47,216 nucleotides of DNA from a virus. The notes under the pieces were generated by a model. It was not told the origin of the DNA. It worked only from the letters and a program-made list of their open reading frames with translations, and ran no database searches. Position 1 is the first letter of the stretch. Every line of letters begins with the position of its first letter. Where the stretch lies: positions 1 through 47,216 of the IMG/VR virus record IMGVR_UViG_3300031702_000009; one strand, given 5' to 3'. Below are positions 1-47,216 of this stretch, in pieces. The translations under genes and the position numbers were made by a program.

Positions 1-11
1 ATTTAAATTGG

Positions 12-92
12 TGGGGAGTAATGGAATCGAACCATTCATGAGCTTCCTCGGCGGATTTACAGTCCGCTGCCACACCTTGTAGCATACTCCCC
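12..92 (-). tRNA. tRNA-Tyr (GTA)
   Basis: Read on the minus strand, acceptor arms GGGGAGT and ACTCCCC pair perfectly. The anticodon arm is GCGGA-CTGTAAA-TCCGC (anticodon GTA), followed by a long class II variable arm and a T arm with loop TTCGATT. This is the last tRNA of the minus-strand cluster. Confidence 0.95.
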
Positions 93-97
93 TTAAT

Positions 98-135
98 TGG
101 CAAAGGTGAACGGATTCGAACCGCTAAACTTAACT
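98..135 (-). pseudogene. tRNA 3' half (T arm, acceptor strand, CCA)
   Basis: On the minus strand this reads as a T arm (AGCGG-TTCGAAT-CCGTT), acceptor strand CACCTTT and GCCA. No D arm or 5' acceptor strand lies next to it. The acceptor strand can pair with AGGGGTG at 800-806 (two G-U pairs), and AGTTA at 131-135 can pair with TAAC of 776-780. It may therefore be one half of a tRNA gene broken by the HNH/tRNA-Trp insertion, or a remnant. The isotype cannot be read. Confidence 0.6.
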
Positions 136-168
136 GGCATTACCGAGCCGTTTCGAATAAATAACTAT

Positions 169-702
169 ATGAATACTTGTAAACACTGTAACATACAATT
201 TAAACCAAAACGCTCTGGTAGCACCCAAGCACACTGTACTCGTGATTGCTACACAGCCAGTAAGCAGAAACCTCTAAACGCCTGCTTACAATGCGGAACA
301 GAAACTAAAACAAAGTTTTGTAGTTCATCCTGTTCCGCATCGTACTCTAATACTAACACTCCTCGCAGAAAGAAAACTGATTCTCGCTGGAAAGACTGTC
401 CTGCTTGTGGCAAACAACACTTGAACAAAGAATATTGTTCACTTGCTTGCCGACCTAAAGAAACTCACGAACACTATAGAGCCCGTATGAACGAAGCAAA
501 TGCTCGTTATATGGCTCGCCGTAAGTTCCAAACTCCTGCAGACGAAAACATCTCCGCTTTACAAGAGTTCTATGCAAACTGTCCTAAAGGATACGAAGTA
601 GATCATATCCATCCCATTAGTAAGGGCGGCCTACATAGCTTGTCAAATATGCAGTATCTTCCTTGGAAGGAAAACAGACGCAAATCTAACAAATTGGCAT
701 AG
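169..702 (+). CDS. HNH homing-type endonuclease with zinc-finger N-terminus
   Basis: 177 residues from ATG 169. An in-frame TTG at 97 lies inside the tRNA 3' half and is not credible as a start. The N-terminal half carries three CxxC/Cys-pair modules (CKHC, CLQC, CPAC, each followed by a second pair), probably structural zinc sites. The C-terminus has an HNH core: DHIHPISKGG, then N and W..N..K residues. HNH enzymes nick or cut DNA and often spread by homing. It is one of only two plus-strand genes, converges on tRNA-Trp, and its stop codon lies within the tRNA 3' end. No clear ribosome-binding site is visible. Confidence 0.85.
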   Translation: MNTCKHCNIQFKPKRSGSTQAHCTRDCYTASKQKPLNACLQCGTETKTKFCSSSCSASYSNTNTPRRKKTDSRWKDCPACGKQHLNKEYCSLACRPKETHEHYRARMNEANARYMARRKFQTPADENISALQEFYANCPKGYEVDHIHPISKGGLHSLSNMQYLPWKENRRKSNKLA

Positions 703-769
703 ATGCTCAGATTCGAACTGAGAGCTGGTGGTTTGGAATCACCCGTGTTGCCATTAACACTACACCTAT
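695..769 (-). tRNA. tRNA-Trp (CCA)
   Basis: Minus-strand acceptor ATAGGTG/CATCTAT with GCCA encoded, D arm GTGT...ACAC, anticodon loop TTCCAAA (CCA) and T arm CTCAG-TTCGAAT-CTGAG. The last anticodon-stem pair is an A-C mismatch. The 3' end overlaps the end of the convergent HNH gene by 8 bases. Confidence 0.85.
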
Positions 770-775
770 ATTCTG

Positions 776-806
776 TGTTAGGTGTTACCATTAACACTAC
801 ACCCCT
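776..806 (-). pseudogene. tRNA 5' half (acceptor strand and D arm)
   Basis: On the minus strand AGGGGTG-TA-GTGT-TAATGGTA-ACAC-C-TAACA has exactly the spacing of tRNA positions 1-31. It closely resembles the 5' half of the adjacent tRNA-Trp, with which it shares GTGTTAATGG and AACAC. No matching 3' half follows. The best partner is the 3' half at 98-135, 640 bases away. Confidence 0.55.
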
Positions 807-810
807 AAAC

Positions 811-907
811 TTTTTTTATGACTACACTTACTTCGATCACCCATACGGGCCATCTATGTTCTGCAAAACTTCCTATTGCAGTAGGACGAAGTGCAGTCAT
901 AAAAAAA
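811..907. repeat. Inverted repeat with 13-bp perfect arms
   Basis: TTTTTTTATGACT (811-823) is repeated inverted at 895-907, and the arms continue imperfectly inward (acacttacttcg against cgaagtgc). The right arm contains the T-tract of the terminator at 901-934. On the minus strand a 31-codon frame (805-900) fills the interval but has no convincing ribosome-binding site. Confidence 0.6.
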
Positions 908-934
908 GCCCTTAACAACTAAATGCTAAGGGCT
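901..934 (-). terminator. Rho-independent terminator
   Basis: On the minus strand AGCCCTTA / TAAGGGCT form an 8-bp stem with a 12-base loop, followed by seven T. It ends transcription coming from the promoter at 1057-1085 and possibly from the gene at 1106-1492. Confidence 0.85.
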
Positions 935-964
935 TACTTAAAATAACTTTTTCAAAAAGTCACA

Positions 965-1027
965 TCAAGACAAACCCCTCCCTGTCGGTGGGTACCAATA
1001 AAATGATTGTTGTGCTGTCTTGTGCAT
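965..1027 (-). CDS. 20-residue micropeptide gene with its own promoter and terminator
   Basis: The frame starts at ATG 1027, with AAAGGA six bases upstream of it, and encodes MHKTAQQSFYWYPPTGRGLS before TGA. It is the only reading frame with a good ribosome-binding site between a consensus promoter (1057-1085) and a strong terminator (901-934), so it looks like a mini-gene and not chance. The peptide is aromatic and Gly/Pro-rich with no membrane segment. I do not recognise it. The transcript could instead be a non-coding RNA. Confidence 0.45.
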   Translation of the reverse strand: MHKTAQQSFYWYPPTGRGLS

Positions 1028-1056
1028 TTTAATTCCTTTTGTTTCTTGTATAACTT

Positions 1057-1085
1057 ACTATACTACAGTTATTTATCTTTGTCAA
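1057..1085 (-). promoter_or_regulatory. Sigma-70-type promoter
   Basis: Minus strand TTGACA, 17-base spacer, TATAGT. It lies downstream of the stop codon of the gene at 1106-1492 and faces the micropeptide, terminator and tRNA-Trp/Tyr region. Confidence 0.75.
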
Positions 1086-1105
1086 CCTTTAAGTTAACTA
1101 TTTAA

Positions 1106-1492
1106 TTATGTTGCTGTTAGTGTTGCCGCGACAGTAACTACTGTCCCACTTGTATCAATGTTGTTTGGACCGACTGCTGTTACTGTACTAGTTGGATAGT
1201 TTGCCGCTTTACCAATAGTTCTAATACGTGCTTGTAAGTCTGCCGCTGTTACATTTGCATCACATACTACAGTTATTATACCTGTATTAGCGTTAGTAGT
1301 CATATACATTAAAGGATTAATTTCCTTAATAATTTGCTCTACTGTTTCATCTAATGCATCATCTTCTGCCCTTAGATCAACTACTGTAGCATTTGCAATT
1401 TTAACAATAATCTTAAATGCTGTTGCGCCTGTACCATATACTGTTGCGGCGACTGATAGTCCCGATCCGTTTACTCTAGCTATTCCTGCCAT
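1106..1492 (-). CDS. Small virion-type protein, MAG family
   Basis: 128 residues, rich in Thr, Val and Ala, beginning MAGIARVNGSG. The same style of start (MAG, then an N-G-x-G element) and similar beta-rich composition occur in the proteins at 41919-42284 and 42356-42691, suggesting a small dispersed family. A good ribosome-binding site (GAGGAGAATTTAAA) and a T4-like late promoter (1529-1536) precede it, arguing for late, structural expression. There is no signal peptide. The exact virion role is unknown. Confidence 0.75.
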   Translation of the reverse strand: MAGIARVNGSGLSVAATVYGTGATAFKIIVKIANATVVDLRAEDDALDETVEQIIKEINPLMYMTTNANTGIITVVCDANVTAADLQARIRTIGKAANYPTSTVTAVGPNNIDTSGTVVTVAATLTAT

Positions 1493-1528
1493 TTTAAATT
1501 CTCCTCATATAAGCTGTTTAACTTACTA

Positions 1529-1536
1529 TATTTATA
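1529..1536 (-). promoter_or_regulatory. T4-like late promoter TATAAATA
   Basis: A perfect TATAAATA on the minus strand, 37 bases upstream of the start codon at 1492. It matches the late-promoter element known from T4-like phages. Confidence 0.7.
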
Positions 1537-1543
1537 GTTTTTT

Positions 1544-1618
1544 TGGTATCCCGTAGGAGAATCGAACTCCTCTTAACGGCTTGAAAAGCCGTGGTCCTAA
1601 CCGATAGACGAACGGGAC
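1544..1618 (-). tRNA. tRNA-Glu (TTC)
   Basis: Minus-strand acceptor GTCCCGT/ACGGGAT, anticodon arm ACGGC-TTTTCAA-GCCGT (anticodon TTC), T loop TTCGATT, ACCA end encoded. Confidence 0.95.
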
Positions 1619-1625
1619 AAAATTG

Positions 1626-1967
1626 TTACTCGTATGTTTCGCCAGTACTTCTAAAGAAGTTCTCGCTCCAAAACGCCTTGTCGTCGATCCAAACATCGTA
1701 GTGTTCTTTCTTGCCAACACTAAGTTCGTGATGCTTTGCACCCCATTCTACTAATTGATTGTTGGTTAGTGCATAATAGTCTACACCACTTACTGCACCT
1801 CTAGCTGTCATATATTTGATCTTATGACCTGCATCGTATAGTGCATTTACTTTAGCAATACGATCCATCATAGGTTGATGTAGTGCATAGTTCTTTGTGC
1901 CGTCTGGATTGAATATTTCATTACAAATAGTACCATCAATATCAATTACATATTTTAAACTAGCCAT
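1626..1967 (-). CDS. HAD-superfamily phosphatase-like protein
   Basis: 113 residues. The N-terminal DIDGTIC is the HAD motif I (nucleophile Asp and DxDGT), MTARG fits motif II (Thr), and YDVWIDDKAF near the C-terminus fits motif IV acidic residues. The length equals a minimal HAD core without a cap, like phage and bacterial proteins related to polynucleotide 3'-phosphatase domains. The substrate is unknown. It sits between tRNA genes, which would suit an RNA-end repair role, but that is only inference. Confidence 0.75.
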   Translation of the reverse strand: MASLKYVIDIDGTICNEIFNPDGTKNYALHQPMMDRIAKVNALYDAGHKIKYMTARGAVSGVDYYALTNNQLVEWGAKHHELSVGKKEHYDVWIDDKAFWSENFFRSTGETYE

Positions 1968-2028
1968 CGTATATTACCTTTGTTAAATTTAGGAGCAGTT
2001 AGTAAAGCATGCTCAGGCTTGTCGACTT

Positions 2029-2116
2029 TGATACCAGCTAAGGAATCGAACCTTACTACAACAACAAGTCAATGACGCCTGTGAAAGACTTGTGTATGCT
2101 AACCATAGACTGGCTT
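2029..2116 (-). tRNA. tRNA-like gene with oversized anticodon loop
   Basis: The T arm (TAAGG-TTCGATT-CCTTA) is intact, and an acceptor of about six pairs (GCCAGT/GCTGGT) is present. The anticodon-stem position is a perfect CAAGTC/GACTTG helix (2087-2092 with 2065-2070), but its loop is 16 bases instead of 7. The 5' part resembles tRNA-Glu. The loop contains CTTTCAC, which would give a TTC anticodon, but the assignment is unsafe. It is either a decayed tRNA, a tRNA with a small anticodon-loop insertion, or another structured RNA. Confidence 0.45.
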
Positions 2117-2121
2117 ATATT

Positions 2122-2196
2122 TGGTGCCGGATGAGAGATTCGAACTCCCGTCTAAGCATTACAAGTGCTTTGCTAAACCAACTCAGCTAATCCGGC
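2122..2196 (-). tRNA. tRNA-Thr (TGT)
   Basis: Minus-strand acceptor GCCGGAT/ATCCGGC, anticodon arm AAGCA-CTTGTAA-TGCTT (TGT), T loop TTCGAAT, ACCA encoded. Confidence 0.95.
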
Positions 2197-2207
2197 GTGT
2201 CTTTTAC

Positions 2208-2417
2208 TTAGTCGATGTCTTTCGCCATCTTAAAGATAATGGTTTCTTCGCCTGTTGTTTGATTTACTAATGGAATATACGGTGTAGTAGTATCCGGACG
2301 TTGTGGTCCTACATAACTCCAAGTCATTCCGTCTTTAACGTTAGCGTCAACTGTTTTAAAAAACTCTGCATTTTCTGTTACAAACAACCCTGCAATTAAA
2401 AATAACCCTATAATCAT
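2208..2417 (-). CDS. Small membrane-anchored protein
   Basis: 69 residues. The N-terminus MIIGLFLIAGLFV is a hydrophobic anchor or uncleaved signal; the remainder is polar, Thr-rich and probably outside the membrane. AGGAGGTAACAT lies directly before the ATG, so the start is secure. It sits between tRNA-Thr and tRNA-Gly. I do not recognise the family. Confidence 0.65.
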   Translation of the reverse strand: MIIGLFLIAGLFVTENAEFFKTVDANVKDGMTWSYVGPQRPDTTTPYIPLVNQTTGEETIIFKMAKDID

Positions 2418-2439
2418 ATGTTACCTCCTGTATTAAGTC

Positions 2440-2514
2440 TGGAGCGGGTAAGGAGAATCGAACTCCTGTCTAAAGGTTGGAAACCTACCGTAATAACCAC
2501 TATACGATACCCGC
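2440..2514 (-). tRNA. tRNA-Gly (TCC)
   Basis: Minus-strand acceptor GCGGGTA/TACCCGC with discriminator T and CCA encoded, anticodon loop TTTCCAA (TCC), T loop TTCGATT. Confidence 0.95.
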
Positions 2515-2685
2515 TAAATTAGTGTGTATGTGATAACGGATTCATAGCTTTTGGCTCCACCGCTTCTCACTAACGACCTACACAGCCGGCATACTTGCAT
2601 CGATTCTTTTGTTGTGACTGCGACATCACTTCAATCATACGGAGCATAATAATCCGTACTAGTTAGGAGCAACCTAACATGTCAG

Positions 2686-2775
2686 TGGAGGAAGATGTGG
2701 GATTCGAACCCACGGAACGCTTTCGCGTTCAACTCCTTAGCAGGGAGCTCCGATCGACCGCTCTGGCAATCTTCC
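2686..2775 (-). tRNA. tRNA-Ser (GCT)
   Basis: Minus-strand acceptor GGAAGAT/ATCTTCC, anticodon loop CTGCTAA (GCT), long variable arm (AACGCGAAAGCGTT), T loop TTCGAAT, CCA encoded. The discriminator reads T instead of the G usual in bacterial tRNA-Ser. It is the first tRNA after the promoter at 2796-2824. The 170 bases between it and tRNA-Gly hold no gene that I can see. Confidence 0.93.
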
Positions 2776-2795
2776 TGTATTCTTTATATGCTACT

Positions 2796-2824
2796 ATTAT
2801 AGCAAGTTATTTATGTTATGTCAA
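2796..2824 (-). promoter_or_regulatory. Sigma-70-type promoter for the tRNA cluster
   Basis: Minus strand TTGACA, 17-base spacer, TATAAT: a perfect consensus. The TGA inside the -35 box is the stop codon of the upstream gene (2821-3063). It reads into tRNA-Ser and the other tRNAs. Confidence 0.85.
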
Positions 2825-3063
2825 TCGTTGTTTTCTAAATCTGGATCAACATTTACATTTCTATTTCTAGGTAATTCAACTTGAAGTGACTGTATCATCT
2901 CTTCTTGTAAATCACGTTGAGCAAACTCTCCTGCTTCAAGCCTCCGAAGCGCATCACCTGCGCTTGACGCTTGCCTAGTGCGTACTAGATACGTACACAC
3001 TACGATGATTTCTGTTCTATTAATTCCACTAACCTGCATCGCCTGTTCAACATATACGCTCAT
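2821..3063 (-). CDS. Small hypothetical protein
   Basis: 80 residues with a helix-rich, polar composition, an Arg-rich centre and an Asn/Asp-rich C-terminus. No signal peptide or known motif. It follows a consensus promoter (3096-3123), which suggests early expression. Its TGA stop is embedded in the next promoter's -35 box. Confidence 0.65.
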   Translation of the reverse strand: MSVYVEQAMQVSGINRTEIIVVCTYLVRTRQASSAGDALRRLEAGEFAQRDLQEEMIQSLQVELPRNRNVNVDPDLENND

Positions 3064-3095
3064 TGTGCTACTTTCTGTTTTTTGTTTATAATACT

Positions 3096-3123
3096 ATTAT
3101 AGCACAACAGCATTAGATGTCAA
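3096..3123 (-). promoter_or_regulatory. Sigma-70-type promoter
   Basis: Minus strand TTGACA, 16-base spacer, TATAAT, 33 bases upstream of the start at 3063. Confidence 0.8.
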
Positions 3124-3126
3124 CTA

Positions 3127-3546
3127 CTATTTTTGAAAATTGACTGTATACTTTTTACCTTCAGTACTAAATGTAACTGTACTGTGGCTATAGACTTCGC
3201 GCTGGCGTTCTTCGTAGCGTGTTTCAATTTGACATTGTCGCTGAACACTACCAGGTTTCTTGCTATTCTTATTAGCTACATCGGCACCTACAATAGCACC
3301 TAGTATAGTTGCGGCATCTTTACCTTTGCCACCACCAAATTGATTACCAATAACACCGCCGAGTAACGCTCCAAATACAGTATCACCTGTACTAGCTTGT
3401 CCGCGGATCTGTACATCTTTACACACTTCTACACTGTACGGCGTTTGCTCAATTACGTTTTTATAGTGGTCACGTACTGTCTCTGCATTTGCATTTGTTG
3501 CAAATAGTGCAACGATTCCTGCAACAATTAATTTATTATATTCCAA
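3127..3546 (-). CDS. Glycine-zipper 2TM outer-membrane-type protein
   Basis: 139 residues. The signal peptide ends at about residue 21 (ATNANA-E). The middle carries a Gly-rich double segment (FGALLGGVIGNQFGGGKG, then ATILGAIVGADVA), typical of the 17-kDa antigen/SlyB-like glycine-zipper family that inserts in or associates with the bacterial envelope. The C-terminal half is polar with Cys residues. It is unusual in a phage and fits the other envelope proteins encoded here. It lies four bases upstream of the WYL_2-like gene and may be co-transcribed with it. Confidence 0.75.
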   Translation of the reverse strand: MEYNKLIVAGIVALFATNANAETVRDHYKNVIEQTPYSVEVCKDVQIRGQASTGDTVFGALLGGVIGNQFGGGKGKDAATILGAIVGADVANKNSKKPGSVQRQCQIETRYEERQREVYSHSTVTFSTEGKKYTVNFQK

Positions 3547-3550
3547 TAGT

Positions 3551-3994
3551 TTACTCCTTCAATGAAAAAATATTTTCTAAAATGTTTACATTAGTTACAC
3601 GATCATATCGGAAACTACGAAAGCCTTTTGCTTCAATAGCCCATACTGCACAGACCTTGTCCGATACTTCTCGAACTTTCTTTTGCGACAGTGGGTCGGC
3701 TTTCTTTGCTGGAGGAAGAAAACTTGTAATAAGTGTACAAGGCATCTTACGTTCGTCTCCGTCAAGTTTTAGGAATGTTATTTCCACTACTTCCTTGCGT
3801 AGCATTTCCATCAGTTCGCTCCGTGTTGGAATTCCCTTTAGTGCTGCCACTGTTTCGCTGACCGAAGATTCGATCGTAGCTGTTTCTGTTATAGAAACAT
3901 TATTTGTATACTCTGAACCGGTATCAATTGTAATAGCAAGTTCACTATCAATTGCTTTCTGAGCTTTGTTATTAAACGTATCTAAATCATTCAT
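3551..3994 (-). CDS. WYL_2 (DUF2693)-like SH3-fold protein
   Basis: 147 residues from the ATG preceded by AAGGAGCAGACG. A longer frame starting at 4048 overlaps the clpP stop as TAATG and would add 18 residues, but that extension simply translates the ribosome-binding region. The segment from about residue 65 to the end (EITFLKLDGDERKMPCTL ... GFRSFRYDRVTNV) matches the small beta-barrel WYL_2/DUF2693 family common in T4-like phages. Function unknown; possibly nucleic-acid or peptide binding. Confidence 0.65.
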   Translation of the reverse strand: MNDLDTFNNKAQKAIDSELAITIDTGSEYTNNVSITETATIESSVSETVAALKGIPTRSELMEMLRKEVVEITFLKLDGDERKMPCTLITSFLPPAKKADPLSQKKVREVSDKVCAVWAIEAKGFRSFRYDRVTNVNILENIFSLKE

Positions 3995-4047
3995 CGTCTG
4001 CTCCTTTTGTTTCACTTCTAACCAACATACATCCAACCATTGGCTCA

Positions 4048-4662
4048 TTAGCGTTTCACAACAACTTTGTCTGCTAGTCCGTGTTCTACTGCTTCTTCGG
4101 CAGTAAGGAATGTATCAAACTTCATTGTTTCAAATAGTTCGTCATATGTCTTACCAGCTGTGTTGTGACGCACATAAAGTTCTGTAAGACGTTTGTTTAC
4201 TTTCATTGATTCATTAAATGCTCGTTGTGCATCTTCAAACTGTAGCTCTTGTACGTGTACACTACCTGAAGTGCCTCGTGTGCCTGAGCTTACTCTGTGA
4301 ATCATTGTACGTGCTTCTGGCAATATATTACGCTTACCTGCTGTGCCTGCCATAGCTAGGAATGATCCCATACTACACGCTTGACCCATTACAATAGTAC
4401 GCACATCACATTTGATGAACTGCATAGCATCGTAAATAGCAAGACCTGCTGTTACTGCACCGCCTGGACTGTTGATGTACAGATTAATCTCTTTGTCAGG
4501 ACTAACACTTTCTAAGTATAGCAGTTGCGCTACAATAATATTAGCCATGTTGTCTTCTACTGGACCGTTAAGCATAATAATGCGGTCTTTCATTAAGCGA
4601 CTGTAAATATCGTATGCACGTTCGCCGCTTGACTCTTTTTCAATTACTGTTGGGATTAGCAT
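4048..4662 (-). CDS. clpP: ATP-dependent Clp protease proteolytic subunit ClpP
   Basis: 204 residues. All features of the self-compartmentalised serine protease are present: NSPGG oxyanion region near 64-68, nucleophile Ser97 in QACSMGS, His122 in MIHR, and the Asp of KFDTFLT near 183. The handle region between His and Asp is somewhat longer than in E. coli ClpP. ClpP degrades proteins unfolded by ClpX or ClpA. No Clp ATPase is encoded in the window, so it presumably works with host ATPases. ClpS (17098) and a tmRNA whose tag ends in ALAA (27215) are encoded by the same phage. Confidence 0.95.
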
Positions 4663-4683
4663 TTAAGCATTCCTTTGTTGTGG

Positions 4684-4905
4684 TTAATCTTTATATGTGT
4701 GTTCAACTGGTCCAGGTGTAGTAAACTCCATGCCTAACATGTTGCCTACGTAAATACGCCCGTTCCAGATCATTGGAATCTTGTTTGCTACCAAGTATGC
4801 ATCTAGCCGTTCCTTGTGTCGAAAGTTACCAACTTCTGCTTCAGCAACTACATCGTTACGAGTGTTAGTTAACATACATACTTCTTCAAATCTGCTTCTT
4901 ATCAT
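4684..4905 (-). CDS. Small hypothetical protein
   Basis: 73 residues from ATG 4905 (AGAAGG upstream), overlapping the preceding gene by 20 bases. A second Met at residue 11 is an alternative start. It is mostly soluble with an aromatic, Gly-rich middle (IPMIWNGRIYVGNMLGMEF) that may form a small beta structure. No family recognised. Part of the run from the gene at 6007 down to clpP. Confidence 0.6.
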   Translation of the reverse strand: MIRSRFEEVCMLTNTRNDVVAEAEVGNFRHKERLDAYLVANKIPMIWNGRIYVGNMLGMEFTTPGPVEHTYKD

Positions 4906-5158
4906 TATAACCTTCTAATTTTAAGTTTAAAACAAAGTTCTCTACAGTTAGTTTAACACAAGTAGCCATTAATGTCAAGTACTTTTCTGCCATATCGTTA
5001 TCAGTTACGTTGCCGAACTGTTCTAGCATGTGGTTTGACATTAATAGATATGCTTGTTCTTCCCGTATCGCAAGTTCGCCCCAGTCGATTGGATCAACTG
5101 ACTCTGTGCTGTATGCAAGATCTGCAAGTTGGTTAACAGTAATTTGTTTTACGTTCAT
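4886..5158 (-). CDS. Small hypothetical helical protein
   Basis: 90 residues, acidic and predicted mainly helical by composition. No Cys cluster, signal or known motif apart from a repeated Leu/Met-rich pattern (YLLMSNHMLEQF, YLTLMATCVKLTVENF). It lies one base after the gene at 5160-5384 and overlaps the next gene, so it is co-transcribed. Confidence 0.6.
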   Translation of the reverse strand: MNVKQITVNQLADLAYSTESVDPIDWGELAIREEQAYLLMSNHMLEQFGNVTDNDMAEKYLTLMATCVKLTVENFVLNLKLEGYNDKKQI

Positions 5159-5159
5159 A

Positions 5160-5384
5160 TTAATGTAAAGTTTCTCCCACGGCGTCTGGTGCGTTTGGAT
5201 CTACACCCCAGTATTTCATTAAAACTGCGCTAATCTCAATTGGTACCAAACTGTCTTCTTGTCCAGTTGGTATCCATAGTCCTTTTAGCTCTCCCTTTTT
5301 AGATAGGATCAGACCGAAATCGTCATCTCCAATTGAGTCATCGAATGTTGTACTAAGTTTTTTAATTTCTCTTGATTTTGACAT
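5160..5384 (-). CDS. Small hypothetical protein overlapping tilS
   Basis: 74 residues. It begins inside tilS and overlaps its last 76 bases in another frame; AGGTG lies nine bases before the ATG. The sequence is acidic (FDDSIGDDDFGL) with a hydrophobic patch GELKGLWIPTG. No motif recognised. The long overlap is unusual even for this compact genome. Confidence 0.6.
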   Translation of the reverse strand: MSKSREIKKLSTTFDDSIGDDDFGLILSKKGELKGLWIPTGQEDSLVPIEISAVLMKYWGVDPNAPDAVGETLH

Positions 5385-6010
5385 TGCTTTAACACCTTTT
5401 TTCTAATAGTTTTATAGATGCCCGGATTTATGTGCAGTACATGAGGCATCAGGTCGTGTCTTATGTAATTCCGAAGATGCGTAGTGTCTGCGTTACTCTC
5501 ATCTTCTATGTAGTCAATGTTATTTAGTCGAGCCCACAGCCGAAGATCGCGCTTGCGATTTAATAAGAACGGTCGTATCACTCTATTGTTCCTAGAGTAG
5601 GGAACAATTTTACCTGTGCCATGCATACTGCTCATTAACCAAGTTTCTACACAATCGTCTAAATGGTGTGCGGTTACAATTTGCCTATTAGTGCAACGTT
5701 CTAACCAGTCGTATCGTATCCGTCTCCAATACTCCTCTTGGCTTTCTCTTTTGTGTTTAGATGGTGTTGTTTCAAATGCTGAAAAGTTATCTTTGCTACT
5801 TAAATAATTAGAAAGTAATCCAACGTTTCTTTCTTTAGCAAATGTTTCTAAAAATTCTAGTGCTCTTGCACCGTGTTCAGTTCCGTGGTGATAGTATAAT
5901 AAAATTACATCATGGTTGCGACTTAAGAAATCATATGCAACCATGCTGTCTACTCCACCGGAGCATGCGAGATAAATTTCTCTCGGAAGTTTGCCTTGAA
6001 GTTTAATCAC
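5309..6010 (-). CDS. tilS: tRNA(Ile)-lysidine synthetase TilS, short form
   Basis: 233 residues. The PP-loop ATPase motif SGGVDS is at 17-22, followed by TAHHLDDCVET near 115, the RPFL element, and EDESN...RNYIRHDLMPHV near 185-205, the hallmark of the TilS N-terminal domain. TilS ligates lysine to C34 of tRNA-Ile(CAU) so that it reads AUA. The C-terminal domains of long bacterial TilS are absent, as in many short forms. No tRNA-Ile is encoded in this window, so the target would be the host tRNA or one elsewhere in the phage genome. The first four bases overlap the preceding gene (ATGA). Confidence 0.9.
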   Translation of the reverse strand: MIKLQGKLPREIYLACSGGVDSMVAYDFLSRNHDVILLYYHHGTEHGARALEFLETFAKERNVGLLSNYLSSKDNFSAFETTPSKHKRESQEEYWRRIRYDWLERCTNRQIVTAHHLDDCVETWLMSSMHGTGKIVPYSRNNRVIRPFLLNRKRDLRLWARLNNIDYIEDESNADTTHLRNYIRHDLMPHVLHINPGIYKTIRKKVLKQCQNQEKLKNLVQHSMTQLEMTISV

Positions 6011-6699
6011 AGTTTATATAATTTGCAATAGTTAAGACGTGTTTCACAAACATCAAAGTTACGATTCTTGCCATGTGCTTTAACCTTGCCTTTGATACGC
6101 TTGCGTGATCCAATGTCGTGATCAAACTTATTCATAAAGCTAACTAAGTGACCATTAAGGTCTGCTACATAGTTAAAGCTCTCCCAGTCCTCACTCCAAA
6201 ATTTACTAAGAAATTTAACAACACCTTCTACAGGATCTTTAACATTGCCAACGTTAGCACTATTGCGATACTCCATTCGCAACATTTTCTTAAACTTAGA
6301 TTCTGCTACTTCACGTTTAACAAGCTCAGGTACATACGCAAGTAACCCTAGTTTATTAAATCCTATAGTTTCACTACTAAGAAGTTTAAATACATCCTGT
6401 TGGAACGCAGACAATGTATCACCGATAAGTCCTAGCGTATATCTTTTAAAGTGCTTTGTTGCAATATCAACTGCTTCGAAGTCTTCATCAATTGCTTTAA
6501 AGTTTACAAAGTCAGGATCTGTGTATTTGCCAAAGTGCTGTTTGACCATGTCTTTATTAGCATGTATTGTAGGATTACCTTCAGTGCTAAATCGCTGTGT
6601 GTGCTTAACATAGCTTCCGTTAATACGCTGTGCCGCAAAGCATATTGCTAGTGCCTCTTGCAATGCAAATTGTTGCTGGTATGTTTTAACTTTAGCCAT
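6007..6699 (-). CDS. Conserved-type phage protein, function unknown
   Basis: 230 residues, basic, with a Lys/Arg-rich C-terminal section (SRKRIKGKVKAHGKNRNFDV) followed by a Cys-containing tail. No signal peptide, membrane segment or catalytic motif that I recognise. The basic tail suggests nucleic-acid contact. It is followed by tilS with an ATGA overlap and so is translationally coupled to it. Confidence 0.65.
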   Translation of the reverse strand: MAKVKTYQQQFALQEALAICFAAQRINGSYVKHTQRFSTEGNPTIHANKDMVKQHFGKYTDPDFVNFKAIDEDFEAVDIATKHFKRYTLGLIGDTLSAFQQDVFKLLSSETIGFNKLGLLAYVPELVKREVAESKFKKMLRMEYRNSANVGNVKDPVEGVVKFLSKFWSEDWESFNYVADLNGHLVSFMNKFDHDIGSRKRIKGKVKAHGKNRNFDVCETRLNYCKLYKL

Positions 6700-6719
6700 G
6701 TTACTGCTCCTTAGTATGT

Positions 6720-7253
6720 TTAGATTTTATGAGGATTCAAACGAGGTAGAACACCAGTTTTGTTTTGGATTCTAGTGAGATAAGCCTTTTCCATCTGTTT
6801 ATGATAGGTAGTGAATGTTTTATAAGTCTCACCATAGAGCACACTTAATACACCCAAAATATCACAGCGTTTAGCCCAAATACTAACATTACCCTTGAGA
6901 GCTTCTTCGTGTAAGGTTGAACGAATTCTAACATCAGTATCAGTTTTTTGCCAGTTTGCATCAAATGTGTTACCAAATCCTGCCAAGCGTCCCATTCTAT
7001 TAGTGGTGTTGATTACGGGCTGATCGTTTCTTTGTTTTTTAATGCCCAGTTGTAATCCAGTTTCACCGATCTTAACAATCTCTTCGCCAGCTACTACTGC
7101 ATAGACCCAACTGGTATGGTTTTCATACAAACTGGATGATTGATCTACTAATTCCCATTTGCCGTTATCTGGATTTGCTCGAACGTCAGCTACCTTACTG
7201 AAGCCATCTTGTACATATGTATTGATATTTAATAATTTTGCTAAGACTGACAT
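6720..7253 (-). CDS. GIY-YIG / T5orf172-like nuclease-fold protein
   Basis: 177 residues from the ATG at 7253 (AAGGGG upstream); a TTG two codons earlier is too close to the ribosome-binding site. WVYAVVAGEEIVKIGETG near residue 50-65 resembles the two-strand GIY-YIG core with K-I-G-x-T, followed by an Arg-containing stretch (NRMGRLAGFGN) and a later Glu (HEEAL). This fits the divergent T5orf172-like group of GIY-YIG proteins, often DNA endonucleases. Catalytic residues are not certain. Confidence 0.5.
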   Translation of the reverse strand: MSVLAKLLNINTYVQDGFSKVADVRANPDNGKWELVDQSSSLYENHTSWVYAVVAGEEIVKIGETGLQLGIKKQRNDQPVINTTNRMGRLAGFGNTFDANWQKTDTDVRIRSTLHEEALKGNVSIWAKRCDILGVLSVLYGETYKTFTTYHKQMEKAYLTRIQNKTGVLPRLNPHKI

Positions 7254-7292
7254 TTGCAATACCCCTTGCAGTTGTTTGTTTATCTTATAACC

Positions 7293-7321
7293 AGTATACT
7301 ACACATCCGCGCTCTTGTCAA
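7293..7321 (-). promoter_or_regulatory. Sigma-70-type promoter
   Basis: Minus strand TTGACA, 17-base spacer, TATACT, 40 bases before the gene starting at 7253. Confidence 0.8.
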
Positions 7322-7326
7322 CCATA

Positions 7327-7728
7327 TTAGTCTATCATAGTCCACTTTAAGTGGCCAAGTTCTTCTTGTTCTGCCCATTGAATAAACAAGCCACACTCAC
7401 GACCGTGTGCTTCAATTTCACTAGGCTTATCCCAATAAGGAATAGATTCCTCATTTGTTTGTGTGAGTTCGCCGAGTTCGTATTGTTTAACATGCACCAT
7501 TTCGTGTGCTAGTGTAGAAAGCATATCACGCAACTTCAGTGTACGCTTAATGTCTACATCGTATTCGTTATCTTCTAGTTGTGTGCAGTAACCATAGCTA
7601 GTGTCATTGCTCATCCTTCGGAAATTAATCTCTATAGTAGGAGTGATATTGAATTTGTTACACACGTAAGATGCAATACTAAATGCATACTTACGTTGAG
7701 TATTACTGCCGCCGTTAACTGTAATCAT
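7327..7728 (-). CDS. SprT-like zinc metallopeptidase
   Basis: 133 residues from the ATG at 7728 (a TTG two codons upstream is an alternative). The motif HEMVHVKQY near residue 80 is the zincin HExxH site, and a downstream acidic residue in SEIEAHGRE can supply the third ligand. Size and layout resemble the small SprT-like phage proteins. Proteins of this fold cleave protein substrates, some of them DNA-bound. It has its own promoter (7759-7786) and is probably expressed early. Confidence 0.75.
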   Translation of the reverse strand: MITVNGGSNTQRKYAFSIASYVCNKFNITPTIEINFRRMSNDTSYGYCTQLEDNEYDVDIKRTLKLRDMLSTLAHEMVHVKQYELGELTQTNEESIPYWDKPSEIEAHGRECGLFIQWAEQEELGHLKWTMID

Positions 7729-7758
7729 GTGCAATCCGCCATTCTCTGTTTATAAACT

Positions 7759-7786
7759 ATTATAACACAGATTGCACAGTTGTCAA
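7759..7786 (-). promoter_or_regulatory. Sigma-70-type promoter
   Basis: Minus strand TTGACA, 16-base spacer, TATAAT. The TGA in the -35 box is the stop codon of the gene at 7783-7998. Confidence 0.8.
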
Positions 7787-7998
7787 GTTTCTTCGGGCTG
7801 TATTACTATACTAGTACCATCTTCTTCTTTTTTAGTAATAACAATAGTTCCTTGGTCGCCTGTTTGAATACGTAATGTATCTCCAACTTTCCATCCTTGC
7901 TTTTCAAGTATCTCGGGAGGAATTGTCATTAACGTGTCTTCTGGGTTTTCTGGGTCGTCTTCAAAAACATCTTCGTATTTGTATGTATGTGTTGTCAT
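7783..7998 (-). CDS. AbrB/MazE-like small DNA-binding protein
   Basis: 71 residues. TIPPEILEKQGWKVGDTLRI followed by a short beta hairpin (GTIVITKK) matches the swapped-hairpin AbrB/MazE fold: conserved P-x-E-x-x-x-x-x-G-x-x-x-G-D. Such proteins bind DNA as dimers as regulators or antitoxins. The acidic N-terminal extension (FEDDPENPED) is unusual. No toxin gene is adjacent. A transcriptional role in the phage is inferred. Confidence 0.65.
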   Translation of the reverse strand: MTTHTYKYEDVFEDDPENPEDTLMTIPPEILEKQGWKVGDTLRIQTGDQGTIVITKKEEDGTSIVIQPEET

Positions 7999-7999
7999 G

Positions 8000-8566
8000 T
8001 TATTTCCAAATTGGTCCTTGTATCCATCCTACTAAACTGTGACGCTCTCCGGATGTTACTGGTGTTACTCTATGCCATAGATAACTAGGAAAGAACACAA
8101 TGTCTCCCTTTTGTAGTTCTATTGTTTTGACTCGTTCTGGGTTACCAGGACTGCCGCACTCGATATCTAGATTGCCGCCTTCAAAATCATCATTAAGTAA
8201 TAATGTAAAACTAAGTTTCCTACAATTTTCATTATCTTCATCGTCAATTATCTGATCAACATGCCAGTCGTATTTTTCACCAACGCCGTAATGAGTGTAT
8301 TGTAACGGTTCTAAAACTTCTGCTTCAAAGTTCCATTTAGCTCGCTTACTTGCATCCATTGCTACATCAAACAACTTTTGAAAGATTGCTATGTTTTCAT
8401 CACCTTCAGGCAGTATCCAACTAGTTTTACTAACACGGTGATTGTGCGGGTCATTAGAAGTCGAGCCTGCTTCTTCTAAAGGCGGTGCTGCCTTGTAGAT
8501 GTCTTCAACTAAGTCTAACAGCGGCTGTTCGCTGTAGTGCATATATGCTTGTTTTCTAACTGTCAT
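8000..8566 (-). CDS. 2OG-Fe(II) oxygenase, PKHD/prolyl-hydroxylase type
   Basis: 188 residues from the ATG that overlaps the end of the preceding gene by 11 bases. The iron ligands are visible: HVD (WHVDQ, near 110) and the distal His of YLWHRVTPV, with the 2-oxoglutarate-binding Arg in GERHSLVGW. Length and arrangement match the PKHD-type dioxygenases carried by marine T4-like phages. They hydroxylate proteins or small molecules using O2 and 2-oxoglutarate; the substrate here is unknown. Two further 2OG-oxygenase candidates lie at 8777 and 19820. Confidence 0.85.
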   Translation of the reverse strand: MTVRKQAYMHYSEQPLLDLVEDIYKAAPPLEEAGSTSNDPHNHRVSKTSWILPEGDENIAIFQKLFDVAMDASKRAKWNFEAEVLEPLQYTHYGVGEKYDWHVDQIIDDEDNENCRKLSFTLLLNDDFEGGNLDIECGSPGNPERVKTIELQKGDIVFFPSYLWHRVTPVTSGERHSLVGWIQGPIWK

Positions 8567-8777
8567 TTGATTCTGTAATGTCCTTCTTTTGTTTGAGCTT
8601 TGGGTGTAGTGTTTTATCACCAGCAATACTTGCGGCTAACGATTGTATTTGTTCTACCAATGATGTCACATATTGTTCGTTATAATTACTCTTAGTATAT
8701 TTTTCTCTATGTGCTTGCATTGCTAGGTCTCTCATTGCTGTTACTCTTTTTAGTAAGTCATCAATTGTATGTAACAT
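8556..8777 (-). CDS. Small helical protein between two oxygenase genes
   Basis: 73 residues. The start overlaps the upstream stop as TAATG and has GGAG six bases before it, so a longer frame upstream is not used. Composition suggests a single helical hairpin (LLKRVTAMRDLAMQAHREKY) with a Lys-rich tail. No known motif. The tight coupling on both sides suggests it is made together with the two oxygenases and may work with them (inference). Confidence 0.6.
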   Translation of the reverse strand: MLHTIDDLLKRVTAMRDLAMQAHREKYTKSNYNEQYVTSLVEQIQSLAASIAGDKTLHPKLKQKKDITESNDS

Positions 8778-9322
8778 TAAAACTCCATATCTGCCGCTAC
8801 AACGTAACGGTTGTTGTGAGACTGTAAGACACCCGGGCGGTGCCAAGTTTTTCCAGGCATGATCATCCAATGACCAGTGTCCCATCCTGCAAAGTATTTA
8901 CCGTCACCTTCAGGACCGTTTGGTGCAACTTCTGTTCCGGCTGTTTTAAGATTTACTGCATCATCTGGTAATTGCAAATAGTACACACCGCTTAATACTG
9001 TTGAGTTTGGTCTTAGATGCTGATGCCAATAACTGTCACGGTCTTCTTTAGTGTTAAGTGAAGTTTTGTAACCCCAGCTCTTAACACCTTTAATTTGTAC
9101 TTCGCGTTGCATGTAAGCAAAGCAACTCCAAATAAAGCTCATTTTAAGATTTATCCAATGTTCAGTTGGCTCTGCAAATATATTAATGTTTGTCTGGAAG
9201 GGAGGACTATTATCCCAATAGTCGCCGTTTGCAACTATTTTGTCTATATCAATTACTAATTGCTTTCGTGCAGTACTGTTAACAAGTGCATTCCAGTCAT
9301 AATAGTCGTGTGGTGCAAACAT
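8777..9322 (-). CDS. Putative 2OG-Fe(II) oxygenase (2OG-FeII_Oxy_5-like)
   Basis: 181 residues. WHQHLRPNSTVLSGVYYLQLP near 98-118 corresponds to the HxH...SGvyYl segment of this family, and a later HRPG followed by an Arg near the C-terminus supplies the remaining ligand and cosubstrate region. The arrangement is more divergent than in the 19820 homologue. It is the first gene of a three-gene unit under the promoter at 9347-9375. Substrate unknown. Confidence 0.7.
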   Translation of the reverse strand: MFAPHDYYDWNALVNSTARKQLVIDIDKIVANGDYWDNSPPFQTNINIFAEPTEHWINLKMSFIWSCFAYMQREVQIKGVKSWGYKTSLNTKEDRDSYWHQHLRPNSTVLSGVYYLQLPDDAVNLKTAGTEVAPNGPEGDGKYFAGWDTGHWMIMPGKTWHRPGVLQSHNNRYVVAADMEF

Positions 9323-9346
9323 AAAATAGGATTCCTCTTAGTTACT

Positions 9347-9375
9347 AGTATACTGCATTATACTAACAATGTCAA
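9347..9375 (-). promoter_or_regulatory. Sigma-70-type promoter for the oxygenase operon
   Basis: Minus strand TTGACA, 17-base spacer, TATACT. The TGA in the -35 box is also the stop codon of the gene at 9372-9752. Confidence 0.82.
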
Positions 9376-9752
9376 GTACTTTTCTTTGCTGGTTTTGCTT
9401 TTTTTACTGCGTTGATATTACTTCCAACGGCGACTGTTGCACCCTTGCCCGCTTGTTTTTTTGCAGTTTCTCTAACTCTAGCTTTTAATGCGTTTTCGTC
9501 ATAGGTTCTATCCTGACGTCCGATGTCTGCGGCAAATATAGTTTCAGTTGTTGTTTTATTATATCCCCATTTGTCTTGAGGTTTTGTATCTGATGAATGT
9601 ACCTTAGGTTTCTGCGGCATTGTAAGCATCTTAACTAACTTTTCAGCAGTAGCTTCTCCACATTCAGGACAAGCAGGGGAGTGCTTTCCCATTCCTAATA
9701 GTTCGTCATATAGTTCACTGCATGTTTGGCAGTGCCATGAATAAATTGGCAT
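9372..9752 (-). CDS. FmdB-type zinc-ribbon protein
   Basis: 126 residues. The first 40 residues follow the FmdB regulator family: MPIYSWHCQTC...CPECG, giving a CxxC/CxxC zinc ribbon. The rest is Lys/Ala-rich and disordered, ending in a KKAKPAKK-type basic tail, which may bind nucleic acid. FmdB-like zinc ribbons are common small phage proteins, but no biochemical role is established for them. Confidence 0.75.
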   Translation of the reverse strand: MPIYSWHCQTCSELYDELLGMGKHSPACPECGEATAEKLVKMLTMPQKPKVHSSDTKPQDKWGYNKTTTETIFAADIGRQDRTYDENALKARVRETAKKQAGKGATVAVGSNINAVKKAKPAKKST

Positions 9753-9792
9753 GTTTTTACTTCTCCGGTTACATACTTAATTATCTTAATAC

Positions 9793-9822
9793 ATAATAGC
9801 ATAGTATCATTCCGGCTGTCAT
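9793..9822 (-). promoter_or_regulatory. Possible sigma-70-type promoter
   Basis: Minus strand ATGACA, 18-base spacer, TATTAT, just after the terminator at 9824-9851 and upstream of the zinc-ribbon gene. It is weaker than the other promoters. Confidence 0.4.
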
Positions 9823-9823
9823 G

Positions 9824-9851
9824 AAAAAGCTGAGAAGTTTCCTCCCCAGCT
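9824..9851 (-). terminator. Rho-independent terminator of the exported-protein operon
   Basis: On the minus strand AGCTGGGGAG and CTTCTCAGCT form a 10-bp stem with a GAAA loop, followed by TTTTT. It ends the transcript of the genes from 14492 down to 9862. Confidence 0.8.
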
Positions 9852-9861
9852 GTTAGTAAGT

Positions 9862-10425
9862 TTAATTAGCTAGAGGATTATCTAATGCTCTCTGTAATCT
9901 TAAATTTAACCTATCTTCAAGTTCTTTTAATTTTCTTGTAATTTCATCACGTATTTCGTCGTTGCTACGATTACTATTATTTCGCAAGTCTTCTGCTTTT
10001 TCATTGTAATCATTTTGTAACCTGTCACGCTTGATTTCAAAACGTTGTTCAGCTAAGTCTATTAGTTCTCTAACGTCAGCTTCTACGCCTTTAACATCAT
10101 CTTCTACACTATCTACAATCTTTTCAACTCGCATAACATCATCACGTAGACCATTTTTAATATCCTTTGAATATTGTAATGCTTCGTCAACTTGTAATAA
10201 TGCACCATCTATTCTTGTTTCTAACAGTGCTACACTTTTATCAATACCAGATAGATCGGGTGCTTGATAGCGTTCTATTTTAGCTTTCATATTTCTATAA
10301 TCGTTATAGAATTCAAAGCCTCCCCAGGCAGCTCCGCCTAAGGTACTTAGTACTGTTAATACTAAAAATAGTTTGCCGCCGGTGAATTTAACTCCGCCCA
10401 CTTCTACTGTTGTTTTTTCACTCAT
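9862..10425 (-). CDS. Membrane-anchored coiled-coil protein
   Basis: 187 residues. A short N-terminal cytoplasmic stretch is followed by one membrane segment (KLFLVLTVLSTLGGAAWGGF, about 18-37). A long coiled coil rich in Asp, Arg and Glu then runs to the C-terminus. It is the last gene of the exported-protein operon and overlaps the preceding gene by ATGA. The shape resembles phage spanin, Rz or holin-associated proteins, but no specific motif proves this. Confidence 0.65.
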   Translation of the reverse strand: MSEKTTVEVGGVKFTGGKLFLVLTVLSTLGGAAWGGFEFYNDYRNMKAKIERYQAPDLSGIDKSVALLETRIDGALLQVDEALQYSKDIKNGLRDDVMRVEKIVDSVEDDVKGVEADVRELIDLAEQRFEIKRDRLQNDYNEKAEDLRNNSNRSNDEIRDEITRKLKELEDRLNLRLQRALDNPLAN

Positions 10426-10898
10426 CTTTTAATCTCCTTGTCTGGTTTCTCGTTTGGTATTTCCACGGTGTTTTCCATTTTGGCCTTGCGTACTCCTGCA
10501 CACATTTGTCTTACTTCTGCGAACTCAGGGCCTAGTTCTAAATCTTTATACCTAGCACACATTTTTAACATTTCGAGCTGTTGTCTTAACAGTTCGTTCT
10601 GTAGCATAGTTTTTCTATACTTCTTTGTACATGTTCCACCTAATGAAATTCGTAATCTAATACCAACTCTAAAGTTTTCACTGTCCCTGCTTGAATTATA
10701 ATTATTGCTGGAACTACTAGGATAGTTATTACCGCTAGTGTCGTCACCTCTATTAATTTCAGCATATGGTTCTAGTGTAACAGGATCACAATGCTGTCCA
10801 CCCTGTAGGTATTCATTTGCCGCTTGTGCTGGCTTAACCCAAAATGCTATTGCCATAACTGTTAGTAGTAGTGCTCCAGTTAATACATTCCTATCCAT
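10422..10898 (-). CDS. Secreted Cys-containing protein
   Basis: 158 residues with a cleavable signal peptide (MDRNVLTGALLLTVMAIAFW, predicted cleavage after AQA). The mature part has four Cys, a Ser/Asn-rich linker (about 50-70) and a helical, charged C-terminal region. It lies in the operon of exported proteins between two membrane coiled-coil genes. No family recognised. Confidence 0.65.
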   Translation of the reverse strand: MDRNVLTGALLLTVMAIAFWVKPAQAANEYLQGGQHCDPVTLEPYAEINRGDDTSGNNYPSSSSNNYNSSRDSENFRVGIRLRISLGGTCTKKYRKTMLQNELLRQQLEMLKMCARYKDLELGPEFAEVRQMCAGVRKAKMENTVEIPNEKPDKEIKR

Positions 10899-10899
10899 T

Positions 10900-11385
10900 T
10901 TAATATCCTCCGTTAAGTTTACGTTCCATCTCTTTTATGGAGTAAGTAAATTCACGCATGCTGTCTGATGTGTTGCGAACTAGTTCTTCTAACGCACTTA
11001 ATTCAGCCATACTTGCTGTCTTGAAAGATCCATCTCTTAATACATTAATTTTTGCATTAAGGTCAGCAATTACTTTAGCAAAGTCAGTCATTTCAATAAG
11101 AAGTTCTTCCCTTCCTGTTTTTAATCTTTCATCATTGTTGTTTACACGAATGTTCAGTTTATCTATTTCTGCTGATATTCTATCATTTAGGTTTGCCTGC
11201 ACATTGGCAATTTCACTGTTAACTTTATCGTGGTTGCTCTTTTGGTTCATAGTTAATGTTATTATTGTTTTCTCATTATCTTCTATTGTATTTTGAAGTC
11301 CGTTTACATAACTAAGACCTCCATACAGTGACGCAACTACTGCTGCCACTACTGGCACACCTGCCGCATATTTCATTATACTCAT
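10900..11385 (-). CDS. Membrane-anchored coiled-coil protein
   Basis: 161 residues from the ATG after AAGGAGA; a longer frame from 11427 is unlikely. One membrane segment (AAGVPVVAAVVASLYGGL, about 6-25) is followed by an extended coiled coil. It resembles the protein at 9862-10425 in architecture (anchor plus coiled coil), so the two may be partners. No enzymatic motif. Confidence 0.65.
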   Translation of the reverse strand: MSIMKYAAGVPVVAAVVASLYGGLSYVNGLQNTIEDNEKTIITLTMNQKSNHDKVNSEIANVQANLNDRISAEIDKLNIRVNNNDERLKTGREELLIEMTDFAKVIADLNAKINVLRDGSFKTASMAELSALEELVRNTSDSMREFTYSIKEMERKLNGGY

Positions 11386-11395
11386 TTGTCTCTCC

Positions 11396-14002
11396 TTATT
11401 TGTATTGCATGTCGACCATTGCTTCATGCTTTATTTGACTTGCTAGGCCGTTTAATAACCCTCTTTTATTTTCAGGCACTTTGCTTGCATTGTATATACT
11501 GTCACTTCCATAAAAATCTCCAGCTACTTGGACTTGTCCTCCGTAGGTAGTAAACCCTGGTAAGAAGTTAATTAGCGCACTTATTTGTGCTTGGATTGCC
11601 GCTTGTTCTTTTAAACTAGTAGCGGTTGCCATATCCTTTGCTAAACTTACTAACTTGTTTTTAATAATTTCTTTCATCTTCTTTTTCTTTGCAACGGCTT
11701 TTTGTTCAGCTGTCATCTTTGTTGGCTTAACTACTTTCTTGGCAACGGCGGTAGTTCCTTCAGTATCATCACCGGCTTCGCCATCTGTTCCTTTGTCTGG
11801 GGATCCATCACTTTCATCATCTGATCCGTCTTTATCCACTGACTGTTCCACATCACTACTGGGCTCTTCTTCTGCCTCTTCTTTATCATCAGTTACCTCT
11901 TCTTCCTTGACTGCCTCTTCAACTACTTCTATTTCTTCTATTTCTTCAACTACTTCTACTTCTTCTACTGCTAGTTCGTCTTCAATAAGTTCGCTCATTG
12001 TTTCTACTTCTACTTCCATTTCAATTTCAATAACATTAGCATCTAGCTGTGCCATTTCCATCTCAACTTCTGCTTCAATTGATTCAACTAGTATCTCTAA
12101 CTCAACTAACTCAGCTTTTTGTTCAACTTGGGCTATACTAGCAAGTGGAGCAATAACTGGCCCTGCTACTTCAAAGCTATTAAACGACTCAACTATTACT
12201 GGAGTATCAAATGCTGTTTCAACTGCAATTTCAATTGGTACTATTTCTTCAACTACTTCCATTACTGGTGCTTCGACTACTTCCATTTCTATTATAACTA
12301 CTACCGGTGTATCATTAATAATTGAATCTATAACTGCATCACCTGTTATTGAAACCTCTGTAATAGATTCAGCACTAATAATGTCAGCTGTATTGTCTGC
12401 AATATCTTCTGCTGTTGTAGTGCCGTCATCTACATCAGGAGTTGCATCATCAATTACTACTGCTACTGTGTATCCCGGACACCCTGGATTATATAATGCA
12501 TTAATACTACACTGATTATCAAAGTATGCAATTTCGTAGTTGGGACAAGTTGTATCGTATAACCCGCTTGCTGTACATTGCTGACTAAAGTATGCCGCGG
12601 CATAACCTGGGCAAGTACTGTCGTATAACGCACTAATGCCACACTGCTGATTAAAGTATGCTGTTGCGTAACCAGGGCACTGACTGTCATACAGCGTGTT
12701 TAAGCTACATTGTTGATTCAAATATGCTGTTGCATACCCAGGACAAGTACTGTCGTATAACGCACTAATGCCACACTGTTGATTAAAGTATGCTGTAGCA
12801 TACCCAGGACAAGTGCTGTCGTATAACGCACTAGCTGTACATTGTTGATTAAAGTATGCTGTTGCATAACCCGGGCATCCTGAATCGTATAATGCACTTG
12901 CTGAGCATTGTTGGTCGTAATAAGCTGAGGCATATCCCGGACAACCACTGTCGTATAATGCACTTGCTGAACATTGTTGGTTGTAATATGCTGTAGCATA
13001 TCCTGGACACCCACTATCGTATAATGGGTCACTACTACATTGCTGATTGTATTGTGCTGTTGCATAGCCGGGACATCCACTGTCATATAATGCACTTGCT
13101 GAACATTGTTGGTTATAGTGTGCATTTGCATAACCTGAACATCCACTATCGTATAATGGATCAGCTGAACATTGTTGATTAAAGTATGCTGTTGCATAAC
13201 CTGAACATCCACTATCGTATAATGCATTTGCATTACATTGATTGTTATATTCATTAGATGCGTATGCTTCTGAGTAACCTGGACAACTAGTACTATGTAG
13301 CGGAGTATTTGTGCAAATATCTGTAGAAACTATAATGTCGCCGACCATGTTTTTAACTTTAGGGCCGTAATTTCCTGCCCAGAAACCAGCATCATACCCT
13401 TGAAGAAGAATATCAACAGTACTGATCTCAGTACCTGGAGTTGATTGAGTAGTGCCTATCCAACTTAATATTTGTGTTGAAATCCAGTCGTCAGTAACTG
13501 CTTGACCGTAATCAAATGTCTGTTCGTAAACATGAGTTCCATCTGCAGACTTAGCTGTTATTGATAAAGTTAATGGATCAATACATACGCCATTAACTTT
13601 TTCAACTAGACAATTACCGTTAATAGTATTAGTTTGATTATTGCGATAATCAAACGTAGTTCGATATCCGTCTATCTTAAGACCAGATCCTGCTAGTGCT
13701 TGTGTTATTGCATGTTGTATTGCCCAAGATCCTGGATTGTGTTTAAAGCGGACAAAGCCATTATGTCCATTGCCGACTTCTGTACTAGCACCAGTTGTAG
13801 TGCCGCCAGTTAATCCACTTTGTACATTTACGGTTGATTGCGAATGTGTGTCGCTGGCACAGCCCGTTCCAGTGATAAAGTTTGTAGTACCATCAGTACT
13901 ACAATTACTAGATGTTAATGTTTCGGCGTAGGCGTTATTAGAGCAGGAGTAACAAAAGACCAACACTAAGAGCGCCGTAGCCAGCACCTTTAAGTACGTC
14001 AT
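11396..14002 (-). CDS. Large exported protein with twelve Cys-rich 22-residue repeats
   Basis: 868 residues from the ATG after AAGGAGAAAAAGGGAA. The signal peptide is MTYLKVLATALLVLVFCYSC..., cleaved after AYA at about residue 25. An N-terminal globular domain (about 25-250, with several Cys) is followed by twelve tandem repeats (NQQCSASALYDSGCPGYATA type, 22 residues, two Cys each). Then come a long acidic Val/Ile/Glu/Thr-rich stretch, a Lys-rich linker, and a C-terminal domain with FLPGFTTYGGQVQVAG. The two Cys in every unit suggest disulfide-bonded repeats outside the cytoplasm. It could be a surface or periplasmic phage-encoded adhesin or shield, or a tail protein; none is proven. Confidence 0.75.
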   Translation of the reverse strand: MTYLKVLATALLVLVFCYSCSNNAYAETLTSSNCSTDGTTNFITGTGCASDTHSQSTVNVQSGLTGGTTTGASTEVGNGHNGFVRFKHNPGSWAIQHAITQALAGSGLKIDGYRTTFDYRNNQTNTINGNCLVEKVNGVCIDPLTLSITAKSADGTHVYEQTFDYGQAVTDDWISTQILSWIGTTQSTPGTEISTVDILLQGYDAGFWAGNYGPKVKNMVGDIIVSTDICTNTPLHSTSCPGYSEAYASNEYNNQCNANALYDSGCSGYATAYFNQQCSADPLYDSGCSGYANAHYNQQCSASALYDSGCPGYATAQYNQQCSSDPLYDSGCPGYATAYYNQQCSASALYDSGCPGYASAYYDQQCSASALYDSGCPGYATAYFNQQCTASALYDSTCPGYATAYFNQQCGISALYDSTCPGYATAYLNQQCSLNTLYDSQCPGYATAYFNQQCGISALYDSTCPGYAAAYFSQQCTASGLYDTTCPNYEIAYFDNQCSINALYNPGCPGYTVAVVIDDATPDVDDGTTTAEDIADNTADIISAESITEVSITGDAVIDSIINDTPVVVIIEMEVVEAPVMEVVEEIVPIEIAVETAFDTPVIVESFNSFEVAGPVIAPLASIAQVEQKAELVELEILVESIEAEVEMEMAQLDANVIEIEMEVEVETMSELIEDELAVEEVEVVEEIEEIEVVEEAVKEEEVTDDKEEAEEEPSSDVEQSVDKDGSDDESDGSPDKGTDGEAGDDTEGTTAVAKKVVKPTKMTAEQKAVAKKKKMKEIIKNKLVSLAKDMATATSLKEQAAIQAQISALINFLPGFTTYGGQVQVAGDFYGSDSIYNASKVPENKRGLLNGLASQIKHEAMVDMQYK
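12455..13246 (-). repeat. Twelve tandem 66-bp coding repeats
   Basis: In-frame 66-base repeats encode 22-residue units N-Q-Q-C-x3-x-L-Y-D-S-x-C-P-G-Y-A-x-A-Y-x. The central units are the most alike and the last two the most divergent, as expected of an array growing by recombination. A degenerate unit without the NQQC start precedes the array (DICTNTPLHSTSCPGY). Confidence 0.9.
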
Positions 14003-14492
14003 TTCCCTTTTTCTCCTTCTCAATGTTTGCAGGTTGCTTATCTGGGTTTGCATCCCACTTAGCTTGTGCTTCAACACCAATGGAGCCTCTAAACGGGCAA
14101 GGAGTACCTGCCATTTCCATTGCGTTATACACTCTATCATCCTGACACATCATACTAACAGCGGCGACTTTCATCCCCATATCGTATAGTGTTTTGGATA
14201 GCTTTAGCATTTCACAGTTCATGTCTCGTACAGTCGCGCCGGTAGACAAACCTATAATTTGTGTCTGAACTGCACCACTTACGCCTACAGTACATAGGTC
14301 GCTATTACTAGCATTAATACCAGGACTAATGGCACTTGGAGGTGGGCTTTTAACAGTTGTAGTTGATGTACCGTTTGATGTAACGGTTGAGTTACTTGTT
14401 GAATCAGTTACAATTGGATCAGCATATGCTGTTCCTGCTACACCCAGCGTTATTACTGTGAGTAGTAGTAATGTCATGGTTTTCCGTAACAT
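13938..14492 (-). CDS. Exported protein with signal peptide and C-terminal membrane tail
   Basis: 184 residues from the ATG after AAGGAGACAGA. Signal peptide MLRKTMTLLLLTVITLGVAG with likely cleavage after AYA; a Thr/Ser-rich linker (about 25-60); a Cys-containing helical domain (DMNCEMLKLSKTLYDMGMKV); and a C-terminal hydrophobic stretch ending LLLLLL. It overlaps the repeat-protein gene by 65 bases. It is the first gene of the exported-protein operon, behind a late-type promoter (14540-14547). Family unknown. Confidence 0.7.
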   Translation of the reverse strand: MLRKTMTLLLLTVITLGVAGTAYADPIVTDSTSNSTVTSNGTSTTTVKSPPPSAISPGINASNSDLCTVGVSGAVQTQIIGLSTGATVRDMNCEMLKLSKTLYDMGMKVAAVSMMCQDDRVYNAMEMAGTPCPFRGSIGVEAQAKWDANPDKQPANIEKEKKGNDVLKGAGYGALSVGLLLLLL

Positions 14493-14539
14493 TCTGTCTC
14501 CTTTTGGACTATAAGTTTCTGTGAAATGTACCGTACTAC

Positions 14540-14547
14540 TATTTATC
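14540..14547 (-). promoter_or_regulatory. Late-type promoter GATAAATA
   Basis: Minus strand GATAAATA, 48 bases upstream of the start at 14492; variant of the T4-like late element. It would drive the five-gene exported-protein operon. Confidence 0.5.
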
Positions 14548-14623
14548 ACATCGACCGTCAAAATTCCAACACCAGAGTAGTGAACGGGTGTGTAAAAGAG
14601 TAGAGTTTTGTTACAGCGATTGT

Positions 14624-14668
14624 AAATATTATTGTAAACGTTCCCTCACGCTGGCTACAATAATATTT
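14624..14668. repeat. Inverted repeat, 13-bp perfect arms
   Basis: AAATATTATTGTA (14624-14636) and TACAATAATATTT (14656-14668) with a 19-base GC-richer loop. It lies just downstream of the gene at 14699-15826 on the minus strand and may act as an RNA 3'-end hairpin or weak terminator. There is no U-tract. Confidence 0.7.
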
Positions 14669-14698
14669 AACTAATATTTTATAAAGTTATGTAGGTAC

Positions 14699-15826
14699 TT
14701 AACTTACTATTCCGTTGTTTAAGGATAGCTGTGCCCATTGCTCGCGTCCTGCGCCAGCTTGTGTAGGTATTATTGATATGCCAAAACCGTCTGGTGAAGC
14801 CGCATGCCCGGAATTTTTAAACGTTAGTAGATCAGTTTCGTTTCGCATCATTGATGTTTTCTTAGTAGCAACTCCCATTACTAATAGTGCATTAAACTTG
14901 TCTCTGTTTCTGTACCATAAAAAGTTTTGCACTAAGTATGTTTCTAAAATTGCATTTACGTCTTCTGATGTTGCTATCTTGTCAGCAATCTTGTCAGCGT
15001 AATTATCCATATCCATCGAGATCAAGGCCTTCATAAGATTTCTACGATCTGATTGATTTTCTTGTGGTGTAGCTTCTGGATTCGATACACCTGCTCCTGC
15101 AATTGGCATGTCTATATTAAGAGCAGTCATAAAAGCCTTAATTCCTAGACTACCGCCGGCATTCTTTTTAAGTGTTTCTAGTACTGTTGGAATTCTGTTG
15201 CGATAAGTTTCAAGTACTTGTGTTTTTGCTTTTTGTGATCCGCCACCGTAGCCAATACGTCCGCCACTTTTGCTCATAGCCGCTTTAAGTTCAACTTTGC
15301 CAATGCCTTCAATTTCTAAATCACCTTCGCCAGACGCAAGTTTAATTTTATTGCTTAACACTGCTAGTGCATACTCACCTGGGCCTTTTTGCTTTTTTCC
15401 TACACCGTAACCAGCTAGGGCATTAAATGCTTGTGAGCCTGCCGCATCGCCAAATACTGATTGGAAAGTGTTAAGTGGTTTTGAAAGCTCTGCTATATTA
15501 ACAACGCCTCCTTTTGATTCCATGCGCTTAATAAAAGTTGACAGTGTTTTATAATCAGTTTCAACACTAGCAATAATACGTGCTACTTCTTGTCTAACTT
15601 TGTCACCTTCGCCTTTACTCCATTGAGTTTCGTCACCCATCGACTGAGCAAACGCTGTGTCAATGTTAGTACCAATTTGACCTTTGTTAATAATTTTATA
15701 AATTCTATCAAGAATCTCTGCTTGTTCAGGAGAGTCAGCTGAATAGCCTGAAATCTTAGCAATGATATCTTTTTTCTCTTTATTAAGGTCTGTGTATTCT
15801 GTTAACTTAAACTCTTGGTAGCGCAT
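14699..15826 (-). CDS. PD-(D/E)xK-like protein, possibly a virion or DNA-processing protein
   Basis: 375 residues, beginning MRYQEFKLTEY, a start style shared with proteins at 39995 and 43639. The middle segment GEGDLEIEGIGKVELKAAMS (about 167-186) fits a restriction-like D...E-x-K core and is followed by GGRIGYGGG. The surrounding regions are helical. The family is not certain, but a nuclease-fold domain is the best explanation. A perfect late promoter (15848-15855) and AGGAG precede it, so it is expressed late. Confidence 0.55.
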   Translation of the reverse strand: MRYQEFKLTEYTDLNKEKKDIIAKISGYSADSPEQAEILDRIYKIINKGQIGTNIDTAFAQSMGDETQWSKGEGDKVRQEVARIIASVETDYKTLSTFIKRMESKGGVVNIAELSKPLNTFQSVFGDAAGSQAFNALAGYGVGKKQKGPGEYALAVLSNKIKLASGEGDLEIEGIGKVELKAAMSKSGGRIGYGGGSQKAKTQVLETYRNRIPTVLETLKKNAGGSLGIKAFMTALNIDMPIAGAGVSNPEATPQENQSDRRNLMKALISMDMDNYADKIADKIATSEDVNAILETYLVQNFLWYRNRDKFNALLVMGVATKKTSMMRNETDLLTFKNSGHAASPDGFGISIIPTQAGAGREQWAQLSLNNGIVS

Positions 15827-15847
15827 GTATTATAACTCCTGATAATG

Positions 15848-15855
15848 TATTTATA
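15848..15855 (-). promoter_or_regulatory. T4-like late promoter TATAAATA
   Basis: Perfect TATAAATA on the minus strand 22 bases upstream of the start at 15826, overlapping the end of the bilin reductase gene. Confidence 0.7.
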
Positions 15856-16537
15856 CGATTTTAGGAAACAACATGTCTGTGCAGAACTTGTCTACGTCTG
15901 CTTCGTCTAGTCCTAACGATTTCATTGTGCGAGGAGTGTGTGGATTCTTTTGCTGGTTTTCACAGTAGTAATTCTGTGCGCCGATAACCATATCGCTATT
16001 CCCACTGCCAGTAAATTCGCCTATCTCATCAAAGTATGCACGTAGGTTATCTTGTGCTAGTTCTATAATAGCAACTGCTTCGTCAATGTCACTTACATTG
16101 CCTGCGGCAAGCATCTTATCTGTAAAGATGTTAGTTGCCCACTCAGGTAGTACACGTTGCTTGCTTGGAATAAATTCTGCTACTGCTTCCTTATAGCCTG
16201 CAATCATAGGATTGTCGTGATCACTACTAGGACTAAAGTCGTGAAATGCACCTGTCATTTTGTTCTTGCCTGCAATAACATCAAAGCCGTATATTGGGCC
16301 ATCATTTTGTATTACAGGAAATACACATACATGCATCATCCACAAGCCTTTTGACTCACGTGCATCTACAACATCAATGTGTGCTCTGCGTACATCATCA
16401 TTACGCCAAACACGGTTAACCCATGTGTCGCTGTTAAAGTGTGCAAGACCTGGCTCGTCATATTCTGTTGCCTTTTCATCAAAGATACTAATTATTTCTT
16501 TTTGGCATTCAATTAGCCTATCCCAAATAACGCTCAC
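15851..16537 (-). CDS. pcyX: Ferredoxin-dependent bilin reductase, PcyX-like
   Basis: 228 residues. The segment WMMHVCVFP...PIYGFDVIAG...DFSP is the core of the bilin reductase family: the His of MHVCVFP and the Asp of GFDVIAG match PcyA catalytic His88 and Asp105. The position of PcyA Glu76 appears to be Asp (AHIDVV). The enzyme reduces biliverdin with electrons from ferredoxin. PcyX, a PcyA relative from oceanic viral metagenomes reported to make phycoerythrobilin, is the closest description I know; the product here is inferred. The start overlaps the heme oxygenase stop (ATGA), so biliverdin is made by the upstream gene. This pathway is odd for a phage lacking photosystem genes. Confidence 0.85.
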   Translation of the reverse strand: MSVIWDRLIECQKEIISIFDEKATEYDEPGLAHFNSDTWVNRVWRNDDVRRAHIDVVDARESKGLWMMHVCVFPVIQNDGPIYGFDVIAGKNKMTGAFHDFSPSSDHDNPMIAGYKEAVAEFIPSKQRVLPEWATNIFTDKMLAAGNVSDIDEAVAIIELAQDNLRAYFDEIGEFTGSGNSDMVIGAQNYYCENQQKNPHTPRTMKSLGLDEADVDKFCTDMLFPKIV

Positions 16538-17091
16538 GCTTCTTCTTCCTTGGATAGCTGTTGAAACATCTTAGTTGCAAAGTCAAAGCATACTTTTGCT
16601 TCGTCTGCCATACTGTCATTTAACTTGTCTCTAATTCTTTCTTTAAGCTCGTCTATGCTTTGATGAAAGTCAAACATTGTACCTTTGCCTGGTACACGAG
16701 TTCTAATCATTTGTCCACCACTTAGGTCTCCCATGTGGCGCACATATACATGTGCCATAATTTTATCTTTGTCTGTCATAATAGATCTAATATAAGTTAC
16801 ATACTCTTGTACAACAGGCAATACTTCTGGATGTATTTCTTCTGGATGCGGCCATAGTTCTTTATAGTCGGCCATTATCTTTTGAGAGCGTCTAATACTA
16901 GGAATGTCATTAAACAACCCATGCATCATTGCAATTGATTCTAATACATCATACATCGGAAACTGGTTGTAAAGAAACGTAGCATAACGCTCGTCACTTA
17001 TTTGTGTCTTCTTATTAAACATTTCTTTAACAAAGGTCTGACGTTCTGCATTCTTGTGATGCTCCCACGTTAGTTCTTTTAAGTTACTCAT
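16534..17091 (-). CDS. ho1: Heme oxygenase
   Basis: 185 residues. The heme-ligand His lies in TWEHHKNAE (near residue 11), and the distal-helix signature YVRHMGDLSGGQ is near 115-126, as in bacterial and cyanophage HO1. The enzyme opens heme to biliverdin, CO and Fe(II), using reduced ferredoxin. The downstream bilin reductase gene is translationally coupled to it. Release of iron from host heme is a second possible benefit. It lies six bases after clpS. Confidence 0.93.
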   Translation of the reverse strand: MSNLKELTWEHHKNAERQTFVKEMFNKKTQISDERYATFLYNQFPMYDVLESIAMMHGLFNDIPSIRRSQKIMADYKELWPHPEEIHPEVLPVVQEYVTYIRSIMTDKDKIMAHVYVRHMGDLSGGQMIRTRVPGKGTMFDFHQSIDELKERIRDKLNDSMADEAKVCFDFATKMFQQLSKEEEA

Positions 17092-17097
17092 ACTATA

Positions 17098-17403
17098 TTA
17101 GTCCTCTTCTAATTTTATCTGTAGCGGAAAGCCGTTATTACGACTGCGTGTCATTGCCTCGACACTCTTCTGTTCAGCTATCTCATAACTATATATGCCG
17201 GCTACGCCAGAACCTTCGCCATGAATGGTTAGCATAATCTTTTCAGCTGATGCAATACTGTGCTTAAACGTTTCTGTAAGCAATCCTATAACCCACTCCA
17301 TCGGAGTTGAATCATCATTAACCATAACAACTTTATACTTACTAGGCGGCTGGTGTGTGACGATGATTTTTTCGTCTAATTCAATATCGACGTCTGTACT
17401 CAT
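17098..17403 (-). CDS. clpS: ClpS adaptor protein
   Basis: 101 residues. PSKYKVVMVNDDSTPMEWVI followed by IMLTIHGEGSGVAGIYSYEIAEQK and PLQIKLEE matches the ClpS fold, including the NDD motif and MEWV helix that bind N-degron residues. ClpS delivers N-end-rule substrates to ClpAP or inhibits other substrates. The phage also encodes ClpP, so it could re-target host proteolysis. It is the first gene of the clpS-ho1-pcyX run, beyond the hairpin at 17421-17445. Confidence 0.92.
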   Translation of the reverse strand: MSTDVDIELDEKIIVTHQPPSKYKVVMVNDDSTPMEWVIGLLTETFKHSIASAEKIMLTIHGEGSGVAGIYSYEIAEQKSVEAMTRSRNNGFPLQIKLEED

Positions 17404-17420
17404 TTTCTTCTCCGTTAATT

Positions 17421-17445
17421 AAAGGGGGAGCAGTTACACTCCCCC
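17421..17445 (-). terminator. Hairpin terminator between hsp20 and clpS
   Basis: Minus strand GGGGGAG / CTCCCCC 7-bp stem with an 8-base loop followed by TTTAATT. The T-tract is weak, so read-through into clpS is likely; no separate promoter for clpS is evident. Confidence 0.6.
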
Positions 17446-17451
17446 AGACAC

Positions 17452-17916
17452 TTATTTGCCTTTAGTTTCGATTACATTATCGCCTGCTGTAACAATCTTA
17501 ATTGTCTTAGGCTTTAATGCATCTGGTACTTCACGCTTTAGGTGTACATTAAGCATACCTAGTTCAAGTGTAGCACCTTCTACTTCAACGTGGTCAGCAA
17601 GTGTAAACTCTCTACGGAAGTTGCGTCCGCCGATTCCTTTGTGTAGGTAGTTTACTTCTTCGTCCCCTTTTGGAGCAGTCCCTTCGATCTTTAATTGATC
17701 GCCATCTTTTGTGACGTCAAGATCTTCCATGCCAAAGCCAGCCACAGCGACTGAGATGATAAACTCGTCTTCGTTAACTTGTGCGATGTTGTATGGAGGG
17801 TAACCGTTTCCGTTTGGACTATTTGCAAATTGTGTATTCATTTGTTCAAATAGTCGATCAAAGCCAATAGTAGCTCTGTGGAATTGTGGTAGGTCTAGAG
17901 TTGTGATTCTTGTCAT
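17452..17916 (-). CDS. Small heat-shock protein (Hsp20 / alpha-crystallin)
   Basis: 154 residues. The alpha-crystallin domain spans roughly 40-140: PPYNIAQVNEDEFIISVAVAGF, GRNFRREFTLADHV and the G-x-L motif GMLNVHLKRE. Proteins of this family hold unfolding proteins without ATP. Marine T4-like phages commonly carry one. A CATAAATA element at 17977-17984 and an AAGGAG-like site upstream suggest late or mid expression. Confidence 0.95.
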   Translation of the reverse strand: MTRITTLDLPQFHRATIGFDRLFEQMNTQFANSPNGNGYPPYNIAQVNEDEFIISVAVAGFGMEDLDVTKDGDQLKIEGTAPKGDEEVNYLHKGIGGRNFRREFTLADHVEVEGATLELGMLNVHLKREVPDALKPKTIKIVTAGDNVIETKGK

Positions 17917-17950
17917 TTTGTTTTCTCCTTATAATAAGCAAGATCTAAAG

Positions 17951-17973
17951 TTGTAACCCTTTCGGCGTTACAA
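17951..17973 (-). terminator. Hairpin downstream of the gene at 17980
   Basis: TTGTAAC / GTTACAA 7-bp stem with a 9-base loop, followed on the minus strand by CTTTAG. A modest terminator or stability hairpin. Confidence 0.45.
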
Positions 17974-17979
17974 GTTTAT

Positions 17980-18645
17980 TTATGCATATGAATGAGACAA
18001 CACTGAATATTTTGACATAGCTGCCATATTCAATCTTATCTCTAATCTACGCTTTGGTATAAACAGATACGTCCTGCCAAGTGTTTCATCAATAAATGGC
18101 ACATCAATACTGCGTGTTCCCCTAAACTTCATTTCTGCAAGTAAATTGGGGTTGTTGCATTGTACTACTTTCAACAAGCAATACCAAACTTGTTTAAGGG
18201 TTTTGTCACGTACACATGCTAGTACATGTAGATTTTTATTCTTTTGAGTCTTTTCAACAAACGGTTCTATGAACATTTCTTTTAGTGAAGAAAAGTCGCC
18301 TTGCTTAAACAAGCCAACAGCATGATCATTCTTCTCTTTAATGTTTTGTAGAATACTAGCTTCAGTAGTAAGTCCAGTCATTTTTGAACAACTAATACCT
18401 TTAACATCAATGTCAAGGTTAGGTGCAGACACATCAATAACATTTTTGCCTGCTCCTACCCACGACGCTCCATCAATACTATCAGCCACCGCATATTCCC
18501 ATGCTTCTTTAGCAAGGATAACATCTCTACCATTATTAAGATACGGCTTATAATAAGCCCGCATTTGATCAGCAAATTTGGCACTAAAGTCCGGGCCAAG
18601 TAATTCGTCATGTTGGGAAATTGGTACTGGTTCGTATTTAATCAT
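17980..18645 (-). CDS. PD-(D/E)xK-like protein
   Basis: 221 residues. [10 protein letters not shown]...[27 protein letters not shown] (about 47-86) has the order Glu helix, Asp, D-x-D-x-K typical of restriction-like nucleases: NLDIDVKG would supply the D...DxK residues. The rest is unrecognised. It overlaps guaC by ATGA and so is translated with it. It could be a host-DNA nuclease feeding nucleotide recycling; this is inference only. Confidence 0.5.
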
Positions 18646-19820
18646 TTTGCATATACCGCATTAAACTGTTGAGTAACACGCACAAAGGTTGTGCATTTAC
18701 TAAGTTGTTTTAGTTTCATTGCTCCGGCATATGTGCATGTGCTACGTATGCCACCTAATAGATCCTGTATCGTGTCGTTTACTGCTCCGCGATACGGAAC
18801 AAGTACTTCACGTCCTTCACTCGAACGATAATCTTTAAGTCCACCAAAATGTTTTGTGTTTGCCGCATCACTTGACATACCGTAGAACTGCACAAACTCT
18901 TTTGTTTCAATTTTACGTGTATGATTATCTAGGTGCGAGCCAAGTTGATAAACTATCTCATTTGTTTCATAATGTTTAACAATAGTTTCACCGCCACCTT
19001 CATCGTGCCCGGCAAGCATACCGCCAAGCATTACAAAGTCTGCCCCGCCAGCGAAAGCCTTAGCCACATCACCAGGACAAGTACAGCCGCCATCAGCGAT
19101 AATATGTCCACCAAGTCCATGCGCCGCATCTGCGCACTCAATGACTGCACTAAGTTGTGGATATCCGACTCCTGTTTGGATTCGTGTTGTACATACGCTT
19201 CCTGGTCCGATTCCAACTTTAACAATGTCTGCTCCTGCAAGTATCAACTCCTCTGTCATTTCTCCGGTAACTACGTTACCTGCTATAATTACAATATTTG
19301 GAAATGCATCACGCACTCTTTTAACATGGTGTGCAAAGTGTTCTGAATAACCATTTGCAATATCTATACACACATACTTCAGCAAGTCACCAACTGCGCC
19401 TATAACAGCGGATAGTTTGGCAAAGTCTTCCTTGCCTGTACCAATGCTCATTGCTATATATTTAGAACGTTGTAGTGGTCCACCTTGGAATGGGTTATCA
19501 AAGAACTCAATTAGCTCTTCTAAACTGTATGTCTTAACCAAACAAGTAAAAATGTTTTGTTTAGCAAGTGTATCTGCCATTTCAAATGTACCAACGCCGT
19601 CCATGTTACTTGCCATAATAGGAACACCGCGATAGTGTTCTTCAACATATGGGCCTGCTGGATAACCGTCAGGTAAGACATCTGTTGCTACACAGGGCGT
19701 ATAGTTGCGGAAAGTAAACTTACGTTCTAACTTTACTTCTTTACGTGAGCCTAGTGTGCTTCGCTTAGGACGTATAAGAACGTCCTTATAATCTAATTTA
19801 ACATCCTGGTCAATTCTCAT
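18642..19820 (-). CDS. guaC: GMP reductase (GuaC)
   Basis: 392 residues, an IMPDH/GMPR barrel. [20 protein letters not shown] contains the catalytic Cys and the GMPR-type continuation (IMPDH differs here). [26 protein letters not shown], the YRSSEG loop and [10 protein letters not shown] also match GMPR. No CBS domains. It is slightly longer than typical GMPR (about 345) because of an insertion near residues 40-60. It converts GMP to IMP with NADPH and so links guanine nucleotides from degraded host nucleic acid to adenine nucleotides. Alternative: a divergent IMPDH-like enzyme, less likely. Confidence 0.9.
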
Positions 19821-20389
19821 TATCTAACTCCGTAATTAAATGACATACTTACTCGTTCGCCTTGGCTTCTACTACCTTGTACACTGTGCTTTAACCACCC
19901 AGGAAAAATTAATAGCTTTCCTACTTCAGGTGCGTATGTTGCTTTCTGTGACGTAAAGTTATTATATGTTTCCATCTCTGGCATATAATAACTGCTTTCA
20001 TCATCTCTATAAAATTCAAGGTCGCCGCAGTTGTCGTCAGGTACATTTAAGTAAAGTACTCCGCTTAATACAGAATCTTGATGATTGTGAGCAGTGTTGT
20101 AGTCGCCATAACCGTTAACACTAAACCAAGTGTTGTACAATTTTAAAGGCGGTAGTCCTGCTTGTTGACAACATGCTTTAATTGTTTGATCTAACTCAAT
20201 TAACAATTCAACATGCTCTGGAGGCAAGACTGTGTTTTCACTTTGCCAACCTCCATAGTTGCTTACGCTAGTACCTTTGGTGTTATCTTTTAGTGTTAGT
20301 GCATACTGTGTAACTGCATTTAAATTTACAGTCATTTGTTTGTACCAAACCAATGTAGGGAACCAAATGTCCGCCTTTAACTCTGACAT
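19820..20389 (-). CDS. 2OG-Fe(II) oxygenase (2OG-FeII_Oxy_5 family)
   Basis: 189 residues. [20 protein letters not shown] (iron-site His with the SGvlYl strand), [15 protein letters not shown] (distal His) and [10 protein letters not shown] (Arg for 2-oxoglutarate) follow the family pattern in order. Members are frequent in T4-like marine phages. It sits one base upstream of guaC (stop and start overlap) and downstream of bS21. The substrate is unknown. Confidence 0.85.
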
Positions 20390-20405
20390 ACTTAACTACC
20401 GCCGT

Positions 20406-20675
20406 TTAATACAGTTTTGGACCATTGCCTAGTTCTGAGGCTTTAGCTTGTTTCTTCTTCCATCGTGCAACACCTGCGGCTTTAGCCTTAGCACGTTTCT
20501 CGCTTGGCTTTACGTAATGAGTACGCTCACGCAATTCTTGTAACAAGCCCGACTCTTGGACCTTCTTCTTAAATTTGCGTAGTGCAAAGTTAATATCATT
20601 GTTACGTACTTCAACGGAAAGTCCTTGCGGTTGTGGCTTAGGGCCGTTGTTAGTTCTGTTATCAGTTCTTCTCAA
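20406..20675 (-). CDS. rpsU: Ribosomal protein bS21
   Basis: 89 residues. VEVRNNDINFALRKFKKKVQ and SGLLQELRERTHYVKPSEKR reproduce the bS21 core; the C-terminus is a Lys/Ala-rich tail as in bacterial S21, and an N-terminal Asn/Pro-rich extension is added. The start codon is TTG, placed correctly after AGGAGG. bS21 joins the 30S platform beside the anti-Shine-Dalgarno end of 16S rRNA. Phage copies are known from metagenomes, where they may bias initiation toward phage mRNAs. It overlaps the preceding gene by 14 bases. Confidence 0.93.
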   Translation of the reverse strand: MRRTDNRTNNGPKPQPQGLSVEVRNNDINFALRKFKKKVQESGLLQELRERTHYVKPSEKRAKAKAAGVARWKKKQAKASELGNGPKLY

Positions 20676-21057
20676 AATTACCTCCTACGGTATTAGATAG
20701 CTCATCCAAATTATATATTCTGTTTAAGCTAAGTTTATTATACAACAGATCATCCCCATTTGTCAACCAGTAAGTGTTACTATAGCTAACAAAATAAGAA
20801 TTAAGATCATGTATTCTGGGTGGAGTGTTGTCTACACACAATATTACAGTATCGGCCATCTTGTGCATACTCAGTAGCCAATCTACGTCCTGCTCCCAAT
20901 CGGCAGGTTCGTATACATAAATGTTAATAGCAGTATCCCAACTTGCTATTACATTTTGTAATTCGTTTTTAATAAATTCAGTTGGATAAATTAAAAGAAA
21001 GTTATATGCTTTATTAAATAATTTATCAGGGGGAGTAATTACAGATATCTTATCCAC
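20662..21057 (-). CDS. Conserved-type phage hypothetical protein
   Basis: 131 residues beginning MDKISVITPPDKLFN, with alternating strand/helix pattern (FLLIYPTEF, INIYVYEP, ADTVILCVDN) of a Rossmann-like alpha/beta fold. Similar proteins occur in cyanophages as far as I recall, but no function is assigned. No nucleotide-binding motif stands out. Co-transcribed with rpsU, which it overlaps. Confidence 0.65.
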   Translation of the reverse strand: MDKISVITPPDKLFNKAYNFLLIYPTEFIKNELQNVIASWDTAINIYVYEPADWEQDVDWLLSMHKMADTVILCVDNTPPRIHDLNSYFVSYSNTYWLTNGDDLLYNKLSLNRIYNLDELSNTVGGNFEKN

Positions 21058-21065
21058 AGGTACCT

Positions 21066-22892
21066 CTACTTGTCGTTAAGTTTGTTAAAGATTGTGCCTT
21101 CGTTTTGTTCTGCATTTTGTTGATACCCTTCAGGCTCAATTAGTTGGGTTAAGTCAGGTTTGATTCTAACTTGTTCACCTTCTTCGTTTTGTTTAATATA
21201 CGCTTTTGGCTCTTCCCAAGGAAGAACGTCTATTGTACCCTTTATATATCTGTTCTTTTCCATCTTAAGAGTTAGATTTGGGTTTGCGTCTTTCCATGCA
21301 TGTTTTGCTGTTTTGAATTCTTCAGTAGTGTCTTTAGCATCGTACTCATCTTTACGTGCTTGTTCCTCAGCGGACAATTCTTCCAAGTTTGATACGTCCG
21401 GTGATTCTACTTTTTTTTTAGGTTCTTCTGCAAGCTCTGTTAGTGCGTCATATACAGTTTCTGTATCTGGTTTGCCAAAATCTAATTCTAGTTGTTCATT
21501 GGCAACTGCCCACTCATCTAAGAATTCATCCCTTTCAGTTGGGCCTACTCTTCCAGTATCATCGCTAAACTCTTTGTCTATTGTTTCTTGATCCACGTCT
21601 TCAAACTTAGGCTCATCAGGTTCATAATCATCTTTAGTGTTTATTGGGCCTGGGTTGTCAACTATCTTTTGCATCCTTGCGCGGTTATTGCTTATGCCTT
21701 TGTTCTTTCGAGCAAAGTCAAATGTGTACTGACTAGCAATTAATAGCAATACTGCTAGTGGATCAAACACAAAGATAATAATTATAATTACCCATGTAAC
21801 TGCTTTCTCCAGCATATTCTTATCTGCTTGTTCGCCATAAACAAACTCAGCAATGTACTTAATTGGTCCTACTTCTGCTTCTAGTTGACGATACTCGCCT
21901 TCTAGTTCATACTTCTGGTCTGTAAGTGTTTCTATTTCTGCATTAGCTGTTTTAATACGCTCGCCTTGTTCATCAACCGCCGCATCAATTTCAACTGTTT
22001 TATCTGTCTTGCCTACCTGTGCCCGTAAACGATTAATTAACTTATTAGACTCTGCAATTTGATTGTCTGCTTTGTCACGTAGCTTTGAAATTGCTTTTCG
22101 TGCATCAATAATAGTAGCAGACTGTGCGGCGTCTTGTATCTTTTGTATCCATTCGTTACGTTCTAATTTCTTAGAGTCTGTCCATGCAGTAAATGCGGCG
22201 GCTGTCTTAGGTCCGTATGCGCCATCTGCTTTAGAACCAATCATTCCCTGTGCTTTTTTAATTTCACCTGCATCTATATAGCGTTGTAACCTAGCAATAC
22301 TTGCATCAATATTGTCAAGTTCACCTTGGAAGAGAGTAGTTACGTTTGCAATGATTAAATTTTGTTCTGTAATAGCAGGCTGGATACGGTCGTATGCTGT
22401 GTCAATACGTTCTTGTTCTTTGTCAATTTGTTCTTGTATGATGCTGTCATTACTAGTGCCACTAGACTGCAATGCTACAATCTTAGTTTCTGCACGAACA
22501 ACAAGCTCTTGTTGTCTTGTAATCTCAGTTGTAATACGTTCTACTTGTGCAACACTTTCTACACCTGCACTAGTTTGTTCAATGTGTGCTTTGCTTAGGT
22601 ATCCAAAGATACCCATGCTTGTAATAAACATAAGGATAAGAACTGCTAGTGCTAGGTAATATTTTAACCACCAAGCCGCTTGTTGCCAATATCGATGTAA
22701 CCATACTGCTGTTACTAACTTAGCCAATTCAAGTGTTGTTCCCATAATCATAATGGGTATAGCGGCCGCGGCAAAAATTGCTACTAGTCCTGCTACTGAA
22801 TAGTATATTGCTACCGCACTAATAGCTAGGGCAGTAATCATTGTGAGTATCGCTAAAAACATTGTATAGTATTTACCGGGTTGTTCGTTCAT
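21066..22892 (-). CDS. Large multi-pass membrane coiled-coil protein with PG-binding-like motif
   Basis: 608 residues. Three N-terminal membrane segments (about 11-30, 34-55, 77-97), then a long coiled coil (about 110-345) and a further membrane segment (VTWVIIIIIFVFDPLAVLLL, about 367-386). A charged, disordered C-terminal tail follows. Within the coiled coil, KKAQGMIGSKADGAYGPKTA resembles the repeat of peptidoglycan-binding domain 1. The topology is that of an envelope-spanning organiser. Comparable large membrane proteins occur in T4-like marine phages without assigned function. Confidence 0.65.
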   Translation of the reverse strand: MNEQPGKYYTMFLAILTMITALAISAVAIYYSVAGLVAIFAAAAIPIMIMGTTLELAKLVTAVWLHRYWQQAAWWLKYYLALAVLILMFITSMGIFGYLSKAHIEQTSAGVESVAQVERITTEITRQQELVVRAETKIVALQSSGTSNDSIIQEQIDKEQERIDTAYDRIQPAITEQNLIIANVTTLFQGELDNIDASIARLQRYIDAGEIKKAQGMIGSKADGAYGPKTAAAFTAWTDSKKLERNEWIQKIQDAAQSATIIDARKAISKLRDKADNQIAESNKLINRLRAQVGKTDKTVEIDAAVDEQGERIKTANAEIETLTDQKYELEGEYRQLEAEVGPIKYIAEFVYGEQADKNMLEKAVTWVIIIIIFVFDPLAVLLLIASQYTFDFARKNKGISNNRARMQKIVDNPGPINTKDDYEPDEPKFEDVDQETIDKEFSDDTGRVGPTERDEFLDEWAVANEQLELDFGKPDTETVYDALTELAEEPKKKVESPDVSNLEELSAEEQARKDEYDAKDTTEEFKTAKHAWKDANPNLTLKMEKNRYIKGTIDVLPWEEPKAYIKQNEEGEQVRIKPDLTQLIEPEGYQQNAEQNEGTIFNKLNDK

Positions 22893-22899
22893 AGATATA

Positions 22900-23337
22900 T
22901 TACCTGTTAATTATAAAACGCCATCCATCATGCCCTGCTTCTTTACATGCAGTTTCATCAAAATTACGTTGTTTGTTATCTACAACAACCGTACTATAAA
23001 GGACTTTACAAAACCCACTACCTTGTGGATATCCGTGTACTGCCTTTACGCCGCCCATTGCATTTGCTTCGTACCACTGGTGTAATACACCGTACTCGCT
23101 TTCAAGTGCAGAGTATACTGCCATTGTTTGTTTTTGTTTTTGTTGTGGGTTTAAACTATAGTGCCTATCTTGAATAAAATTGTATGCCAAAGATACTGAT
23201 GAATTTACGTTAGCATATGGTCCACTAACTGCACCTTGTATTGAAGAAGTTTGGTAAGGCGTTGCGCCACATGCAACCAAACTACCTAAAGTTGCCATTA
23301 ACGTTAAGAATTTCCCAACTGCCATCAAGTTTTTCAC
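22900..23337 (-). CDS. Lipoprotein
   Basis: 145 residues from a GTG start: GAGGAG sits six bases before GTG, giving a signal of the type MKNLMAVGKFLTLMATLGSLVACG with lipobox LVAC. A longer frame upstream overlaps the next lipoprotein gene and is rejected. The mature part has three Cys besides the lipid Cys and an aromatic C-terminus. It is in a three-gene cluster of exported proteins downstream of the promoter at 24148-24176. Role unknown; envelope modification or superinfection exclusion is possible (inference). Confidence 0.65.
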   Translation of the reverse strand: MKNLMAVGKFLTLMATLGSLVACGATPYQTSSIQGAVSGPYANVNSSVSLAYNFIQDRHYSLNPQQKQKQTMAVYSALESEYGVLHQWYEANAMGGVKAVHGYPQGSGFCKVLYSTVVVDNKQRNFDETACKEAGHDGWRFIINR

Positions 23338-23608
23338 ATCGAACTCCTCTTTGATTGTATGCTCTGCCATTTCTAGTTTCTGTAAAGAAAAATTCTCTAC
23401 ATGCTTTATCAATTCCTGCACGTTGAGTTGCCGCTTGTTGCCCAGGTCGATCAGTACACTGCAATATAGTATTACTAGCCACTTCTTCATTGTTGCGTTT
23501 AGTAATTGTCTGATCAGTATAACAGTAGGGTGTTTGATATACAACTGTTTCGTTGCTCGCGCACCCTACTAAGGCAACTGCGCATATAATTGCAATTAGC
23601 CTTTTCAT
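23282..23608 (-). CDS. Lipoprotein
   Basis: 108 residues. Signal MKRLIAIICAVALVGC with lipobox LVGC at residue 16. The mature domain has several Cys (CYT, CTDR, CREFF, CEKLD), likely forming disulfides. It overlaps the next gene by 56 bases. No recognised family. Confidence 0.7.
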   Translation of the reverse strand: MKRLIAIICAVALVGCASNETVVYQTPYCYTDQTITKRNNEEVASNTILQCTDRPGQQAATQRAGIDKACREFFFTETRNGRAYNQRGVRCEKLDGSWEILNVNGNFR

Positions 23609-23609
23609 G

Positions 23610-24101
23610 TTACTGTCCTGTTGCTACTTGTGTCTGTGTTGTAACTAATGAATCAAACACTGCTTTAGGCATCCGTAATTTTACAAACGTGTAATGGTTG
23701 CCTGCGTAGATATATGTACCACGTTCTTCCTCTAAGTGTTGTGTAACTCGTGTATCACTCACTTTATAAGAAATTTCTGTAGAAGTATTTTTAATATCGT
23801 TTACAATGCTAATTTTAGTTTCGCTGTTAACACGACCGTTAATACGTTTTGCAAAATTATTCATTGCAATCGCATACATTTGCTCTTCAGCGGCTTGCTG
23901 GTAACGACTTTCGCCCGCGCCACATGCGTATGCATACTCTTCTTTCCACCAAAACCAACCTTCAGTTCCTGCTTGAGCGCAACTTGCATACCATTTAGGT
24001 TGTGCATAGCTATCGCGTTCTGTAATTTCTACTGTTGAGCTACATGCTCCTAGAGTTGCTAAAGCCGCAACTAGTGTAGCTGTTTTAATAATGCCTTTCA
24101 T
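23610..24101 (-). CDS. LPP20-like lipoprotein
   Basis: 163 residues. Signal MKGIIKTATLVAALATLGAC with lipobox LGAC at residue 20. The region YACGAGESRYQQAAEEQMYAI is reminiscent of LPP20-type lipoproteins; the remainder is a mixed alpha/beta domain. It is the first gene after the promoter at 24148-24176, so the three-gene cluster is probably transcribed together. Confidence 0.7.
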   Translation of the reverse strand: MKGIIKTATLVAALATLGACSSTVEITERDSYAQPKWYASCAQAGTEGWFWWKEEYAYACGAGESRYQQAAEEQMYAIAMNNFAKRINGRVNSETKISIVNDIKNTSTEISYKVSDTRVTQHLEEERGTYIYAGNHYTFVKLRMPKAVFDSLVTTQTQVATGQ

Positions 24102-24147
24102 AAACTTCTCCTGTGCCTGTGTGTGTTTTAGTTAAGTTACTCCATAT

Positions 24148-24176
24148 AGTATAACAGCAAATTACTCTGCTGTCAA
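24148..24176 (-). promoter_or_regulatory. Sigma-70-type promoter for the lipoprotein cluster
   Basis: Minus strand TTGACA, 17-base spacer, TATACT, 47 bases upstream of the start at 24101. Confidence 0.82.
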
Positions 24177-24180
24177 CCTT

Positions 24181-24753
24181 TTATGGCCATCTGTAAAATA
24201 TATGCATACCAATACTACCAACAAGATCTAATTCTGGTGCCCATTTTGGAGACACATAGTCTGCATGGTAGTGAGTTGCTCCTTCAGTAATGCCACGATA
24301 CTTGTCATGCACGACCATCATATAAGCAATTGTTTGTGCTCGTCTCCAAGAGTCGCCGTCAGCTACTGCGTCAGCACGACCGTCACAGTACCAGCTAAAC
24401 TGGCACATGTTTCGAATTGGATAATAAACACGTTCTGAATCTTGCATTTCATCATATTGGCTTGTCTTCCAACTTTCTTTCATCTTTGCTTGCATTACAA
24501 CATCACAAATTGTCTCAGGATAGCGTGTGTCTTTAACTCGATTAAGAGTTACATCAGCAACAGCAAATTGCCCTGCTAATGATTCAGCTCGCGCTTCGTG
24601 ATAGATGTTCATCGCCAAACAATAAAGTTGTGGCTGGTTTGTAGCTGTAAATAGTTCGTATTGTTCTGTTTGTTTTAGATTAGTTGCTTGTGCCGACTGC
24701 ACAGTAGCACCCATGACTATAACTAGCCCTGTTAATAGTGTAAGTAATTTCAT
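24181..24753 (-). CDS. SleB-type cell-wall hydrolase (endolysin candidate)
   Basis: 190 residues with a cleavable signal peptide (MKLLTLLTGLVIVMGATVQS...). LYCLAMNIYHEARAESLAGQ (catalytic Glu), VTLNRV, YPETICDVV and CQFSWYCDG are the core of the Hydrolase_2/SleB family that cleaves peptidoglycan. The signal peptide implies Sec export, so lysis could be timed differently from a holin-dependent endolysin. Promoter at 24815-24843. Confidence 0.88.
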   Translation of the reverse strand: MKLLTLLTGLVIVMGATVQSAQATNLKQTEQYELFTATNQPQLYCLAMNIYHEARAESLAGQFAVADVTLNRVKDTRYPETICDVVMQAKMKESWKTSQYDEMQDSERVYYPIRNMCQFSWYCDGRADAVADGDSWRRAQTIAYMMVVHDKYRGITEGATHYHADYVSPKWAPELDLVGSIGMHIFYRWP

Positions 24754-24814
24754 TTTATTTTGCCCCGTTAAGTATTTAAAGTTTATTTTATCAAAGTTAT
24801 CTACTCATACTATT

Positions 24815-24843
24815 ATTATAGCACTGGACTAATATATTGTCAA
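24815..24843 (-). promoter_or_regulatory. Sigma-70-type promoter
   Basis: Minus strand TTGACA, 17-base spacer, TATAAT, upstream of the cell-wall hydrolase. Confidence 0.85.
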
Positions 24844-24846
24844 CCG

Positions 24847-25275
24847 TTATCTACGCATACGTGCAATTTCAATTGCTTCGTGCTTGTTGTCTTCAAAGAT
24901 AGGAACCATGTTACTTTTATGCATCGTTGCAATTCCAAGTAGTTTACGTTCTCCTGTGTACTGCATTGTCTCTTTCTTTGTTGCAATACCAATACCAGAA
25001 TCTATACTAGGATAATGTTTTGTTTCGCGTTGAAATGCAGGTGATACTTTAAGTTCTTTAAATGCTGTCTTAGTTTTAGGTTTCCACATACCACGTACAT
25101 ACAAATCATAATCTTCTAAGGACATCATTTGATCATGTGCGTGTATACGCTTCATGTTCTTATTATATTCGCGATGTTGTTGTTCGAACCTAATTTGTTG
25201 TAATTTAGTTCGTTTAGATTGCTTGCGCTTTTTAGTGGATGTTGTTGTTAGTCCTTGCGCTAATGACATAGTCAT
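24847..25275 (-). CDS. Basic hypothetical protein
   Basis: 142 residues from the ATG after GGGGG (a second ATG two codons later is equally possible). The N-terminal third is very basic (TSTKKRKQSKRTKLQQIRFE), the rest mixed with many Met and Lys. No signal or catalytic motif. A role at nucleic acid is plausible from the charge. It has its own promoter. Confidence 0.6.
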   Translation of the reverse strand: MTMSLAQGLTTTSTKKRKQSKRTKLQQIRFEQQHREYNKNMKRIHAHDQMMSLEDYDLYVRGMWKPKTKTAFKELKVSPAFQRETKHYPSIDSGIGIATKKETMQYTGERKLLGIATMHKSNMVPIFEDNKHEAIEIARMRR

Positions 25276-25311
25276 GAAAAAACCCCCGCTCACTTATTAA
25301 TTTATATAACA

Positions 25312-25340
25312 AGTATAGCAGGAGGTCTTTAGTTTGTCAA
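25312..25340 (-). promoter_or_regulatory. Sigma-70-type promoter
   Basis: Minus strand TTGACA, 17-base spacer, TATACT, 37 bases upstream of the start at 25275. Confidence 0.82.
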
Positions 25341-25356
25341 CCGAGTTTGGTTTACA

Positions 25357-25512
25357 TTATGCTGGTGTTTTTACTGGAATTTTAATACCGGTAGTTTTAT
25401 GATATGCCCATGTGCAACCTTCTGGAAGAGGTCGACCAAAGGTTACTTTATTTGGTTTTGGATCTGCCCACTGGTGTGTGCCTGGTAATGTTTCATGAAT
25501 TGGTTGTGACAT
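25357..25512 (-). CDS. 51-residue hypothetical protein
   Basis: Starts at the ATG preceded by AAGGAAACTAAA. Sequence MSQPIHETLPGTHQWADPKP..., Pro/Gly/Trp-rich, probably a small single-domain or disordered protein. It lies just after the thermonuclease gene. No family recognised. Confidence 0.6.
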   Translation of the reverse strand: MSQPIHETLPGTHQWADPKPNKVTFGRPLPEGCTWAYHKTTGIKIPVKTPA

Positions 25513-25513
25513 T

Positions 25514-25996
25514 TTAGTTTCCTTGTACTTCGTTAATTTGTTCTTGAGTAACAATTCCTTGCTCTACAAGTATAGCTCTGTTAGCTATATGTTGTTCTTG
25601 TATTAACTCTTTGTTTTGAGCACTGTATACAACACCGTTATGGCTTTGTAAAATGCTATCAACTAAGCTAATTTGTTGCGAAGCTCTGTCGCTTACGTTG
25701 CCATCTTCGCCGACTAAAAGAAAGTCGCCTAAGATACGTCCGAACTTGCCTTTTGAATCGTATTTTTTAGTAGCTAGTTGTTGCATTGATCCTACTGGCA
25801 GAGCCGCTTCAACAAATGCTTTTGCCGCATATCCGAATAACTTTTCTACTTTATCACTTGTTCGCGATTCAGGTGTATCAACACCCATCAAACGCACACG
25901 CTCATCATTTAACCAAACGCCGAAGCCTAGGTCAATGTTTATGTCAACAGTATCGCCGTCAACTACTCTTACTATTTCACATCTATATTCATACAT
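25514..25996 (-). CDS. Thermonuclease-family (SNase) protein
   Basis: 160 residues. VVDGDTVDINIDLGFGVWLN, then VRLMGVDTPESRT and GKFGRILGD, reproduce the staphylococcal nuclease core: Asp residues for Ca2+, the Arg of RLMG, the Glu of DTPESR and the Arg of FGRIL. It hydrolyses DNA and RNA. There is no signal peptide, so it acts in the cytoplasm, possibly on host nucleic acid. Short C-terminal extension of unknown use. Confidence 0.88.
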   Translation of the reverse strand: MYEYRCEIVRVVDGDTVDINIDLGFGVWLNDERVRLMGVDTPESRTSDKVEKLFGYAAKAFVEAALPVGSMQQLATKKYDSKGKFGRILGDFLLVGEDGNVSDRASQQISLVDSILQSHNGVVYSAQNKELIQEQHIANRAILVEQGIVTQEQINEVQGN

Positions 25997-26006
25997 ATCT
26001 GCTCCT

Positions 26007-26201
26007 TTATCCGCTAAATGTACCTATTAAAATTGGGCCAAACAAACTGCCCGCCCATGCTAGTGCAACAATAGTCACTACTCCGTATACTAACCATTTA
26101 ATTTTAAAATCGTCTACGACCATCTTTAAACCTATTAGCTCGTTACCTAATACACGTACCGAAACTTCCAGTTTGCCTACTTCGTCTTTAACTTCTGCCA
26201 C
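26007..26201 (-). CDS. Small membrane protein, XhlA/holin-like topology
   Basis: 64 residues from GTG, with AGGAGG five bases upstream. An amphipathic coiled-coil N-terminal half (VGKLEVSVRVLGNELIGLKM) is followed by one membrane segment (WLVYGVVTIVALAWAGSLFG). The arrangement resembles hemolysin XhlA-like small phage proteins and the protein at 41107-41337. An ACTAAATA element at 26226-26233 may be a late promoter. The holin role is inference. Confidence 0.6.
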   Translation of the reverse strand: MAEVKDEVGKLEVSVRVLGNELIGLKMVVDDFKIKWLVYGVVTIVALAWAGSLFGPILIGTFSG

Positions 26202-26237
26202 ATTAACCTCCTATGTTCTTATTAAGTATTTAGTCAT

Positions 26238-26269
26238 AAAAAAAGGCCGCTGTTAAAAAGCGACCTTTT
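26238..26269 (-). terminator. Rho-independent terminator of the porin-like gene
   Basis: Nine-pair stem (AAGGTCGCT / AGCGGCCTT, one G-U) with a 7-base loop, followed by seven T on the minus strand. T residues on the other side also allow it to work in reverse. Confidence 0.85.
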
Positions 26270-26279
26270 TAAATTTAAT

Positions 26280-26867
26280 TTAGAATTTAACAGTAATACC
26301 CATGTTTAATTCTCTGTCTTCCATTGTGTCAAAGTTTACTGAACGATCTTCAACAATCGCTAAGTTAATTGACATAGTTGTATTAACATTAAAGTTAGTA
26401 CCATACTCTAAGTATGTGTCAGTACGATTAAAATCTGCCCAATCTGTACTGTTAGATTGTACATCTACGCCCATTTCAGCATAAGGAGTAAGTACTCCTA
26501 TTACTTTACTGACACCAACATAAGGTGTTGCAGTAAGCGTCTTGTTAGCCATACTGTCGCCCCATTTGTATGCAATTCCGCCACCTGCGTATACGTCAAT
26601 CGGTCCAGCTGGTAAAGTTGCTTCTTTGCCGGCTCTGGCTTTCCAGTCATCTGATGCGCCATTACGTAAATAGGTAATTGATCCGTCTACTAGACCTAAA
26701 TCTCTAGAGATCGCATATTCTTGTGATCCAGTTTCAGGTGCTTTGACCGACAGCGTAAACTTTTCAGATACGGCTGTCATTGACAGAACAGTGTTATCAT
26801 AATTGTCAGCCAATGCCGAAGTTGAAAGTCCGGCCGCTAAGACCGAAGCAATTAGTAAGTTTCTCAT
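26280..26867 (-). CDS. Outer-membrane beta-barrel (porin-like) protein
   Basis: 195 residues. Signal peptide MRNLLIASVLAAGLSTSALA. The mature protein is built of alternating polar/hydrophobic strands with aromatic girdles (GIAYKWGDS, TATPYVGVSKVIGV, LTPYAEMGVDV) and ends in Phe (GITVKF), the C-terminal signature of outer-membrane barrels recognised by BamA. A phage-encoded barrel is uncommon. It is under a late-type promoter (26918-26925) and its own terminator, so it appears as the infection matures. Confidence 0.75.
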   Translation of the reverse strand: MRNLLIASVLAAGLSTSALADNYDNTVLSMTAVSEKFTLSVKAPETGSQEYAISRDLGLVDGSITYLRNGASDDWKARAGKEATLPAGPIDVYAGGGIAYKWGDSMANKTLTATPYVGVSKVIGVLTPYAEMGVDVQSNSTDWADFNRTDTYLEYGTNFNVNTTMSINLAIVEDRSVNFDTMEDRELNMGITVKF

Positions 26868-26917
26868 TTGTTATGTTTTCCTTGTAGTTAAAGCTAAGAG
26901 AAAGTCTCATAGCGTCA

Positions 26918-26925
26918 TATTTAGC
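26918..26925 (-). promoter_or_regulatory. Late-type promoter GCTAAATA
   Basis: Minus strand GCTAAATA 51 bases upstream of the porin-like gene; a variant also seen at 42750, 41096 and 46265. The adjacent AGAAAGT/ACTTTCT hairpin (26927-26944) closes the upstream micro-gene. Confidence 0.45.
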
Positions 26926-26955
26926 AGAAAGTATTAACTTTCTGATAGTTCTGAA

Positions 26956-27081
26956 TCAGTCGTTGCGCTTACTCCTAAACATATCCCAAAACATCCAACA
27001 CAATGCACTAACTTGCATTAGTATTACGCCGATGCCTACTCCGAGGAAAAAACTAAAGCCTACTTTGATTAACAGTTCCAT
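26956..27081 (-). CDS. 41-residue single-pass membrane protein
   Basis: Starts at ATG 27081 with AGAGGA upstream. Sequence MELLIKVGFSFFLGVGIGVI..., one membrane segment (about 5-31) and a short basic tail (RSKRND). The clear ribosome-binding site and promoter-like element (27117-27145) support a real gene. It could be a small holin, antiholin or regulator of a host membrane protein; no homologue is recognised. Confidence 0.6.
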   Translation of the reverse strand: MELLIKVGFSFFLGVGIGVILMQVSALCWMFWDMFRSKRND

Positions 27082-27116
27082 TAGTAATCCTCTTTGTTGT
27101 TTGTTTCCTTAATACA

Positions 27117-27145
27117 GTTATAGCATGAAAAAGGAAAGTACGCAA
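27117..27145 (-). promoter_or_regulatory. Possible promoter for the 41-residue protein
   Basis: Minus strand TTGCGT, 17-base spacer, TATAAC; weak -35. Confidence 0.35.
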
Positions 27146-27190
27146 GAGTGCAAAAGTATAGAAGTATGCTAATTAGTCGGGGTATGATAA

Positions 27191-27214
27191 AAGAAAAGCA
27201 CCCGAAGGTGCCTT
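27191..27214 (-). terminator. Rho-independent terminator of the tmRNA
   Basis: On the minus strand GCACC-TTCG-GGTGC, a UUCG tetraloop hairpin, followed by TTTTCTTTT. It lies directly after the tmRNA coding piece. Confidence 0.88.
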
Positions 27215-27468
27215 TCTCTTGCTATGTTTGGTAACAAGGCCTAACTACCTCGTAACAGCCTAGGCTGCTAATGCTATATTTGCGTTTGCAATTATAAGTT
27301 TTCTTCGCGTTAACCCAGCTTAGATCGGGGTAACTCCACTCGCCTATTAATCCGCCTGTCGATCCTTGTTCAGCCCCATCAACTATACACTTATTAAATG
27401 TACACTTGGTGGAGCTGCCGGGTACTGCCCCCGGGTCCAGCTCGTCGTTTAGCTTGTTTCAACGTTAC
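27215..27468 (-). ncRNA. ssrA: tmRNA, circularly permuted two-piece form
   Basis: On the minus strand the acceptor piece comes first: T-arm analogue CCGGG-GGCAGTA-CCCGG, acceptor CAGCTCC, discriminator A and encoded CCA (CCA at 27407-27409). A 29-base spacer follows (27378-27406), then the coding piece starting GGGGCTG at 27377, which pairs with CAGCTCC (one G-U). It continues AACAAGGATCGAC, close to the tmRNA D-arm consensus, into the tag frame. This order is the permuted arrangement of alphaproteobacterial tmRNAs, where processing removes the spacer to leave two paired RNAs. The promoter at 27475-27503 and terminator at 27191-27214 frame it exactly. tmRNA frees stalled ribosomes and tags the product for proteolysis. 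Boundaries at the outer ends are approximate. Confidence 0.9.
27260..27289 (-). other. tmRNA tag reading frame (ANANIALAA)
   Basis: The resume codon GCA at 27289-27287 starts A-N-A-N-I-A-L-A-A followed by TAG. The start (GCA AAC) and end (GCA TTA GCA GCC stop) mirror the E. coli tag ANDENYALAA. The ALAA end is the signal that ClpXP-type proteases recognise. No upstream in-frame Ala codon competes. Confidence 0.88.
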
Positions 27469-27474
27469 ATACTA

Positions 27475-27503
27475 TTTATAACATGTTTACGCTACTTTGT
27501 CAA
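27475..27503 (-). promoter_or_regulatory. Sigma-70-type promoter of the tmRNA
   Basis: Minus strand TTGACA, 17-base spacer, TATAAA. The -35 box lies in the last codons of the Rieske-like gene. Confidence 0.82.
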
Positions 27504-28572
27504 CCTTTTCCTTTAAAGGGTTAGAAGGATCTACGTCTAAGTACTTTGCCCACTCTGCATAGAAGTGACGCATGCCAACTTCATCATGTATAGTGTTGTT
27601 TTCATGTCTGCCATGTAGTATGCTTCTCTTCTCAGTGCCAGGAGCCATAGCTACGCCTTGTCCGGTAACAGCCAACAAGTCTTCGTGCAAGTTACGTCCG
27701 AACGGTCCCCATATTGTATTGTGATCATTTATACGTTGTTCGCGTTCTTCCGGAGTATCACTTAACAAACCGTATCCACGGAACTCAATTAATACACTGT
27801 CTGGACCTAGTGGAGTAATACTATCTGTACGGTAAGCACTGCCTCGTAGGTTAAAGTTGTAGCCTGGAAACAAGTCTACCATGTACCACTGGTTGGGCGG
27901 AACTCCTGGAAAGGTTAATGCTCCACGGTCTGCGGCTCCTTCAAACTTGTCATACTGCACTTCGAAGCTACCAACGTTAACGTGTCCGTTGTCAAAGCCT
28001 GTACATGCACGAGCAAAGTACTCATCAGTGAATCCAGTTATTCTATTAAAGTAATGTAAATAGTCGTGATAGAACTCACTGTTAGTGTCATGCCATAACT
28101 TATAGTTTGTAGGAATGATTGCTTTATGGTAATGGAATACTTCTAGTTCTTCTGTGTCAATTGCTGTAGCAATACAATCAAATGCACCGTCTGTCCATTG
28201 CTCTACGTCCATGGTTGGGTTATCGTTTAGTGTTGTCCATACCATGCCGCCATATTTTACTTCGCTGTGTAACTCTCTAGATTCAATTTTATAGTCTGGA
28301 TCAACTGTACCAGCTACTCCCTTGAGTCCAGGATTGATATAGCATCCAATACGATCACCGTGATTGATTATAACTATGTTTCGAAATGCAATTTGAGATG
28401 TTCGATAGTCTCCTGGATTCTTTATTTCACTCTTGTGAATGATAGGGATCCAAACTTTAGAAAATATCTTTTCGATTTCTTGTTTGTAAATTTCATGACT
28501 ACTGTAGCACTCGCTACTTATGTATTCGACTGTTGGTTCTGCTAACCAATCTTTGTGGTTTCTTGCACCCAT
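27487..28572 (-). CDS. Rieske-oxygenase-like protein lacking the Fe-S cluster ligands
   Basis: 361 residues. The N-terminus (YKQEIEKIFSKVWIPIIHKS followed by PGDYRTSQI) and the C-terminal domain follow ring-hydroxylating oxygenase alpha subunits. The catalytic domain keeps NYKLWHDTNSEFYHDYLHYF, with His169 and His173 as mononuclear iron ligands, and an acidic candidate in NLHEDLLAV. The Rieske motifs CxH and CxxH are missing: the places where they should be read CYINPGLKGV and SEVKYGGMVW. It therefore probably cannot bind a [2Fe-2S] cluster. It could be a catalytically altered oxygenase or a binding protein. A ferredoxin reductase gene lies 0.6 kb upstream. Confidence 0.75.
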   Translation of the reverse strand: MGARNHKDWLAEPTVEYISSECYSSHEIYKQEIEKIFSKVWIPIIHKSEIKNPGDYRTSQIAFRNIVIINHGDRIGCYINPGLKGVAGTVDPDYKIESRELHSEVKYGGMVWTTLNDNPTMDVEQWTDGAFDCIATAIDTEELEVFHYHKAIIPTNYKLWHDTNSEFYHDYLHYFNRITGFTDEYFARACTGFDNGHVNVGSFEVQYDKFEGAADRGALTFPGVPPNQWYMVDLFPGYNFNLRGSAYRTDSITPLGPDSVLIEFRGYGLLSDTPEEREQRINDHNTIWGPFGRNLHEDLLAVTGQGVAMAPGTEKRSILHGRHENNTIHDEVGMRHFYAEWAKYLDVDPSNPLKEKVDKVA

Positions 28573-28603
28573 TACACTTTCTCCTTTACAATGTATTTAA
28601 TAT

Positions 28604-28632
28604 ATAATAACACGTAAAATGAAGAAAGTCTA
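28604..28632 (-). promoter_or_regulatory. Possible promoter of the Rieske-like gene
   Basis: Minus strand TAGACT, 17-base spacer, TATTAT; weaker than its neighbours. Confidence 0.45.
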
Positions 28633-28665
28633 ATTGAATGATCCTATGAGCTAATAGACAATGTG

Positions 28666-28851
28666 TTAACCTTTTTTTGCAGTTTTTTCTGCTTTAGTTA
28701 ACTTATTGTTCCAGGTGTTGTTACTAATGCCAAGTTCACTAGGCATATCTTTTGTTTTGCCAATAATTACTTCGCCACCCTTTGCAAGGAACTGTGCTAC
28801 TAAGTCTTCTGTTTCTTTATCTTTTTTATTTGGGCTGTGATTCATTGACAT
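28666..28851 (-). CDS. 61-residue basic protein
   Basis: Polar, Lys-rich; LVAQFLAKGGEVIIGKTK followed by LGISNNTWNNKLTKAEKTAK could form a compact helix-turn-helix-like domain. No known motif. Small early genes of this type are frequent near promoters in T4-like marine phages. Confidence 0.6.
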   Translation of the reverse strand: MSMNHSPNKKDKETEDLVAQFLAKGGEVIIGKTKDMPSELGISNNTWNNKLTKAEKTAKKG

Positions 28852-28876
28852 TTATATGTTCCTTTTGTGTACTACA

Positions 28877-28905
28877 GTTGTAGCATATTTACATAAACAT
28901 GTCAA
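28877..28905 (-). promoter_or_regulatory. Sigma-70-type promoter
   Basis: Minus strand TTGACA, 17-base spacer, TACAAC; the -35 box lies in the end of the gene at 28889-29194. Confidence 0.6.
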
Positions 28906-29194
28906 GTTCTTTTTCTACAGTCTCTTTTGTTTCTTTTTCTTCAGGACGGATAGGTTCTAGCCATGTGTCAGCAATGTATGCTTTAGGACTTGGACCCATC
29001 TGTATTGTAATGTCGTCTCCACCGATCCACCAATAGTGGTCTGTAACTAAGCAAGTACAAGTAAACCCCATAAATTCAAAGGTTTCATTTTCTTGGAACT
29101 TACCTATGTACTCAACTACTTTTACAACTCGTCCAATATTCTCTGGACGCACTGAGTAGATAATTTTAGCATAGTCGCCTTGTTTACACTTCAT
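28889..29194 (-). CDS. Small beta-rich protein coupled to the ferredoxin reductase gene
   Basis: 101 residues. GDYAKIIYSVRPENIGRVVKVVEYIG and IADTWLEPIRP suggest an SH3-like barrel. Two Cys sit as CTC in the centre. It overlaps the reductase gene by ATGA, so they are translated together. The role is unknown. Confidence 0.6.
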   Translation of the reverse strand: MKCKQGDYAKIIYSVRPENIGRVVKVVEYIGKFQENETFEFMGFTCTCLVTDHYWWIGGDDITIQMGPSPKAYIADTWLEPIRPEEKETKETVEKELDMFM

Positions 29195-29916
29195 GATACA
29201 AATGCCTTCTCTTGTACATAGGTTGCTGATTGTTTGGTACTACCTTCTACAAAGCTAAGGCTTTCTAAACGTGCTTTCATTTCTTCGTTAAATCCCATCG
29301 AACCGCACAACATAACTCTGTCATCAGTTGGATTAACTCCGTACCACAAATCCTCATTGTCAATGAAGTGTGTAATGCGTCCGCGTCTTATATAATCTTC
29401 TTGTGTTACTGTTGGAATATATTCAATTGGTAAGTCTTCTAGCATTGCGTTGTATGCCTGTAGTTCTGCTACTTGCCTTACTGTCCAACAAAGTGTTATC
29501 TTATCGTAGATATCATATATCTCTGGATCTCTAAGCAAACTAATAAAAGGAGCAATACCTGTTCCTGTTGCCATCAACCAAAGATGTCCGCCAAGTGTTA
29601 CGTTAGCTAGTGTAAGTGTGCCAGTTGGCTTTTCGCCTACTTCTAGTTCATCACCTACTTGAATGTGCTGTAGCTTACTTGTTAGTGGACCATCTTGTAC
29701 TTTGATACTATAGAATTCTAAATAGTCATCGTAAGGACCACTTGCAATTGAATATGCTCTTAGTATCGGTTTGTTCTTTTGAAGCTTCTCTGAAAAATGA
29801 TCTAACCCAATCATTACAAACTCGCCTGCGGCAAATCTGTATGTGCGTGGTCGTTCTGTTCTAATCCGAAATAGCTTGTCTGTATAATGTTCTACTTCAA
29901 TTACTTTTAGTTTCAT
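29191..29916 (-). CDS. fpr: Ferredoxin/flavodoxin-NADP reductase
   Basis: 241 residues, full length for bacterial Fpr. RAYSIAS binds FAD (about 51-57), GTGIAPFISLLRD binds NADP (about 117-129), VMLCGSMGF follows, and the C-terminus is YVQEKAFVS with the stacking aromatic region. It passes electrons between NADPH and ferredoxin or flavodoxin. Heme oxygenase and bilin reductase in this genome need reduced ferredoxin, so it may feed them; no ferredoxin gene is seen in this window. Confidence 0.92.
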   Translation of the reverse strand: MKLKVIEVEHYTDKLFRIRTERPRTYRFAAGEFVMIGLDHFSEKLQKNKPILRAYSIASGPYDDYLEFYSIKVQDGPLTSKLQHIQVGDELEVGEKPTGTLTLANVTLGGHLWLMATGTGIAPFISLLRDPEIYDIYDKITLCWTVRQVAELQAYNAMLEDLPIEYIPTVTQEDYIRRGRITHFIDNEDLWYGVNPTDDRVMLCGSMGFNEEMKARLESLSFVEGSTKQSATYVQEKAFVS

Positions 29917-29917
29917 A

Positions 29918-30127
29918 CTACCACCAGCCTAATGTTCTGCCATTACCTGTAATAATCATACAACATGTTAGTACATGAAGTATGATCCAAAAAGAGCGAA
30001 AAGCCAGAGCCTTCTTTACATCGCGTTGTGATATAGGAAGAAACTCTGGCTTATCATTGTCTGTAAGACCAACGGGCATACCAACGGTTCTTGCCCATGT
30101 TGTGAGCCAGCGCCGTTGCCCGCTCAT
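29918..30127 (-). CDS. Small C-terminally anchored membrane protein
   Basis: 69 residues. The N-terminal polar half is followed by a membrane segment (FRSFWIILHVLTCCMIITGN, about 44-63) and ends NGRTLGWW. The start directly follows the previous stop (TAAATG). No family name, but the sequence looks conserved in type among marine T4-like phages. Confidence 0.6.
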   Translation of the reverse strand: MSGQRRWLTTWARTVGMPVGLTDNDKPEFLPISQRDVKKALAFRSFWIILHVLTCCMIITGNGRTLGWW

Positions 30128-30304
30128 TTACATGCCGTTCTTTTTATCTTGGATTTCTGCTCTGCGACCTTTAGTCAATTTACCTAAATCACCAAGTGCT
30201 TTACGTGCTCGTGCCGCGGCCGCTTTCACGCTCTTATCTTCCCAGCTATCATGTTCTGTTAGATAGTTGTTAAATGCTTGTACGATTTCTTCATGAATAC
30301 TCAT
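30128..30304 (-). CDS. 58-residue Ala/Lys-rich basic protein
   Basis: AGGAGAAGTAAAAT precedes the ATG. KSVKAAAARARKALGDLGKL and TKGRRAEIQDKKNGM give a highly basic, helical C-terminal half, like small nucleic-acid-binding proteins of T4-like marine phages. It is the first gene after a strong promoter (30337-30365). Confidence 0.7.
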   Translation of the reverse strand: MSIHEEIVQAFNNYLTEHDSWEDKSVKAAAARARKALGDLGKLTKGRRAEIQDKKNGM

Positions 30305-30336
30305 ATTTTACTTCTCCTATTGTTGTTAGTAATATA

Positions 30337-30365
30337 ATTATAACACCTTCCTGGTGTTCTGTCAA
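30337..30365 (-). promoter_or_regulatory. Sigma-70-type promoter
   Basis: Minus strand TTGACA, 17-base spacer, TATAAT. The TGA in the -35 box is the stop codon of the PAAR gene. Confidence 0.85.
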
Positions 30366-30655
30366 CCTGCATTTACATCAGGGCTGCCAGATGATGATGT
30401 ATTAGGAACCCAACTTCCGTGGCCTCCAGTAGCATCACCTTTCCTGTGAACAGGTTTACCATTCACTTTTACAGTACCACTTCCTGCTGTTGCAGGGTCT
30501 CCACAACTAGTAGTGTCGTCCACTCGAACAACCTTTGCACCGTTTACATTTACATCAGGTGACCCTGTTGCATATGCTGTTTGGTGAAACGGATTAGGTG
30601 TTGGACTTGCGTGTCCAGCGTGTTTGTCTAATCCTACTCTAGTTATTTCGGGCAT
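30362..30655 (-). CDS. PAAR-domain tail-spike tip protein
   Basis: 97 residues built of PAAR-type repeats: GHASPTPNPFHQTAYATGSP, VNGKPVHRKGDATGGHGSW and the final GSPDVNAG. His and Cys (CGDPA, H) can bind the tip metal. In T4 the equivalent is gp5.4, which caps the gp5 spike and pierces the host envelope. A virion protein placed among nrd-region genes is common in T4-like marine phages. Confidence 0.9.
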   Translation of the reverse strand: MPEITRVGLDKHAGHASPTPNPFHQTAYATGSPDVNVNGAKVVRVDDTTSCGDPATAGSGTVKVNGKPVHRKGDATGGHGSWVPNTSSSGSPDVNAG

Positions 30656-30666
30656 CTGTTATTCCT

Positions 30667-30957
30667 TTATACCAATGCTATACCGGATGTCTGTTTAGTA
30701 TACTGCTTGCTAATTTCACTTTCGGTCTTAGCCATGCAAAGCACAGAATTAGCTTGCAATACAAACTTACCATCGGGTGATACGCTGAACATGAAAGGAG
30801 CAAGTCCTAGTCCTTGTTCTTGCATAATTAATACCATTGGCTTTTTAACTGTGTATGACGTTGCAGTTTCAGAATCTAAGCGTCCGATAATTTCTTCACC
30901 TGAGCTTAGTTTAAAACTTACATTGTCGCCTACTTTGTAGGGTATTTCAATAATCAT
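30667..30957 (-). CDS. LSm/SH3-like small protein
   Basis: 96 residues. VGDNVSFKLSSGEEIIGRLD followed by TSYTVKKP is the G-E-x-x-G-x strand pattern of LSm/Hfq-like folds; a Met/Phe-rich second half follows. The stop overlaps the start region of the gene upstream. RNA binding is possible but unproven. Confidence 0.55.
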   Translation of the reverse strand: MIIEIPYKVGDNVSFKLSSGEEIIGRLDSETATSYTVKKPMVLIMQEQGLGLAPFMFSVSPDGKFVLQANSVLCMAKTESEISKQYTKQTSGIALV

Positions 30958-31208
30958 TATAGTGAGTGTCCTGTTCCGTTATAGTTAGTGTTTTCTAAAT
31001 ATTCTCCTAGCTTATCGTAGCCGCCGATGTTAGTACTCCATACTTTAATTTGAGGAAATGTTCTTGCTCCTGGAAATGATTCCAGCACTTGTTCACGAGT
31101 AAAGTCTGTACCTAATTGTTTATAGGTATACTTTAACTTTCTTTGTTCACATAGTGCCTTTGCCATGTCACAAAACGGACAAGCTGGCTTTCCCCAAATT
31201 TCGATCAT
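30957..31208 (-). CDS. Glutaredoxin
   Basis: 83 residues; dithiol active site CPFC at 11-14, then TFPQIKVW with the cis-Pro and GGYDKL for glutathione. It donates electrons to ribonucleotide reductase. It overlaps nrdB by ATGA and so is co-translated with it, as in other T4-like phages. Confidence 0.93.
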   Translation of the reverse strand: MIEIWGKPACPFCDMAKALCEQRKLKYTYKQLGTDFTREQVLESFPGARTFPQIKVWSTNIGGYDKLGEYLENTNYNGTGHSL

Positions 31209-32308
31209 AAACTAAATCCTTTAAGTGTTTCAGTACTTACATCTTGTTTAATGCCGCCTACAATGTAGGAAGAATTTTCAGTTTCTTGTGGAGCAACTTG
31301 CAAGCCTGAACTTGACAACCAATGTGTAGTCCACGGAAGCGGATTAGTATTAACTGGTTGATCAAATATAGCAGTTAGGTTAAGTGCTTTCAACCTACGA
31401 TTTGCAATGTACTCTACATATTGATTAAGCAATGTAGTGTTAAGACCAATCATCGATCCGTCTTTGAACAAATACTCCGCCCAATCTTTTTCTTCTTCAA
31501 CACATTCGCGCCACAAGTCATATACATCTTCTTCGCAGTCCTTAGCAATGCCGGCCATTTCTGGATCGTCTTTGCCTTGTGCCCAAAGTTTCAATACGTG
31601 TGTTGATAACGCTAGGTGCTGTGCCTCATCGCGAGCAATAAGACTAATAATCTTAGCACTACCTTCCATTAGCTTTAATTCTCCAAAGCCAAATGTGCAA
31701 GCAAAACTTACATAAAAACGCAAGCCTTCTAAGATATTTACTGTCATCATTGCCATGTACAACTTACGCTTTACATCAGCCATGCTACCTTCACCTCGGT
31801 GATTGTATGCATCAGCGGCTTGAGTAAACGCATCGTAGTGCTTAGTAACACTAGTTGCACGAGCAATAATCTTGTCATCGTCTAGAATAGTGTCAAACAC
31901 TTCTGCTGGGTCAGCATACACATTCTTCATAATATGTGTGTAGCTACGTGAGTGAATTGTTTCAAAGAAGTCCCAAGTAACAATACACCCTTCTAGTTCA
32001 GGAAGTGACACATGCGGCAAAAATGCTAGGCATGGACCACGTCCTTGGACACTATCGAGTAGTGTTTGATATTTTAAATTAGCAGTAAAGATATGCTTTT
32101 GCTCTGGGCGGAAGTTAGCAAAGTCTGCACGATCTTTCTGCAAACTTACTTCTTCTGGTCGCCAAAAGTAACCAAGCATTGTTTGATTGAGTTTATCAAA
32201 CACAGGAAACCTAAACGTATCATAACGTTGTGTGTTCATGTCTGCTCCGAAGAACATGTCCTGCTTTGTGAAATCTACTATTTCCTGATTAAATACTGTC
32301 TTAGCCAT
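31205..32308 (-). CDS. nrdB: Ribonucleotide reductase class Ia beta subunit
   Basis: 367 residues. The radical Tyr lies in TIHSRSYTH and the diiron ligands are present: Asp of LLDSVQG, Glu of FFETIH with His, then EGLRFY and IARDEAQH. It generates the tyrosyl radical that the alpha subunit uses to reduce ribonucleotides to deoxyribonucleotides. Promoter at 32335-32363; it is followed by glutaredoxin. Confidence 0.96.
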   Translation of the reverse strand: MAKTVFNQEIVDFTKQDMFFGADMNTQRYDTFRFPVFDKLNQTMLGYFWRPEEVSLQKDRADFANFRPEQKHIFTANLKYQTLLDSVQGRGPCLAFLPHVSLPELEGCIVTWDFFETIHSRSYTHIMKNVYADPAEVFDTILDDDKIIARATSVTKHYDAFTQAADAYNHRGEGSMADVKRKLYMAMMTVNILEGLRFYVSFACTFGFGELKLMEGSAKIISLIARDEAQHLALSTHVLKLWAQGKDDPEMAGIAKDCEEDVYDLWRECVEEEKDWAEYLFKDGSMIGLNTTLLNQYVEYIANRRLKALNLTAIFDQPVNTNPLPWTTHWLSSSGLQVAPQETENSSYIVGGIKQDVSTETLKGFSL

Positions 32309-32334
32309 GTGTGTCTTTCCTTATTATATAACTT

Positions 32335-32363
32335 AGTATACGCTGTCTCAGCGTGTCCGTCAA
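32335..32363 (-). promoter_or_regulatory. Sigma-70-type promoter of nrdB-grx
   Basis: Minus strand TTGACG, 17-base spacer, TATACT. Confidence 0.75.
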
Positions 32364-32366
32364 CCT

Positions 32367-34682
32367 TTAAATTGCGCAACTATCGCAAAATTCATCGTAC
32401 TCATCGTCAGTACCTGAAAATTCTGATCGTTGTAATGCTGGTAATGCTGTGTCATCTGGTAGTTCATTTGGGTCTACTTTGTAATCATATGTGTTCTGAT
32501 AGTAACTTGTCTTCCAACCCATCTTATAAGTTGTTAGTAAGTCCTGCATCATTACACTCATTGGTACTTCGTTGTCTGGAAACTGTGTAGGATTGTATGA
32601 CCAGTTACCACTAATGCCTTGATCAAAGAACTTTTGCATTACTGCAACGATATTGATGTAGCCTTCGTTACTAGGCATATCCCATAGCAATGTGTAGTGA
32701 TTCTTTAGAGTCTGAAACTGTGGAACAATCTGCTTAAGAGGCCCTTTTTTGGATAATTTAGTGGACAAGTATCCCCTAGGTGGTTCAATTCCGTTTGTGG
32801 CATTTGACACAACGGACGAGCTCTCTGAAGGCATTTGTGCTGACAAAGTGCTGTGCCTGAGTCCGTGCTCGGTGATATCATTCCGTAAAGTATCCCAATC
32901 ATAATTTAACTTGTGCTCCACAATAGTATCAACATCTTTCTTATAAGTGTCTATAGGAAGTATGCCATCACTGTATTTAGTGCGATCAAAGTAATCACAT
33001 GGACCACGCTCTTGTGCAAGTTTATTGCTTGCTTTGAGCAAGTAGTACTGGAATGCTTCACTCAAGTCGTGTACTAATTGCCATGCTTGCTTGTCTGCAT
33101 ACATTACTTTATTCTTTGCAAGGAAGTGTGCTAGGCCAATGTAGCCTATACCTAAACTACGTCTTGCTTTAGTTGACTTCTCAGCAGCCGCTATTGGATA
33201 GTTTTGATAGTCAATAATTTCTTCTAGCGCACGTACTGCTAGTTCACATAGTTCTTCTAAGTCACTTACGTCTTTAATAAGTCCTACATTAATAGCACTA
33301 AGGATACACAATGCAATTTCGCCTTCTTCGTCATCAATGTGATTAAGTGGCTTAGTTGGCAATGTAATCTCTTGACATAAGTTGCTCATGTACACTTTGT
33401 CTTTGAACGAGCTGTGTGTATTTGCATGGTCGACATTCATAATATAAATGCGCCCTGTCTCTGCACGTTCTTTAATTAACGCACTAAACAAATCCATTGC
33501 TGATACTTTAGTTTTCTTAATGCTTGTAGCACGTTCATACTTCTCGTATAGTTCTTCAAATAGTGCTGGGTCGCCAAAGTATGCTTCATACAACCCAGGT
33601 ACTTCGTGTGGCGAGAATAGAGTTATGTCACCGCCAGATAACAACCGTTCATACATAGTTTTGTTTAACTGTATGCTGTAGTCTAGTTTGCGTACACGGT
33701 TGTCTTCGGTGCCCTTGTTGTTCTTTAGAACAAGGATGTCTTGAATCTCTTGATGCCACAACGGAAAATGTGTAGTAGCACTGCCGCCTCGCACACCATT
33801 TTGTGTACAACAACGAACTGTTGCTTCAAACTTCTTCATAAACGGGACAATACCTGTGTGTGCTACTTCGCCACCACGTATCTTAGCGTTTACACCACGA
33901 ATTCGTCCTGCGTTAATGCCAATGCCTGCTCTTTGAGCAGTGTAGCGGCCAATAGCCATATCACTTGCAAAGATACTATCAAGTGTATCATCTGCATCAA
34001 CAAGCACACAACTTGCAAACTGACGAACTGGAGTACGCACCCCTGCCATAACTGGAGTTGGAATATTAATTTTAAATAATGATGTTGCATCGTAATAACG
34101 TCTTACGTACTGCATACGTGTTTCTTTAGGATACTGTGCAAACAATGTTGCCGCAACCATCATGTACATAATTTGTGGAGTTTCAAAAATAGCTCCAGTT
34201 GAACGATCCTGTACTAGATACTTGTCTACTACTTGACGTAGTCCTGCGTATGTAAAGTTTTCATCGCGCTTGTGCCGCATGTAACTATTAAGTTGATCTA
34301 GTTCATCTACAGAATAATCAGTTAGAACAGTCGGATCATATAATCCACGTTCAATGTTTTTCTTAATCATTTCAATTAGTGTGATTGGAGCGTATTCGCC
34401 AAACACTGCTTTGTTAGTTGTATAAGATAGTAACCGCGCCGCGGCATACTGGTAATTGGGTGTTTCTAAGTTGATTAGATCGTTTGCTGATCTAATTAAT
34501 ACTTCTTGTATTTCGTTTGTACTCATTCCGTCATAAAATTGTAAATTAGCATTCATCTCAATTTGTGAACTGCTAACCCCTGCTAGACCTTCACATGCTT
34601 CTGCGACTACAACATGAATTTTATCAATGTTTAGTCTTTCTTGCGTACCATTACGCTTTACAACCATAATTCCGTTTGACAT
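32367..34682 (-). CDS. nrdA: Ribonucleotide reductase class Ia alpha subunit
   Basis: 771 residues. An N-terminal ATP cone (VVKRNGTQERLNIDKIH) is followed by the catalytic barrel: RQFASCVLVD (redox Cys), GGVRGG, MSNLCQEITLPTKPLN and ALCILSAINVG (radical and partner Cys), and MPSESSSVVSNATNGIEPP. The C-terminal CDSC tail is the dithiol recharged by glutaredoxin. Similarity to the gammaproteobacterial/T4-like class Ia enzyme is strong throughout. AGGAG lies in front of the ATG. An AATAAATA at 34717-34724 may be a weak late-type promoter. Confidence 0.97.
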   Translation of the reverse strand: MSNGIMVVKRNGTQERLNIDKIHVVVAEACEGLAGVSSSQIEMNANLQFYDGMSTNEIQEVLIRSANDLINLETPNYQYAAARLLSYTTNKAVFGEYAPITLIEMIKKNIERGLYDPTVLTDYSVDELDQLNSYMRHKRDENFTYAGLRQVVDKYLVQDRSTGAIFETPQIMYMMVAATLFAQYPKETRMQYVRRYYDATSLFKINIPTPVMAGVRTPVRQFASCVLVDADDTLDSIFASDMAIGRYTAQRAGIGINAGRIRGVNAKIRGGEVAHTGIVPFMKKFEATVRCCTQNGVRGGSATTHFPLWHQEIQDILVLKNNKGTEDNRVRKLDYSIQLNKTMYERLLSGGDITLFSPHEVPGLYEAYFGDPALFEELYEKYERATSIKKTKVSAMDLFSALIKERAETGRIYIMNVDHANTHSSFKDKVYMSNLCQEITLPTKPLNHIDDEEGEIALCILSAINVGLIKDVSDLEELCELAVRALEEIIDYQNYPIAAAEKSTKARRSLGIGYIGLAHFLAKNKVMYADKQAWQLVHDLSEAFQYYLLKASNKLAQERGPCDYFDRTKYSDGILPIDTYKKDVDTIVEHKLNYDWDTLRNDITEHGLRHSTLSAQMPSESSSVVSNATNGIEPPRGYLSTKLSKKGPLKQIVPQFQTLKNHYTLLWDMPSNEGYINIVAVMQKFFDQGISGNWSYNPTQFPDNEVPMSVMMQDLLTTYKMGWKTSYYQNTYDYKVDPNELPDDTALPALQRSEFSGTDDEYDEFCDSCAI

Positions 34683-34719
34683 CTATTTTTTCTCCTATTC
34701 GTGTGTTTGTTGCTGATAT

Positions 34720-35145
34720 TTATTGTCGCGCTGGCATCTGGAAGACAGATTGCGAAATAAGGTTTTGTTTAATTTCTGTTGCATTAATGTGCTTCTCTTT
34801 GTTGTATCCTAATACTCTATCACCTACATGCAAAAGGTAATAATGGTGACTATTATCTTCGTCCAGTGTTATATGTATCTCAAATTTGACTCCAGAAAAC
34901 CGATCGGTTAATTGTAAAGTATAACACATTCCTAGTAAAATGCAATACTCACAGTACTCATTTTCGTGTATTAATTCCCACGGATCTGGCCACGTTTCCT
35001 TGCTGTAAGGGTCTGTGTGTATGCTAACCTGTGGAAACTGGTTATAATAATCTATTACATCTTGTAGTGGGTCACTAGAGACTTCTAATGACTTCCTGAA
35101 GTTCGACCATTCTAAGAGTCTTCCCTCATATTCAGTTTGTTTCAT
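34720..35145 (-). CDS. Conserved-type phage hypothetical protein
   Basis: 141 residues, acidic and aromatic. The segment WPDPWELIHENEYCEYCILL is similar in pattern to a family found in T4-like cyanophages. No signal or catalytic motif. It follows the tail-fibre gene and may be a chaperone or structural factor (inference). Confidence 0.6.
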   Translation of the reverse strand: MKQTEYEGRLLEWSNFRKSLEVSSDPLQDVIDYYNQFPQVSIHTDPYSKETWPDPWELIHENEYCEYCILLGMCYTLQLTDRFSGVKFEIHITLDEDNSHHYYLLHVGDRVLGYNKEKHINATEIKQNLISQSVFQMPARQ

Positions 35146-35162
35146 CTGTCCAACATTAATTA

Positions 35163-36770
35163 TTAACGTTTTTGTTTAACACGAAACTTAATTGTACCAG
35201 TGTCTGCTGATGTTGAATTAAGTATCATGATTTCGATAGTTTCTTTTGTTGTATCCGAGTCAAGGTCTATATAGTTTGCTGAAAGTGATAAGTTCGTTTG
35301 ATAAGAAGCATCACCTACATAATCGTAATCGTCTCTAACTAATATGTTTTCATTTACTGAATCTAAAGTAATATTTAATATACCATTTCGGTAAGCCGCA
35401 ACTGCGGTGCTGTTATAAACATACTCAATTGTATATGATACATCTTTGTCACCTGGTAGTTTAAAGAAACGTAGTGCAGGGTCTTGTGTAACTACTGCTA
35501 ACTGGTCTTGGAAGTTTAGTTCGCTGTTACATGTACCGTCAATAATTGGAGTAAACTTACGATTTGTATATGTAGAATTATACGATAATAGTTCAAAACG
35601 TTTAAAGTAATCGGATATACTATCGTTACCAACACTAGTGTACTTAATAACTGGGTATGCACTTGCGGCTTCTGTGCCGTTTACGTTGCCTACATTATTA
35701 AATCTGTTGTTATTGCTTTGATTGTGTGTTCCGTGTTCAACCCATATTGCTTCTCGTGCAATTTCTTCAAAAGTACAATGACTAATATGATTCTTGCTTG
35801 GGCCAGTTAATTGGTTCGGTGCTCCAAGTACAGTGCCTTGTCCAAGTACAAATCCATATAAGTTTGTATCAAATACACAATTAGTAAACATATTATCAGT
35901 GATATCGTCATTTGAAAAGACTGGATAACTCCACTTAGTAAAGGTACAGTTTTCAAACTTATTGTTACTAACAGTTACAGTTGTAGATAAACTAATTGCA
36001 TTAATAGCCAGTTGACCTGCTATTGCCTGATCACCAACGCTCCACGGACCGTAAAATTTAATATCTCTAAACGTACTATCTTTAGTACTTTGTAATTCTA
36101 TTGCTGTATTAGCAGTAGTCTGCTTAATTGTCATGCCTTGCATTAAAATGCTTCTTGACTGGTTTGATGTTGCAGTTGTTGATTCAAGCGCCGGTGCACC
36201 TGGAGTAGACAAACTGTTAACCATTTTAAATGCTGTGTTAGTACTAGCATTAATTACAGTCTTATCCATGCCTGCACCAACAATTGAAGTGTAAGGAGGT
36301 ACAAAAATTATATTACTAATTGTGTACTCACCAGCATCAAGGTGCAGTGTTACTCTGCTTGAACTATTAGCTTTAGTTGCACTGTTTAGGAATAGTTGAT
36401 CAACTGCTCTTTGCAATGCAACAGTAACGTCACTTCCGTCGTTTAACACACCAAAGTCTTGCGCATTTACTACGTTGTCTAGTTTTGCTTGCAGTGTACG
36501 TTTAATAGGAGTAGTTGCGGATGCACCAGTTTGTAGTGCAGTATCCTTATAGGTATACGTGTTTGCAAATGTAAAAATGTTATCGTGCTCAGTAAGTATC
36601 TTACTATTGCCAACTGCTGGCGAGCCTTCCGATACACTACCGTTACCGATATACATCTCTTGGGTGTCAACTGCCCAGCCAATCTCTCCACTTGCTAATT
36701 GTGGGAGGCCTGAACCAGCGTTTTTCTGCCCTCTACGTACTTGAATCCTGGATATTTGAACAACAGCCAC
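35163..36770 (-). CDS. Tail fibre / tail spike with beta-helix domain
   Basis: 535 residues. The N-terminal 50 residues (ISRIQVRRGQ...LPQLASGEIGWAVDTQEMY IGNG) are the short repeat that caps many phage fibres. From about 95 (NAQDFGVLNDGSDVTVALQR) a pectate-lyase-like parallel beta-helix begins, with repeated N-x-F-x-N-C rungs (NNKFENCTF, NMFTNCVF, HISHCTFEE). The C-terminus is a small beta domain. It would recognise or degrade host surface polysaccharide. Late-type promoter upstream. Confidence 0.85.
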   Translation of the reverse strand: MAVVQISRIQVRRGQKNAGSGLPQLASGEIGWAVDTQEMYIGNGSVSEGSPAVGNSKILTEHDNIFTFANTYTYKDTALQTGASATTPIKRTLQAKLDNVVNAQDFGVLNDGSDVTVALQRAVDQLFLNSATKANSSSRVTLHLDAGEYTISNIIFVPPYTSIVGAGMDKTVINASTNTAFKMVNSLSTPGAPALESTTATSNQSRSILMQGMTIKQTTANTAIELQSTKDSTFRDIKFYGPWSVGDQAIAGQLAINAISLSTTVTVSNNKFENCTFTKWSYPVFSNDDITDNMFTNCVFDTNLYGFVLGQGTVLGAPNQLTGPSKNHISHCTFEEIAREAIWVEHGTHNQSNNNRFNNVGNVNGTEAASAYPVIKYTSVGNDSISDYFKRFELLSYNSTYTNRKFTPIIDGTCNSELNFQDQLAVVTQDPALRFFKLPGDKDVSYTIEYVYNSTAVAAYRNGILNITLDSVNENILVRDDYDYVGDASYQTNLSLSANYIDLDSDTTKETIEIMILNSTSADTGTIKFRVKQKR

Positions 36771-36795
36771 TATGTTTCTCCTAATTTATTATTAG

Positions 36796-36803
36796 TATTT
36801 ATC
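36796..36803 (-). promoter_or_regulatory. Late-type promoter GATAAATA
   Basis: Minus strand GATAAATA 26 bases upstream of the tail-fibre start. Confidence 0.5.
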
Positions 36804-36816
36804 GGAAGTGCCATCA

Positions 36817-37071
36817 TCAATTGCCTTCAATGTCTCTGAGTATCTTTCGATTCTCATTGTCGACATCGAGCTTTGCCATTTTCCAACAGTGGTTTAGACA
36901 TATTAATATGCAAGGTAGTATAATCAAAACACCAACCACAGTAAAGAATCCACGTTCATAAAATGTATCTGTATACTTGCCTAGTTCAAGTGTTGCAAGT
37001 ACATAGACAAACACACCAATTGGCGGTGCTAACTGACCCAAAAACTTTTTCCAAACTCTTGTATTACTCAT
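36817..37071 (-). CDS. Small two-pass membrane protein
   Basis: 84 residues from the ATG after AAGGAATAATAGT. Two membrane segments (APPIGVFVYVLATLELG, about 13-30, and FFTVVGVLIILPCILICLNH, about 42-61) and a charged tail. The topology fits a holin of the two-segment type, but other phage membrane proteins look the same. Confidence 0.6.
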   Translation of the reverse strand: MSNTRVWKKFLGQLAPPIGVFVYVLATLELGKYTDTFYERGFFTVVGVLIILPCILICLNHCWKMAKLDVDNENRKILRDIEGN

Positions 37072-37075
37072 ACTA

Positions 37076-37795
37076 TTATTCCTTGAGCTCACTGTAATAT
37101 TGATGTACACGTTCGTACCATTCGTTCTTCCACTCATTGTATTCATGTGGCCAAAGATCAAACTGTTGATATGTTTCGCCGCCTAGTGCCATGCCATCGT
37201 CACCGCGACTACACATAAAAATATGTCCTTGGCGAATGTTTGTACCAAAGTTTTCGTTGTGTGCTTCTGCGTATGCAACCATTTGTAAGTAGTAATCTTG
37301 TACCCACTCTAGTTTCTTAGGCTTGTTAGTTTGCTTAAAGTCCATAATACAAGGTTCGCCCTTGTATTGTCCTACTAAGTCACACATACCTGCATACAAC
37401 TTTGGTACGTAAAGTGCTACTTCACTACCCCAAATCTCATCAACGTTTACCATAGCTGTGTCACGTATAACTTCAGCCATACGATGCGCTTTGATAGCAA
37501 ACGGATTGCTTCCTGGAGTCGGTAACTCGCCGTAGTCAACATAGTCTTCTAGATACTTGTGCATCCGTGTGCCTACACCACTTGCTTCAGTTACAATTTC
37601 TTGTGCTTTCTTTTCACCAACACGTCTCTTCCAAGCTATAAGGTGTGACATATCTTTAGTTGCACTAAGGATTGTTGTTACACTAGCAACAGCACCGCCA
37701 TCGGGTGTCATGTACTTACGCTTGCCTGTTACTGCATCAGTCTTACGAGATATCTTTTGGTAATCAAACTTACCTTCCATTATTAAACTAGCCAT
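37076..37795 (-). CDS. RecB/Cas4-like PD-(D/E)xK exonuclease
   Basis: 239 residues. GVGTRMHKYLEDY (motif of the helix that places the first acidic residue), YAGMCDLVG (Asp), PCIMDFKQTNKPKK (D-x-K) and DYYLQMVAYA (QxxxY) appear in the correct order for RecB-type exonucleases. Comparable phage proteins act in replication and recombination. The stop lies five bases before the next gene's start, and it overlaps the preceding NifU-like gene by one base (TAATG). Confidence 0.85.
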   Translation of the reverse strand: MASLIMEGKFDYQKISRKTDAVTGKRKYMTPDGGAVASVTTILSATKDMSHLIAWKRRVGEKKAQEIVTEASGVGTRMHKYLEDYVDYGELPTPGSNPFAIKAHRMAEVIRDTAMVNVDEIWGSEVALYVPKLYAGMCDLVGQYKGEPCIMDFKQTNKPKKLEWVQDYYLQMVAYAEAHNENFGTNIRQGHIFMCSRGDDGMALGGETYQQFDLWPHEYNEWKNEWYERVHQYYSELKE

Positions 37796-38181
37796 TATAC
37801 TGCTCCGTCATCTTTGTCTGTAGCAATCATGTCAGTAGGTTGATAATCCTGACTGTCATGATAATCCTGGCTTGGTTCAAATCTACTGTAGTCATTCATA
37901 TCAAAGTCGTTGTAGTATGGCTGGACATTACTAACTCCGTCTTCTGCATCTACAGTTGTTACTTCTGGAACATAATGTTTAATCATTTGCTCTACACCTT
38001 GTCTAAGGGTAGCAGTACTACCAGCACAACCGGAGCATGCGCCGCCTAGTTCTAATAGTAAGTGTCCGTCTGTATATGATGTGAATTCAATAGTACCGCC
38101 GTGACCGGCGACCGCAGGTTTAACTTGCTCTTCAATTAATTCTTTGATTTGTGTGATGATATCATCATCTGTTCTAGCCAT
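37795..38181 (-). CDS. NifU C-terminal domain Fe-S carrier (NfuA-like)
   Basis: 128 residues. Residues 8-75 form the Nfu domain: VKPAVAGHGGTIEF and GACSGCAGSTATLRQGVEQM with the CxxC (Cys49, Cys52) that binds a [4Fe-4S] cluster. The remainder is an acidic, Tyr/Asp-rich disordered tail. The A-type scaffold domain of host NfuA is absent. It can deliver clusters to Fe-S enzymes. Coupled to the exonuclease gene; some RecB-type nucleases carry a cluster, but this one shows no obvious cluster Cys. Confidence 0.88.
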   Translation of the reverse strand: MARTDDDIITQIKELIEEQVKPAVAGHGGTIEFTSYTDGHLLLELGGACSGCAGSTATLRQGVEQMIKHYVPEVTTVDAEDGVSNVQPYYNDFDMNDYSRFEPSQDYHDSQDYQPTDMIATDKDDGAV

Positions 38182-38206
38182 ATATTGTCGCTCCTAATTA
38201 GTTATT

Positions 38207-38235
38207 AGTATAACAGAGAATTAGGAGCGTGTCAA
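38207..38235 (-). promoter_or_regulatory. Sigma-70-type promoter
   Basis: Minus strand TTGACA, 17-base spacer, TATACT, upstream of the NifU-like gene. Confidence 0.82.
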
Positions 38236-38239
38236 GTTT

Positions 38240-38557
38240 TTATATGCCAGTATTTGCAGTAGTTGCTGATTTAGCCATGTTAGCTACTGTGTTATCGCCT
38301 TTAGCATCTGCTGTAGGTGCATCGTTGCCGCTGCCAAACTCAATGTGATCTTTGTCAAAGTTTGCAATCAATGAGGCAAGACCTTCGTCTGCATCATAGG
38401 CTGCTTTGAATACTTCGTAGTTAAATTGTACTTGGAGGGCATTCTGCATTATCAAATCTAGCTCATCGAACGTATAATCTTTACGTTCGTTGTTCGATAA
38501 TACTTTAAGAACTTTGTAGAGTTTGTCTGTACTTACAGACTCAGTTACTTCTTTTTT
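38240..38557 (-). CDS. C-terminal extension reached by -1 frameshift (or separate small gene from about 38449)
   Basis: This frame opens exactly at the A-run at the end of the upstream gene (a stop lies just before it) and runs 105 codons to TAA at 38240. No ATG, GTG or TTG with a ribosome-binding site occurs in its first 30 codons. The translated product stays protein-like throughout: STDKLYKVLKVLSNNERKDY, FDELDLIMQNALQVQFNYEV, then an acidic, Ala/Thr-rich end. A -1 slip at A-AAA-AAG would fuse it to the 262-residue protein at 38545-39333, giving about 364 residues. If not fused, a minimal gene could start at the TTG or ATG near 38449-38455 (69-71 residues). Confidence 0.6.
   Translation of the reverse strand, partial: KKEVTESVSTDKLYKVLKVLSNNERKDYTFDELDLIMQNALQVQFNYEVFKAAYDADEGLASLIANFDKDHIEFGSGNDAPTADAKGDNTVANMAKSATTANTGI
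38525..38557 (-). promoter_or_regulatory. Putative -1 ribosomal frameshift signal
   Basis: Slippery heptamer A-AAA-AAG (38557-38551 on the minus strand) stands in the zero frame of the upstream gene, one codon before its stop (AAG TAA). Ten bases downstream a hairpin GTCTGT-AAGT-ACAGAC (6 bp) follows. Layout and heptamer match the dnaX-type -1 frameshift element. Confidence 0.6.
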
Positions 38558-39333
38558 TTAGACAGTACTTGCCCAAGTTTACGTGAACGCTCAATTGACT
38601 CACGTTGTGGTCGACCTGCAGGCTCTTCGCCTCCAGCTGCCGGAGCACTTGCGCCCATGCCATCGTCCATGTCTGCCATTGCATCACCGTCATCCATGTC
38701 GTCAGTTGGTTCCATTGCTGGCTCTTCCATATCCATGTCTGGCTCTTCTGCGCCCATAGTATCTACTGGCTCGCCTTCGCCTGTTAGCATGCCTACGCCG
38801 CCTGTTAGTGCAATACGTGTCACTTCCATCTCAGCATATAATGCATCAAGAGCTGGCTTAATTGAAGCTGTAAATGCTTCTGCTGTCTCTGATCCCATTT
38901 CGTCTCTAATAGCGTCGGCTAGTTCTAACATAGACTCTGACTGCATTTCTGCTGTGTCTTCCATCCAACCTGTTAGCTTGTCTACCATATCCTTTGAAGC
39001 CATTACTAACTGTGCTTTGTCTTCTTCGCCTTCAGTTACTATTGTTTCAGCAAGATCTTCTGCTGTTGGGATGCCTTTTTCGTCAGCACGTTCAATGATA
39101 GCTTGGTTCAAAACGTCTAGGAACAGTTTTGACTTCTGATAGCTTTCAGTGTGTACTGCGTTGAAACTTTCATTAGTTTCAATATCTCGTACTTGTGAAC
39201 GCAACTTGTTACGTGCATCTTCTAGCTGTTCAAAGTTGAACTTCTCTAAGTCAAGGTTAGTTCCAAATTTCTGAGCAAGACTTTCGTTTAGTGTTGCTGA
39301 TGTTATCTTCTTTGATATTTCTCTAATGTTCAT
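38545..39333 (-). CDS. Late virion or assembly protein with acidic, Met/Asp-rich tail
   Basis: 262 residues. The N-terminal two thirds are helical (LEKFNFEQLEDARNKLRSQV, ESYQKSKLFLDVLNQAI), in the style of prohead-core or virion proteins of T4-like marine phages. The C-terminal third has acidic low-complexity (DMDMEEP, DDMDDGDAMADMDDG), then a basic end (RSRKLGQVLSKKKK). It is preceded by a late-type promoter (39373-39380). The A-run coding for the KKKK end forms a possible -1 frameshift site that would replace the tail. Confidence 0.65.
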   Translation of the reverse strand: MNIREISKKITSATLNESLAQKFGTNLDLEKFNFEQLEDARNKLRSQVRDIETNESFNAVHTESYQKSKLFLDVLNQAIIERADEKGIPTAEDLAETIVTEGEEDKAQLVMASKDMVDKLTGWMEDTAEMQSESMLELADAIRDEMGSETAEAFTASIKPALDALYAEMEVTRIALTGGVGMLTGEGEPVDTMGAEEPDMDMEEPAMEPTDDMDDGDAMADMDDGMGASAPAAGGEEPAGRPQRESIERSRKLGQVLSKKKK

Positions 39334-39372
39334 TTTTCAATTTTCCTAGTATTGCTATTAGTTTGTTACTAT

Positions 39373-39380
39373 TATTTATC
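39373..39380 (-). promoter_or_regulatory. Late-type promoter GATAAATA
   Basis: Minus strand GATAAATA 40 bases upstream of the start at 39333. Confidence 0.5.
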
Positions 39381-39382
39381 AT

Positions 39383-39805
39383 TTAACAGTATATATAGTT
39401 ATCCAAAAGGGAACATGCTTGCTCCGTTCTCGAGAGTGCAACATCTAATCTAATAGATAACACATCTTTTCTAAAATCATCGTTACTCTTTTCATAACTG
39501 TTTTTAAAGTATACTGAGTCCATATAGTTCTTTTCTATAACTTTATCAATCTTTAAAATATCGTCTGAAGCATCTTGTTTATTGTCTACTACATTCTTAG
39601 CTAATGCAATTGCACTTGCTTTACTAAATGTGTGCCCAGCTTGTTTGTTAAGCTCGGTGTTATATACCAAGTAGCCGTGTTTGCTTTTACGGATTACCAT
39701 TTTGCCTATGCGAATGCTATTCCCTTTAACATATGGAAAAGGAAAATCTTCGAAGCTTTTGTTAATAATAGCTTCTAGCTCATTTATTAGTAATTTGTTG
39801 TCCAT
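39383..39805 (-). CDS. Hypothetical phage protein
   Basis: 140 residues, mixed alpha/beta. YVKGNSIRIGKMVIRKSKHG and GYLVYNTELNKQAGHTFSKA suggest a small beta domain, followed by a helical C-terminus. It overlaps the preceding gene by 26 bases. Member of the run 46246-39383 of probable virion and assembly genes. Confidence 0.65.
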   Translation of the reverse strand: MDNKLLINELEAIINKSFEDFPFPYVKGNSIRIGKMVIRKSKHGYLVYNTELNKQAGHTFSKASAIALAKNVVDNKQDASDDILKIDKVIEKNYMDSVYFKNSYEKSNDDFRKDVLSIRLDVALSRTEQACSLLDNYIYC

Positions 39806-39998
39806 TTTGTGTTACCAGAGTATACCCATTGTTGTGTACTTTACTTACTAAACTCTTGCGTATGAGATTGTTCATTATGGTTTGATCTCGCTCGTCAAAA
39901 CTCTCTAAAGGCATTGCTCCTTTAATAGAATTATAAAGCTTCTTCTCCTCATTACTCATTGCAATTGTAAACTCTGATATCAGATCATTGATTTTCAT
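39780..39998 (-). CDS. Small hypothetical protein, winged-helix-like
   Basis: 72 residues: two or three helices (EEKKLYNSIKGAM, DQTIMNNLIRKSLV), then a beta hairpin (NGYTLVTQNGQQI), an order seen in small winged-helix proteins. Coupled by ATGA to the preceding gene. Confidence 0.6.
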   Translation of the reverse strand: MKINDLISEFTIAMSNEEKKLYNSIKGAMPLESFDERDQTIMNNLIRKSLVSKVHNNGYTLVTQNGQQITNK

Positions 39999-40447
39999 GA
40001 ACTTTGGTTCCCTATTGTGCCGTTTGGTCCGCCGCCGCTATCGCCCTGGAGACCTTTTACAATAGTATCAATATCTGCTTTTTTGTATGTTAATTTCTCT
40101 GGCTCTTCAGGAGCCTTAGATGCGTCTGGATTAATAAGAGTTACTTCATCACCTTGCACATCATCAATTTCAAATTCTGCTTCTTGACCGCCTTTTGTTG
40201 GCATTGGGATAGAAGATCCCTTTTTAACTAACTGTTTGTTAAGTGTGTCATTTGCTTTGTTAGCTACTTTAGAAGCTACGCTAGAACCTACTGCGGCAAG
40301 TTTTTTGCCTACTGTACTTCCTGCAACTGCTTTAACTGCTGACTTGCCAACGTTGGCCGCCCCTCTAGCTACTGCTCCTGCAATGGCTGGAAGAACTTCG
40401 TCTGTACGGTTTTCAACTTTTTCAATTTTGAATTCACTGTATCTCAT
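39995..40447 (-). CDS. Phage protein of the MRYxEFK group
   Basis: 150 residues. The start MRYSEFKIEKVEN matches the N-terminus of the proteins at 14699 (MRYQEFK) and 43639 (MRFVEFK), perhaps a shared targeting or processing signal. An Ala/Val/Lys-rich, helical region (IAGAVARGAANVGKSAVKAV) and an acidic C-terminus follow. It overlaps both neighbours by ATGA. Role unknown, probably virion or core. Confidence 0.6.
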   Translation of the reverse strand: MRYSEFKIEKVENRTDEVLPAIAGAVARGAANVGKSAVKAVAGSTVGKKLAAVGSSVASKVANKANDTLNKQLVKKGSSIPMPTKGGQEAEFEIDDVQGDEVTLINPDASKAPEEPEKLTYKKADIDTIVKGLQGDSGGGPNGTIGNQSS

Positions 40448-40776
40448 ATCTTCTTCCTTCCTTTTGCAAATCTTCTCTTCGGACGTTTATTAATACGTGA
40501 CAAACGTTTCGAAGCTGAATTTGTTCTTTTGGTCTTTGCTGTAGCAATTTTAATCTTACTACCTTTTGATCGTTTTGTTTTCTTTAGTGTTACTCGAGCT
40601 TTTTGATTAATAGGAGCATTACATGTAGCCGCTTTGGCAACAATACGTCCTTTACGTTGCCCACTAGTACAACGGAACTTACGAACTTGTTTGCTTCCGC
40701 TTCTACTCCAAATAGGAGTTGCGCCTTCAACTGTTAACGGTTCCCAGTCGGTACTTATAAGCTCTCGCAAGTTCAT
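40444..40776 (-). CDS. Highly basic paralogue A
   Basis: 110 residues, over a third Lys/Arg. WSRSGSKQVRKFRCTSGQRK, then GRIVAKAATC and KARVTLKKTKRSKGSK align along the whole length with the next gene (40773-41090), so the pair arose by tandem duplication. Two conserved Cys. The charge suggests a DNA-binding or DNA-condensing protein packaged with the genome (inference). Confidence 0.7.
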   Translation of the reverse strand: MNLRELISTDWEPLTVEGATPIWSRSGSKQVRKFRCTSGQRKGRIVAKAATCNAPINQKARVTLKKTKRSKGSKIKIATAKTKRTNSASKRLSRINKRPKRRFAKGRKKI

Positions 40777-41090
40777 CTGCGTCTACTGCTCTTGTTCATT
40801 GCTTGTACTCTGCGACTAGCTGGATTCTGCCTCTTAGTACGTTTTGCTTTACGGATCATTCGCTTGCCTAATCTAGCTTTAGTCTTTTTAAGTGTAAGTC
40901 TAGCTTTCATATTAGGTGCGGCAAAACATGATGCTGGAGTTGCTACAATCCTGCCATGTCGTTTGCCACCTGAACATCGATACTTACGGACTACCTTTTT
41001 TCCATTACGGGCCCATACTTGTTTCTCTCCAATAAGCTCGTCATTGGATTCAATAGGTGGTGTTGATGTGTATAACTCTCTTAATAACAT
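40773..41090 (-). CDS. Highly basic paralogue B
   Basis: 105 residues. WARNGKKVVRKYRCSGGKRH, GRIVATPASC and KARLTLKKTKARLGKRM match the neighbouring paralogue. The C-terminus is nearly all Lys/Arg (NPASRRVQAMNKSSRRR). A GCTAAATA late-type element sits only six bases before the ATG and there is no good ribosome-binding site, hinting at a leaderless or downstream start. Confidence 0.7.
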   Translation of the reverse strand: MLLRELYTSTPPIESNDELIGEKQVWARNGKKVVRKYRCSGGKRHGRIVATPASCFAAPNMKARLTLKKTKARLGKRMIRKAKRTKRQNPASRRVQAMNKSSRRR

Positions 41091-41106
41091 ACAACTATTT
41101 AGCGTT

Positions 41107-41337
41107 TTAGTTAAATTGAATTAATATTACGACTATAGTTGAAAGCAAGCCAGCTACGATAGTGCCTGCTGTTCCTATTAGTACTTTCATCATCGCTTTG
41201 TTGCCATGGATGATATCTGTGTGGATGTGCTCTACCTTGGTCTCGATCTTCAACATACGGCCGTCGAGTGCGTTATACCGTTGTTCGCACAAATCAACGT
41301 GTGCTTCGAGATTTTTCTTTTCTAAGGCAGTTGCCAT
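41107..41337 (-). CDS. XhlA-like small membrane protein
   Basis: 76 residues. A coiled-coil N-terminal half (LEAHVDLCEQRYNALDGRML, KIETKVEHIHTDI) and one C-terminal membrane segment (VLIGTAGTIVAGLLSTIVVI) reproduce the hemolysin XhlA layout of small phage membrane proteins. Late promoter TATAAATA at 41420-41427. Confidence 0.65.
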   Translation of the reverse strand: MATALEKKNLEAHVDLCEQRYNALDGRMLKIETKVEHIHTDIIHGNKAMMKVLIGTAGTIVAGLLSTIVVILIQFN

Positions 41338-41419
41338 TATGTCTTTTCCTTTGTTTAACGTTACCCGGAGCCTAGATATAAGATGTAATAGAGATGTTGT
41401 GTTTGCCTGTTCTAATTAA

Positions 41420-41427
41420 TATTTATA
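41420..41427 (-). promoter_or_regulatory. T4-like late promoter TATAAATA
   Basis: Perfect element on the minus strand, 83 bases upstream of the start at 41337. Confidence 0.6.
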
Positions 41428-41430
41428 CAA

Positions 41431-41832
41431 CTAGAATATGGTATTATCTACTACTTTAAAGATTATGTTCTTATACAACGGATCGTTGGTTCTAAATACA
41501 CTAGTGTCTACAAGTTCAGTTTCGCTAAGTCCATAAATAATCGGAACTAAGTTTAAATCGTCTGCTAATATTTCAACGTTATCAGTTGCCTGACTGTTGA
41601 ATAGCAATTGAATACTCCATACATTATGGTTGCCTGTGAACGCACTACCAAACTTTCCAGTAACATCAACCTCTTGCCTAGACACTTCAGTAACAAGCTC
41701 GTAGTTACTGCGCAATCCTATTGTTTGCATGAGTGTCATGTAGTTTTGTTGTTGACTGTAAAGTAGTTTATCACTACCTTTACGGGCGTTAGTTTCAGTT
41801 ATATCTATTAATGTATGTATTACAATTTGCAT
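41431..41832 (-). CDS. Hypothetical virion-type protein
   Basis: 133 residues, beta-rich (MQIVIHTLIDITETN, GNHNVWSIQLLFNSQ, DDLNLVPIIYGL). No recognised motif. It lies between the terminator at 41852-41880 and the late promoter at 41420-41427. An AATAAATA stands six bases before the ATG, with no ribosome-binding site between. Confidence 0.6.
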   Translation of the reverse strand: MQIVIHTLIDITETNARKGSDKLLYSQQQNYMTLMQTIGLRSNYELVTEVSRQEVDVTGKFGSAFTGNHNVWSIQLLFNSQATDNVEILADDLNLVPIIYGLSETELVDTSVFRTNDPLYKNIIFKVVDNTIF

Positions 41833-41851
41833 ATAGATATTTATTAGTCAT

Positions 41852-41880
41852 AAAAAAAGACCCACTGTAAAGTGAGTCTT
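41852..41880 (-). terminator. Rho-independent terminator
   Basis: Ten-pair stem AAGACTCACT/AGTGGGTCTT (one G-U) with a 4-base loop, then seven T on the minus strand. It closes the gene at 41919-42284. Confidence 0.87.
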
Positions 41881-41918
41881 TAGTGTGACCGTAGTCACGA
41901 TACCTAAGGTAGGTTCTT

Positions 41919-42284
41919 TTATTTGAAGGTTAGCTGATCTGCTACTTCAACAATTGTATCTGTACCGACACCAGCTAATGCTTCTACTGCTACTGCAATA
42001 GATGCCGGTGAATGGTTGTTATGATCAAATACTAATGCCATAATTCCTGCTGTACCTGTTGCAGTGAATGATGCAACTGCACCAGTTCCGCCGACAATAA
42101 GTTCTACAATTTGGTTAGCTTCGCCTGCGGCATCGCCGTCTGCGGCTCTAAGGTCAACTGCTGTATTATTTCCGTCGCTTGTTGAACGAACAGTTAGTTT
42201 ATAAAAAGCTATGTCCATTCCGTGTGTTCTTACAGATCCAGTTACGTAGTTACCGAACCCGTTTGTTTTTGTTAATCCTGCCAT
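41919..42284 (-). CDS. Small virion-type protein, MAG family
   Basis: 121 residues. Starts MAGLTKTNGFGNYVTGS, beta-rich, Ala/Thr/Gly-rich. It shares the start pattern and the segment VDLRA with the protein at 1106-1492 (VVDLRAEDD against AVDLRAADG). A single-gene unit between two terminators. Probably a late structural or decoration protein. Confidence 0.7.
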   Translation of the reverse strand: MAGLTKTNGFGNYVTGSVRTHGMDIAFYKLTVRSTSDGNNTAVDLRAADGDAAGEANQIVELIVGGTGAVASFTATGTAGIMALVFDHNNHSPASIAVAVEALAGVGTDTIVEVADQLTFK

Positions 42285-42300
42285 GTCAAATGACTCCTTT

Positions 42301-42331
42301 AAAAAAAAAGGGTAACAAATAAATGTTACCC
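42301..42331 (-). terminator. Rho-independent terminator
   Basis: GGGTAACA/TGTTACCC, 8 bp, 6-base loop, then nine T on the minus strand. It closes the gene at 42356-42691. Confidence 0.87.
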
Positions 42332-42355
42332 CTTTGTTGTGCTATAAACTAATTT

Positions 42356-42691
42356 TTAATCTACAAATGTAGCAACTAGTGTTGCTGTGATACCAGTTGA
42401 ACCTGTACCAAAGTTAGACGCCATTGTTGCTACGCCTGTACCTTGAATTGCAACTTGTACTGCATCAGTTGTTCCGCCTGTGAAAACACCCGATTCAGTT
42501 AATACACTAATACCAGCAATGGTATGTGCATCGTTTGTTCCTGCAACATCAGTATGTGATAGATACTGTATAGCCGCATCAAGTTCTGCTTGTGTCATGT
42601 TTGACTTTGCTAAGTTAATAATACGTGTCTGCGGGCCTAAACCGTTTCCTGCAAATACATCATAATTAGTTCCAAATCCTATTCCTGCCAT
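42356..42691 (-). CDS. Small virion-type protein, MAG family
   Basis: 111 residues. Starts MAGIGFGTNYDVFAGNGLG. The segment IIN...LAKSNMTQAELDAAIQYL is helical and the rest is Gly/Thr/Val-rich beta. It stands alone between a late-type promoter (42750-42757) and its own terminator. Related in style, less in sequence, to the proteins at 1106 and 41919. Confidence 0.68.
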   Translation of the reverse strand: MAGIGFGTNYDVFAGNGLGPQTRIINLAKSNMTQAELDAAIQYLSHTDVAGTNDAHTIAGISVLTESGVFTGGTTDAVQVAIQGTGVATMASNFGTGSTGITATLVATFVD

Positions 42692-42749
42692 TTTATTTCT
42701 CCTATAATCTTAAATGGACATACTCATTACTCTATGAGTTTGTTATAAG

Positions 42750-42757
42750 TATTTAGC
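42750..42757 (-). promoter_or_regulatory. Late-type promoter GCTAAATA
   Basis: Minus strand GCTAAATA, 59 bases upstream of the start at 42691. Confidence 0.45.
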
Positions 42758-42765
42758 CAATTGCA

Positions 42766-42790
42766 TAAAAACACCGACTTATCGGGTCTT
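42766..42790 (-). terminator. Rho-independent terminator overlapping a stop codon
   Basis: Minus strand ACC(C)GA-TAAG-TCGGT short stem followed by GTTTTTATG. The hairpin contains the stop codon of the gene at 42779-43642, ending the transcript of 46246-42779. Confidence 0.65.
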
Positions 42791-43642
42791 TTTGGCTCTC
42801 TGCTGTAATACTCGTAAATGTTGCACATATGTAGGTCCAGCTTGTACTATATCGTCTATCATTTTAATAACAGGCAAGTACGCTTGTACCATAGTGTTTG
42901 GTATTGATCTACCTTGTGAAGCTAATTCTAAAAACTTACGTGCTTGTGCTAAGTTTTGTGTACCTACTAGGTATCTGTATAAACTAGCATCCTTTGCACT
43001 CATACCCAAGTCAGGCTTACTAACTGTAGGTTCATTGTCTACAACTGCTGACGTTTCTAAGTTGTTGTCGGCAGCTAGTTTACTAAACTCGTCTATTAAA
43101 TCACTAGTACGTAGTTTTGCTCTTGCCGCAATAAGCAATCTAGTAACTATCTTTTTCTTCTCTTGCATACTGGTGCTACTGTATTTTGCAAGTGCTCTTC
43201 TTATTGCTTTGTAGTCGCTGTTCGTTATGTTAAGATCAGCTTCTAGTTTAATTAGAAGTGTCATTACTCTATTAGGAACTGTGTTGTTACCGACGCTGTT
43301 TAAATATGCATCTAATACTTTGGTATTAATCTTAGTAGATGCTCTTGCACGTTTTGCCGCGTCTGGATCTTTAAGTTTCTCTTGTGCTGAATCAGGTCCT
43401 ACAATAAAATAGATAAAGTTATGTAAGTCAGTACCGGTAACACTAAAGTTTAAATAATTACCTTGTGACTTCTTAGCATAACGTGCGGCCTGACTTGCAT
43501 ATGTTGGGTACTGGCGCATTACTTCAAGCATTAACACTGTAAGGTACATACGTTCAGTACAGTCAGTATATGTTAACGTCTTAATATTGCCGCCAACGCT
43601 AGTCATTCTTGCTTCTGCTATCTCTTTAACAAAGTCCATCAT
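42779..43642 (-). CDS. Hypothetical helical protein coupled to the nucleotidyltransferase pair
   Basis: 287 residues, almost all helical; no signal, membrane segment or recognisable motif. Its start overlaps the stop of the ligase-like gene (ATGA), so it is the last gene of a four-gene coupled unit (45995-42779). A partner role to the two nucleotidyltransferase-like proteins is suggested only by the coupling. Confidence 0.65.
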   Translation of the reverse strand: MMDFVKEIAEARMTSVGGNIKTLTYTDCTERMYLTVLMLEVMRQYPTYASQAARYAKKSQGNYLNFSVTGTDLHNFIYFIVGPDSAQEKLKDPDAAKRARASTKINTKVLDAYLNSVGNNTVPNRVMTLLIKLEADLNITNSDYKAIRRALAKYSSTSMQEKKKIVTRLLIAARAKLRTSDLIDEFSKLAADNNLETSAVVDNEPTVSKPDLGMSAKDASLYRYLVGTQNLAQARKFLELASQGRSIPNTMVQAYLPVIKMIDDIVQAGPTYVQHLRVLQQRAKKTR

Positions 43643-44787
43643 CTTACTTCTGCTCTATTTGCCGCACTAAACGTTGCTCTTGATGTAAACTTCATATCGC
43701 CTTTGGGGTGAGCTAGTACATAGCCCTCACCGCCTGGTTGGCCGTTAATGCTTTGTTTAACTTCGCCACCTTGGCTATCAAATTTATTAATAATATCGTC
43801 CTTGGTAGTCATAACTGCTGATACTACAGTCCACATTGATGTGAACGCAACCTTGTGTTGACCAATATATTGTAACACTTTCACTTTCATCTTATCCGAA
43901 ACTTGTTTTCTGTTCTCTAACCAAGTTGCGAAGTCTCCACCTAGATCAATTAGTCCTGAGTCTACCTTGCTATTCATATATGTATATAGTAATTCAGGAA
44001 ACCCTTTCATTTGCTGTGTGGCTAGTGTGTTCGCATTTAATAGTTCATCTACACCTGCGGCATTGTTTTTAATTACTTGAGTAAGTTTGTCAATTGACGC
44101 TGTGTCAACATCAACAGGTGCTACTGTAGTTACACTAGGTACTACTAATAAATCCTTTTGATTATTAAACAAGTCAATGCTATTAAACGGACTTTCGTTG
44201 CCATCTGCATCTACTTCTCTATGTATTACAATACCGGATGTACTTGCGCCTATACGCTTACCTAAGTTACTGTCTACATCTACTGCATACTCAACAATCT
44301 GTGGCTTGAACAAATAGTTCTTTTCTTTAATTACTGGTGTTGACTTATATAATAGATCGCCTTTGAAGAACCCTCTATAATCTGCTGGCGTTGCGTTTTC
44401 GTATACAGTAAACAGTCCTGATAACTCAGCGGCAAATGCTATGCGCTTTGGATCTTCGCGGTACTTGCCGCCACTGCGACTAAGCATAATATCTTGTAGT
44501 TGTTCTGCACTCTTTGCTTTACCATCTGTTTTGACTGCCATGAATCCTGACTTGTCTGTGAATATAAACTCGCCTGCATCGTCGCGACCAAACACCATTG
44601 CAGGACTTCCGTCCCATTTAAGTGTTACTGTTTTATGGTCGTCTCCTGCCATACTGCGAAGTGCTTCAACTGCTCGCATTGCTCCTTTAGAGCCTTCCCA
44701 AAATACTAAATCTTCTGCATGTTGGATACGTGCTTGCATTTCTTTAAGAGGTTGCTTTACTGGTTGTTTAAATTCAACAAATCTCAT
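43639..44787 (-). CDS. KxDG ligase/nucleotidyltransferase-like protein (DUF6267-like)
   Basis: 382 residues, MRFVEFK start. TLKWDGSPAMVFGRDD (about 57-72) has the K-x-D-G of covalent nucleotidyltransferases. FAAELSGLFTVYEN resembles motif III, and SGIVIHREV near residue 185 resembles motif IV (normally EGhVhR/K). It resembles a widespread group of T4-like marine phage proteins (DUF6267, from memory). The group's reaction is not known; DNA/RNA end modification would fit the fold. Confidence 0.65.
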   Translation of the reverse strand: MRFVEFKQPVKQPLKEMQARIQHAEDLVFWEGSKGAMRAVEALRSMAGDDHKTVTLKWDGSPAMVFGRDDAGEFIFTDKSGFMAVKTDGKAKSAEQLQDIMLSRSGGKYREDPKRIAFAAELSGLFTVYENATPADYRGFFKGDLLYKSTPVIKEKNYLFKPQIVEYAVDVDSNLGKRIGASTSGIVIHREVDADGNESPFNSIDLFNNQKDLLVVPSVTTVAPVDVDTASIDKLTQVIKNNAAGVDELLNANTLATQQMKGFPELLYTYMNSKVDSGLIDLGGDFATWLENRKQVSDKMKVKVLQYIGQHKVAFTSMWTVVSAVMTTKDDIINKFDSQGGEVKQSINGQPGGEGYVLAHPKGDMKFTSRATFSAANRAEVR

Positions 44788-45998
44788 CTGCTCATCCTGT
44801 GTGCCATATCAATAATTTCGTTGCTACTCTCAGGCACTTCTTTACCTGCCTTAGCCATTGATTCTTTCCACGGAGCAATTAGCTCTGCGTAGTTTGGATC
44901 TTTCTTTAAATATGCAAGCATACTTTCAACCGTGTGCGTGTCAGCTTCTTTGGCACCCTTGCCTAACAATAGTTCCGGAATACCTTTACTCCAGTCATTA
45001 GTAACTACTTGGTCACCATTGTTAGGATCAACAACACCTAACACAGGACTAAACTTGTAACCTCGACCTCTTGCTAAACTTGACAACAATATTGCTCTGT
45101 CCATTCCACCAAACTGTTCTGTTCCTCCACGCTTGGCTCCGCGTTGGAAGTCAGGAGTAAGTGAAAACATAAAGTCTGTTTGAACAAAGCCGTTCTTAGC
45201 ATCGCCTTTGATAGGTGTGCGAAAGTGTACTTGGGCTCCGGCTAGCTGAATCCAACCATCCTGCTTAGTACGCCCCTTGTTCATAATATCTGCATCAGCA
45301 ATGCCTTGCTTCTTACACCACGCTGTAAGTGTAGCAATTAATTCTTGCTTGCTTACTTTGTTTTCGTCTGTGTTTAGATCCAAGTCACCTGAGCTATTCT
45401 TTTCAACTGACCCATCTGCATGTTGTTTTTTACCAGTAGTACCTAACCAATCTTGTTCGTCAAACACTAAGCCTGTAATCTTTTCAATAAACTGAATAGT
45501 AGGATGTACGTCTGCTGTAGCAATACGCTGAACCATTAGTTTTTTGTCTGGTTCAGTTTTAAATATGTTGCCGCCTTCTTTTAATACTTGCCCTGTAGAC
45601 ACTGCGCTTTCGTAAAAGCCTCTATCATTTCTGTTTGCTTGGTTGTATTGTACTACACCACGCTTGGCATCTAACGGAATTTGCTTCTTATCATTCGGTA
45701 ACCAAGCACCCTTTGTTTGATCCCAGGTATACATAACGCCGGCGTTATCTTTATACTGTGCCGAGCTTGGAATCTTGCTAGGATTTATCTTATCTGATTT
45801 AAATCGTGCTTTCTTCTTTGGCGCACTTTTTGTCTTAACAGCTGATGCAGTTGATGCAGGACCTTTGCGTCCGGATTGCGTTTGTGCTTTATTAATTTGT
45901 TGCTGTGCAAATGTTCCGCGCATCCAGTCATCGGCTTTCTTAACCCAACTGTCGCCCTTTTTACTTTTGCCTGCTTCTAACAGATCATCTATTTTCAT
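44784..45998 (-). CDS. Pol-beta-superfamily nucleotidyltransferase-like protein
   Basis: 404 residues. The N-terminal 130 residues are Lys-rich and partly disordered. The core contains NSSGDLDLNTDENKVSKQEL (about 205-224), with the D-x-D of the pol-beta fold, and FVQTDFMF with the third acidic residue. The first Gly-Ser helix motif is degenerate. It overlaps the ligase-like gene by ATGA. The pairing of two different nucleotidyltransferase folds is unusual. Substrate unknown. Confidence 0.6.
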   Translation of the reverse strand: MKIDDLLEAGKSKKGDSWVKKADDWMRGTFAQQQINKAQTQSGRKGPASTASAVKTKSAPKKKARFKSDKINPSKIPSSAQYKDNAGVMYTWDQTKGAWLPNDKKQIPLDAKRGVVQYNQANRNDRGFYESAVSTGQVLKEGGNIFKTEPDKKLMVQRIATADVHPTIQFIEKITGLVFDEQDWLGTTGKKQHADGSVEKNSSGDLDLNTDENKVSKQELIATLTAWCKKQGIADADIMNKGRTKQDGWIQLAGAQVHFRTPIKGDAKNGFVQTDFMFSLTPDFQRGAKRGGTEQFGGMDRAILLSSLARGRGYKFSPVLGVVDPNNGDQVVTNDWSKGIPELLLGKGAKEADTHTVESMLAYLKKDPNYAELIAPWKESMAKAGKEVPESSNEIIDMAHRMSR

Positions 45999-46246
45999 CT
46001 TTTACTCTCAATAATTTTATTAATTACTCTTTTAAACTTCTTAGGATCGCCTGTCCTAATTGAATTGAGGAAACGTCTCTCAAGTTCACTAGCTGTAGCA
46101 TCATCATACTGTTCATTAATTCTGTTTAATAGATTAATTGCACTCTCAATGATGTTGTTTGCAGACGACTCTATTAAATGGTCGTTACTCTTGGCCATTG
46201 ATAAGTTATTAAGTTCTTCCAAAATACTTCGTGTTCGTTTTTTCAT
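45995..46246 (-). CDS. Small helical phage protein
   Basis: 83 residues, charged, mainly helix (LNNLSMAKSNDHLIESSANN, SELERRFLNSIRTG, PKKFKRVINKI). GGAGTACAAC precedes the ATG and a GCTAAATA late element lies at 46265-46272. It starts the coupled run of four genes. Confidence 0.65.
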   Translation of the reverse strand: MKKRTRSILEELNNLSMAKSNDHLIESSANNIIESAINLLNRINEQYDDATASELERRFLNSIRTGDPKKFKRVINKIIESKR

Positions 46247-46264
46247 TGTTGTACTCCGATATAG

Positions 46265-46285
46265 TATTTAGCAAGCATATAAATA
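46265..46285. promoter_or_regulatory. Divergent late-type promoters
   Basis: GCTAAATA on the minus strand (46265-46272) faces the gene at 45995-46246. A perfect TATAAATA on the plus strand (46278-46285) stands 28 bases before the lipase ATG. The two elements lie five bases apart back to back. Confidence 0.55.
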
Positions 46286-46312
46286 CTAATGTAATTATAG
46301 AAGAGGTATGTT

Positions 46313-47065
46313 ATGAGCATTGAGTTATTAAGTTTCCAAAAACGGGCCCTTTTGTTTGCAACACTTTCAAGCATAGCATATAATAGCATGAAAGAAGCAA
46401 AAAGTCAAGCAAAAGGCTTAGGATTTACAACTGTTAAGTTTTATGAAAAGGACGGAGCGCAAGCATATCTTTTCCAAAATAAAACAGACTTGGTAATTGC
46501 GTGTCGCGGCACACAACCTACTGAATGGAACGACATTAGCGCAGATTTAAAAGCTGTGCCTGTAGTAGCAGAGACAGTATCAAGAGTACATCAAGGATTC
46601 AAAGCAGAAGTAGATGAGCTTTGGCCAATGATAATGGCAGACTTAATGTCAAAGAAGCCTAAACAAAAACTTTGGTTTTGTGGACATAGCCTTGGTGCTG
46701 GTATGGCAACTATTATGGCAAGTCGTTGTATGTACAATACTAAAGTACCTAATCCTGAAGAACTTTACACATATGGTTCACCGCGTGTAGGTTGGAAAGG
46801 TTATGTTGTACATTTAGGTGTAGTACATCATCGTTGGAAGAACAATAATGATATTGTTACTACTGTTCCTTTTGCTCTAATGGGATATAACCATCACGGC
46901 ACTCAGCACTACTTAAACTCATATGGACAGTATCGAGCACCTACTGGATGGCAAATGGTTAAAGATAGAATGCGCGGCATGTGGACTAGTATTAAATTAG
47001 GTAAGGTGGATAGCTTTAGTGATCATTCAATAGATGAATATATTAAGCACATATCTAAACTCTAA
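46313..47065 (+). CDS. Class 3 lipase-like alpha/beta hydrolase
   Basis: 250 residues. GHSLGAG (near 124-130) carries the nucleophile Ser. The Asp of NNNDIVTTVP and the His of FSDHSIDEY near the C-terminus complete the triad; ACRGTQPTEWNDI is the family's oxyanion region. No signal peptide. Such lipases are common in T4-like marine phages and may help membrane breakdown at lysis or alter host lipids. Ribosome-binding site AGAGG; late promoter at 46278-46285. It is one of only two plus-strand genes in the window. Confidence 0.88.
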   Translation: MSIELLSFQKRALLFATLSSIAYNSMKEAKSQAKGLGFTTVKFYEKDGAQAYLFQNKTDLVIACRGTQPTEWNDISADLKAVPVVAETVSRVHQGFKAEVDELWPMIMADLMSKKPKQKLWFCGHSLGAGMATIMASRCMYNTKVPNPEELYTYGSPRVGWKGYVVHLGVVHHRWKNNNDIVTTVPFALMGYNHHGTQHYLNSYGQYRAPTGWQMVKDRMRGMWTSIKLGKVDSFSDHSIDEYIKHISKL

Positions 47066-47216
47066 TCAAAATGTCCGCCCAGTACTACAACAAACTCTAA
47101 CTCGTCTTCTTCTATTTCAGTTTGCCAGCATTTACGATTGTTCCACGCTTCTTCAAACCCTTCTAGGTGTAGATAGAATTCGTTGTTGCCCCACATACGT
47201 TTAAAATAAGAATCAT
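47062..47216 (-). CDS. Partial hypothetical protein (C-terminal 50 residues)
   Basis: An open frame enters from the right edge and ends with TAG at 47062-47064, overlapping the lipase stop by 3 bases (convergent). The visible part reads DSYFKRMWGNNEFYLHLEGF..., acidic with several Trp, no known motif. The start lies outside the window. Confidence 0.5.
   Translation of the reverse strand, partial: DSYFKRMWGNNEFYLHLEGFEEAWNNRKCWQTEIEEDELEFVVVLGGHFD

Follow-up and report, generated by a model that had tools for sequence, protein, structure and literature searches.

The 47,216-nt stretch of DNA analysed here (the window), taken from IMG/VR virus record IMGVR_UViG_3300031702_000009 of a marine bacterial virus with phage genes on the record (G000), probably carries a working, phage-owned two-piece tmRNA gene of the alphaproteobacterial type, the predicted product of which would rescue ribosomes via host factors and which would stem from a long-established, segment-swapping phage lineage. 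tmRNA is the RNA that rescues stalled ribosomes. Very probably, marine phages also use their permuted tmRNA genes as cargo slots: complete small protein genes occur repeatedly in the spacer that separates the two pieces, one transcript being both tmRNA precursor and mRNA, and within this lineage the window carries the form with an empty slot. Phage two-piece tmRNA as such is already known and the window gene is not a first; it is a well-supported addition to a little-studied set of phage-owned rescue RNAs that depend on host SmpB, and we consider the cargo-bearing spacers of its relatives the more interesting result.

Covariance searches with cmscan (minus strand 27507-27204) matched the Rfam family alpha_tmRNA (RF01849) over its full length with 92.1 bits (E 7.2e-24, cut-off 50), and the merged permuted family tmRNA_permuted (RF04321) end to end with 100.9 bits (cut-off 47), both scores being about twice their cut-offs. 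The promoter, CCA-bearing acceptor piece, 29-base spacer, coding piece and terminator that the initial annotation had described were all recovered in place on the minus strand. The promoter (27475..27503) is an exact match to TTGACA-17-TATAAA, lies within the final codons of the gene upstream and overlaps a TATAAATA motif. The acceptor piece (27407..27468, with the predicted 5' boundary at 27468 corresponding to position 1 of the RF04321 model) comprises the 5' part, the T-arm CCGGG-GGCAGUA-CCCGG (27434-27418), the acceptor 3' strand CAGCUCC (27417-27411) and A73 plus CCA (27410-27407). A spacer of exactly 29 nt (27378..27406) follows, which folds into a hairpin and holds no ORF, and then the coding piece (27260..27377, matched end to end by RF04321), which runs from the acceptor 5' strand GGGGCUG (27377-27371) to the tag stop codon. 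The order is the permuted one, with the CCA end at 27407 upstream, the spacer next and GGGGCTG starting from 27377. The acceptor stem contains G3-U70; this pair and A73 are known alanine signals.

The tag frame (27260..27289) is preceded by UAUAAUU, as in the covariance model, begins with the resume codon GCA at 27289 and reads GCA AAC GCA AAT ATA GCA TTA GCA GCC TAG, so that the previously noted nine-residue tag ANANIALAA is read in frame at 27289-27263 with the stop at 27262-27260. Downstream lie a 3' domain of the type with GCUGUUACGAGGUAGUUAGGCCUUGUUACCAAACAUAGC (27216..27259), 41/41 of which is common to L122 and L064 and which is replaced in L124 and L134, and an intrinsic terminator (~27189..27220) for which folding gave a 14-bp stem, a UUCG loop and a U-rich 3' arm. 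In nested folding of the transcript, GGGGCUG paired with CAGCUCC, as had been proposed for the two pieces, and the fold was far more stable than those of shuffled sequences (z -4.6, 0/200 as low). The outcome that the initial annotation had named as counter-evidence, a missing alpha_tmRNA match with pairing confined to the acceptor stem, did not arise. ARAGORN gave no call of the window gene and also missed 10 of the 19 related tmRNAs tried; phage two-piece tmRNAs are therefore probably under-counted.

The tmRNA promoter was found by explicit pattern and is absent from the list of a generic promoter scan, since the rule of that scan requires a T at the end of the second hexamer. Identical hexamers and spacing (TTGACA-N17-TATAAA) stand ahead of nine related phage tmRNAs. 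The window contains ten TTGACA-17-TATAAW sites that deviate at no more than one position, where 1.5 would be expected; all of them lie on the minus strand (for example 2796-2824, 24815-24843 and 30337-30365), and this set probably represents the early-promoter class of the phage.

Relatives were collected with a T-arm pattern scan, which returned at least 120 viral stretches, and the matches listed were pooled with the neighbour-gene loci; 138 of these viral loci have a downstream partner strand. Among these, as far as matches were listed, ten acceptor-stem types occurred (CAGCTCC/GGGGCTG, CGACTCC/GGGGTCG and CTGCTCC/GGGGCAG being examples), each paired at 7/7 positions with G-U allowed. As the partner strand was picked by pairing, a single paired stem proves little; the covariance-model matches and the ten coordinated stem variants together argue for a real, maintained tmRNA. 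A permuted tmRNA was present in 31 of the 50 viral records bearing the upstream oxygenase gene. A search for close DNA matches to the window tmRNA in isolated phages yielded nothing but a short match in the T-arm and matches attributable to chance.

A phylogenetic tree was calculated from 177 core sequences over 146 columns, which are few for so many rows; in it, the window tmRNA falls inside the starred clade of 38 rows, which contains viral sequences only, and the tmRNAs of a SAR11-like order form a separate clade with support 97/98. This order, an AT-rich alphaproteobacterial one of 1.0-1.5 Mb, is probably SAR11. Together with the covariance matches and the 31/50 records, the viral-only clade bears out the earlier assignment to a phage-encoded, permuted two-piece form of alphaproteobacterial type. 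The window tmRNA thus does not appear to have been copied recently from any host gene in the sample and would represent a long-established phage tmRNA lineage instead. That it might be a functionless remnant, captured when the phage recombined imprecisely with a host ssrA, is conceivable in that ssrA often serves as an integration site and prophages are known to contain ssrA fragments (discussed in PMC9004378); we nevertheless regard this as extremely improbable, as the gene is complete with promoter and terminator, its acceptor pairing is preserved by coordinated changes across the ten stem types, it groups in a phage-only clade, and a permuted tmRNA recurs in 31 of 50 related records.

The initial annotation had remarked that the tag is shorter than the typical 10-12 residues, which is arithmetically correct; the commonest tag length across all bacteria is 10 (PMC11915505). 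As an oddity the length did not hold up, because all 37 of the 37 readable tags in the SAR11-like order have 9 residues (ANDELALAA, ANESYALAA and variants), which makes such a tag ordinary for that lineage and consistent with a host from SAR11, and several phage relatives of the window have 9 as well (ANANIALAA, which was also read in L049, ANENFALAA and ANANYSLAA). Longer tags occur among these relatives too, from ANDNYAPEMALAA at 13 up to 29 residues. Very long phage tags, such as ANDNALSNVTFVDFSAPVTAVNEDFALAA (29 residues) and ANANFKPEAFTSIDMSMDSELLAA (24 residues), were seen at loci L150-L155, L159, L161, L162, L164, L165, L226 and L032.

Comparing the tag with alphaproteobacterial ones, suggested earlier as a route to the host lineage, led to no single sampled host. 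A genome scan with the pattern AN[ADEG]N[IFL]A[LF]AA, which fixes some third codon positions and is not exhaustive, returned zero alphaproteobacterial genomes among 99 genome matches. ANANIALAA identifies no host, because the true tags matching the pattern come mainly from Clostridia, Spirochaetes and Cloacimonadota and the exact matches in bacterial genomes fall inside unrelated proteins; an identical bacterial tag was therefore rejected.

Pairwise comparisons revealed a mosaic organization. The oxygenase gene of L122 is identical to that of the window at 1032 of 1046 nt, and their tmRNA genes share the leader (54/54), trailer (41/41) and terminator (30/30), yet the coding piece agrees at only 65/79 positions, and L122 has a canonical T-loop TTCGAAT, the stem TACTCC/GGGGTAG and the tag ANENFALAA. 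The nearest relative of the window gene thus has exactly the same promoter and 3' end, but a different acceptor stem, T-loop and tag. L124 presents the reverse case: its acceptor piece matches at 45/46 positions and its coding piece at 90/91, yet the 3' domain differs and the tag is ANDNYAPEMALAA. L107 and L216 have the 13-residue tag ANANIAPEMALAA where the window has ANANIALAA. From these comparisons we infer that segments have been exchanged between phages, with acceptor stems, tags and 3' domains traded as modules in the cases of L122 and L124. The four-codon difference between ANANIAPEMALAA and ANANIALAA makes this pair suitable for testing what benefit the tag brings to a phage.

Read in the window sequence itself are an own promoter and terminator, the permuted order, an encoded CCA, an acceptor stem with G3-U70, a resume codon and a tag ending in ALAA. 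From these elements, the following course may be envisaged: host RNase P and 3' nucleases would process the transcript into two RNAs that stay joined by base pairing, the phage tmRNA would be charged by host AlaRS, and host SmpB would bring it to ribosomes that have stalled on broken messages in the infected cell; the ribosome would append ANANIALAA and then be freed, and the tagged product would be degraded by host ClpXP-type proteases. In this way the phage tmRNA would increase rescue capacity while host mRNA is destroyed. The initial annotation had suggested a plausible role, namely that products are rescued or tagged while host mRNA decays, and a similar one was already proposed for the ssrA of phage Melnitz (PMC9004378).

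No SmpB gene was found on the record of the window or in 50 related or tmRNA-bearing viral records, most of which are fragments (10 of 14 control genomes were positive), so that host SmpB is presumably used and function depends on that of the host. The same observation is compatible with a competitor or decoy, a phage tmRNA that ties up host SmpB and stalled ribosomes and acts mainly by displacing the tmRNA of the host, with the effect of altering the tag rather than adding capacity. By analogy, the tag-less form of phage DS6A (PMC11915505) also speaks for such a role, as does a phage tag unlike every sampled alphaproteobacterial tag. A decoy would, however, not need the tag frame, resume context, alanine identity and ALAA end, all of which are kept in the window gene; as neither the tag frame nor the resume context is disrupted, this role is the less likely one and, in our estimate, unlikely. 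Addition of rescue capacity through host factors remains the preferred reading.

The window gene was compared with known systems. With the alphaproteobacterial two-piece tmRNAs (RF01849; RF04321) it shares the permuted order, the encoded CCA, the 7-bp acceptor stem, a GGCRGUA T-loop, an ANxN... tag ending in AA and full-length model matches; it differs in its 92 bits, compared to mostly 200-318 for the bacterial members sampled, in its 3' domain and in its phage location. The tmRNAs of the SAR11-like order (G438 and kin) resemble it in their 9-residue tags ending in ALAA or AIAA, but form their own clade, have tags such as ANDELALAA and ANESYALAA, and have spacers mostly of 4-17 nt. Phage DS6A likewise encodes a tmRNA relative (PMC11915505), in a form lacking the tag frame, whereas tag and resume codon are intact in the window. 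Two-piece tmRNAs have been published for the marine phages Melnitz and Mosig, and 53 were counted among 18,146 phage genomes, nearly all of them aquatic (PMC9004378); the DSS3_MAL1 record also annotates one. The ssrA genes of Melnitz, a Methylophilales phage, and DSS3_MAL1 (PMC9004378) are, like that of the window, alphaproteobacterial-type two-piece tmRNA genes of marine phages with their own promoter. The sequence and tag of Melnitz are unlike those of the window, and its spacer has an unannotated ORF, whereas that of the window has none. For the glutamine riboswitch that lies on the 3' side of ssrA in Melnitz, no match up to E 10 was obtained in window positions 26900-27700; this riboswitch is common at phage ssrA but not defining (PMC9004378).

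Phage spacers range from 8 to 361 nt, 29 nt being the commonest length in related phages; bacterial spacers were below 60 nt in 97 of the 100 genes read. A spacer-filling ORF was defined as an ATG frame starting at most 25 nt from the CCA and covering at least 70% of the spacer, with the expectation taken from dinucleotide shuffles. Among 35 distinct families of phage spacers with 90 nt or more, 18 had such an ORF versus 1.66 expected, and most of these 18 families have a Shine-Dalgarno-like motif; among the 100 bacterial genes, two spacers reached 90 nt and neither had a spacer-filling ORF. In a sample chosen independently of the spacers, 17 of 103 pattern-scan loci, among the matches listed, had one. 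The cargo-bearing loci are L067, L108, L027, L072, L144, L157, L196, L061, L073, L014, L100, part of L435-L514, part of L519-L536, and L332, and their products have 30-112 aa. The tmRNA models matched across the ORF in 20/20 loci tested.

One spacer product is Pfam DUF6356 (E 5e-12, above cut-off). Members of this family were found 11 times in a spacer and 38 times outside, and those of a 62-residue family 33 and 47 times, respectively, among the best 80 loci. Both of these two-setting families are under purifying selection in the spacer, with dN/dS values of 0.19 (62-residue family) and 0.07 (DUF6356); the free copies gave 0.13 and 0.19, so that constraint is about equal in both settings. In L447 and L505 (~940-1001), free-standing copies of the 62-residue family start ~15-20 nt past the CCA of an ordinary tRNA-like sequence, and the gene thus follows a CCA in both settings. 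The isolate Melnitz (L332) has a 54-codon spacer ORF that continues into the coding piece, and its tmRNA is directly preceded by a member of the 62-residue family. Long spacers also occur in a second class, of ~105 nt, which has no ORF and a common sequence GATACTGCAAGTA...GTGTGTTTATGATGGGG (L122 within 3812-4096, L034 and L109); it is perhaps a structured RNA element.

Within the tmRNA subclade of the window, cargo is present in L014 and L073 and absent from the window and L049. Cargo in the window was rejected, as its spacer has 29 nt and 0/10 of the cargo proteins tried were found elsewhere in it; the cargo-slot finding therefore bears on the relatives rather than on the window. The frequency of filled spacers (18/35 families versus 1.66 expected) and the free-standing occurrence of cargo families could also mean that the tmRNA persists in this phage lineage mainly as a carrier of small spacer genes, with rescue secondary. 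We consider this very unlikely, since the spacer is empty in the window as in many others (<60 nt in 45 of 103 pattern-scan loci, among the matches listed) and the tmRNA is conserved whether cargo is present or not; ribosome rescue is retained as the probable function. A search of the literature, with most subscription journals outside its range, yielded no description of cargo-bearing tmRNA spacers, which appear to be undescribed. Such a spacer amounts to a gene within a gene, and raises the question of how one precursor can be translated and also cut into tmRNA.

The upstream neighbour, outside the tmRNA gene, encodes an MsmA-like ring-hydroxylating oxygenase alpha subunit (27487..28572, minus strand; Pfam PF00848) that is 65.5% identical to a methanesulfonate monooxygenase subunit annotated in SAR116 phage HMO-2011; relatives are encoded on at least 597 viral stretches, and a FAD/NAD reductase-like gene lies nearby (29191-29916, minus strand). 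The oxygenase was rejected as functional partner of the tmRNA, because HMO-2011 has the oxygenase without a tmRNA, and its co-occurrence with tmRNA in 31 of 50 records is read as shared neighbourhood only. Elsewhere on the minus strand of the window, a 914-aa protein (11396-14140) has a ~20-residue tandem repeat (QQCSASALYDSGCPGYATAYFN) and an acidic tail, and six tRNA genes (Tyr, Trp, Glu, Thr, Gly, Ser) are located at one end (9-2775).

Follow-up and report, generated by a model that had tools for sequence, protein, structure and literature searches.

The window, by which we mean the whole 47,216-nt stretch of viral DNA analysed here, carries on its minus strand a gene whose reading frame closes on TCT AAA AAA AAG AAG TAA, and the question raised by this locus is whether ribosomes always terminate there. 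The sequence-only reading had singled out an A_AAA_AAG heptamer in frame one codon ahead of the stop, a 6-bp hairpin ten bases past it and a -1 frame that opens at the heptamer and runs for 103 codons, which would give two C-termini, at 262 and about 364 residues. These features are all present at the positions collected in Table 1, and the lengths hold on recount, the fused product comprising 261 + 103 = 364 aa; a larger downstream structure had been missed. The answer we reach is that programmed -1 frameshifting probably allows the gene to yield two virion proteins from a single start. The site, its frame and conservation, the selection acting on the extension, the synteny and the existence of a separate-gene state are established at the level of sequence.

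Table 1. Features of the frameshift locus and its neighbours, in window coordinates
Feature	Position	Strand	Remarks
0-frame ORF, 262 aa, ATG start	39333..38545	minus	mostly helical virion structural protein
Slippery heptamer A_AAA_AAG	38551..38557	minus	within A8 run 38552-38559
0-frame stop TAA	38545..38547	minus	one codon past heptamer
-1 frame extension, 103 codons + stop	38240..38551	minus	EVTESVSTDK...MAKSATTANTGI
Stop codon of the extension	38242..38240	minus	
Proximal hairpin GTCTGT-AAGT-ACAGAC, 6 bp, 4-nt loop	38525..38540	minus	10 nt past heptamer; probable stimulator
Larger distal stem-loop inside the extension	38441..38512	minus	inner 8-bp hairpin 38467-38489
NifU-like domain protein, neighbour	37795..38181	minus	
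PD-(D/E)XK exonuclease, neighbour	37076..37795	minus	synteny marker
Ribonucleotide reductase large subunit, neighbour	32367..34682	minus	synteny marker common to GAP32, CBB, Paride
Upstream genes sharing a short N-terminal leader (MKINDL, MRYSEF, MNLREL, MLLREL)	39780..41090	minus	

The 0-frame protein, predicted to be mainly helical, begins with a leader, MNIREIS, and has a conserved helical core at approximately residues 100-185; in its C-terminal half, an acidic disordered linker (approximately residues 190-243) is followed by a C-terminal helix and the sequence SKKKK. The earlier description of this ORF as a late gene is reasonable, given the homology to virion proteins described below. 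Among the upstream genes, two adjoining small basic proteins at 40444-41090 are alike (MLLREL... and MNLREL..., each with a K/R-rich tail) and are probably a tandem duplication.

Elsewhere, the window carries metabolic genes, encoding a heme oxygenase (16534-17091), a ferredoxin-oxidoreductase-like protein (15851-16537), an IMPDH/GMP reductase domain (18642-19820), the alpha subunit of a Rieske-type ring-hydroxylating oxygenase (27487-28572) and two 2OG-Fe(II) oxygenases. ClpP (4048-4662) and its adaptor ClpS (17098-17403) are phage-encoded in this one genome, and a PHROG match to 'head maturation protease' at 4048-4662 proved to be the ClpP gene. Within a 914-aa ORF that has no family matches, a 66-bp unit is repeated ten times in tandem (12553-13231).

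Relatives of the gene pair were collected from IMG/VR, which was scanned four times, and from a single scan of GTDB contigs. With the window included, 288 loci were analysed, of which 153 differ from one another across the gene pair. According to profiles of both parts, 278 of the 288 have the extension in the -1 frame; of the remaining ten, two are on contigs that break off too soon, one is a duplicated stretch and seven have the extension as a separate ORF. The duplicated stretch, a second copy of the gene end and extension in one contig (L006, ~4500-5300), was set aside as an apparent duplication or misassembly. The frameshift-type loci supply 146 distinct sequences, drawn from IMG/VR and from two MAG contigs, and every one (146/146) has an in-frame heptamer where the 0 and -1 frames overlap, A_AAA_AAG in 131 and A_AAA_AAA in 15. 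The A-run is 6, 8, 9 or 10 nt long; A9 occurs in 113 sequences, and nine sequences of a single clade have only A6. Run length and the separate-ORF form change some 18 times on the tree, and the heptamer is never lost among the frameshift-type sequences. AAA-AAG encodes 131 of the 146 Lys-Lys pairs at the slip site, compared with 96 of 422 elsewhere. A Shine-Dalgarno-like stimulator is not enriched upstream of the site (27/146; control position, 45/146). In four loci, two in-frame heptamers, A9 and then A6, lie close together ahead of the stop (L150 3409-3438, L277 3424-3453, and also L164 and L282). The expectation that relatives would keep the A-run and its frame was thus borne out throughout, while the expected downstream structure is kept in most lineages and is missing from one A9 clade. 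The arrangement that would speak against frameshifting, in which both parts are fused in one frame with no slippery site, was not found among the relatives.

The extension evolves as a coding sequence. Over 32 independent pairs with an extension dS below 0.7, dN/dS in the extension is 0.02-0.55, similar to that in the 0-frame part; among eleven more distant pairs, which are partly saturated or misaligned, several values lie near 0.9. We conclude that the extension is protein-coding and under purifying selection. The glutamate at extension residue 4, just past the slip site, is invariant among 51 sequences, and no ATG, GTG or TTG occurs within the first 20 extension codons in 91 of 146. In the window, the extension had been described as having no usable start, and its candidates, TTG 38455 and ATG 38449, indeed sit inside the conserved domain; they are unlikely starts because residues preceding them are conserved (E4, L15 and L31). 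The predicted topology is H-E-H-H-E-E, with an AF2 pLDDT of ~80-85 over residues 11-70, and the best structural matches are mostly winged helices, with Z scores of 5-6.5 and no Foldseek E-value below 0.001. With moderate confidence, we predict from this model that residues 8-72 form a winged-helix-like domain; a conserved tail, V-x-x-MAKxAT, accompanies it. Searches of PHROGs and Pfam with the extension gave chance-level matches only.

As controls for folding downstream of the site, we used synonymous recodings, which leave the peptide unchanged. The 30-nt segment holding the proximal hairpin of the window is more stable than expected from 1000 such recodings (z -2.7, p 0.016), and the 110 nt that include the distal structure are more so (z ~ -5.4). 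Among relatives, the mean z just past the site is -1.2, and 37% of 71 lineages fall below -2, compared with a background of 7%; a second folding peak lies ~45-60 nt downstream, and the mean z of the 110-nt segment across 70 lineages is -2.0. One clade shows compensatory changes (22 double-change cells; 0/500 shuffles). No downstream structure was found in one clade of A9 members, and no universal pseudoknot or hairpin was found downstream of the site, the structures varying by lineage. Downstream structure is a likely stimulator of frameshifting. In the window and its relatives, a strong distal hairpin lies at a similar position, ~45-110 nt past the slip site, with lineage-specific sequence; in one clade, it is a perfect 9-bp stem with compensatory changes. 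The distal fold is partly retained in the relatives with a separate extension ORF and, for that reason, may not serve frameshifting; it may have another role.

The 0-frame protein has relatives among cultured phages at the level of profiles. It matches phrog_14154 (E 9.6e-10), as do 50 of 51 relatives, and its remote, profile-level homologues are Atu_ph07 gp044, GAP32_293, CBB_298, Paride_0034 and a Phosso protein, all virion structural proteins from T4-like jumbo phages; hhalign gives 90-95% for the comparison with GAP32_293, Paride_0034 and Atu_ph07 gp044. The homology is visible by profile only, as tblastn searches of cultured phages with the protein and with both parts of a diverged relative returned no match. 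The Kyanoviridae relatives of the upstream DUF6267 gene (S-WAM1 and Melnitz) have no match to the 0-frame protein. The order helical virion protein, small protein, exonuclease, ribonucleotide reductase is found in GAP32, CBB and Paride; in Atu_ph07, the exonuclease likewise lies downstream of the homologue and is 43% identical to that of the window. T4-type gp23 and gp21 are encoded on the 357-kb contig of one relative.

In the cultured phages with a homologue, the virion protein gene is followed immediately by a small gene of its own, ~104-132 codons long, whose product starts MRFSQITED, MRLSEIINES, MRLIDLLESS or VKIKDILVES. The pairs CBB_298/299 (equivalent to GAP32_293/294), Atu_ph07 gp044/gp043 and Paride_0034/0035 have the same gene order as the locus studied here but are two ordinary genes with their own starts, a leader on the small one and no heptamer at the junction. 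Mass spectrometry has identified both CBB_298 (10 peptides) and CBB_299 (2 peptides) in CBB virions (PMC5259590). The extension matches GAP32_294 weakly (hhalign probability 14%, E 0.002), and no sequence homology to the small proteins of Atu_ph07 and Phosso is detectable. When the two parts were queried separately in Foldseek, both matched Atu_ph07 proteins (A0A2L0UZ88 and A0A2L0UZ86), the small one weakly. Position, size, weak fold matches and the leader point to homology between the extension and the separate small gene, although by sequence the relationship is weak. Given the homology of the 0-frame protein, the gene order and the CBB virion data, it appears that -1 recoding joins two virion proteins in the marine clade.

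The separate form also occurs within the marine group. In the seven relatives L103, L106, L142, L145, L147, L135 and L136, the first ORF ends without a heptamer, and the extension is encoded apart, in an ORF that opens with an ATG and a short leader; the leaders are MKVSEILKE, MRVSEILKEE, MKIFELYEA, MKVFELYEE or MRVSDIILEE. A hybrid, L123, combines an in-frame heptamer with an ATG that opens such a leader. L147 is nested inside the frameshift members of the tree, and the frameshift and separate-gene strategies may have interchanged more than once; a rooted tree, in which the outgroup branches are very long, did not distinguish an ancestral from a regained separate-gene form. These split relatives, together with the adjacent gene pairs of the cultured jumbo phages, extend the frameshift interpretation and do not contradict it. 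The leader pattern opens eight ATG ORFs of the window against 0.15 expected, a post hoc count since the pattern was drawn from the window itself; in relatives, it opens 180 of 425 upstream genes (0.6 expected) compared with 1 of 199 downstream. By analogy with the capsid-targeting sequence shared by the internal head proteins of T4 (PMC3012670), we propose that the leader is a head-targeting signal. The T4 sequence is likewise a short conserved N-terminal signal on otherwise different head proteins; the likeness of the present leader to it is a motif resemblance drawn from counting.

The extended protein could also arise if RNA polymerase added an A within the run, ordinary translation of the altered transcript then yielding the longer form. 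Bacterial RNA polymerase slips efficiently in vivo on runs of nine A or T (PMC5009743), the length found in most of the distinct sequences. The serine codon TCA is moreover favoured before the Lys run (112/123 versus 181/293), a preference that hints at selection for the ninth A, and members lacking structure are all A9 (15/58 versus 0/12 of others, p 0.057). Against this, the A8 of the window and the A6 of one clade fall short of the approximately nine A or T associated with transcriptional slippage, AAA-AAG is favoured over AAA-AAA at the site, and there is excess structure just downstream; such structure fits ribosomes, because the RNA downstream has not yet been made when the polymerase slips. 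We regard polymerase slippage as an unlikely sole source of the extended protein, but it may contribute in the A9 members, and for the window, the product would be identical whether polymerase or ribosome slips. Ribosomal -1 frameshifting fits best, accounting for the slippery motif, its phase, the AAG preference, the structure, the A8 of the window and the A6 clade.

Much less probable still is translation of the extension on its own, by reinitiation or from an internal start at TTG 38455 or ATG 38449. The ATG-started ORF of the seven split relatives, the leader-bearing ATG that accompanies the heptamer in the hybrid and the separate genes of cultured phages are what such a reading would draw on; however, the window and most relatives have no start ahead of the conserved region, the internal starts of the window would delete helix 1 and conserved residues 4-31, and conservation of the in-frame heptamer would be left unexplained. 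The site is also a homopolymer and, as such, prone to indel errors, which raises the thought of a sequencing or assembly error, or else of a frameshift mutation fixed in a dying gene. The same A8 is found in three near-identical contigs from other metagenomes, which in practice excludes homopolymer error; the same frame relation recurs in ~278 loci from many metagenomes, and both parts are under purifying selection. We consider the error and dying-gene readings refuted, with a negligible chance of being correct.

Under programmed -1 frameshifting, most ribosomes would stop after ...SKKKK and release the 262-aa, mainly helical protein. A fraction would slip back by one base at A_AAA_AAG, a motif that in E. 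coli is one of the most efficient for -1 slippage (PMC4066793), aided in most lineages by downstream RNA structure, and would produce the 364-aa form with its C-terminal winged-helix-like domain. Both forms would enter the head, targeted there by the N-terminal leader that they share, and the rate of slippage would set their ratio. Should the small domain bind nucleic acid, a minority of the protein copies would bring a nucleic-acid-binding tail into the head in a proportion fixed by slippage. In cultured Rak2-like phages, the small protein is apparently a separate virion gene product with its own leader; in the marine clade, the domain, having neither leader nor start, would reach the virion only as the frameshift tail of its neighbour. 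We lean slightly towards a history in which the recoding site replaced an independent virion gene, so that a DNA-binding-like head protein lost its start and leader and is now made as the frameshift tail of the adjacent protein.

The site is widespread in a large ocean-dwelling family of uncultured jumbo phages. Ordinary annotation would miss it, so that ~100 codons belonging to a virion protein would either go unannotated or be taken for a spurious short gene. Since relatives exist in frameshift, separate-gene and, in one case, hybrid form, they offer a natural comparison of why viruses use recoding, which might serve to fix the stoichiometry, to bring both products into the head together, or to do both.

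Tail chaperone and coat genes supply the best-known phage frameshifts, and the present one lies in a different virion protein. Its closest mechanistic counterpart is E. coli dnaX, where A_AAA_AAG is also followed by a downstream stem-loop. In dnaX, slippage leads to a shorter product and is assisted by an upstream Shine-Dalgarno-like stimulator, whereas here the slip gives the longer product and an upstream element of that type is not enriched. The coat proteins of T7/T3 (gene 10) and of Lactobacillus phage A2 acquire a C-terminal domain by -1 recoding (PMC5009743), and Listeria phages, too, are known to extend virion proteins at the C-terminus by frameshifting. As in T7/T3 and A2, part of a virion protein would gain a C-terminal domain by -1 recoding; those genes, however, encode coat proteins, and their extensions are Ig-like or of other kinds, whereas the gene studied here belongs to T4-like jumbo phages and its product is an acidic, helical virion protein. 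Unlike in T7/T3 and A2, the added part appears in relatives to be a virion gene in its own right. Searches of papers outside subscription journals and most preprints returned no earlier report on this gene. The mechanism is of a known kind, and the gene and its history appear new.
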